The position numbers and the translations under genes were made by a program. 33,263 nt of DNA, from assembly GCA_020435335.1 (NCBI GenBank), contig JAGQZT010000080.1:1-33263 (forward strand), given 5' to 3'. This document shows, in pieces, positions 1 through 33,263 of this stretch; the first letter of the stretch is position 1; each line of letters begins with the position of its first letter. The notes below the pieces were generated by a model, which did not search any database, had not been told where the DNA came from, and saw only the letters and a list, made by a program, of their open reading frames with translations. This DNA is from Flavobacteriales bacterium. Its GTDB lineage: Bacteria > Bacteroidota > Bacteroidia > Flavobacteriales_E > Vicingaceae.

Positions 1-2124
1 AAACAGAAGCCGAACCGGAAGATCCTGGGATTATTCCGGTTTCACCTGGGGGTGTACAACCTGTTCGGTGAAGAATCGACCAATAAAATAAAAATGAACG
101 TCGGAGAAGCACCGGTAATCTTCGATTCTCTTACTGCCGAACGTTCTGCCCATCAGCTGCAATTATATACGCACAGCAAAGGCTATTTTGACAGCCAGGT
201 GAGTTATACCACCAAAGTGCACAAGAACAAAGTGAAGGTCTTGTACCATGTGGAAACGGGAGAACCGTATAAAATTGACAAAGTGGAGTATAAAATTGCT
301 GATGACGGTATTCGAGACCTCATGCTTCGCATCTTGTTTAAGTCAAATATCCGCCTCGGGCAGAATTTTGACATGGACATGCTCGATCAGGAAAGGGAGC
401 AGATCAAAACACAAATGCGGAATGAAGGGTATTATTACTTTTCGAAAGATTACATTAAGTACAAGGCCGACAGTACGGTCGGAGATAAAAAAATCAATCT
501 CCAGGTACACATCACCAAACAAAAGGTGATTGACGAAGAAACCGATTCGATTTATGAAGTGAATCATAAGAAATACAGCATCAACGACATCAACATTTTC
601 GTGAGTAAAAATTTTAAAGATCGCGACCGGTCCAGTTTTGATACCGTATCATTCAAAGATGTAACCATTCATTATGACAGCACCTTAAAATACCGCCCGA
701 GAATGCTGAATCATGCCGTCGGGCTTCAGAAAGGAGACTTATACCTGTTAAGGGATCAGCAAAGTACCTACAAGCATTTCTCCGAACTTAGGCTGTTTAA
801 GAACATCAGCTTAACATTCGAGGATGTGGGCGACAATGAATTGAATGCCAATCTTTTTCTGACCCCCTCCTACACCAAATCCTTTTCCATTGAGGGTGTT
901 GGTACGAATAACGGAGGGAACCTCGGTATTGAAGGTAACCTGATCTACAACAACCGCAACCTGTTCCGGGGTGGCGAACAGTTTACCATCAAACTGAACG
1001 GAGGTTTGGAAGCTCAGCAACTCATCAACGAAGATCAGAAAGATTTCAGGTTTTTAGGGTTACCATTCAACACCCTGGAATTCGGTCCGGAGCTGAACAT
1101 TGAGTTCCCCCGCTTCTTACTACCGGTCAGGCTGGATAAATTCTCCCGCAGAGCTAATCCGAAAACCAACATCAATGTACTCGTAAACTATCAAAAACGT
1201 CCTGAATATGAAAGAAACCTGACGCAGCTAACTTTCGGTTACTTCTGGAATGAATCCAAGCATAAAAAACACATCATCAACCCGATTAACCTCAGTGTGA
1301 TCTACCTTAACCCGACTCCCGAATTCGAAGCGAAATTAAGTGAGGAAAACAACCCCTTTATCCTGAATAGTTATCAGAATCATTTTATCAACTCCACTTC
1401 CTACCGGTTCATATACAACGATCAGGTCGTCAACAAACGGGCTGATTTCCTGTACTTCCGGTTTGATGCGGAGCTCGCCGGAAATATCCAGTCGGCATAC
1501 AATGCCATGACAAACAAACCGTACGATAATCCCGAAACGGAAAGCTACGACATGTTGGGGATCCGGTATGCGCAATTTGCCAAGACAGACCTGGACCTCC
1601 GGTATTACGAGCAAGGCCGGCTGGCTTCCTTTGTAAGCCGTTTGAATATCGGCCTGGGAAAACCTTACGGCAACCTGAACGTATTGCCTTTTGAAAAAAG
1701 TTATTACGGAGGTGGTGCTAACGACATCAGAGCCTGGCAGGCCCGATCGCTGGGTCCGGGGTCTATCCCCGACAGCCTTACTGAAAATTCGTTGTACCAG
1801 ATCGGAGAACTTAAAATTGAAGGGAACGTGGAATACCGCTTCGATATCACCAAAGTGATTGAGGGAGCTGCTTTTATCGACGCCGGTAATATCTGGTTGC
1901 TCGCTAAAGACGAAGAACGCCCCAATGCGGAAATCAAACTGGATCGTTTTTGGCAGGATGTAGCCATCGGTACGGGGCTCGGTATCCGGTTCGACTTTAA
2001 CTTCTTCCTGATTCGTTTCGATCTGGCATTCAAATTAAAAGACCCTGCTTCGGATCAGCCCAAACAATTTGACTTCATTTGGAATAAACCGACACTTAAC
2101 CTCGGGATCGGATATCCCTTCTGA
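1..2124 (+). CDS. tamL: TamL-like Omp85 outer membrane assembly protein (5' truncated)
   Basis: The reading frame is open from base 1, so the gene starts upstream; the first in-frame GTG at 52 is internal. The visible 707 residues open with a KQKPNRKILG segment and then POTRA-like segments ending in SKGYFDSQV and NEGYYYFSKDY. The C-terminal half is a beta-barrel with a GGGANDIRAWQ motif, an EGNVEYRF strand and a last strand ending in Phe, the usual Omp85 C-terminal signal. These features fit the Bacteroidota TamL branch of the BamA/TamA family, which inserts or exports outer-membrane proteins with TamB. TamL proteins carry an N-terminal lipobox; that part lies outside the window, so a plain BamA/TamA assignment cannot be excluded. 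A promoter-like element separates it from the aldolase downstream. Confidence 0.8.
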   Translation, partial: KQKPNRKILGLFRFHLGVYNLFGEESTNKIKMNVGEAPVIFDSLTAERSAHQLQLYTHSKGYFDSQVSYTTKVHKNKVKVLYHVETGEPYKIDKVEYKIADDGIRDLMLRILFKSNIRLGQNFDMDMLDQEREQIKTQMRNEGYYYFSKDYIKYKADSTVGDKKINLQVHITKQKVIDEETDSIYEVNHKKYSINDINIFVSKNFKDRDRSSFDTVSFKDVTIHYDSTLKYRPRMLNHAVGLQKGDLYLLRDQQSTYKHFSELRLFKNISLTFEDVGDNELNANLFLTPSYTKSFSIEGVGTNNGGNLGIEGNLIYNNRNLFRGGEQFTIKLNGGLEAQQLINEDQKDFRFLGLPFNTLEFGPELNIEFPRFLLPVRLDKFSRRANPKTNINVLVNYQKRPEYERNLTQLTFGYFWNESKHKKHIINPINLSVIYLNPTPEFEAKLSEENNPFILNSYQNHFINSTSYRFIYNDQVVNKRADFLYFRFDAELAGNIQSAYNAMTNKPYDNPETESYDMLGIRYAQFAKTDLDLRYYEQGRLASFVSRLNIGLGKPYGNLNVLPFEKSYYGGGANDIRAWQARSLGPGSIPDSLTENSLYQIGELKIEGNVEYRFDITKVIEGAAFIDAGNIWLLAKDEERPNAEIKLDRFWQDVAIGTGLGIRFDFNFFLIRFDLAFKLKDPASDQPKQFDFIWNKPTLNLGIGYPF

Positions 2125-2167
2125 TGCTTTCGCCAAAATTTGGGATTTCTTTCCCGGATTCCTCCGC

Positions 2168-2193
2168 TTGATTTCATTTTTATGTTAACTTTG
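2168..2193 (+). promoter_or_regulatory. Bacteroidota-type promoter for fbaA
   Basis: TAACTTTG at 2186-2193 matches the -7 consensus TAnnTTTG. A TTG at 2168-2170 could serve as the -33 element, although the 15-base gap is shorter than the usual 19-21. The expected start of transcription is about 15 bases before the aldolase ATG. Confidence 0.5.
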
Positions 2194-2213
2194 ACCTCAC
2201 AAAATTTTATTCC

Positions 2214-3284
2214 ATGAGTGATCAAATCAAAGCCGGAGTCGTATATGGAGATGATGTTCAACGCATTTTCCAATTAGCCAAGGATAAGAAGTTTGCCTTG
2301 CCTGCCGTTAATGTTGTGGGTAATAACACCGTTAACGCCGTGATGGAGACAGCCCGGGAGATGAATGCCCCTGTTATCATTCAGTTTTCTAATGGTGGTG
2401 GGCATTTTAATGCAGGTAAAGGACTGAGTAACGAGAACCAGCAGGCCGCTATATTAGGTTCCATTGCCGGAGCAAAACACATCCATTTACTGGCTGAAGC
2501 CTATGGTATTCCGGTTATATTGCATACCGATCACTGTGCCAAGAAACTTTTACCCTGGATCGACGGACTACTTGATGCCGGCGAACAGCATTTTAAAGAA
2601 ACCGGTAAGCCGCTATATAGCTCGCACATGATCGACCTTTCCGAAGAGCCGATTCAAGAAAATATCGAGATCTGTAAACGTTACCTGGAACGCATGAGCA
2701 AGATCGGCATGACCCTCGAAATCGAGTTAGGTATAACCGGCGGTGAAGAAGATGGTGTGGATAACAGTGATGTGGATAATGCTTTGCTGTACACCCAACC
2801 GGAAGAAGTGGCTTATGCTTATGAAGAATTACTGAAGATCAGTCCACGATTCACAATTGCTGCGGCTTTTGGAAATGTGCACGGGGTGTATAAACCCGGA
2901 AACGTTAAATTAACGCCCGTTATCCTGAAAAACTCTCAGGATTACATCCAGCAAAAATACAACACCGGACACAATCCGGTTGATTTTGTTTTCCACGGTG
3001 GCTCTGGCTCATCCGTTGAAGAGATTCGCGAAGCCATTGGTTATGGCGTTATTAAAATGAATATCGATACCGATCTGCAGTATGCCTTTATGGAAGGTGT
3101 TCGCGATTACATGGCCGCTAAAACGGATTACCTGCAATCGCAGATCGGAAATCCTGAAGGAGACGATAAGCCGAATAAGAAAATTTATGATCCCCGCGTT
3201 TGGCTTCGTGAAGGAGAATTGACGTTTAAAGCGAGGTTAAAGAAGGCTTTTGAAGATTTGAATAATGTTAACACATTAAACTAG
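2214..3284 (+). CDS. fbaA: Class II fructose-bisphosphate aldolase
   Basis: This is a 356-residue zinc-dependent aldolase of the class IIA (E. coli FbaA-like) group. It interconverts fructose 1,6-bisphosphate with dihydroxyacetone phosphate and glyceraldehyde 3-phosphate in glycolysis and gluconeogenesis. HTDHC at residues 104-108 supplies the catalytic Asp106 and the metal ligand His107. Further family motifs are ELGITGGEEDGVDN, the FGNVHGVY metal-binding segment, the FHGGSGSS phosphate-binding loop and NIDTDLQYA near the C-terminus. Length matches the E. coli-type family. The ATG at 2214 follows a TAnnTTTG element by 20 bases. accD starts only 6 bp after the stop codon, so the two genes are probably cotranscribed. 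Confidence 0.97.
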   Translation: MSDQIKAGVVYGDDVQRIFQLAKDKKFALPAVNVVGNNTVNAVMETAREMNAPVIIQFSNGGGHFNAGKGLSNENQQAAILGSIAGAKHIHLLAEAYGIPVILHTDHCAKKLLPWIDGLLDAGEQHFKETGKPLYSSHMIDLSEEPIQENIEICKRYLERMSKIGMTLEIELGITGGEEDGVDNSDVDNALLYTQPEEVAYAYEELLKISPRFTIAAAFGNVHGVYKPGNVKLTPVILKNSQDYIQQKYNTGHNPVDFVFHGGSGSSVEEIREAIGYGVIKMNIDTDLQYAFMEGVRDYMAAKTDYLQSQIGNPEGDDKPNKKIYDPRVWLREGELTFKARLKKAFEDLNNVNTLN

Positions 3285-3290
3285 TAGATT

Positions 3291-4136
3291 ATGGTTTGGT
3301 TTAAGCGTAGAAAAAAAGGTGTTGTTACTCCTACCAAGGAAAAAAAGGAAACGCCCGAAGGATTATGGCATAAGTGTGAAGAATGTAAACACGTTACATC
3401 GAACGATGAATACCTGGCCAACCTATCCGTTTGTCCGCAATGTTCCCACCACGGGAAGATCGACTCGCTGACTTATTTCAAGATTCTGTTCGATGACAAC
3501 AAATACAAGGAACTGGATGAGAATTTAACTTCCGGTGATCCTTTGCAGTTTGAAGACACGAAAAAATATACCGACCGAATTCAAACCACCCAGCAAAAGA
3601 CCAAACTGAAAGATGCTGTGCGTACCGGTGTGGGTAAAATTGACAAACAGGATGCGGTAATTGCTTGCATGGATTTCGGGTTTATCGGCGGATCTATGGG
3701 ATCGGTGGTCGGAGAAAAAATAGCCAGGGCTATCGACCACTCCATCAAGCATAAGGTTCCTTTTATCATGATTTCCAAATCCGGTGGTGCCCGGATGATG
3801 GAAGCGGCCTTTTCGTTGATGCAGATGGCAAAAACATCCGCTAAGTTGTCTATTCTGGCAAAAGAACGGGTTCCTTATATTTCGTTGTTGACCGATCCGA
3901 CCACAGGTGGTGTAACGGCTTCTTATGCGATGTTGGGCGACATCAACATTGCCGAACCCGGGGCACTGATCGGCTTTGCCGGCCCCCGCGTGGTGAAAGA
4001 AACCATTGGAAAAGACCTGCCTTCAGGTTTCCAGACATCGGAGTTTGTTCTGGAACACGGATTCCTCGATTACATCGTGGACCGGCACCACCTGAAAGAG
4101 AAGATCTCGTTATCCATTAAGTTATTCAACAATTAA
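3291..4136 (+). CDS. accD: Acetyl-CoA carboxylase carboxyltransferase subunit beta
   Basis: The 281-residue product is the beta subunit of the carboxyltransferase, which passes CO2 from biotin to acetyl-CoA to make malonyl-CoA for fatty acid synthesis, acting in the cytoplasm with AccA. The N-terminal zinc ribbon is present as C29-x2-C32 and C48-x2-C51. The crotonase-fold body follows with the typical [26 protein letters not shown] and [13 protein letters not shown] segments. Length is normal for the family. It sits 6 bp behind fbaA, apparently in one transcript, which couples a glycolytic gene to a lipid synthesis gene. No terminator hairpin is obvious between this stop codon and rpsO. Confidence 0.97.
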
Positions 4137-4172
4137 AAAGATAAGGAAATGTAAATCAAGTGATTATTTTAC

Positions 4173-4180
4173 TACATTTG
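4173..4180 (+). promoter_or_regulatory. -7 promoter element for rpsO
   Basis: TACATTTG is an exact match to TAnnTTTG, 46 bases before the rpsO ATG. No clear TTG lies at the -33 spacing. The short A/T-rich leader that follows shows no obvious hairpin. Confidence 0.5.
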
Positions 4181-4226
4181 CAACCTTAAATAAGTATACA
4201 TAATAAACATTAAAATTAATTTTGGC

Positions 4227-4496
4227 ATGTATTTATCAAAAGAAAAGAAAGAAGAGATCTTTAAAAAGTACGGTGGAGACACAAAGAACACAGGGTCTAC
4301 CGAAGGGCAAATTGCCTTATTCACCTACAGAATTAACCACTTAACTCAGCACTTGAAATCCAATAAAAAAGATTTCGGAACACAAAAAGCGCTGTTGGAT
4401 CTGGTTGGTAAACGAAGAAGTTTGTTGGATTACTACAAGAATAAAGATATCGTTAAGTATCGTGAGTTGATCAAAGAACTTGGAATTAGAAAGTAA
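4227..4496 (+). CDS. rpsO: 30S ribosomal protein S15
   Basis: The 89-residue length is exactly that of bacterial S15, a primary 16S rRNA-binding protein of the small-subunit platform. The family pattern is clear: an N-terminal helix with KKEEIFKKYG, then NTGSTEGQIALFTYRINHL, a second block HLKSNKKDFGTQKALLDLVGKRRSLLDY, and a final KYRELIKELGIRK helix. The order rpsO-pnp is conserved across many bacteria and is seen here. An intrinsic terminator 37 bases after the stop codon suggests that most S15 transcripts end before pnp. The leader is too short to show a clear S15 autoregulatory pseudoknot. Confidence 0.97.
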   Translation: MYLSKEKKEEIFKKYGGDTKNTGSTEGQIALFTYRINHLTQHLKSNKKDFGTQKALLDLVGKRRSLLDYYKNKDIVKYRELIKELGIRK

Positions 4497-4532
4497 GCGT
4501 TTGAGCAACGTACGACTAACATCATGAATTTT

Positions 4533-4572
4533 AAAGGGGGGCTCGCAAATTAATTGCACTCCCCTTTTTTTA
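4533..4572 (+). terminator. Terminator between rpsO and pnp
   Basis: The arms AAAGGGG and CCCCTTT, with an inner GCAA/TTGC pairing, form a hairpin followed by a run of seven T. It ends 20 bases before the pnp ATG. No TAnnTTTG element was seen between it and pnp, so pnp probably depends on readthrough or on a weaker promoter. Confidence 0.75.
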
Positions 4573-4591
4573 TTATAAACCTAAATATATT

Positions 4592-6730
4592 ATGTCAAAA
4601 ATTGGAATTACAAAATCCTACACGTTAGGTGATGGAAGGTCCATCGAAATTGAAACAGGAAAATTGGCTAAACAAGCCCATGGTTCTGTTGTTGTAAAAA
4701 TGGGTAAAACCATGTTATTAGCTACTGTTGTTTCTGACGCAGAAGCCGGAGAAGACATGGATTTCTTACCGTTAACCGTTGATTATCGCGAAAAATTTGC
4801 CGCTGCCGGAAAAATCCCGGGTGGTTTCTTAAAAAGAGAAGCCCGACCAAGCGACAGTGAAATCCTGATCGCTCGTTTGATTGACCGTGCTCTGCGTCCA
4901 TTATTTCCGGACGATTACCACGCGAACACTCAAGTACAGGTTCAGCTGATCTCCTTTGATGAGGACGTACTGCCCGATGCTTTAGCCGGACTGGCTGCTT
5001 CGGCTTGTATCGCTGTTTCCGACATTCCGTTCAACGGACCTTGTTCTGAAGTAAAAGTAAGCCGTGTTGAAGGAAACTGGGTGATCAACCCTTCCCCTAC
5101 TCAACTGGAAAACGCCGATATCGATCTGATCGTTGCTGCTACCATGGATAACATCATGATGGTGGAAGGTGAAATGAAAGAGGTTTCCGAAGCAGAAATG
5201 CTGGAGGCAATCAAAATTGCACACGACGAGATCAAAAAACAATGTCAGTTACAGCTTGACCTTGCTGCAGAGGTTGAAGTTTCTAAAACCAAAAGAAGCT
5301 ACGACCACGAACGTCACAATGAAGATTTATTGAGCCGTTTGAAAGCAGCCTGCTACGATAAATGCTATGCCGTGGCCGGTGAGTCTATCGCCGACAAAGC
5401 ATTGCGTTCTGAAAAATTCTCCAAGATCAAAGAAGAATTCGTTGCCACATTAACGGAAGAAGAACAAGAAGATAAATTCTTATTGAGCCAGTATTTCAAG
5501 AAAGTTCAGAAAGAAGCGGTTCGAAATGTCGTATTAAATGAAAGAAGACGTCTGGACGGCCGTAAACTGGATGAAATCAGACCAATCTGGAGTGAAGTGG
5601 ATTATTTACCGGGCGCACACGGTTCTTCTATCTTTACACGTGGTGAAACTCAATCCTTAACAACCGTTACATTAGGTAGCAAACTGGATGAGAAAATGAT
5701 CGACGGTGTTACGGAAGAAGGTACCGAGAAGTTCATGTTACACTACAACTTCCCTTCATTCTCTACCGGAGAGGCTCGCCCTAACCGGGGAACCAGCCGT
5801 AGAGAAGTTGGTCACGGGAACCTGGCTCTGAGAGCGTTAAAACCGATGCTTCCGAAAGGCCCGGAAAATCCTTACACCATTCGTGTGGTTTCTGAGATTC
5901 TGGAATCGAACGGTTCCTCTTCCATGGCTACGGTTTGTGCCGGTACGCTGGCTCTGATGGATGCCGGTGTTCAGATCAAACGTCCGGTTTCCGGAATTGC
6001 CATGGGATTGATCTCCGGTACGGACGGTAAATACGCCGTATTGTCTGACATCCTTGGTGATGAAGATCACTTAGGTGATATGGACTTTAAAGTAACCGGA
6101 ACTCAAAAGGGAATCACAGCTTGTCAAATGGACATTAAAGTGGATGGCCTATCCTACCAGATTCTGGAAGAAGCCCTGAATCAGGCTAAAGACGGTCGTT
6201 TACACATCCTGAACGAGATGATGAAAACAATCTCCTTACCAAATGCTGATTACAAGCCTCATACGCCACGCATCAAGCAGATCACGATCCCTAAAGATAT
6301 GATCGGTGCCGTAATCGGGCCTGGTGGTAAGATCATCCAGGAAATTCAAAATACAACCGGCACAACCATTACCATCGAAGAAGTTGGTAATCAGGGTGTT
6401 GTAGATATTATGAGCAACGACGGTCAGGCGATGGAAGCTGCTCTTAATCGCATCAAAGCCATTACAGCTATGCCTGAAGTTGGAGAAATCTACAAAGGGA
6501 AAGTAAAATCCATCACCAATTTCGGTGCTTTTGTGGAAATTTTACCTGGGAAAGACGGGTTATTGCACATTTCCGAAATCAATTGGGATCGTGTAGCCAA
6601 CGTAACCGACGTATTGAAAGAAGGTGAAGAGATCGAAGTGAAACTCATCGATATCGACCCGAAAACCGGTAAATTTAAATTATCCAGAAAGGTTTTACTA
6701 GAGAAACCTCAAAGAGAAAAGGCAGAATAA
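4592..6730 (+). CDS. pnp: Polyribonucleotide nucleotidyltransferase (PNPase)
   Basis: The 712-residue enzyme degrades RNA 3' to 5' by phosphorolysis and can add tails, in the cytoplasm. Two RNase PH-like domains make up roughly residues 1-230 and 310-550. The second contains the family segments [33 protein letters not shown] and GLISG-type loops, and [20 protein letters not shown] with its acidic catalytic residues. A KH domain follows around residues 560-620 ([20 protein letters not shown]), then an S1 domain around 628-697 ([28 protein letters not shown]). All usual domains are present and length is normal. It is followed by a strong terminator and then a sigma factor gene. Confidence 0.98.
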
Positions 6731-6750
6731 TCATTTTTAATTCGCCGTTT

Positions 6751-6779
6751 AAAGCCCAGTGTTTACTGGGCTTTTTTTA
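6751..6779 (+). terminator. Intrinsic terminator of pnp
   Basis: A 10-bp perfect stem, AAAGCCCAGT with ACTGGGCTTT, around a GTTT loop is followed by a T-run. It lies 20 bases after the pnp stop codon and separates pnp from the sigma factor gene. Confidence 0.9.
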
Positions 6780-6864
6780 TTTTGTTAATAATCGGACCAA
6801 CATTTTTGTAACTTAAGTATAGACGAAACGTAAATTGGCATAGACAAATCTCTAAAACCAATCT

Positions 6865-7734
6865 ATGAGGCAACTTAAAATTACGAAGCAGGTTACGAAC
6901 CGGGAAACAATTTCTTTAGACAAGTACCTGCACGACATTTCAAAAGTAGGGTTGGTATCTGCCGAAGAGGAAATAGAACTCGCAAGAAAAATAAAGAAAG
7001 GTGACAAAGCCGCATTGGAAAAACTAACCAAGGCGAACCTTCGATTTGTTGTTTCTGTGGCCAAGCAGTACCAAAATCAGGGACTTACCCTTCCCGATTT
7101 GATCAACGAAGGGAATATCGGCCTCATCAAGGCGGCACAGCGGTTCGACGAAACCCGGGGGTTTAAGTTTATCTCCTATGCCGTTTGGTGGATCAGACAA
7201 TCCATCATGCAGGCGATTGCCGAACAAGCGCGTATCGTACGCCTTCCACTCAACAAGATCGGGAACATCACCAAGATTAACCGAACCTTTGCCGAACTGG
7301 AGCAATTGCATGAGCGGGAACCTTCTGTGGAAGAAGTGGCGGAGCTTCTAGAAATCACCTCTTCTGAGGTAAAGGATTCATTAAAAATTTCCGGCAAACA
7401 CGTTTCTGTGGATGCTCCGCTTTCCGACGACGAAGAAAGCAGCACCATGATCGATCTGATGTCGGACACGGAAAGTGTGCAGGATCCGGATAATCACCTG
7501 ATGCGGGAATCCCTGATCAATGAGATCGAACGGTCCTTCTCCACCCTTTCTTACCGCGAAGCGGAAGTGCTGCGGATGTATTTCGGGATCAATCAAAAGA
7601 CCCCGCTCACGTTGGAAGAGATCGGGGAAGCCTTTGACCTCACCAGAGAACGGGTCAGACAGATCAAGGAAAAGGCCCTGCGTAAGCTAAAACACACCTC
7701 ACGTTGTAAGTTACTCAAACCTTATTTGGGTTAA
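6865..7734 (+). CDS. rpoD: RNA polymerase sigma-70 factor, RpoD/SigA type (copy A)
   Basis: This 289-residue sigma factor lacks region 1.1, as is normal for Bacteroidota. Region 1.2 lies near residues 15-50. Region 2 holds [15 protein letters not shown], the core-binding [16 protein letters not shown] and the -10-recognition segment [20 protein letters not shown]. Region 3 follows with [11 protein letters not shown], and region 4 near residues 215-285 holds the helix-turn-helix [20 protein letters not shown]. It should direct polymerase to housekeeping-type promoters. The order rpsO-pnp-sigma factor is, from memory, the locus of rpoD in flavobacteria. A second, very similar factor lies at 22243; either could be the main one. 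Compared with copy B it has a diverged linker before region 4. Confidence 0.93.
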
Positions 7735-7758
7735 TAAATATAGATATCCGAATGTCCC

Positions 7759-7788
7759 AGGCGAATGTTGAAAAACATTCGCCTTTTT
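7759..7788 (+). terminator. Terminator after sigma factor copy A
   Basis: The arms GGCGAATGTT and AACATTCGCC pair perfectly around a GAAA loop and are followed by TTTTT. It lies 25 bases after the sigma stop codon and ahead of the rpe promoter element. Confidence 0.9.
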
Positions 7789-7813
7789 CATGTATATCCT
7801 TTTCCGGTTTTAA

Positions 7814-7821
7814 TACCTTTG
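7814..7821 (+). promoter_or_regulatory. -7 promoter element for rpe
   Basis: TACCTTTG matches TAnnTTTG exactly, 17 bases before the rpe ATG at 7839. It lies between the preceding terminator and that ATG, which argues against the longer upstream start. Confidence 0.55.
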
Positions 7822-7838
7822 TGCAAACAATCGATCTC

Positions 7839-8489
7839 ATGAAACATTTAGTCGCGCCTTCTATCTTATCTTCAGACTTCGCCAACCTCCAATCGGAATG
7901 TGACATGCTGAACAACAGTGATGCCGACTGGTATCATGTGGATGTGATGGATGGTGTGTTTGTTCCCAACCTGACCTTCGGGATGCCGGTGATCAAGGCC
8001 ATCAAAAAACACGCAACCAAGCCGTTCGACGTGCACCTGATGATCGTGGAACCCGATAAATTCATCAAGGATTTTGCAGATGCCGGAGCCGATATCTTAA
8101 CCGTGCACTACGAAGCCTGCCCTCATCTGCACCGATCCATCCAACGCATTAAGGCGGAAGGCATGAAAGCAGGTGTTGCCCTGAATCCCCACACCAACGT
8201 TCAATTGCTTGAGGATCTGATTCAGGATATCGATCTGGTTTGCTTAATGTCGGTTAATCCGGGCTTTGGCGGACAATCATTTATTGAGAACACCTACACC
8301 AAGATCAAGACCTTAAAAGCCATGATTCAGGCTAAAAATGCCTCTACCCTTATTGAGATTGACGGTGGTGTTACTTCTGCAAACGCCAGAAAATTAATCG
8401 ATTGTGGTGCCGATGTGCTGGTTGCCGGAAGTTTTGTCTTCAAATCTCCCAACCCCACGGAAACCATCAAAGAACTAAAATCCCTGTAG
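7839..8489 (+). CDS. rpe: Ribulose-phosphate 3-epimerase
   Basis: The 216-residue product interconverts ribulose 5-phosphate and xylulose 5-phosphate in the pentose phosphate pathway. It is a TIM barrel with MKHLVAPSILSSDFANL at the start, the metal-binding HVDVMDGVFVPNLTFG strand, VHLMI, HYEACPHLH, the SVNPGFGGQSF phosphate loop and EIDGGV with the second catalytic Asp. The frame is open from an ATG at 7752, but that stretch encodes a terminator hairpin and a promoter element, and the canonical N-terminus begins at 7839, giving the usual family length. It is flanked by its own promoter element and by another one downstream, so it is probably a single-gene unit. Confidence 0.97.
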   Translation: MKHLVAPSILSSDFANLQSECDMLNNSDADWYHVDVMDGVFVPNLTFGMPVIKAIKKHATKPFDVHLMIVEPDKFIKDFADAGADILTVHYEACPHLHRSIQRIKAEGMKAGVALNPHTNVQLLEDLIQDIDLVCLMSVNPGFGGQSFIENTYTKIKTLKAMIQAKNASTLIEIDGGVTSANARKLIDCGADVLVAGSFVFKSPNPTETIKELKSL

Positions 8490-8510
8490 TTATTTATTAG
8501 CTAATTTTAC

Positions 8511-8518
8511 TATCTTTG
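8511..8518 (+). promoter_or_regulatory. -7 promoter element for the hydrolase lipoprotein gene
   Basis: TATCTTTG matches TAnnTTTG exactly, 25 bases before the ATG at 8544. No clear -33 TTG is visible. Confidence 0.5.
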
Positions 8519-8543
8519 GGTCAAATCATTACAATTTAAGTAT

Positions 8544-9536
8544 ATGAAAAAGGTATTCTATGGATTGTCGTTATCCATTTTAATTTTTACAGCCTGTGGC
8601 GGCGACCATTCGGGAGATGATGTGACTACGGAAACCAGTACGACTGAAACGGAAGTTGCTGTTGTTTCCACAACGGAAGAAGTTGAAATCAACGGCGTAA
8701 AACATTTCATTGAAAAGATCGGTGAAGGCGAACCCATCGTCGTATTACACGGCGGACCGGGAATTTTCCATGATTACCTCGTTCCTCATTTTAAGCAACT
8801 GGCACAACAATACCAGGTCATCTTTTACGATCAGCGCGGTTGTGGCCGGACAGATTTTCCGAAAGATACTTCCAGCATTAACATTGAGACCTATGTAGAA
8901 GACCTGGAAGCGATCCGGAACCACCTGAAAATTGAAAAACTGAACCTGATGGGACACTCCTGGGGTGCTTTACTGGCCATGAAATACGGTATTAAATACC
9001 CGGGAAACCTGAATAAATTAATGCTGGTATCCCCTGCTCCATCCAATTCGGATTACTTCGACCAGACCTTTGCCAACATGCAAAAGAAACGATCGGAAGA
9101 AGATACTAAAGACCTGATCCAGGCCATGATGTCCAAGAAATTTGAGACCCGTGAAGAGGAAACCTTCAGAAAGGTGATCTTATTGGGTGACAAAACCAAC
9201 CTGGTTGATCAGACTAAAATTGAGGAACTCTATGCTCCTATTCAGTTCAGCGCGACTACAGCCAATAACTTATTGATCGTAAACAGTTTGCTGGAAAGAA
9301 CCTATTTCAACTTTGATATCACCAACGAGGGATTGGAAAACATAAGCTGTCCGACCATCATCCTGTTGGGTGATATGGATAATGTTCCGTTTTTATCTGC
9401 TCAAAGCATCCAGGAAAAGATTCCGGGTTGCCAGCTGACCGTATTTAAGAAGTCCTGCCACTACCCGTTTTTTGAAGTGCCCGGAGAGTTTAATATGGCT
9501 GTGAAGAACTTCCTAAACCCGGAATATGAGCAATAG
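8544..9536 (+). CDS. Lipoprotein alpha/beta hydrolase, proline iminopeptidase-like (S33)
   Basis: The 330-residue product begins with a lipoprotein signal, MKKVFYGLSLSILIFTACGG, whose lipobox TAC places the modified Cys near residue 18. A Thr/Glu-rich linker follows. The hydrolase domain shows HGGPG (oxyanion region), YDQRGCGRTD, the nucleophile elbow GHSWG with Ser139, an Asp at 277 or 279 in LLGDMDN, and His306 in SCHYPF. This motif set is that of the S33 prolyl aminopeptidase group, which removes N-terminal proline from peptides; other ester or amide substrates are possible. The acidic residues after the lipid Cys resemble surface-export signals of Bacteroidota lipoproteins, but that is inference. 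Its last 11 bases overlap the next gene, which implies translational coupling. Confidence 0.87.
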   Translation: MKKVFYGLSLSILIFTACGGDHSGDDVTTETSTTETEVAVVSTTEEVEINGVKHFIEKIGEGEPIVVLHGGPGIFHDYLVPHFKQLAQQYQVIFYDQRGCGRTDFPKDTSSINIETYVEDLEAIRNHLKIEKLNLMGHSWGALLAMKYGIKYPGNLNKLMLVSPAPSNSDYFDQTFANMQKKRSEEDTKDLIQAMMSKKFETREEETFRKVILLGDKTNLVDQTKIEELYAPIQFSATTANNLLIVNSLLERTYFNFDITNEGLENISCPTIILLGDMDNVPFLSAQSIQEKIPGCQLTVFKKSCHYPFFEVPGEFNMAVKNFLNPEYEQ

Positions 9537-9750
9537 TAACGATGCTATTGAGTTTCAGTTGTCTTCCGAATACATTGAGCTGATCAAATTGCTCAAACTA
9601 TTGAATCTGGTGGAATCCGGAGCCGATGCTAAGTTAGCTATTGAAGCCGGCGAAGTGACCTGCAACGGGACTGTGGAGCTCAGAAAACGTAAGAAATTGA
9701 TCAGCGGAGACGTTGTTTCCTTCGATGATCAGGAAATTAAAATATTGTGA
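9526..9750 (+). CDS. S4-domain RNA-binding protein (YbcJ-like)
   Basis: This is a 74-residue, single-domain protein. The S4 fold pattern runs through FQLSSEYIELIKLLKLLNLV, SGADAKLAIEAGEVTCNG, then VELRKRKKLISGDVV. This matches the small stand-alone S4 proteins (YbcJ/YaaA type) thought to bind structured RNA, probably rRNA or tRNA; the exact target is unknown. The ATG at 9526 lies inside the 3' end of the hydrolase gene, with an 11-bp overlap, so the two are presumably translated from one mRNA. The phosphoribosyltransferase start follows 84 bases later. Nothing suggests truncation. Confidence 0.85.
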   Translation: MSNSNDAIEFQLSSEYIELIKLLKLLNLVESGADAKLAIEAGEVTCNGTVELRKRKKLISGDVVSFDDQEIKIL

Positions 9751-9834
9751 GAGAACATAAAATGGTTGGTTTTCGATACAAAATTCTTGCAGAATTTCAC
9801 TCAAACTGACACCATTTTTCAAATACCTAAAACG

Positions 9835-10338
9835 ATGCCTGGTAAAACCTTAATTCTAAACGAGCTGCAGATCCGGCAAAAGATCAACCGGATGGCTTAT
9901 CAGATCTATGAGGACAACTGCTTTGAGCAGGAAATCATCATCGTTGGAATTGCCAACAACGGCTACCTCCTTGCTCAGGAAATGGCCAAACAACTGAAGA
10001 AGATCGCCGACTTTAAGGTAACGCTTTCCAAACTGACCATCGATAAAGACAATCCACACAGCGAATCCGGCGAGATCAGCATCGATACCAAACAGCTAGA
10101 GGATAAAGTTGTGATCCTGGTCGATGACGTATTGAATACCGGTAAAGCGCTGATCTACGGCGTGAAGTTCCTCTTGCAATTTCCGGTGAAGAAAATGTCT
10201 ACCGCGGTGTTGGTGGACCGGAACCATAAGAAATACCCGATCGGAACGCACTACGTCGGACTGGCCCTCTCAACAACCCTGAAGAACCACATCTCCGTGG
10301 AATTCGGCCAGCAAACAATTGAGGCTTATTTGAGTTAA
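9835..10338 (+). CDS. Phosphoribosyltransferase family protein (PyrR/Hpt-like)
   Basis: The 167-residue product is a type I phosphoribosyltransferase. Its PRPP-binding loop VDDVLNTGKA lies at residues 96-105, preceded by a hydrophobic strand (VVILV) as is usual. An upstream loop IVGIANNGYLLA resembles the flexible-hood and pyrophosphate-binding region of the PyrR and hypoxanthine phosphoribosyltransferase groups. It would transfer ribose 5-phosphate from PRPP to a base, or act as a regulator; the substrate cannot be told from sequence alone. The frame extends upstream to a TTG at 9766, but the ATG at 9835 gives a normal N-terminus and family length. A small AAATTC/GAATTT inverted repeat sits in the leader. 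A bidirectional terminator follows. Confidence 0.85.
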   Translation: MPGKTLILNELQIRQKINRMAYQIYEDNCFEQEIIIVGIANNGYLLAQEMAKQLKKIADFKVTLSKLTIDKDNPHSESGEISIDTKQLEDKVVILVDDVLNTGKALIYGVKFLLQFPVKKMSTAVLVDRNHKKYPIGTHYVGLALSTTLKNHISVEFGQQTIEAYLS

Positions 10339-10366
10339 TCATATTTATCAAGTATCTATTTCGCAT

Positions 10367-10394
10367 AAAAAAAGCCGCTCAATAAGCGGCTTTT
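10367..10394. terminator. Bidirectional terminator between convergent genes
   Basis: The arms AAAAGCCGCT and AGCGGCTTTT around a CAATA loop have an A-run on the left and T on the right, so the hairpin can end both the phosphoribosyltransferase transcript (+) and the PKD-protein transcript (-). Confidence 0.9.
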
Positions 10395-10412
10395 CTAGTT
10401 CTAGTGGTTGTG

Positions 10413-13034
10413 TTACTTCAGTAAGGTCACATAACCGGTAATCAGTTTGTTTTCATGGCTACATACATCGGTAAAGCGTAATTCGTAGAAGTACACGCCC
10501 GGATCGTGTCCGCCTCCATCCCAGTGCTCGTCCGCATCGGAGCCTTCGTACACTTTAGTTCCCCAGCGGTTGAAGATCTTCAGGCTGTAGGATTCCGACA
10601 GGTCGATACCGGTAATCACCAGTTCATCATTCATGCCGTCGCCATTCGGCGTAAACACGTTCGGAACAATACTGGCTGTTTCGGACAACTCCACAAAGGT
10701 TACCTCATTGCTAAACGTTTTTACGATGTTACACAAGTAATTGTAAGCCGTTAATGTGATGGTGTATGTTCCCGGATCGGTAAACAGGTAGTTGATCGAA
10801 TCCACATTAAAGAACTGTGTACCGTCACCCATGTTCCAGTAGATGGAATCGATGTTCTGTCCGTTGATCTTCAGCTGAACATCGAACGAATCGGCCTCAC
10901 AAGGTGCCGGCGGATCGAAATCGAGCGATGCCGTGAATGTTGGTGCCTGAACCAGTTCCACATTAAAGAACGCCGTATCGGCAATGTTACAGGTACTGGA
11001 ATCGATGGCTACGTACATCACGGTATAAATACCAACGTTGCTGTACGTATAGGCCGGATTGGTTTGCGTTGATGTTCCGGAACCGTCACCGAAATCCCAA
11101 TAACTGTTCGGTGGTGCAGGACTGTTTCCGGTAAAGTTCACCACAAACGGTGTAGTACATAACAGGATGTTCGGCGGTACTACGGCATTCACCGTGGTCT
11201 TAACCGGGTTAAAATAAACCGTATCCGTAATGGTCTTCGAGTTGTTGCAGGTAAAGTCGTAAGCCTGGAAGGTGACAATGTACACACCCGGCGTGACATA
11301 GGTATAGGTCACGGACGTATCGTTGATGAACTGGCTGCCATCTCCCATATTCCAGTAAATGGAATCTGCTCCCGAACCGGTAAAGTCCAGTTGAATGGTT
11401 AAACTATCCACACACGGATCGTAAGGCGGGAATGTAAATTGAGCATCCAGTGTATCGGCCTGGCTGACCGTTACCGTAAAGTATGCCGTATCGGCAATGT
11501 TACAGGTACTGGAATCGATGACCACATAAGTCACCGTATAGGTACCGGTATCGGCATAAGTATACATCGGATTAGCTGCTGTATCAATACCTAATCCATC
11601 ACCAAAATCCCAATAGCTTTGAGGAGGAGTCGGTGTATTTCCGGTAAAGTTCACGTTGTATGGGGCAGAGCAAAGTTCCACATCCGGTGGTGGTGATGCG
11701 GTTACGGAAGTAACTACCGGATTGAAATAAACCGTATCGGTTAAGGTATACATGTTACTACATACCGTATCATAGGCTTCGAGTGTTACAATGTATGTGC
11801 CCGGCGTCGTATAGGTATAAGTCACGGAAGTATCGTTAAAGAACTGGGCGCCATTCCCCATGCTCCAGTAGAGCGAATCCGCTCCCGAACCGGTAAAGTC
11901 CAGTTGAATGGTTAAACTGTCCACACAAGGATCGTAAGGTGGGAAATAGAATTGAGCATCGAGTGAATCATTCTGAATGATATCGACATTAAAGTATGCG
12001 GTATCCGTAGGAATACAAGCTGCTGAATCAATCGCAACGTACATCACGACGTATGATCCCGTATCAGCATAGGTATATGTCGGATTTGTCGCCGTATCGA
12101 TTCCGATACCGTCTCCGAAATCCCAGTAGCTGTTCGGTGGTGGATTAGAGCCTGCCGAGAAGTTCACCGTATATGGTTGTCCGCATAGCGTAATATCGGA
12201 AGGCACATTGGCCTGGGCAGCATCTACGGTTCCGTTAGAAGAGAAACTTCCTGCTTCCAGGAATACTCCTGAATCGTACAGAGCATCACCGGCATCGGCT
12301 ATCGCCAGCTTAATGTGGTACTGCACGCCACACTGTACAATCCCGATAGCTGTTAAACGGGTGGTATATCCATCAAACTGTACGGACTGTGGTCCGGTGT
12401 TTCCGGTATTATCGACATAGTAAGAAGGGTTTGATCCCGAGTTCACATTATCGATGGTTACCGGTGTTGTAGTGCCCGGAACCAAGGCGATATTGATCGC
12501 TCCGTTGGAATACGGACCGGCAATACCGGGGCCACTTAAGAAGAACCCGAAAGCATCGTTATACCCTGCATTTACATATTCGGGGTATTCTTCCGAACCG
12601 AAGATGTAGTCGAAGTTGATCGTATCTCCGGTCGGGATAAAATCGAACTCCAGTACAGCCTGGTCATAAACGGTAACCCCTCCTCCAACTAAAGCCTGTA
12701 AATCAGGATCGACACTAACAGCTCCCGTCCCTCCTACATTGGAAGATCCCGAGTTGTTTGGCCCTACAGCCACGGAAACATCTCCTGAAGCCATCACCAC
12801 CCCGGAATCAATTCCCAAAAAAGGGTTGGTGTTTAAGGCATTGAACTCACCGATCTGTGGGTTGGACACGTTTCCGGCAACACCGTTAAACGTAATGTTA
12901 CTTGCAGTAACACCCGCTCCCAGTAATACATTTTGAACATAGTAATTAACTGTATTGGTATTGTTTGTTACCAATTGCGAAAAAGCATTCGTAAATGAAA
13001 CAAGGGCTACCAAAGCCAATAGAGACTTTCTCAT
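10413..13034 (-). CDS. Secreted choice-of-anchor L / PKD-repeat protein with T9SS type B C-terminal domain
   Basis: The 873-residue protein starts with a Sec signal peptide (MRKSLLALVALVSFTNAFSQ). Residues ~25-270 look like a choice-of-anchor-L domain, with YIFGSEEYPEYV and FGFFLSGPGI. Residues ~278-780 hold three pairs of PKD-like domains, alternating SYWDFGDG units with YW(S/N)MG(D/N)G units and ending each in a YTYxxxGxY strand. The last ~87 residues (PNVFTPNGDGMNDEL, IFNRWGTKVYE, GVYFYELRFTD) are the gliding-motility-associated C-terminal domain used for type IX secretion. The product is therefore expected to be exported and held at or released from the cell surface, perhaps as an adhesin. 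Six evenly placed Cys in the PKD pairs may form disulfides. The pairs repeat at 513 bp at DNA level. Confidence 0.9.
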   Translation of the reverse strand: MRKSLLALVALVSFTNAFSQLVTNNTNTVNYYVQNVLLGAGVTASNITFNGVAGNVSNPQIGEFNALNTNPFLGIDSGVVMASGDVSVAVGPNNSGSSNVGGTGAVSVDPDLQALVGGGVTVYDQAVLEFDFIPTGDTINFDYIFGSEEYPEYVNAGYNDAFGFFLSGPGIAGPYSNGAINIALVPGTTTPVTIDNVNSGSNPSYYVDNTGNTGPQSVQFDGYTTRLTAIGIVQCGVQYHIKLAIADAGDALYDSGVFLEAGSFSSNGTVDAAQANVPSDITLCGQPYTVNFSAGSNPPPNSYWDFGDGIGIDTATNPTYTYADTGSYVVMYVAIDSAACIPTDTAYFNVDIIQNDSLDAQFYFPPYDPCVDSLTIQLDFTGSGADSLYWSMGNGAQFFNDTSVTYTYTTPGTYIVTLEAYDTVCSNMYTLTDTVYFNPVVTSVTASPPPDVELCSAPYNVNFTGNTPTPPQSYWDFGDGLGIDTAANPMYTYADTGTYTVTYVVIDSSTCNIADTAYFTVTVSQADTLDAQFTFPPYDPCVDSLTIQLDFTGSGADSIYWNMGDGSQFINDTSVTYTYVTPGVYIVTFQAYDFTCNNSKTITDTVYFNPVKTTVNAVVPPNILLCTTPFVVNFTGNSPAPPNSYWDFGDGSGTSTQTNPAYTYSNVGIYTVMYVAIDSSTCNIADTAFFNVELVQAPTFTASLDFDPPAPCEADSFDVQLKINGQNIDSIYWNMGDGTQFFNVDSINYLFTDPGTYTITLTAYNYLCNIVKTFSNEVTFVELSETASIVPNVFTPNGDGMNDELVITGIDLSESYSLKIFNRWGTKVYEGSDADEHWDGGGHDPGVYFYELRFTDVCSHENKLITGYVTLLK
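10970..12210 (-). repeat. 513-bp tandem repeats encoding PKD-domain pairs
   Basis: Matching DNA blocks recur at a 513-bp (171-codon) step. A GGAATCGATG block at 10998 recurs at 11511, and a GGATCGTAAGG-type block at 11416 recurs at 11929 within longer near-identical stretches. About 2.4 units are visible, in frame throughout. The similarity suggests fairly recent duplication or gene conversion within the cargo gene. Confidence 0.75.
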
Positions 13035-13096
13035 TCTAGTATGGTTTAATTAGATGTGTGCTAATACAGACTGAACTGTACCTATAAAAGTTGCAC

Positions 13097-13129
13097 CAAA
13101 ATAGTTAAAATAGTTGATTTTTCATCAAA
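13097..13129 (-). promoter_or_regulatory. Possible promoter of the PKD-protein gene
   Basis: On the minus strand a TTTG at 13129-13126 is followed 22 bases later by TATTTTG at 13103-13097, one base short of TAnnTTTG. It lies 63 bases before the start codon. The match is imperfect, so this is only a candidate. Confidence 0.3.
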
Positions 13130-13153
13130 TAAATTGAGATAAAAATTAGGGTT

Positions 13154-13792
13154 CTAGCCTTGCTTTTTGAAAAATTGGCAAATCCCGGTGATCCCACAGG
13201 ATTCACACTCCGGTCGGCGGGCTTTACAGACATACCTGCCGTGCAGGATGAGCCAGTGATGCGCAAAGGGAATCACATCTTCGGGAATGTAACGGATCAG
13301 TTGTTTCTCGGCTTCCAACGGAGTTTTGGCATTGGTGGTCAGGCCAATCCGGTCGGCTACCCGAAACACGTGGGTATCTACAGCCATGGCCGGTTTGTTG
13401 TAAATCACGCTGGCTACCACATTGGCCGTTTTCCGACCCACTCCGGGCATTTTTTGAAGGTCTTTAATATCCGGAGGGACCACACTGTTGAAGTCGTTTA
13501 CCAGCATCTTGGCCATGCCGACCAGATGCTTCGCTTTATTATTGGGATAGCTGATGCTTTTAATGTAATGGAAAACTTCTTCCACATCCGCTTCAGCCAA
13601 TGATTCCGGTTCGGGAAACCGGCGAAACAAATCCCGGGTAACGATATTTACCCGTTTGTCGGTACATTGCGCAGAAAGAATCACTGCCACCAACAATTCG
13701 TAAGGAGTTGAGTAGTTCAGTTCCGTTTCGGGATTGGGATTATGTTCCCTGAAGTAATCAATAAAGATCTGGTACCGCTCTTTTTTTGTCAT
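13154..13792 (-). CDS. nth: Endonuclease III (base-excision repair glycosylase/AP lyase)
   Basis: The 212-residue enzyme removes oxidised pyrimidines from DNA and cuts at the abasic site. The helix-hairpin-helix MPGVGRKTANVV contains the catalytic Lys121, and VDTHVFRV contains the catalytic Asp139, at the same spacing as in the E. coli enzyme. The iron-sulfur cluster ligands are complete: C189-x6-C196-x2-C199-x5-C205. Length is normal. It is divergent from the membrane-protein gene at 13850 with only 57 bases between them, and lies 119 bases upstream of the PKD-protein gene on the same strand. No functional link to either neighbour is evident. Confidence 0.97.
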   Translation of the reverse strand: MTKKERYQIFIDYFREHNPNPETELNYSTPYELLVAVILSAQCTDKRVNIVTRDLFRRFPEPESLAEADVEEVFHYIKSISYPNNKAKHLVGMAKMLVNDFNSVVPPDIKDLQKMPGVGRKTANVVASVIYNKPAMAVDTHVFRVADRIGLTTNAKTPLEAEKQLIRYIPEDVIPFAHHWLILHGRYVCKARRPECESCGITGICQFFKKQG

Positions 13793-13849
13793 AAAGCAAA
13801 AATACGTTTTTCAGCTATTAATAATTGACTACTTTTATTCTTGCTTCTT

Positions 13850-15154
13850 ATGGTTGAATTTATTCTGAGCATATTTTACTTTCTCGTTTTTTGCTTCATC
13901 ATAGGCAAAACACGCTTTTTCAGCGATTCCGGGATTCCGGGATTTTGGGTGTACGCTTTGTTCGGCCTCAAGGTCATTGTCAGTATTTTTCTCACTGCCA
14001 TATACACACATTACTATACGGACCGGGAAACTGCAGATATTTTTAAGTATTTTGATGATAGTCGGGTTCTATTCGATGCCCTTAAACAAAATCCGGGAGA
14101 TTACCTGAAAATGATCTTCGGATTCAGCGACCAACACCTGCATGACACTTATTATGCGCATATGTCGCACTGGACGCGCCCTTATTCTTCCGACCTCTTC
14201 AGCGACAGCCACATTATCATTCGGCTCAATGCGTTTATTCGCTTGTTTTCCTTCGGGCATTTCCAGGTGCACAATGTGGTTTTTAATTTCATCTCTTTTA
14301 CCGGTTTAGTTGCTATCTACAAGGCCTTTAAGCCCTTCCTTCCCGGAAAAGAAAGGCTATTATACCTGATTATTGCTCTAACACCTTCCCTTCTTTTTTG
14401 GGGATCCGGCCTGTTAAAAGAGAGCCTGATCTTATTTGCCCTGGGGTTCTTTTTACTCCACTTTTTTCGGTTTTCAAAAGCATCCGGTTATAAATCCCTG
14501 CTCTGGATGTTCGGTGCGGCAAGCATCCTTTTGTTTACGAAATTTTACCTGCTTGTCGCCCTCTTCATTCCTGTGATCCATTACTTCATATCATCTAAGT
14601 GGAACTGGAAGACCGGATACTCATTTTTGCTGTCGACATTTGTTTTCGTAGTCATCGTGAGTATTTTACCGTATTTCCATGAAAATCTGGACATCATCCG
14701 GCAGATCATCATCAAACAACAAACATTCTCCCGCTTCATCGCAGAAGTTCCCGCTTCAAGTGGATTTCATATCCCGGAACTGGAAAACGGATTTTCTTTA
14801 CTCATTTATGCTCCAAATGCCCTGCTAATTACCATTATCCGTCCTTATCCCTGGGAATGCTCGAGCAGTTTCATGTACCTGAACGTGATGGAAAACATCC
14901 TTTTTCTAGCCGGAATTGTGTTGGTACTCCGTTATTATGCTAAACCTTCCCGGGAATCGAAAAGACTTCTGTGGTTTCTACTGACTTTCAGTTTTTCCCT
15001 GCTCCTGCTGATCGGCTATACGACTCCGGTTTTCGGCGCCATTGTAAGGTACAAAATTCCGGCCCTCCTCTTTTTATTTACAGCACTTTTAGTACTATTG
15101 GACCTCGAAAAATTAAAGTCAAAATTTCACCTGCTTAATAAATTTCTATCATGA
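13850..15154 (+). CDS. Polytopic membrane protein of unknown function
   Basis: The 434-residue product is very hydrophobic, with about ten or more probable membrane segments, beginning with VEFILSIFYFLVFCFIIG and ending with LLFLFTALLVLLDL. A longer soluble loop between the second and third segments contains Asp/Tyr/His-rich sequence (DDSRVLFDALKQNPGDYLKM). The motif LTPSLLFWGSGLLKES resembles one found in EpsG/Wzy-like polymerases and related glycan membrane enzymes, so a role in surface polysaccharide is possible but unproven. I do not recognise a specific family. The ATG at 13850 is preferred over an in-frame TTG 9 bases earlier. The stop codon overlaps the start of the amidohydrolase gene as ATGA, which implies coupled translation. 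Confidence 0.75.
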   Translation: MVEFILSIFYFLVFCFIIGKTRFFSDSGIPGFWVYALFGLKVIVSIFLTAIYTHYYTDRETADIFKYFDDSRVLFDALKQNPGDYLKMIFGFSDQHLHDTYYAHMSHWTRPYSSDLFSDSHIIIRLNAFIRLFSFGHFQVHNVVFNFISFTGLVAIYKAFKPFLPGKERLLYLIIALTPSLLFWGSGLLKESLILFALGFFLLHFFRFSKASGYKSLLWMFGAASILLFTKFYLLVALFIPVIHYFISSKWNWKTGYSFLLSTFVFVVIVSILPYFHENLDIIRQIIIKQQTFSRFIAEVPASSGFHIPELENGFSLLIYAPNALLITIIRPYPWECSSSFMYLNVMENILFLAGIVLVLRYYAKPSRESKRLLWFLLTFSFSLLLLIGYTTPVFGAIVRYKIPALLFLFTALLVLLDLEKLKSKFHLLNKFLS

Positions 15155-16866
15155 ATCACTTAAAAACCGGATGCTTATTGTTACTCCCGATCTTCCTCCT
15201 GAATTCCTGCGTTACCACGGAAGAAATGGATCTGCTCATCCATAATGCAAAAATATATACCGTGAACGATGCTTTTGATGTTCAGGAAGCGATGGTGATT
15301 AAAGACGGAATAATTGTGGATATCGGCCCTCAAAATGAAATTCTCAACAAATACACGGCTAAGGAAGTTGTCGATGCGGGTAAAAAACCGATTTATCCCG
15401 GGTTTATTGATGCTCATTGCCACTTTGTCGGCTATGCACAAAACCTGAATGAAGTGAATCTGGTCGGAACCTCTTCTTTCGAAGAGGTTGTGGAACGTGT
15501 GTCAGCCTTCGCCCAAACAAACCAAAGTGAGTGGATCGTTGGACGAGGTTGGGATCAAAATGACTGGGAAGTTAAAGAGTTTCCTATGAATGACCTACTG
15601 GACTCCCTCTTTCCCTCCACTCCCGTTTTCCTGACCCGCATCGATGGTCATGCCGCTCTTGCAAACAGTACCGCACTAAACCGGGCCGGCATTGATCACA
15701 ATACCCGGGTGGATGGCGGTATCATTACCTTCAAGGTGCTTCAGAATAACACCATGAAGACGATTGAGAGCAGCGAATTAACCGATTACAGTCAACTTCA
15801 CCCGAAACCTACGGGAATTCTGATTGATAACGCCGTTAATCTGGTCAGCTCCAAAATCCCCGGCGCTTCACAGGATCAGCTCAGGAAATCCTTACTGAAA
15901 GCACAACAAAATTTAGTTGCCGTCGGACTTACCACTGTTGATGATGCCGGACTTGACCGGCAGGTTATCGAATTGATCGAGCACATGCAAGCGGATGGTG
16001 ATCTGAAACTGAAAGTATATGCGATGATCAGCGGCACGAAAGAAATGCTGGAGCATTACCTGGAAGCAGGACCGCATAAAACAAAAAAATTGAACGTTTG
16101 CTCGTTTAAATTCTATGCCGACGGAGCTCTTGGCTCGAGAGGTGCCTGCCTCCTGGAACCTTATTCGGATATTCTGGAACAACTCCACCACGGTTTGTTA
16201 ACCACCAACCAGACGTTCTTCGAAACTTACGCACCGTTACTCTATGAAAAAGGGTTTCAAATGAACACCCATTGCATCGGGGATTCTGCCAACAGAATGA
16301 TCCTGAACATTTATGCCAAAGTGCTCGGTGGTGTAAATGATAAACGCTGGCGGATTGAACATGCACAAGTGGTTCATCCCGCCGATCTGGAAAAATTCAA
16401 AGCTTTCACCATCATTCCTTCTGTGCAACCCACCCACGCAACATCCGATATGTACTGGGCTCAGGATCGCCTGGGAGAAGAACGGGTAAAAAGCGCTTAT
16501 GCTTATAACGACTTATTAAGTCAAAACGGATTACTGGCTCTGGGAACGGATTTTCCGGTTGAAGGCATTAATCCGATGAACACCTTCTATGCCGCCGTGG
16601 TTCGCAAAGATCTAAACGGATTCCCGGAGAATGGCTATCAGGTAAACAATGCCTTATCCCGAAAAGACGCCCTGAAAGGAATAACCATCTGGGCAGCCAT
16701 CGCAAACTTCGAAGAAAACGAAAAAGGCAGCCTGGAAATCGGGAAAGCGGCTGATTTTGTGATGCTGGATAACGATTTGATGGATGCTGAAGAAGCTGAT
16801 ATTCCCAACATCAGGGTGCTTTCAACATACATCGACGGTGAACGGGTTTATACCTTAAAAAAGTAA
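15151..16866 (+). CDS. Lipoprotein amidohydrolase (YtcJ-like, amidohydrolase family 3)
   Basis: The 571-residue product starts with a lipoprotein signal (LLLLPIFLLNSCVTTEE, lipobox NSC), so it is probably anchored in the outer membrane. The rest is a metal-dependent amidohydrolase. DAHCH at residues 87-91 supplies the HxH metal ligands, FKFYADGALGSRG contains Lys320 as the likely bridging ligand, and THCIGDSANR, RIEHAQVV and GTDFPVE carry the remaining His and Asp ligands. The order and text of these motifs match the YtcJ group, whose natural substrates are largely unknown. Most YtcJ-like proteins act on small amide or N-formyl compounds; the lipoprotein form here is notable. It overlaps the upstream membrane-protein gene by 4 bp. 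Confidence 0.9.
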   Translation: MNHLKTGCLLLLPIFLLNSCVTTEEMDLLIHNAKIYTVNDAFDVQEAMVIKDGIIVDIGPQNEILNKYTAKEVVDAGKKPIYPGFIDAHCHFVGYAQNLNEVNLVGTSSFEEVVERVSAFAQTNQSEWIVGRGWDQNDWEVKEFPMNDLLDSLFPSTPVFLTRIDGHAALANSTALNRAGIDHNTRVDGGIITFKVLQNNTMKTIESSELTDYSQLHPKPTGILIDNAVNLVSSKIPGASQDQLRKSLLKAQQNLVAVGLTTVDDAGLDRQVIELIEHMQADGDLKLKVYAMISGTKEMLEHYLEAGPHKTKKLNVCSFKFYADGALGSRGACLLEPYSDILEQLHHGLLTTNQTFFETYAPLLYEKGFQMNTHCIGDSANRMILNIYAKVLGGVNDKRWRIEHAQVVHPADLEKFKAFTIIPSVQPTHATSDMYWAQDRLGEERVKSAYAYNDLLSQNGLLALGTDFPVEGINPMNTFYAAVVRKDLNGFPENGYQVNNALSRKDALKGITIWAAIANFEENEKGSLEIGKAADFVMLDNDLMDAEEADIPNIRVLSTYIDGERVYTLKK

Positions 16867-16898
16867 GATTAATGCTTTATTCTTATCGATGATTTAAA

Positions 16899-16906
16899 TA
16901 GTTTTG
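16899..16906 (+). promoter_or_regulatory. -7 promoter element for the CAP-domain gene
   Basis: TAGTTTTG matches TAnnTTTG exactly, 32 bases after the amidohydrolase stop codon. Its last three bases are a TTG that is in frame with the CAP-domain gene, so use as a promoter would exclude that TTG as the start codon. Confidence 0.5.
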
Positions 16907-16924
16907 CCGACTAAAACATCTGGT

Positions 16925-17578
16925 TTGGCAAGAGTCCGCATACTTCATCTTCTACTAATACTTATCTTCACAGTTTCCCTGCAGGCTCAGAAGATTACCC
17001 CTTTCAGTTCCTGGACTTCCAATGAACTGAAAGATGCCAATACCGGAAAGTACATCAAAGAGTTATCCTTTCAGGAGAAAAAGATCATTTTTTACGTCAA
17101 TTTAGCCCGAATGGATGGGAAGCGTTTCGCCGAAACCTACTTAAAAGACTATGTCGAGGATGAAAGAATCCCGAAGAACAAGTATTATCGATCACTGGTC
17201 AAGACCCTGAACGAACAGCCTCCTCTCCCCATCCTCCATTTTGAGGAAGATCTCTACAAAGAAGCCGAAAAACATGCAAAAGAAATGGGTAAAACCGGAA
17301 AAAAAGGCCACCGCTCCGCCGGACACAAGAGCTTTGAGGAACGCATGGAAAAACACCGGGAGCGCTATAGCAAACTCAAAGAAGTGAATCAGTACGGATA
17401 TCCGGATGCCTTATCCATTGTGGTTGACCTGTTGATTGATGATGATAAAGAGAGTCTGATTCAACGCAAAACCTTATTAAATGAAGATTTCAGGTATATC
17501 GGAGTAGCGATCAGGGCACATAAGGAATATACCGTGAATACCTCCTTCCTGCTTGGCGGAGCATTATTGAGCGATTAA
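16925..17578 (+). CDS. Secreted CAP-domain (SCP/PR1-like) protein
   Basis: From the TTG at 16925 the product has 217 residues and opens with a clean signal peptide, MARVRILHLLLILIFTVSLQAQ. No ATG exists before the mature domain, so the start must be a non-ATG codon; an in-frame TTG at 16904 coincides with a -7 promoter element and seems less likely. The CAP fold is seen as FYVNLARMDGKRFAETYL, LPILHFEEDLYKEAEKHAKEM, GHRSAGHKSFEERM and the C-terminal LLNEDFRYIGVAIRAH. Proteins of this type are exported and of varied, often unknown function. The usual second conserved His before the LLN motif appears to be replaced by Gln (IQRKTLLN). The stop codon overlaps the convergent nusB stop. Confidence 0.8.
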   Translation: MARVRILHLLLILIFTVSLQAQKITPFSSWTSNELKDANTGKYIKELSFQEKKIIFYVNLARMDGKRFAETYLKDYVEDERIPKNKYYRSLVKTLNEQPPLPILHFEEDLYKEAEKHAKEMGKTGKKGHRSAGHKSFEERMEKHRERYSKLKEVNQYGYPDALSIVVDLLIDDDKESLIQRKTLLNEDFRYIGVAIRAHKEYTVNTSFLLGGALLSD

Positions 17579-18525
17579 TTTTCCAGAAGTCCTTTACCGA
17601 TCTTTTTCAAGGTACCTTTGGCTTTCAGATCGGCAACCAGTTTATCGAGGACTCCGTTTACAAACACTTTACTCTTAGGCGTGCTGTACCATTTGGAAAG
17701 TTCAATGTATTCGTTCAGGGTAACTTTTACCGGAATGGACTTGAAATATAGCAATTCGGTTAAAGCCATTTTCATCAATAAAATATCGATCATGGCAATC
17801 CGCTCCACATCCCAGTTCTTGGTTTTATCGGCAATCAGCTCCGAGTTCTCATCATCATGGACAATGGTTTCGTGTAAGAGGGACTTTACAAAAGCAATAT
17901 CCTCTTCCTCATCGCGATAGACCTTTTCCAGTTTTACATGAGTATCCCCTTCCTCCATTTTCTTAATGGTTTTGATAACCATACTCAGGATGAAATCCAT
18001 TTCATCATAACCCCAGAAAATACTCTTATCCTGAATCTCGGAGATCAGCAGATCAAATTCCGGAATCACTTTCTTGTATAAATCAAGTACAAATCGTTTA
18101 TCGGCTTCAAAATCCGTTTCGCGGGTTGCCATGTATTCCGTATAGGTCGGCGTTTCCCTCAAAAAGTTAAAGAACTTCAGCATCAGTTCCTGATCGGCCG
18201 CCCAGTATAATTTCTTGTCTTTAATATACTGGTTAAGTTTGGCATCGCTCCCCAATCGGGCCAGAATCTGATTGTCAATAAATTTGGTGTTAGGGTTCAG
18301 GTCTTCTGCCGTAGGCAGCTTTTTCTTCTTAGCTTCTTCAATTTTGAAATTGGCCTGATGGATCAGTTCCTGACCTATGGTCAGCAACAGCAGGTACAGA
18401 TCATGCATCCGGTGGATGCTGAGGAACATTTCCTTCTCAATGGTCTTTTCGTTTTTATCAACCGATTGAAAATATGCGTAAAGAACCTGAAATACTTTTA
18501 TCCGTAAATACCTTCTGCTGATCAT
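17575..18525 (-). CDS. nusB: Transcription antitermination factor NusB (long form)
   Basis: The 316-residue product starts with ISRRYLRIKVFQVLYAYFQS, the first helix of NusB proteins. The rest of the NusB fold lies at the C-terminus (IAMIDILLMKMALTELLYF, KVTLNEYIELSKWYSTPKSKVFVNGVLDKL). Between them is a helical insertion that makes it about twice the length of E. coli NusB, which is normal for Bacteroidota. It binds boxA RNA with NusE/S10 and supports rRNA antitermination. It starts 10 bases after the leucine-dehydrogenase stop codon and is probably cotranscribed with it. Its stop codon overlaps that of the convergent CAP-domain gene by four bases, and no terminator hairpin is visible between them. 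Confidence 0.93.
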   Translation of the reverse strand: MISRRYLRIKVFQVLYAYFQSVDKNEKTIEKEMFLSIHRMHDLYLLLLTIGQELIHQANFKIEEAKKKKLPTAEDLNPNTKFIDNQILARLGSDAKLNQYIKDKKLYWAADQELMLKFFNFLRETPTYTEYMATRETDFEADKRFVLDLYKKVIPEFDLLISEIQDKSIFWGYDEMDFILSMVIKTIKKMEEGDTHVKLEKVYRDEEEDIAFVKSLLHETIVHDDENSELIADKTKNWDVERIAMIDILLMKMALTELLYFKSIPVKVTLNEYIELSKWYSTPKSKVFVNGVLDKLVADLKAKGTLKKIGKGLLEN

Positions 18526-18535
18526 TCCTTTGTTC

Positions 18536-19621
18536 CTACTTTTTCATCGCTTGTTTAATCCGGTCTTCCGCCATTTTGTTTGCAATGGCATACGTCGGAA
18601 TGTTGTTGGCTCGGGATCCGTTAATGATCTCCAGGGTGGTGTTGTAGATTTGTCCGGCCTTATCCATCGCCCATTCGGCAGTTCGTTCGTCTACTTCGGC
18701 AAAACAGTTGATCACCCCTCCGGCATTGATCATGTAATCCGGAGCATAAATGATTCCTTTATCCATCACAGCCTGACCATGAATGGCCTCATTAGCCAAT
18801 TGATTGTTGGCAGCTCCGGCAATGATGGAACATTTCAACCGGGACAACGTATCGTCGTTCACCGTTGCTCCTAAGGCACATGGAGCATAAACATCCACAT
18901 CCAGATCATAAATTTCGTCCAGGCCAACTACGGTTGCTCCGTATTTTTCAGACACCTCTTTCAAACTAGGCTCATAAACGTCGGAAACAAAAACCTGAGC
19001 TCCTTCGTCCGTCAGGTGTTTGATCAGGTATTGACCGACATGGCCGGCTCCCTGAACGGCTACTTTGATTCCGCTTAAGGAATCCTGTCCTAACTGAACT
19101 TTGGCGCACGCCTTCATGCCCATATAAACCCCATAGGCCGTAACGGGAGACGGATCACCACTCTTCCCAGGTAATCCGGCTACATGGTTGGTCTCCTGAT
19201 TCACCCATACCATATCCTGAGGAGAAATACCGACGTCTTCGGCGGTGATGTATTTACCACTCAGTGATTCTACAAATTGTCCGAACCTTCTGAACAATGC
19301 TTCATTCTTGTCGGTATGCGAATTCCCTATGATCACGGCTTTACCTCCACCCAAATTCAATCCGGAAATGGAATTTTTGTAAGTCATCCCTCTGGATAAA
19401 CGCAATACATCCGTTAAAGCATCCACCTCACTGGCGTAGTTCCACATACGTGTTCCCCCAAGAGCAGGCCCTAGAACCGTGTTATGAACGGCAATAATTG
19501 CTTTTAATCCCGTTGCTCTGTCCTGACAAAACAACACTTGTTCGTGATCCATATTGACCATCTGAGCCAATACGTTCTTGTCTTCTAAGGAAACATCCTG
19601 TAATTCTAATATATCCGCCAT
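18536..19621 (-). CDS. Glu/Leu/Phe/Val dehydrogenase family enzyme (leucine dehydrogenase-like)
   Basis: The 361-residue enzyme oxidatively deaminates an aliphatic amino acid to its 2-oxo acid with NAD+. The substrate domain contains GPALGGTRMWNY and the lysine pair Lys82 and Lys94 (in GLNLGGGKAVIIG) at the 12-residue spacing of Bacillus leucine dehydrogenase. The Rossmann domain begins at VAVQGAGHVGQYLIKHL near residue 185. CALGATVND and IAGAANNQL are further family motifs. Length fits leucine/valine dehydrogenase better than the ~450-residue glutamate enzymes, but the exact amino acid cannot be read off. nusB follows 10 bases later. The upstream region is shared with the divergent ABC exporter. 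Confidence 0.92.
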   Translation of the reverse strand: MADILELQDVSLEDKNVLAQMVNMDHEQVLFCQDRATGLKAIIAVHNTVLGPALGGTRMWNYASEVDALTDVLRLSRGMTYKNSISGLNLGGGKAVIIGNSHTDKNEALFRRFGQFVESLSGKYITAEDVGISPQDMVWVNQETNHVAGLPGKSGDPSPVTAYGVYMGMKACAKVQLGQDSLSGIKVAVQGAGHVGQYLIKHLTDEGAQVFVSDVYEPSLKEVSEKYGATVVGLDEIYDLDVDVYAPCALGATVNDDTLSRLKCSIIAGAANNQLANEAIHGQAVMDKGIIYAPDYMINAGGVINCFAEVDERTAEWAMDKAGQIYNTTLEIINGSRANNIPTYAIANKMAEDRIKQAMKK

Positions 19622-19665
19622 AACAATAGTTTTATTTTTTACTCTATAATACGTTTAAAGATACT

Positions 19666-19673
19666 TACTTTTG
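19666..19673 (+). promoter_or_regulatory. -7 promoter element for the ABC exporter gene
   Basis: TACTTTTG matches TAnnTTTG exactly and points towards the exporter gene, giving a leader of about 110 bases. No clear -33 TTG is visible. Confidence 0.45.
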
Positions 19674-19698
19674 CCCTACAAATCTCTACAACCGGAAA

Positions 19699-19723
19699 GA
19701 CCAGTAATGGTCGGACAAATTTA
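19699..19723. promoter_or_regulatory. Divergent control region with inverted repeat and minus-strand -7 element
   Basis: GACCA-GTAA-TGGTC at 19699-19712 is a 5-bp inverted repeat. Directly beside it, 19716-19723 reads TAAATTTG on the minus strand, an exact TAnnTTTG, placed 95 bases before the leucine-dehydrogenase start. The repeat falls between the two opposing -7 elements, so it could be an operator or a leader hairpin. Both are inference. Confidence 0.35.
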
Positions 19724-19788
19724 AGGTTTTTAGTGAATTGTTTAGGCTAAATTAAAATTAATTAAAAATAGCCCGGAACCTACGAAAA

Positions 19789-21621
19789 ATGAGACCTTTA
19801 AAGCAACTAAATAAGTACCTCCTCAAGTATAAATACCGGCTTTTACTCGGGTTTGTCTTTATTATTGGTGCCAATATATTCGGTTTGTTTCCGGCTCAGA
19901 TCATCCGCGAAGCCTTTGACCTGGCCGACGCTCAGATTTCCGGAAAAACGATCGAGTCCACTTCATTTTTAAGTGATTGGTTCGCCGGAAAATCTTTTGG
20001 GAGCATCATCCTGATTTTTGGAGGAACCGTGTTGGTTCTCTACCTTATAAAAGGCGTTTTTACGTTCTTCATGCGTCAAACCATTATCATTGCTTCCCGA
20101 CTGATTGAGTACGACATTAAGAATGAAATCTATGAGCATTACCAGATGCTGGACACGTCGTTTTATAAACAAAACAACACCGGCGACATCATGAACCGGA
20201 TCAGCGACGATGTGAGTAAAGTGCGCATGTACCTCGGCCCGGGCATCATGTATACCCTGAACCTGATCGTGCTTTTTGCCATGGTTGTTCCTACTATGTT
20301 CGCGATCAATGTCAGACTGAGTTTGTTTTCCCTGATTCCGCTGCCTATCCTTTCCGTAATCATTTACCTGGTGAGCAACAAAATCAACAAACAAAGTGAA
20401 AAAGTACAATCCAAGTTATCGGATATCACTACGCTTTCTCAGGAAACCTACTCAGGAATCAGGATCATCAAATCCTACGTAAAAGAGCATTTTTTCCTGT
20501 CTAAACTGGATGCGGAAAACCAGCGTTACCGGAATCGATCCATGGATCTGGTGAAGACCAATGCCTTCTTTTTTCCGGTGATGATGTTATTGATCGGAAT
20601 GAGCACCATCTTTACCATTTATATCGGAGGAAGCGAATACATCAGTGATGCCAATAACCCGTTGCTGGCTGAGGCGGACAAGCTTTCGAAGGGGAATATC
20701 CTGGAGTTTGTGATCTATGTCAATATGCTGACCTGGCCTGTTACGGCCATCGGCTGGGTGACTTCTATCATTCAACGGGCATCGGCGTCGCAGGCACGGA
20801 TCAACGAGTTCCTGCATACGACTCCGAACATCAAAAATCCGAGTAATGACCACCTCGAATTACAAGGAAACATTGAATTTAAAGATGTTCATTTTACTTA
20901 TCCCGAATCCGGTATTGAGGCCATCAACGGATTGTCCTTCAAAGTGAATCAGGGAGAAACACTGGCCATTATCGGCAGAACCGGTTCCGGGAAGTCATCC
21001 ATCATCAACCTGCTACTCCGCAACTATGATGCGAATTCCGGCGAAGTACTGATCGATGGTAAACCCATCCGGGAAATCAACCTGAACGAGTACCGGGAAA
21101 ACATCGGACTGGTACCGCAGGATGTATTCCTCTTTTCCGATACCATTGAAAATAACATTGCCTTTGGGTATAAAAACGAGCTACCCGACCGGTCTATCAT
21201 AGAACAAGCTGCTAAAGATGCTGCCATTTATGCCAGTATCCAGGAATTCCCCGATGGATTTAAAACCCGTGTCGGCGAACGGGGCATCACCCTTTCCGGT
21301 GGACAGAAACAGCGGATATCCATAGCCAGAGCCATCATTAAATCTCCTAAGATTCTGATCTTCGACGATTGCTTATCAGCGGTTGATACCGAAACCGAAG
21401 ATGAGATCCTGACTAACCTGAAACGGATTATGAAAGACCGCACATCCCTGATCGTAAGTCACCGGGTATCATCCGTAAAAAGCGCAGACAAAATTCTGGT
21501 AATCGAGCATGGTCAGATTGTAGAGTCAGGCGACCACAACAGCCTGATAGAACGAAAAGGAAGCTATTACCAAACCTACCAAAAGCAACTTTTAGAGAAG
21601 GAAGAAAATAATTTCGAATAA
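19789..21621 (+). CDS. ABC exporter, fused membrane and ATPase domains
   Basis: The 610-residue half-transporter has about six membrane segments over residues ~18-330, then an ATPase domain. Walker A is GRTGSGKS at 396-403, the signature is LSGGQ at 502-506, Walker B is ILIFDD with D526, and the H-loop His is in IVSHRVSS. It resembles MsbA/MdlB/YheI-type exporters of lipids, drugs or peptides; the substrate is unknown. The residue after the Walker B Asp, normally the catalytic Glu, is Asp527. That substitution is typical of one half of heterodimeric exporters, yet no partner gene is adjacent. The gene is divergent from leucine dehydrogenase and followed by rplS with no evident terminator. Confidence 0.93.
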   Translation: MRPLKQLNKYLLKYKYRLLLGFVFIIGANIFGLFPAQIIREAFDLADAQISGKTIESTSFLSDWFAGKSFGSIILIFGGTVLVLYLIKGVFTFFMRQTIIIASRLIEYDIKNEIYEHYQMLDTSFYKQNNTGDIMNRISDDVSKVRMYLGPGIMYTLNLIVLFAMVVPTMFAINVRLSLFSLIPLPILSVIIYLVSNKINKQSEKVQSKLSDITTLSQETYSGIRIIKSYVKEHFFLSKLDAENQRYRNRSMDLVKTNAFFFPVMMLLIGMSTIFTIYIGGSEYISDANNPLLAEADKLSKGNILEFVIYVNMLTWPVTAIGWVTSIIQRASASQARINEFLHTTPNIKNPSNDHLELQGNIEFKDVHFTYPESGIEAINGLSFKVNQGETLAIIGRTGSGKSSIINLLLRNYDANSGEVLIDGKPIREINLNEYRENIGLVPQDVFLFSDTIENNIAFGYKNELPDRSIIEQAAKDAAIYASIQEFPDGFKTRVGERGITLSGGQKQRISIARAIIKSPKILIFDDCLSAVDTETEDEILTNLKRIMKDRTSLIVSHRVSSVKSADKILVIEHGQIVESGDHNSLIERKGSYYQTYQKQLLEKEENNFE

Positions 21622-21635
21622 TATTTTACTTTTGT

Positions 21636-21665
21636 TTGAAAACTAACTTTTTCTAGCTACATTTG
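21636..21665 (+). promoter_or_regulatory. Full Bacteroidota promoter for rplS
   Basis: TTG at 21636-21638 and TACATTTG at 21658-21665 are 19 bases apart, a textbook -33/-7 pair. A second TAnnTTTG match, TACTTTTG at 21627-21634, lies just upstream and may be an additional start. Confidence 0.7.
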
Positions 21666-21700
21666 CAGCCCGTTTAAAATGGGAATCTAAAATAAGAGTT

Positions 21701-22057
21701 ATGGACGCGATCAAATTTGTAGAAAATGAATTATCTCCGGTAAATGAATTTCCTTCATTTAAAGCTGGTGATACGATTACAGTATATTATAAGATTAAAG
21801 AGGGTAACAAAGAGAGAACACAGCACTTTCAGGGAACTGTATTGCAACGCAGAAATTCCGGTGCTAACGAAACGTTCACCATCAGAAAGATGTCGAGCGG
21901 TATCGGTGTAGAAAGAGTTTTCCCTATGGCTTCTCCTTTTATTGAAAAAATCGAAGTGAATAAACGAGGAAGTGTTCGCAGAGCCCGTATCTTCTACTTG
22001 CGTGAAAGAACAGGTAAATCCGCAAGAATCAAAGAGAAAAAGAACATTGCAAAATAA
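21701..22057 (+). CDS. rplS: 50S ribosomal protein L19
   Basis: The 118-residue product has the L19 pattern throughout: an N-terminal helix, [61 protein letters not shown] and the basic C-terminal [21 protein letters not shown]19 sits at the 30S-50S interface and contributes to subunit bridges. Length is normal. It has its own well-formed promoter and an intrinsic terminator 7 bases after the stop codon, so it appears to be a single-gene transcription unit rather than part of the trmD/rimM operon seen in other phyla. Confidence 0.97.
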
Positions 22058-22063
22058 TAAAAG

Positions 22064-22092
22064 AAACTCCGAAAATTTCGGAGTTTTTTTTT
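22064..22092 (+). terminator. Intrinsic terminator of rplS
   Basis: AAACTCCGAAA and TTTCGGAGTTT are perfect complements followed by a run of nine T. The loop is small, so the inner A-T pairs probably stay open. Confidence 0.9.
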
Positions 22093-22183
22093 GCCCCTCC
22101 GGCACACCAAATTTAAAGTTTGATAGACCAACCGATCTTTTTTTTCGACCAAAAAAGAAATCCAATCCGACTACTTTTTTCGC

Positions 22184-22214
22184 TTGAAATAACCGTAAAA
22201 GTTGATTAGATTTG
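22184..22214 (+). promoter_or_regulatory. Full Bacteroidota promoter for sigma factor copy B
   Basis: TTG at 22184-22186 and TAGATTTG at 22207-22214 lie 20 bases apart, a consensus -33/-7 pair. The stretch just upstream (22138-22180) has runs of T and A that could act as an UP-like element. The leader is about 25 bases. Confidence 0.7.
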
Positions 22215-22242
22215 TAGTCCTATCAATTAACTAAATTAAGGT

Positions 22243-23106
22243 ATGAGGCAACTTAAAATCACCAAGTCTATCACCAATCGTGATAGCGCATCGCTGGATA
22301 AATACCTGCAGGAGATCGGTCGCGAAGAATTAATTACAGCAGAAGACGAAGTTGAATTGGCAAAACGGATCAAACAAGGCGATCAGGTCGCCCTGGAGAA
22401 ACTGGTCAAGGCTAATTTACGGTTCGTAGTGTCCGTTTCCAAGCAATATCAAAATCAGGGACTCACCCTACCCGATCTCATCAATGAAGGAAACCTCGGC
22501 CTGATTAAAGCTGCTCAGCGCTTTGACGAAACCCGTGGATTTAAATTTATTTCCTATGCCGTATGGTGGATCCGGCAATCGATCCTCCAGGCAATCGCAG
22601 AACAAGCCCGGATTGTCCGCTTACCATTGAATCAGGTTGGCTCATTAAACCGCATCAATAAAACATTCTCCAGACTGGAACAAGAGTTCGAACGCGAACC
22701 ATCTCCCGAAGAAATTGCCGAGTGTCTGGATATCGAAGAAGACAAAGTAACCGAATCCCAAAAAATTTCCGGCAGACACGTTTCCGTGGATGCTCCTTTC
22801 AGAGAAGATGAAGAAGGCACCCTGCTGGATGTCCTTTCCAATACCAATTCACCCAAAACCGACGTTTCTTTGATGTATGAATCTTTGCAACGGGAAATTG
22901 AACGATCTTTGTCTACCCTAACCGAGCGCGAGCGCGGTGTGATTAAGGACTTTTTCGGTATAGGGATTCCTCATCCTTTATCGCTGGAAGAGATCGGCGA
23001 GAAATTCGGCTTGACCCGAGAACGGGTCCGACAAATCAAAGAAAAAGGAATCCGAAGATTACGACAAACCTCAAGAAGTAAATTATTAAAAACATATTTA
23101 GGATAA
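22243..23106 (+). CDS. rpoD: RNA polymerase sigma-70 factor, RpoD/SigA type (copy B)
   Basis: This 287-residue factor has the same layout as the one at 6865: no region 1.1, region 1.2 at the N-terminus, region 2 with [16 protein letters not shown] and [20 protein letters not shown], region 3 with [14 protein letters not shown], and region 4 with the helix-turn-helix [20 protein letters not shown]. Regions 1.2 and 2 are nearly identical between the copies, so they should recognise the same -7 element. From memory, this version is closer to the phylum-wide RpoD consensus than copy A. Differences concentrate in the segment before region 4 (residues ~190-240). It has its own consensus promoter and is followed after 9 bases by a GAPDH gene, which it probably cotranscribes. 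Confidence 0.93.
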
Positions 23107-23115
23107 ATTTTAAAC

Positions 23116-24576
23116 ATGGAAGTGATGAATCAAAACAGTGCTTACGAAACCAAACTAAATGAATACGTGAGCGATGAGAAATCAGCAGTAAATCTGATCA
23201 GTTCAATCGGCTACCTGATGTACGAAAAGTCTGTAGAGCTGGTACTTTTCAGAAATCCGTTGGTTGACAAAAGCATTTCTGAAGTGCTAAACCTGCACAA
23301 AAAAGCAAAAAGTATTTCCTACAACCCGGTTGATATTCACACTACCAGAGCTATTGCCGAAGAGCTGAGAACCATGGATTTGGCTCCCTCCAAACTGGAT
23401 GTCGGACGTTTGGCCAGTGAATGGATCAGCGAGAAAAGCAATTTTTCGTCATTATCCGACTTCCTGAATAATAAACTGGATGGATTTGGCAGTGAAAATG
23501 CCCACGAATTAAGGCCAAAAGATGTTGTTCTTTTCGGTTTCGGTCGTATCGGACGTCTGGCTGCCAGAGAATTGATCAAACAAGCCGGTAAAGGCCAGCA
23601 ATTGCGACTAAAGGCCATTGTTACCCGTACCGTTTCCGCCGATGACATCATCAAGCGTGCTGCTTTGTTGAGAAATGATTCCGTTCATGGTTTCTTTTCC
23701 GGTACCGTGGAAGAAGATCTCGAAAACAATGCACTGATCATCAACGGGCAGATCGTTAAAATGATCGAAGCTAAAAATCCCGAAGATGTGGATTACACGG
23801 CTTATGGTATTAATGATGCCCTGTTAATCGATAACACGGGTGTATTTACCAATAAAGAGCAATTGAGCAGACACCTTAACGCCAAAGGCATCAACAAGGT
23901 ATTACTGACAGCTCCGGGTAAGGAGATTCCCAATGTGGTTTACGGCATCAATGAAGATACACTGGATCTGGAGAACGAGCACATCTTCTCTGCAGCTTCC
24001 TGTACAACCAATGCCATCTCTCCTATCCTGTACACCATCGAAAATACGCTGGGCGTGGTAAAAGGCCATATCGAAACGGTTCATGCCTATACCAATGACC
24101 AGAACTTACTGGATAACATGCATAAGAAACCACGCCGGGGACGTTCTGCCGCCATCAATATGGTGATTACTTCTACCGGAGCGGGCAATGCCGTTACGAA
24201 AGTTATTCCAAGCTTAAAAGATAAATTAACCGCCAATGCGGTTCGGGTTCCCACTCCGAACGGATCATTAGCCATCTTAAGCCTGAACATTGCGAAAGAA
24301 ACCACCGTTGAGGAAGTGAATGAGATTGTCCGTAAAGCTGCTTTGCAAGGTGGACTGGTGAATCAGATCAAATACGAGATTGATCCTGAACTGGTTTCCA
24401 ACGACATCATCGGAAACATCTGCTGTTCGGTATATGACAGCAATGCCACCATCGTTTCTCCGGACAAAAAAAATGTTGTGCTTTATGTTTGGTATGATAA
24501 CGAATTCGGTTACACCAAACAAGTAATCCGCTTAGCGAAATACATCGCTAAAGTGAGAAGACTGATCTATTATTAA
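23116..24576 (+). CDS. gap: Glyceraldehyde-3-phosphate dehydrogenase, long form
   Basis: The 486-residue product contains a complete GAPDH preceded by an extra ~130-residue helical N-terminal part. The Rossmann motif GFGRIGR is at 141-147. The catalytic Cys296 lies in SAASCTTNAISP, and the His-containing segment THAY-type appears as ETVHAYTNDQN, followed by the phosphate-binding RRGRSAAINM and the C-terminal WYDNEFGYTKQV. The enzyme oxidises glyceraldehyde 3-phosphate to 1,3-bisphosphoglycerate, or runs in reverse. Ordinary GAPDH has about 335 residues; long versions occur in Bacteroidota and their cofactor and direction are less settled. It starts 9 bases after sigma factor copy B and ends before its own terminator. 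Confidence 0.92.
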   Translation: MEVMNQNSAYETKLNEYVSDEKSAVNLISSIGYLMYEKSVELVLFRNPLVDKSISEVLNLHKKAKSISYNPVDIHTTRAIAEELRTMDLAPSKLDVGRLASEWISEKSNFSSLSDFLNNKLDGFGSENAHELRPKDVVLFGFGRIGRLAARELIKQAGKGQQLRLKAIVTRTVSADDIIKRAALLRNDSVHGFFSGTVEEDLENNALIINGQIVKMIEAKNPEDVDYTAYGINDALLIDNTGVFTNKEQLSRHLNAKGINKVLLTAPGKEIPNVVYGINEDTLDLENEHIFSAASCTTNAISPILYTIENTLGVVKGHIETVHAYTNDQNLLDNMHKKPRRGRSAAINMVITSTGAGNAVTKVIPSLKDKLTANAVRVPTPNGSLAILSLNIAKETTVEEVNEIVRKAALQGGLVNQIKYEIDPELVSNDIIGNICCSVYDSNATIVSPDKKNVVLYVWYDNEFGYTKQVIRLAKYIAKVRRLIYY

Positions 24577-24596
24577 TAAACATAACCTATATTGGA

Positions 24597-24627
24597 AAAG
24601 CTCACTGCGGTGAGCTTTCTTTTTTTG
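24597..24627 (+). terminator. Terminator of the sigma factor B-gap unit
   Basis: AAAGCTCAC and GTGAGCTTT pair perfectly around a TGCG loop and are followed by a T-run. The hairpin ends just before the ATG of the HEAT-repeat gene, so that gene needs readthrough or a promoter not recognised here. Confidence 0.85.
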
Positions 24628-24630
24628 ACC

Positions 24631-25167
24631 ATGACTGACAAGAAAAGCAACAGACTGAATAACATCATCAAGGATCTTGGTTCGGATGATAAAAGCAAAG
24701 TGCTCACGGCGATCAAACAATTGCGTAAGCATGGAAACCGAATGGCTATCCTGCCATTAATCGAGTTATTAAATACGTCTAAAGACGATGAGATTACTGC
24801 CGATCTGATTCAACTGCTCTATGACCTGAAGGATCAGGCTGTAGTGGATGATCTCATTACGGCCATAGAAGATGAAACGTATGCTCCCGTGAAAGCGGTT
24901 CTGATCTCCATCTTCTGGCAATCGAAACTGGATGGGAGTGATTACCTGAACACATTCATTCAGCAAGCCATTCACGGCGATTATGCAACAGCCATTGAAG
25001 TCATGACCGTAATCGATAACCTGGATGCCTCATTCGACGAAGAAGAGATCAGCAACCTGAGGTTTGACCTCGACGATGCCTTGCAATATGAGGAAGACGA
25101 AGAGAAAGCCAAATTACTAGCCACCATACAGCGCTCACTCAATGAACTGAACATCGAATACGATTAA
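24631..25167 (+). CDS. HEAT-repeat protein of unknown function
   Basis: The 178-residue product is acidic, soluble and all-helical in appearance. HEAT-like helical pairs can be followed from residue ~5 to ~130: NRLNNIIKDLGSDDKSKVLT, then LRKHGNRMAILPLIELLNTS, DDEITADLIQLLYDLKDQAV and DLITAIEDETYAPVKAVLIS. Such repeats usually form protein-binding scaffolds. The C-terminal part is rich in Asp and Glu. The frame opens upstream at a TTG (24592), but that stretch is the terminator hairpin, so the ATG at 24631 is taken as the start. The gene converges on the secreted-protein cluster through a shared terminator. No partner can be named. Confidence 0.75.
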   Translation: MTDKKSNRLNNIIKDLGSDDKSKVLTAIKQLRKHGNRMAILPLIELLNTSKDDEITADLIQLLYDLKDQAVVDDLITAIEDETYAPVKAVLISIFWQSKLDGSDYLNTFIQQAIHGDYATAIEVMTVIDNLDASFDEEEISNLRFDLDDALQYEEDEEKAKLLATIQRSLNELNIEYD

Positions 25168-25168
25168 T

Positions 25169-25197
25169 AAAAAAGCCCATCATGTGATGGGCTTTTT
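25169..25197. terminator. Bidirectional terminator between HEAT gene and secreted-protein cluster
   Basis: AAAAAAGCCCATCA and TGATGGGCTTTTTT form a perfect stem with A on the left and T on the right. It can end the HEAT-repeat transcript (+) and the seven-gene cluster (-). Confidence 0.92.
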
Positions 25198-25219
25198 TAT
25201 TAGCATGGGAGAAGAAGTA

Positions 25220-25864
25220 TTATTCTTTACTTCCTCCTCCGAATCGGAATCCGATCTTACCGGCAATTCTGAGGTCGACAGCCATATCATTACCAACATA
25301 TGGAATGTAGTTGTCCTGATCAAAATCGGTTGTGGTTAACTTATCGATGTTTGCTTCATCACTCACAGTTACACTGTTTGAAATGAACTTACCAACACCG
25401 AAAGTCACTTCCATAAAGAAAGCCCCGGCAGTTTTCCATTTGTATCCGGTTAACACACCGATAGAAATCCCTGAAGTAGAAACATCTGTTTTCCCCAATA
25501 CAGGAATCGTATCCTGCATTCCGGCGTAAACATTGTCTTTACTGCTGGATGTTCTGAATTTACCATAGAATCCCATATAAACGCCATCATTTCCTTTGTT
25601 TGGAGTGGCAAACCACTTGTACTCGGGGATGATGTTCATTTCGGAATACTTATACTCTCCGTAAAGCGGCACTTTCATATCATCAAAAGCATTCTTGGAC
25701 GACATGTTAAAGTTGATCCCAACAGAGTTTTGGCTATTCAGGGCATATTCGTATCCCAGGCCATACTTGGAGAAGGCAAAGCTCACCACATCAAGACTTA
25801 CGTCGTGTTGTGCTTTCAGGCTTGCTCCTGACAAGATTAAAGCGGCTACAATTAGTTTTTTCAT
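25220..25864 (-). CDS. Outer-membrane beta-barrel-like protein (last gene of secreted cluster)
   Basis: The 214-residue product has a Sec signal peptide, MKKLIVAALILSGASLKAQ. The mature part consists of alternating strands rich in Tyr, Gly and Phe (YGLGYEYALNSQNSVGINFN, GVYMGFYGKFR, ISIGVLTGYKWKTAGAFFMEVTFGVGKF), and ends with LRIAGKIGFRFGG before a short tail. This fits small outer-membrane beta-barrels of about eight strands. No enzymatic motif is visible. It is the promoter-distal gene of the minus-strand cluster and sits 29 bases after the gene before it, directly upstream of the shared terminator. It could be a porin-like or structural component for the cluster, but only proximity supports that. 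Confidence 0.7.
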   Translation of the reverse strand: MKKLIVAALILSGASLKAQHDVSLDVVSFAFSKYGLGYEYALNSQNSVGINFNMSSKNAFDDMKVPLYGEYKYSEMNIIPEYKWFATPNKGNDGVYMGFYGKFRTSSSKDNVYAGMQDTIPVLGKTDVSTSGISIGVLTGYKWKTAGAFFMEVTFGVGKFISNSVTVSDEANIDKLTTTDFDQDNYIPYVGNDMAVDLRIAGKIGFRFGGGSKE

Positions 25865-25893
25865 ATCTATGGGTTTAAGTTACTAGTCTAATA

Positions 25894-26844
25894 CTACCAA
25901 AGCGACTTGTAGGTTACATTGGATTTAGGTCCGTTACCGTAAGCAACTCCTATATCTCTGATCGCTTTGATCATTTCGCTCTTCTGCTGTTGCTCTTTCA
26001 GGATATACTTCCACTCTCTGTCGTCGATTTGTTTCACTTTAGCAGCGATTTTGTTCGATAACGCTTTCACTTCAGCATAGCATTTTGCATCCGGATCAAC
26101 AGAAGCCAGGATCGCTCCGGCCTCATCGGCAGCTGCCATATCCTGAGCAGCATTCCAGATAGCCTGAGCTTTTTGTAATTTCTCTTTACAATCTCTGTCG
26201 ATCATATCCTGATAAATCGGTTTGGCAGCAGCCATGGCTTTATCATAACACTCACCGCAAGCACTAGGTACGGCAGCCAGTTTGTACAACGCACCTTCGT
26301 GGTTGTTTTGATCAGCCATTACTTTAGCCTCCTTAATGATCATATCACAATTGTTTTTGTAATATTCAATGATCTTGTTTTTACCGTTCTCAATAAAGCT
26401 TTTTACACCGGCATCATTAGTTTTCAGGTTTTTAAGAGCTGCTTTGTACGCTTTGGTCTCATTTTTATCCACACCTTTTACAGTCATGTTATGAGTAGCG
26501 AAAACAGTTCCTTCGACCCCGTCACCAATGTATAACGTTACATCTAATCCGTAAGCGTGCATTGGCGGTGGACCAGGCAGGATGTTTTTTGAGTTCATGG
26601 TTACATTGGCTGTAATGATGAAACGTGCATTTTTAAAACCACCTGCTAAGCCACTGGCCGTAACCATCTGATTTAACTTGTTCTCAAGAGACAACCTGGC
26701 TTCTACAGGCATTCCGTCAATCTGAGGTGGCACGTAAGCGGTTAACATCACCTTATTGGCATCATCTGAAGTTGATTGTGCGAAGGTGAAGGTACTGGAA
26801 AGCACTAAAGTAGCAGCCAGTACGATTTGACTTAATTTCTTCAT
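25894..26844 (-). CDS. Exported protein of unknown function, two-part (secreted cluster)
   Basis: The 316-residue product has a signal peptide (LSQIVLAATLVLSSTFTFAQ). The first ~145 residues look like a compact alpha/beta domain: PPQIDGMPVEARLSLENKLNQM, ARFIITANVTMNSKNILPGPPP, and LDVTLYIGDGVEG. This layout resembles CsgG/LpoB-like periplasmic domains, in which a short helix is followed by paired strands; that is a weak impression only. The rest is helical, with Cys in SACGECYDKAMAAAK, repeated short helices of TPR-like spacing, and Cys in DRDCKEKL and DAKCYAEVK. The C-terminus YKSLW ends in Trp. It starts 20 bases after the 26865-27815 gene. I do not recognise a named family. Confidence 0.7.
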   Translation of the reverse strand: MKKLSQIVLAATLVLSSTFTFAQSTSDDANKVMLTAYVPPQIDGMPVEARLSLENKLNQMVTASGLAGGFKNARFIITANVTMNSKNILPGPPPMHAYGLDVTLYIGDGVEGTVFATHNMTVKGVDKNETKAYKAALKNLKTNDAGVKSFIENGKNKIIEYYKNNCDMIIKEAKVMADQNNHEGALYKLAAVPSACGECYDKAMAAAKPIYQDMIDRDCKEKLQKAQAIWNAAQDMAAADEAGAILASVDPDAKCYAEVKALSNKIAAKVKQIDDREWKYILKEQQQKSEMIKAIRDIGVAYGNGPKSNVTYKSLW

Positions 26845-26864
26845 ATTAATTGTTTTTTGGGTTA

Positions 26865-27815
26865 TTACTTACCACCTAACCAAATGGTGGCTCTACCTAA
26901 ACCTTTCGTTACGAGTTTATTCTCGATGTTGAAGGGTTCACCTTTTAAGTACTTGCTTAATCCTTTGGCAAATCCTCTGGCATCCATGGCACGACCTTTT
27001 TCATCGTATAATGGAATTCTTACTTGCTCGAATAAAGCCATGTTCTCGGTCATATCCGTAGTGTTGAATCTTCCTTTTTGGGTGTTTTCAGCCATCCAGT
27101 CCTCGATCAACGTACCTAACTCATCATCACCGAAATCTTCGCTTTCCAGGTCGTAATCCCAATCACTCCATCTTTTAACGCGGATGATGATCTCACGACC
27201 ATTTTCGAACATATCGTCGAAGTGTGCCTGTAACTGGCTGTTGAAGTTATCGATGTGAGCCGTTACAGCTTCCTGTAACAACACAGGTACTTCAGCAGAG
27301 AAAGAAGGTGCACCGGTACCTTGAGCAGAAGCTACTTGTTTATCGGTGTAAGAATCCAATCCTCTCAGGATGAAAGTAATTGATTTCTTAGGACCTGTAG
27401 CATTCACAGTCCAGGTTAATTCCATAATGATATCGGCTTTCGCTTTCTTTTTCAATACATCAACCGGGCTTTCTGCCATTTCATCACCCGATTTGGAAGT
27501 TCTCATCGCATCTTCCGCATCATCACTTTCCAGTGATTTCATAACGGATTCCAAATCTTTCAGCGGGAAACCTCTTTCGGACATCATGCCGTTAATGGCA
27601 CTCACAACCAATTTCACTTCCGTATTTTGTTGAAAGGCTGTTTTATAATCAGGAATAACCACTTTAGTTCCTTCATCGTCAAATTCCATCGTGTAACCGT
27701 TTTTTACACACCAGTTATCACTTGGAACAACCATAATGGTTGGTTTTTTTGCTTGTCCGAATACAGTAGCAAAACCTACCAAAACAAGACTTAACGTTAT
27801 TACTATTCTTTTCAT
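26865..27815 (-). CDS. Exported protein of unknown function, DUF6175-like (secreted cluster)
   Basis: The 316-residue product has a signal peptide, MKRIVITLSLVLVGFATVFGQ. The mature start is KKPTIMVVPSDNWCVKNGY, followed by a helical segment (FQQNTEVKLVVSAINGMMSERGFPLKDLE) and strands such as ADIIMELTWTVN and SITFILRGLDSYTDKQVA. A second half reads HFDDMFENGREIIIRVKR and ends with GRATIWLGGK. The order of a nucleotide-free alpha/beta domain with MVVPSDxWC resembles Bacteroidota proteins labelled DUF6175; that label is from memory and was not checked. Overall it resembles CsgG-like or LpoB-like envelope proteins in layout. It lies 31 bases after the lipoprotein gene and 20 before the next. Confidence 0.7.
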   Translation of the reverse strand: MKRIVITLSLVLVGFATVFGQAKKPTIMVVPSDNWCVKNGYTMEFDDEGTKVVIPDYKTAFQQNTEVKLVVSAINGMMSERGFPLKDLESVMKSLESDDAEDAMRTSKSGDEMAESPVDVLKKKAKADIIMELTWTVNATGPKKSITFILRGLDSYTDKQVASAQGTGAPSFSAEVPVLLQEAVTAHIDNFNSQLQAHFDDMFENGREIIIRVKRWSDWDYDLESEDFGDDELGTLIEDWMAENTQKGRFNTTDMTENMALFEQVRIPLYDEKGRAMDARGFAKGLSKYLKGEPFNIENKLVTKGLGRATIWLGGK

Positions 27816-27846
27816 TGTAATGTTTATTTTGATTTAGTTGTTATAA

Positions 27847-28353
27847 TTATTTAGGTAAGATTCCATCTTGAATCATTCTTTCTTTGAGCTTAGCCCGTTG
27901 CACACGGATAATAACACCGTACAACTCCTGGTCACCCATTTTCCCTCTTCCTTTTACGACAGAGAAATGCAGGTCGGATCCGTCTTCACCGGTAATAAAC
28001 TCTTTGTAAGCTCCACCGTCAGCAAAGAAAGCGTTGAAATAATCTTCATGTTTTTCTCTGGCATTCGGATCAAATAAGATCGGCTTTGCGTTGCAACCTT
28101 TATTGCTGATGATGCCTTTGAAAAGTACATCGCTCAACCCGTTCTTTTTAGCTTGCTCAACAGCGTCTTCGCGGTTACGGCCTGTTCCCCACCCTTTTAC
28201 GGTTTGAGATCCGTCTCCTTCAACGCCCATGCATTCTGTTTTGTGTTCGTAAGCACCGGCTACATTACGCTGTGCAGCGCGACAGGAGCTCAGCATGCTA
28301 ACCAAAGCAATCGAAAAGAGCGTGCCTGTAAGTATTCTGTTAATTTTTTTCAT
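27847..28353 (-). CDS. Small lipoprotein of unknown function, paralogue of its neighbour (secreted cluster)
   Basis: The 168-residue product has a lipoprotein signal with lipobox LSSC at Cys24, so it should be anchored to the inner or outer membrane. The mature domain contains ECMGVEGDG, VKGWGTGRN, AVEQAKKNGLSDVLF, GCNAKPILFDPN, and YFNAFFADGGAYKEFI. The same framework occurs in the product of 28365-28895, so the two arose by duplication. Two Cys in ECMG and GCNAKP are shared and could form a disulfide. The Ala-rich helix between strands recalls FlgT-N/LPP20-type domains, which is inference. It starts 11 bases after the paralogue's stop codon. Confidence 0.75.
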   Translation of the reverse strand: MKKINRILTGTLFSIALVSMLSSCRAAQRNVAGAYEHKTECMGVEGDGSQTVKGWGTGRNREDAVEQAKKNGLSDVLFKGIISNKGCNAKPILFDPNAREKHEDYFNAFFADGGAYKEFITGEDGSDLHFSVVKGRGKMGDQELYGVIIRVQRAKLKERMIQDGILPK

Positions 28354-28364
28354 CGTTTTAAATT

Positions 28365-28895
28365 TTACAATACTGAACTTAACCCTCGAACAACACCGGC
28401 TGCTTCTAGATCTTTTCTAAGTCGATCCGACATCGCCGTTACAACAACACCTACTTTGTATTTATAGCCTTTCAGTTTTACACCTACTACTTCAGGAGTA
28501 GAGTCACCCGAATGAGAAACGAATTTCATGTACTTCCCGCCATCAGCAAAGAAATCATCAAAAAACTCTTTCTTTTGGTGCTCCACGCTTGGATCGCTCA
28601 CCAATGGTTTTTGAGCTGTACAGCCCGGTGCTCCTCCGGCATACCCTTGAAAGATAATACCATGTACGGCATTCTTTTTGGCCTGACCGGTAGCTACTTT
28701 AGCATTTTTCGAATAGGACCATACTTTGATCACTTTCGTTCCTGGTTTACCAATACCAACACATTCGATCTCGTATTTCCAATCTTCCGTGTCTTCATTG
28801 GCCTTTTTTTGTTTGTTCAATTGGGCACTGGATGTTGTTGCAAATGCCAGCATAGCGACAATAACAACTCCGGTTTTTAACATTGCTTTTTTCAT
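28365..28895 (-). CDS. Secreted paralogue of the cluster lipoprotein
   Basis: The 176-residue product has a Sec signal peptide (MKKAMLKTGVVIVAMLAFATTSSAQ) and no lipobox, so it should be soluble in the periplasm or exported further. The mature domain follows the neighbouring lipoprotein: ECVGIGKPG, VIKVWSYSKN, GQAKKNAVHGIIFQG, GCTAQKPLVSDPS, FFDDFFADGGKYMKFV and a C-terminal strand YKVGVVVTAM. Both shared Cys are kept. Its C-terminal helix LRKDLEAAGV differs from the lipoprotein's. The pair suggests one membrane-tethered and one free copy of the same fold. It starts 26 bases after the 469-residue gene ends. Confidence 0.75.
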   Translation of the reverse strand: MKKAMLKTGVVIVAMLAFATTSSAQLNKQKKANEDTEDWKYEIECVGIGKPGTKVIKVWSYSKNAKVATGQAKKNAVHGIIFQGYAGGAPGCTAQKPLVSDPSVEHQKKEFFDDFFADGGKYMKFVSHSGDSTPEVVGVKLKGYKYKVGVVVTAMSDRLRKDLEAAGVVRGLSSVL

Positions 28896-28921
28896 ATTGA
28901 TTGAATTTAGTTATAGTTAAA

Positions 28922-30331
28922 TTAATTTATTTGTCTGATTAACATTCCAGGGAACAAGCCTTTGGAACTTCCTTTGAAATGCGTGAATTCCAGTTGGTTT
29001 TCCGGTGCGATCGGATTTCCGTTCTCATCCAGTTCCTGCTCCTGTCCTTCTCCGGCATTGAAACGGTTATCCCAGATGCTCTTTTTATCTACTTTAATAA
29101 CTGCTTTACGTTTGTATTTCAGTTTACCTTCCGCATCATATTCCGGCATCAATACTTCATACTTGTCACCGCCTTCCAACTCTTCTTTCATACCGATTTT
29201 AGCTCCCAGAGGATCTACACTTACTAAAGGTGTTTTGGTTCTGAACGGTTCAAACTTACGCTCCAGCTTATTGTAAACGGAGTTGATTGACTTCAGGGTG
29301 GCATTTTTAATGATCATTTGCTCATCTTCGGCATTAGCTCCTAAACCGGAAACCAAAGCCGATGCCTTTTGGTAACCCAATAATTTCAGGCTAAAGAAAT
29401 CGGTATTATCAAATGCAGCTTTCTTATCCGGATTAATGCTGTTGGCATCCATCCAGTAATCATTCCAGAAATAAGCCTCTACCGAATCAGTCCATACCAA
29501 CTGGTACAGGTAAGCAGTAGTCCATACGGAATACCCTTCTTTGGCTTTCTCATAAACAGCATCAGCCGTTTTAAATGCAGCATCTTTCAACGCAGCAGGC
29601 AATTTCTCAGCCGTCGCTTTGGCGATGTCTCTTGCAGCCGCAGCATAAGGCTCATTGCTTTCAAACTTGGAATTACTAACCACGACGAACGTGCTGCTTA
29701 GTAACTCGATCCCGGCATCTTTTAACATGTCCAGACCTCTTTGAGTACTGGCTGCAGCAGCGGCATCCTGGGCCGAAGCATCGTATGCTCCTCGTTCCTG
29801 GATCAGGTTCATGTCAAAGGCACCGTTTTCATCTCTGTTGAACCATTTCGCAATGATTTGATTGGCTACCTTATTTTCTTTCAGGTATTTATCGATCGTC
29901 GGACTTAAATCCTTTTCGTCTTTCTTTTTTGCTTTCTCTCCTTCAGGAACAACCGGTTCTACATAATAGCTTTCGAGTTTAAACGACTTGTCTCCAACCG
30001 TATGATCGTTAAACTTATCCGGCACCGGTGATTCGTTAAAAGTAGAAAGGATCAGATCGGATTTCGGCAATTTCGTATCCTCAATGATCATGGTATGAAG
30101 TGAACTTCTACGGTATTTAATGATTTCCGTTTTCTTATCCCCTTTTTGAAGTTTATTATCTTCTTTTTTCTCTTTATCCTTGTCTTTATTTTTATCCTTC
30201 TTCTTATCCCCTTCTTCTGTTTGTTGCTCTTCCTGTACTTCCGTATCCTGAGCACTTGCGGTATTCATTGCTGCAACCATAGCGAAGCATACGAGACCGG
30301 CTTTCATGAAATTCAGTAAATTTCTTTTCAT
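28922..30331 (-). CDS. Large exported protein with charged linker, unknown function (secreted cluster)
   Basis: The 469-residue product starts at MKRNLLNFMKAGLVCFAMVAAMNTASAQ, a typical signal peptide. The frame can be extended by 15 codons to an ATG at 30376, but those codons come from a hairpin, so the shorter start is preferred. After cleavage come ~45 residues almost only Glu, Lys, Asp and Gln. The folded part has an Ala-rich segment (RGAYDASAQDAAAAASTQRG), a strand LLSSTFVVVSNSKF, an aromatic block (VWTTAYLYQLVWTDSVEAYFWNDYW), and a C-terminal domain ending FPGMLIRQIN. The middle resembles uncharacterised Bacteroidota envelope proteins seen from memory, but no named family was recognised. 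Confidence 0.72.
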   Translation of the reverse strand: MKRNLLNFMKAGLVCFAMVAAMNTASAQDTEVQEEQQTEEGDKKKDKNKDKDKEKKEDNKLQKGDKKTEIIKYRRSSLHTMIIEDTKLPKSDLILSTFNESPVPDKFNDHTVGDKSFKLESYYVEPVVPEGEKAKKKDEKDLSPTIDKYLKENKVANQIIAKWFNRDENGAFDMNLIQERGAYDASAQDAAAAASTQRGLDMLKDAGIELLSSTFVVVSNSKFESNEPYAAAARDIAKATAEKLPAALKDAAFKTADAVYEKAKEGYSVWTTAYLYQLVWTDSVEAYFWNDYWMDANSINPDKKAAFDNTDFFSLKLLGYQKASALVSGLGANAEDEQMIIKNATLKSINSVYNKLERKFEPFRTKTPLVSVDPLGAKIGMKEELEGGDKYEVLMPEYDAEGKLKYKRKAVIKVDKKSIWDNRFNAGEGQEQELDENGNPIAPENQLEFTHFKGSSKGLFPGMLIRQIN

Positions 30332-30351
30332 AGGTAGTTTGTTAAAGTAAA

Positions 30352-30387
30352 AAATTAAAGGTATGCCTTTGTACATACCTTTAATTT
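30352..30387 (-). terminator. Internal hairpin terminator/attenuator in the secreted cluster
   Basis: A perfect 14-bp inverted repeat, AAATTAAAGGTATG with CATACCTTTAATTT, surrounds an 8-base loop. On the minus strand it is followed directly by TTTTTT (30354-30349). It lies 9 bases after the stop codon of the first gene and 20 bases before the second gene's ATG, so it should cut expression of the other six genes relative to the first. Confidence 0.8.
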
Positions 30388-30396
30388 AAATTTCTA

Positions 30397-30864
30397 TTAT
30401 TCTGTTGCGCCTTGATTTTTGATGGCCTCCAATTGACCCGGAATGTTCTTTTGAGTCTCATTCAGGGCTTTGGTAGCAGCATTTACTGCCTTTACAGCCT
30501 TCATGGAGTTTGTTTTTGGAGTGATTCCTTTGGCTTCTGTTAAAACGTCTTTAGACTTCCCTAATAAACCTTTTACTTCTTCCATTTGTCCGTCCAAATC
30601 TTTTTTAATACCCTCGGCATCACTTACGCTGTTCGCAGCGTCAGATAACTGAGCAGCAACTTTTTGGTTCTTCTCATACAGGTTAAAAGAAGAGTTCACG
30701 AAGTCATCAGTAGCTGCGTGTCCAACTTTTTCCGGACGCTCTATGGCTTTAGCTTCCTTTTCTTTGCCTTTGTTCTTTTCTTTTTTCTGAGCGAATGTCG
30801 TTGAAGATACTCCTACAACTAAAAACGCAATCATTAAAACTTTGGTTAATGTACTTGTTTTCAT
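30397..30864 (-). CDS. Small secreted helical protein, first gene of secreted cluster
   Basis: The 155-residue product has a signal peptide (MKTSTLTKVLMIAFLVVGVSSTTFAQ), a short Lys/Glu-rich stretch (KKEKNKGKEKEAKAIERPEK), then helical sequence. Residues ~55-150 show heptad-like spacing of hydrophobics (DDFVNSSFNLYEKNQKVAAQ, LDGQMEEVKGLLGKSKDVLT, AVKAVNAATKALNETQKNIP), consistent with a coiled coil or helical bundle. It is probably periplasmic. The Lys/Glu-rich stretch recalls the linker of the next gene's product. It is promoter-proximal, and the hairpin after it should make it the most abundant product of the cluster. No family is recognised. Confidence 0.7.
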   Translation of the reverse strand: MKTSTLTKVLMIAFLVVGVSSTTFAQKKEKNKGKEKEAKAIERPEKVGHAATDDFVNSSFNLYEKNQKVAAQLSDAANSVSDAEGIKKDLDGQMEEVKGLLGKSKDVLTEAKGITPKTNSMKAVKAVNAATKALNETQKNIPGQLEAIKNQGATE

Positions 30865-30902
30865 TTTGTTTTTTCGATTTAGTTATTTTTTTGTTAGCGT
30901 AA

Positions 30903-30910
30903 CAAATATA
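30903..30910 (-). promoter_or_regulatory. -7 promoter element of the secreted cluster
   Basis: On the minus strand 30910-30903 reads TATATTTG, an exact TAnnTTTG, 38 bases before the first ATG of the cluster. A palindrome CCTTAAGG (30930-30937) covers the -33 area. Confidence 0.55.
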
Positions 30911-30948
30911 GTATAAAAAGAAAAACCATCCTTAAGGGAGACCATATT

Positions 30949-30962
30949 GTTAATTAATTAAC
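30949..30962. promoter_or_regulatory. 14-bp palindrome upstream of the secreted-cluster promoter
   Basis: GTTAATTAATTAAC is a perfect 14-base palindrome, centred about 45 bases upstream of the -7 element, with a further ATTAAC half-copy at 30969-30974. The position suits an activator or repressor site. It is A/T-rich and could also occur by chance. Confidence 0.35.
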
Positions 30963-30987
30963 ATATCATTAACAACCTGAATCCAGC

Positions 30988-31020
30988 AAAAAACCCAGAC
31001 ACCTTGATGGTGCTGGGTTT
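30988..31020 (-). terminator. Terminator of the DUF4476-like gene
   Basis: AAACCCAG-A-CACC and GGTG-CTGGGTTT pair with a TTGAT loop and one bulge. On the minus strand the stem is followed by TTTTTT. It sits 15 bases after the stop codon of the gene at 31036. Confidence 0.85.
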
Positions 31021-31035
31021 CCTGCCTTTTTCTTG

Positions 31036-31785
31036 TTATACCTGATGCAATATATAATTGTTTAAATTGTTAACAGAGCTGCTAAAAGTAAATCCATTGT
31101 TTACCAGGTAGTAGTTCTGCTGATCTACCGTCCGGTGGTAAGCCAGTTTCGCAAACTCCAGTTTGTTGGATTCAAAGGTAAACTCATTCATGAGTACCAC
31201 GACCTGCTCGGTTGTGAGCCAATTGTGTTGAAGCGCCAATTGAACGGTAGTCATTTTACTGTTGTCGAAACTCGTAGCACTCACACTGTTCAGCAATTGG
31301 TTAAAGCTCCCGTGAGCCATTCCCTGCGGCAGGTTGCATCCGGGACTCCCATATTGTCCATCCATATGCCCGCATCCTCCAGGAGGTGTACCACACGAAT
31401 GGTTTGTACCTCCGTAATGTCCTCCAGGATTGTGATGGTGTTTCTTTTTCTTTTTTTGAACCGTAATGTCTAATCCCCTGTATGGATTTACCGTAGCAAA
31501 AACAACCGAATGAAATGGGATTTGAACCGTACCGTTGTACAGCACCTTTTTAAACCCACCGTGTCCATAAGCTGCCGGTGTCGTTTGAATTACCTGCAAC
31601 TGGTGAATCCCTGGGGTTAAGGGCTGGTCAAAGTAATTGGAATAACCAAAAGGTTGACCGTCGACCACCATCGTAAAGGCGTGGTTGTTCCACAGCTTCA
31701 GGTTTAAGCTTGAGGTTTTGTAAGCGTTGTTGGCATATCCCGTTAATCCAATCAACAGGACAAAAATTAAACTGATCTTTTTCAT
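31036..31785 (-). CDS. Secreted DUF4476-like protein with His/Gly/Cys-rich linker
   Basis: The 249-residue product has a signal peptide (MKKISLIFVLLIGLTGYANN). Residues ~25-115 form a strand-rich N-terminal part (LNLKLWNNHAFTMVVDGQPF, GIHQLQVIQTTP). Residues ~113-160 are a linker, KKKKKHHHNPGGHYGGTNHS followed by CGTPPGGCGHMDGQYGSPGC, rich in His, Gly and Cys. The last ~90 residues (FNQLLNSVSATSFDNSKMTT, LTTEQVVVLMNEFTFESNKL) match the DUF4476 helical repeat pattern of Bacteroidota. The start at 31785 follows a strong GGAGGA site and fits the signal peptide; an upstream in-frame ATG at 31839 would spoil it. It has its own terminator and seems separate from the cluster. Function is unknown. 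Confidence 0.8.
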   Translation of the reverse strand: MKKISLIFVLLIGLTGYANNAYKTSSLNLKLWNNHAFTMVVDGQPFGYSNYFDQPLTPGIHQLQVIQTTPAAYGHGGFKKVLYNGTVQIPFHSVVFATVNPYRGLDITVQKKKKKHHHNPGGHYGGTNHSCGTPPGGCGHMDGQYGSPGCNLPQGMAHGSFNQLLNSVSATSFDNSKMTTVQLALQHNWLTTEQVVVLMNEFTFESNKLEFAKLAYHRTVDQQNYYLVNNGFTFSSSVNNLNNYILHQV

Positions 31786-31922
31786 AATAAATCCTCCATC
31801 TTTGGTTTGATGTGATGTTGATTCCAAACCCTGTGCCAAAAATTATGGAATCATTTTTGATCCTTCATCTATAAGTGAAACCGTTCGTAACATTTTTAAT
31901 CCGGCATGCGTTTTATTTTAAT

Positions 31923-31930
31923 TAGATTTG
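31923..31930 (+). promoter_or_regulatory. -7 promoter element for the S41 protease gene
   Basis: TAGATTTG matches TAnnTTTG exactly, 17 bases before the ATG at 31948. No clear -33 TTG is visible. Confidence 0.5.
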
Positions 31931-31947
31931 TATAAATACCTGATCCT

Positions 31948-33263
31948 ATGAGACTATTTTCAAAAGTTTTTCTAGTTGCAGGGCTGTTGTTTGCTCAATA
32001 CGCCAGTGCCCAATATGTACAAAGTGAAGGAAGCAAGAAGTTCGACGCTTTGATGCAGTACATCAATTACGCTTACGTTGATTCGACAGACGAAAGTAAA
32101 ATGGTTGAGGACGCCATTGTTGCCGTACTCAAGGAACTTGACCCTCACTCCGTATACATCCCAAAAAAGGAACTGGAAAAAATGAACGAGCCTTTAGTGG
32201 GTAATTTCGAAGGGATCGGGATTCAGTTTAACATTCTTAAAGACACCCTCATTGTGGTTTCCCCGATCTCCGGAGGACCTTCCGAAAAAGTCGGTCTGCT
32301 TGCCGGGGATAAGATCGTTGAAGTAGATGGAGAAAATATTGCGGGAATTGGCCTTCAAAACAGTGACGTACAGAAAAAATTACGTGGCAAGAAAGGAACC
32401 AAGGTGAATGTAGGAATCAAACGGAGAGGCAGTAAAAGCACGCTAAACTTCACCATTACGCGCGACAAAATTCCGATTTTCAGTGTGGATGCGGCCTACA
32501 TGGCTACCCCAGACATCGGTTACATCAAGATCAATCGTTTTGCGAACAACACCATCGACGAATTCCGGGAAGGGATGGCCAAGCTCAAGGAACAAAACAT
32601 GAAGCACCTGATCATCGATCTGCGCGGAAACGGGGGCGGTTATCTCAAAACAGCCATTCAACTGGCCGACGAATTGCTTGAAGACCGAAAATTAATCGTA
32701 TACACCGAAGGATTAAAAAACCCGAAGCAAGAATATTACACCACCTCGAAGGGTGGTTTTGAAAAAGGAAAGCTGGTCATCCTGATCGATGAAGGTTCCG
32801 CTTCTGCATCAGAGATCGTTTCAGGGGCCATCCAGGACTACGATCGCGGCTTGATCATCGGGAGACGCTCATTCGGTAAGGGACTGGTGCAAAAACCCTT
32901 TTCCCTGCCCGACGGGTCTGCCGTTCGTTTAACGGTTGCCCGCTACCATACGCCTTCCGGCAGATGCATTCAACGCCCTTATGACGAAGGAAAAGAAGCT
33001 TATTACAAAGAATTCTCCCGCCGTTTTGAAAATGGCGAATACCTGAGTGAAGACAGCATCAATTTCCCGGATTCGCTGCGTTACAAAACACTCAACAGCA
33101 ACCGGGTAGTATACGGTGGCGGTGGAATCATGCCGGATGTATTCGTACCGATCGACACCTCTATGAACTCCACTTATTTCAACAAAGTGAACCGAAAAGG
33201 CTTGTTTAGTGAGTTTACGTTAACTTACGTAGACAAGCACCGGGAAGAGCTGGAAAAAAAGTA
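31948..33263 (+). CDS. S41-family C-terminal processing protease (3' truncated by window end)
   Basis: At least 438 codons are open to the window end; the last two bases are TA, so the stop codon may be just beyond. A signal peptide (MRLFSKVFLVAGLLFAQYASAQ) is followed by a short N-terminal helical part, ending LKELDPHSVYIPKKEL. A PDZ domain spans residues ~86-168 (FEGIGIQFN, PSEKVGLLAGDKIVEVDG). The peptidase domain has LIIDLRGNGGGYL, the Ser286 region EGSASASEIVSG and Lys311 in SFGKGLVQ, the Ser-Lys dyad with the 25-residue spacing of CtpB. It should process proteins in the periplasm. The YHTPSGRCIQRPY segment is typical of the family. It has its own -7 promoter element. Confidence 0.93.
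   Translation, partial: MRLFSKVFLVAGLLFAQYASAQYVQSEGSKKFDALMQYINYAYVDSTDESKMVEDAIVAVLKELDPHSVYIPKKELEKMNEPLVGNFEGIGIQFNILKDTLIVVSPISGGPSEKVGLLAGDKIVEVDGENIAGIGLQNSDVQKKLRGKKGTKVNVGIKRRGSKSTLNFTITRDKIPIFSVDAAYMATPDIGYIKINRFANNTIDEFREGMAKLKEQNMKHLIIDLRGNGGGYLKTAIQLADELLEDRKLIVYTEGLKNPKQEYYTTSKGGFEKGKLVILIDEGSASASEIVSGAIQDYDRGLIIGRRSFGKGLVQKPFSLPDGSAVRLTVARYHTPSGRCIQRPYDEGKEAYYKEFSRRFENGEYLSEDSINFPDSLRYKTLNSNRVVYGGGGIMPDVFVPIDTSMNSTYFNKVNRKGLFSEFTLTYVDKHREELEKK

Follow-up and report, generated by a model that had tools for sequence, protein, structure and literature searches.

What is the function of a row of genes whose products all carry an export signal and include no recognised enzyme? This question is raised by a minus-strand block (30864-25220) in the window, the 33,263-nt stretch of Vicingaceae DNA analysed here, which an earlier note had read as a single seven-gene unit of the kind that would encode an outer-membrane-linked assembly or sorting machine. 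The genes are named g7 to g1 in the order of transcription (Table 1). ORF coordinates and inspection of the N-termini confirmed seven exported minus-strand products and short gaps of 11-65 nt (from g7 to g1: 65, 26, 11, 31, 20 and 29 nt), and revealed the lipobox LSSC in g4. The statement that no enzyme can be recognised also holds: Pfam matches are limited to DUF6175 in g3 and DUF3575 in g1, NCBIfam recognised nothing among the window proteins, sequence searches against solved structures gave no useful match, and our literature search found no paper naming DUF6175. The proposed lipoprotein and its soluble paralogue, g4 and g5, are indeed related (hhalign E 2e-41). A paralogous origin of g2 and g3, which are equally long, was ruled out by a comparison showing no relationship between them.

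Table 1. Coordinates of the genes and signals of the block, and of a separate operon discussed in the text.
Feature	Position	Strand	Description
-7 promoter box	30903..30910	-	TATATTTG, Bacteroidota-type, upstream of g7; read from sequence
g7	30397..30864	-	155 aa, exported, lysine-rich, helical; accessory, family-specific
g7-g6 hairpin	30352..30387	-	terminator-like, 15 pairs and T tract
g6	28922..30331	-	469 aa, exported, charged linker; core
g5	28365..28895	-	176 aa, exported, soluble; g4 paralogue; core
g4	27847..28353	-	168-aa lipoprotein; g5 paralogue; core
g3	26865..27815	-	316 aa, DUF6175; predicted CsgG/PelC/FlgT-like fold; core
g2	25894..26844	-	316 aa, exported; alpha/beta in its N-terminal part, resembling helical repeats in its C-terminal part; core
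g1	25220..25864	-	214 aa, DUF3575, outer-membrane barrel-like; accessory, family-specific
Terminator hairpin 3' of g1	about 25168..25198	-	read from sequence
CsgG-LPP20 operon	L139:8351-11100; L140:8606-11394; L141:8393-11193		separate operon in Bacteroidota

A core flanked by two accessory genes

The -7 element placed upstream of g7 by the earlier note was found again, and most of eight relatives have a TANNTTTG-type box at the same position, embedded in conserved sequence (TATATTTGTTANCCTAACTAA). The single terminator of that description is real in so far as a hairpin follows g1, but a second, terminator-like hairpin separates g7 from g6. It is present in all eight family relatives examined, conserved in position and differing in sequence. 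An alternative in-frame ATG at 30376 would extend g6 to 484 aa, but lies inside this hairpin. The gaps within the core showed no comparable hairpin in the eight relatives, whereas a further one lies between g2 and g1 in three relatives. Accordingly, the block consists of a core, g6-g5-g4-g3-g2, with an accessory gene on either side that can be regulated separately, and transcription would be partially terminated after g7. Thus, all seven reading frames of the proposed unit are real, but the unit is not homogeneous.

The distribution of the two accessories is narrow. g1 (34 bits to DUF3575, PF12099, versus a cut-off of 21.1) is found alongside the core in each of the 11 genomes with DUF6175 among 41 relatives, and none was seen outside the window's family in the fetched loci. 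g7 is present in 10 of the 11 DUF6175-positive relatives and was likewise absent from all loci examined outside the family. One relative (G017) carries the core without g7, and in another (G009) the same chromosomal site holds a divergent g7 homologue but no core (L187:1068-1580), beside a DUF4476-like gene. This family-specific pattern, with g7 missing from one core-bearing genome and a divergent copy standing alone in another, weakens the idea that g7 encodes a dedicated client. In the window, g7 is adjoined by a gene for an exported DUF4476 protein (31036-31839, minus strand) with its own hairpin downstream, and it is this gene that has a similar counterpart in G009.

Conservation and history of the core

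Searching a species-genome collection with g3 yielded 79 loci from Flavobacteriaceae, Vicingaceae, Prevotellaceae, Tannerellaceae, Rikenellaceae, Saprospiraceae and others, and the 78 loci longer than 4.5 kb were used to cluster all ORFs. Only four families recur, namely g6 (76 loci), g5/g4 (78), g3 (77) and g2 (77), the next commonest family being found in 19 loci. Wherever the core is complete its order is g6-g5-(g4)-g3-g2, with median gaps of 11-17 nt, and it is preserved as a whole in Prevotella and Tannerella, in marine Flavobacteriaceae and in deeper-branching members of the phylum. The check that the earlier note had named for a system, conservation of five or more of the seven genes together, is thus passed across the phylum by the five core genes, representing four families. 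Neither an inner-membrane component nor a cargo gene recurs with the core in the 78 loci. Three of the four families are absent from Pfam and the fourth, DUF6175, is of unknown function, which makes the core a good candidate for a secretion or envelope machine.

Could these genes be no system at all, but neighbours co-inherited by chance? The site does not vary within the genus, and linkage there is simply inherited; across the phylum, however, the flanks of the 78 loci are unrelated and the core is intact, indicating an arrangement beyond chance. Chance inheritance is also contradicted by phylogenetic profiles in 296 genomes sampled evenly over the phylum, where DUF6175 occurs in 13 genomes and the g4/g5 family in 14, including all 13 with DUF6175. 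Matches to g6 (7 genomes) all fall within this set, and canonical g2 (5 genomes) is found exclusively with DUF6175. The hypergeometric values for co-occurrence, 8.5e-22 and 9e-11, serve to order the evidence and should not be taken as true probabilities, as related genomes are not independent. Moreover, g6 co-occurs even when unlinked: a g6-like gene and the DUF6175 gene lie on different contigs in four distant genomes (G118, G176, G276 and G327), as do a g6-like gene and a g4/g5-family gene in G319. In distant genomes of other families (f44, f46), a g5-type domain is fused to DUF6175 in one protein, which argues that g5 and g3 act together. Mere chance therefore appears scarcely credible as an explanation.

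The g5/g4 family varies in copy number, with one g5-type gene in 37 of the 78 loci and a g5 and g4 pair in 41. The two states require about six changes on the g3 tree, so that the second copy arose or disappeared repeatedly; the single-copy loci include one truncated contig. On the same tree, the g3 of a record labelled Chlorobiota groups inside the Flavobacteriaceae, and the record is therefore probably mislabelled. At three loci, g6 is immediately preceded by another g6 paralogue (L104:12696-14372, L061:5889-7490 and L067:5315-6952), which in L104 contains an N-terminal UVR motif.

In the genus, the block usually has a HEAT-repeat gene (which adjoins that for GAPDH) on one side and an S41 peptidase gene on the other. 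In G012, a 97% complete genome, these two genes are directly adjacent, leaving an empty site, and DUF6175 was not found anywhere in the genome. Thus, the core is dispensable within the genus and is cleanly present or absent, which offers a natural comparison. A defence or phage origin was considered and rejected, as PADLOC and PHROGs gave nothing convincing and the sole "phage" record is a 9-kb bacterial-looking fragment. This record, MT836698 (L145:568-7075), is filed as a bacteriophage from human faeces and contains the whole core, in which g5 and g4 are separated by an additional gene for an exported protein of 192 aa; a WG-repeat-like gene lies upstream.

Predicted fold of g3 and its partners

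g3 is matched by Pfam DUF6175 (PF19672) with 416 bits versus a cut-off of 23, over positions 1-292 of the 293 of the model. Its AlphaFold2 model, built from 30 sequences (pLDDT 85, pTM 0.75), was compared with the PDB by Foldseek. GNA1162 was the best match (E 3.5e-4, probability 1.00), followed by CsgG (7e-4) and FlgT (8e-4), with further matches to an LPHT-ring protein, PqiC-type DUF330 (2iqi), PelC and LpoB; overall, this predicted model matches the fold group with E-values of 3.5e-4 to 1e-3 and probabilities of 0.92-1.00. The matched proteins are linked to the outer membrane, as lipoproteins or as ring proteins. Similarity to the ring proteins is moderate by TM-score (for PelC and GNA1162, 0.5-0.57 when normalised to the target and 0.24-0.30 when normalised to the query), at a sequence identity of about 11%. 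Judged by the model, g3 would belong to the CsgG/PelC/FlgT/LpoB fold group, and it may form a ring. Among the proteins of this group, PqiC forms a toroid of eight subunits and PelC a ring of twelve that sits on the barrel PelB, both rings being docked on the outer membrane (PMC10897342, PMC12141448). The link of DUF6175 to this fold provides a concrete hypothesis to test. Our preferred reading, put forward as possible rather than probable, is that the core forms a periplasmic assembly docked on the outer membrane, with g3 as a ring-type protein, which serves as an export or assembly portal.

The strand-helix pattern of g4 and g5 and an insert after the helix had led us to expect members of the LPP20/FlgP family as described in PMC12222027. 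This assignment was rejected: Pfam LPP20 matched none of the 32 and 30 members examined, and the model of g5 (fold b-b-a-b-a, pLDDT 77) had no match in the PDB.

In three genomes (G193, G197 and G148), a small lipoprotein, DUF6175 and g2 follow each other in the same order as in the core. The gene at the g6 position in G193 matches Pfam CsgG (21.0 bits versus a cut-off of 20.8), but g6 and this protein (locus L113) share no homology detectable by hhalign (probability 3%), and their equivalence is thus positional only. The same CsgG-like protein scores near the cut-off of LpoB and, together with the presence of LpoB and PqiC among the matches of g3, would fit a periplasmic regulator of peptidoglycan or lipid handling that binds an envelope enzyme. 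We regard such a role as improbable, because LpoB is a single lipoprotein, such a role would not call for five conserved exported genes, and no enzyme of a peptidoglycan or lipid pathway recurs nearby.

Proteins of the LPP20 type appear next to the g5-DUF6175 fusion: its adjoining gene encodes a Pfam LPP20 protein in L118 and L123, and the genes beside it in L116, L117 and L120 resemble these two by sequence. The N-terminal part of g2 in turn resembles the C-terminal domain of LPP20-type proteins (hhalign 80%). There is also a separate Bacteroidota operon in which a CsgG-family gene overlaps an LPP20 lipoprotein gene by four bases and the CsgG-family protein has an N-terminal lipobox-like and repeat-like part. 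This operon (7 genomes) and DUF6175 (11) never occur together among the 41 relatives, but by our estimate (about 0.09) this separation is not significant, and the genomes are not independent.

Elsewhere, barrels other than g1 accompany the core. In L069, L073 and L102 an unrelated, Pfam-positive outer-membrane barrel is encoded directly upstream of g6, and in L090, L097, L115, L118 and L123 g6 itself has a C-terminal extension with barrel-like sequence, whose nature is supported in L123 by a sub-threshold Pfam match. It seems that the same type of partner, a barrel, has been recruited in several ways, although the evidence is indirect, as these genomes commonly encode small barrels. With about 200 aa, small barrels are too narrow for export pores, which counts against a portal, and they suit anchoring better than export. 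They would thus fit the closest rival of our reading, a purely structural ring or scaffold comparable to the FlgP, FlgT and FapH rings or the PqiC toroid, which stabilises the outer membrane or tethers a machine encoded elsewhere and exports nothing. In line with this, no cargo gene is conserved, and FlgT as well as PqiC are among the matches of g3, PqiC and FapH being scaffolding rings. However, CsgG and PelC match g3 as well as FlgT does, and the partner machine would have to be encoded elsewhere, as none recurs beside the core. We consider a purely structural role somewhat less likely than a portal.

Relation to known systems and proposed assembly

By predicted fold and organisation, the module resembles the CsgG, PelC, FlgT and LPP20 systems, but it is not a member of any named system: defining features of these four were tested and are lacking. 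With curli secretion (CsgG, type VIII) it shares the CsgG-like predicted fold of g3, Sec export of all parts and the absence of an inner-membrane engine. In contrast to curli, the core includes the additional families g6, g5/g4 and g2, lacks a conserved curli subunit and a csgE/csgF-like gene, and has no lipobox in g3 (0 of 77 proteins), which the ring subunits CsgG and PelC possess. Pfam CsgG matched neither the window proteins nor anything else in the window's genome. The PelC-like predicted fold and the outer-membrane barrel partner recall PelBC, but the barrel of PelB has 16 strands and PelB includes a large periplasmic portion, neither such a barrel nor Pel synthesis genes lie beside the core, and no polysaccharide genes recur among the flank families.

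The FlgT/FlgP/FlgO rings and Lpp20 are similar in the structural match of FlgT and in the LPP20-type protein of distant relatives' operons, whereas flagellar families do not recur in the flanks of the 78 loci and g4/g5 match FlgP/LPP20 neither by sequence nor by fold. PqiC, GNA1162 and LpoB, despite their structural similarity to g3, are single lipoproteins tied to inner-membrane partners, none of which recurs with the core. Finally, g3 and g1 are clear members of DUF6175 and DUF3575, but both are families of unknown function under which the operon has not been described.

In the portal reading, the five core products would build an envelope assembly that docks on the outer membrane from the periplasmic side. 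Its ring-type subunit would be g3, joined by the paralogues g5 and g4 with g4 as lipid anchor, while g6 would link the assembly to a small outer-membrane barrel (here g1, elsewhere other barrels or a fused barrel-like part) and g2 would serve as a helical-repeat adaptor. Such an assembly would most likely be a Sec-fed portal or platform for an exported client, like CsgG or PelC. The fixed gene order, the 13 of 13 co-occurrence, the g5-g3 fusion, the fold matches of g3, the barrel partners, the CsgG match in G193 and the absence of an inner-membrane component support this reading. It is weakened by the moderate TM-scores, a g3 without lipobox, a g5 without structural match, the lack of detectable homology between g6 and the CsgG-like protein of G193, the absence of conserved cargo, and a g7 that is family-specific and survives without the core.

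Of the outer-membrane-linked assembly suggested by the earlier note, the part concerning the core gains support from the predicted fold of g3 and the recurrent pairing with barrels, whereas g7 and g1 are lineage-specific, g7 is set off by a hairpin, and a sorting machine is no more than a suggestion. With similar reserve, we propose that the core may be a new outer-membrane export or assembly apparatus of Bacteroidota that is defined by DUF6175 and has no inner-membrane engine, its parts being a CsgG/PelC-type ring, the paralogues g5 and g4, and a small barrel that can be exchanged.

Two further features of the window concern the host. A large PKD-repeat protein (10413-13034, minus strand) carries a CHU_C signal for type IX secretion, which suggests that this secretion system is at work in the host. 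Shortly upstream of the polynucleotide phosphorylase gene, Rfam identifies an S15-Flavobacteria ribosomal protein leader (4173-4229, plus strand; 54.3 bits).
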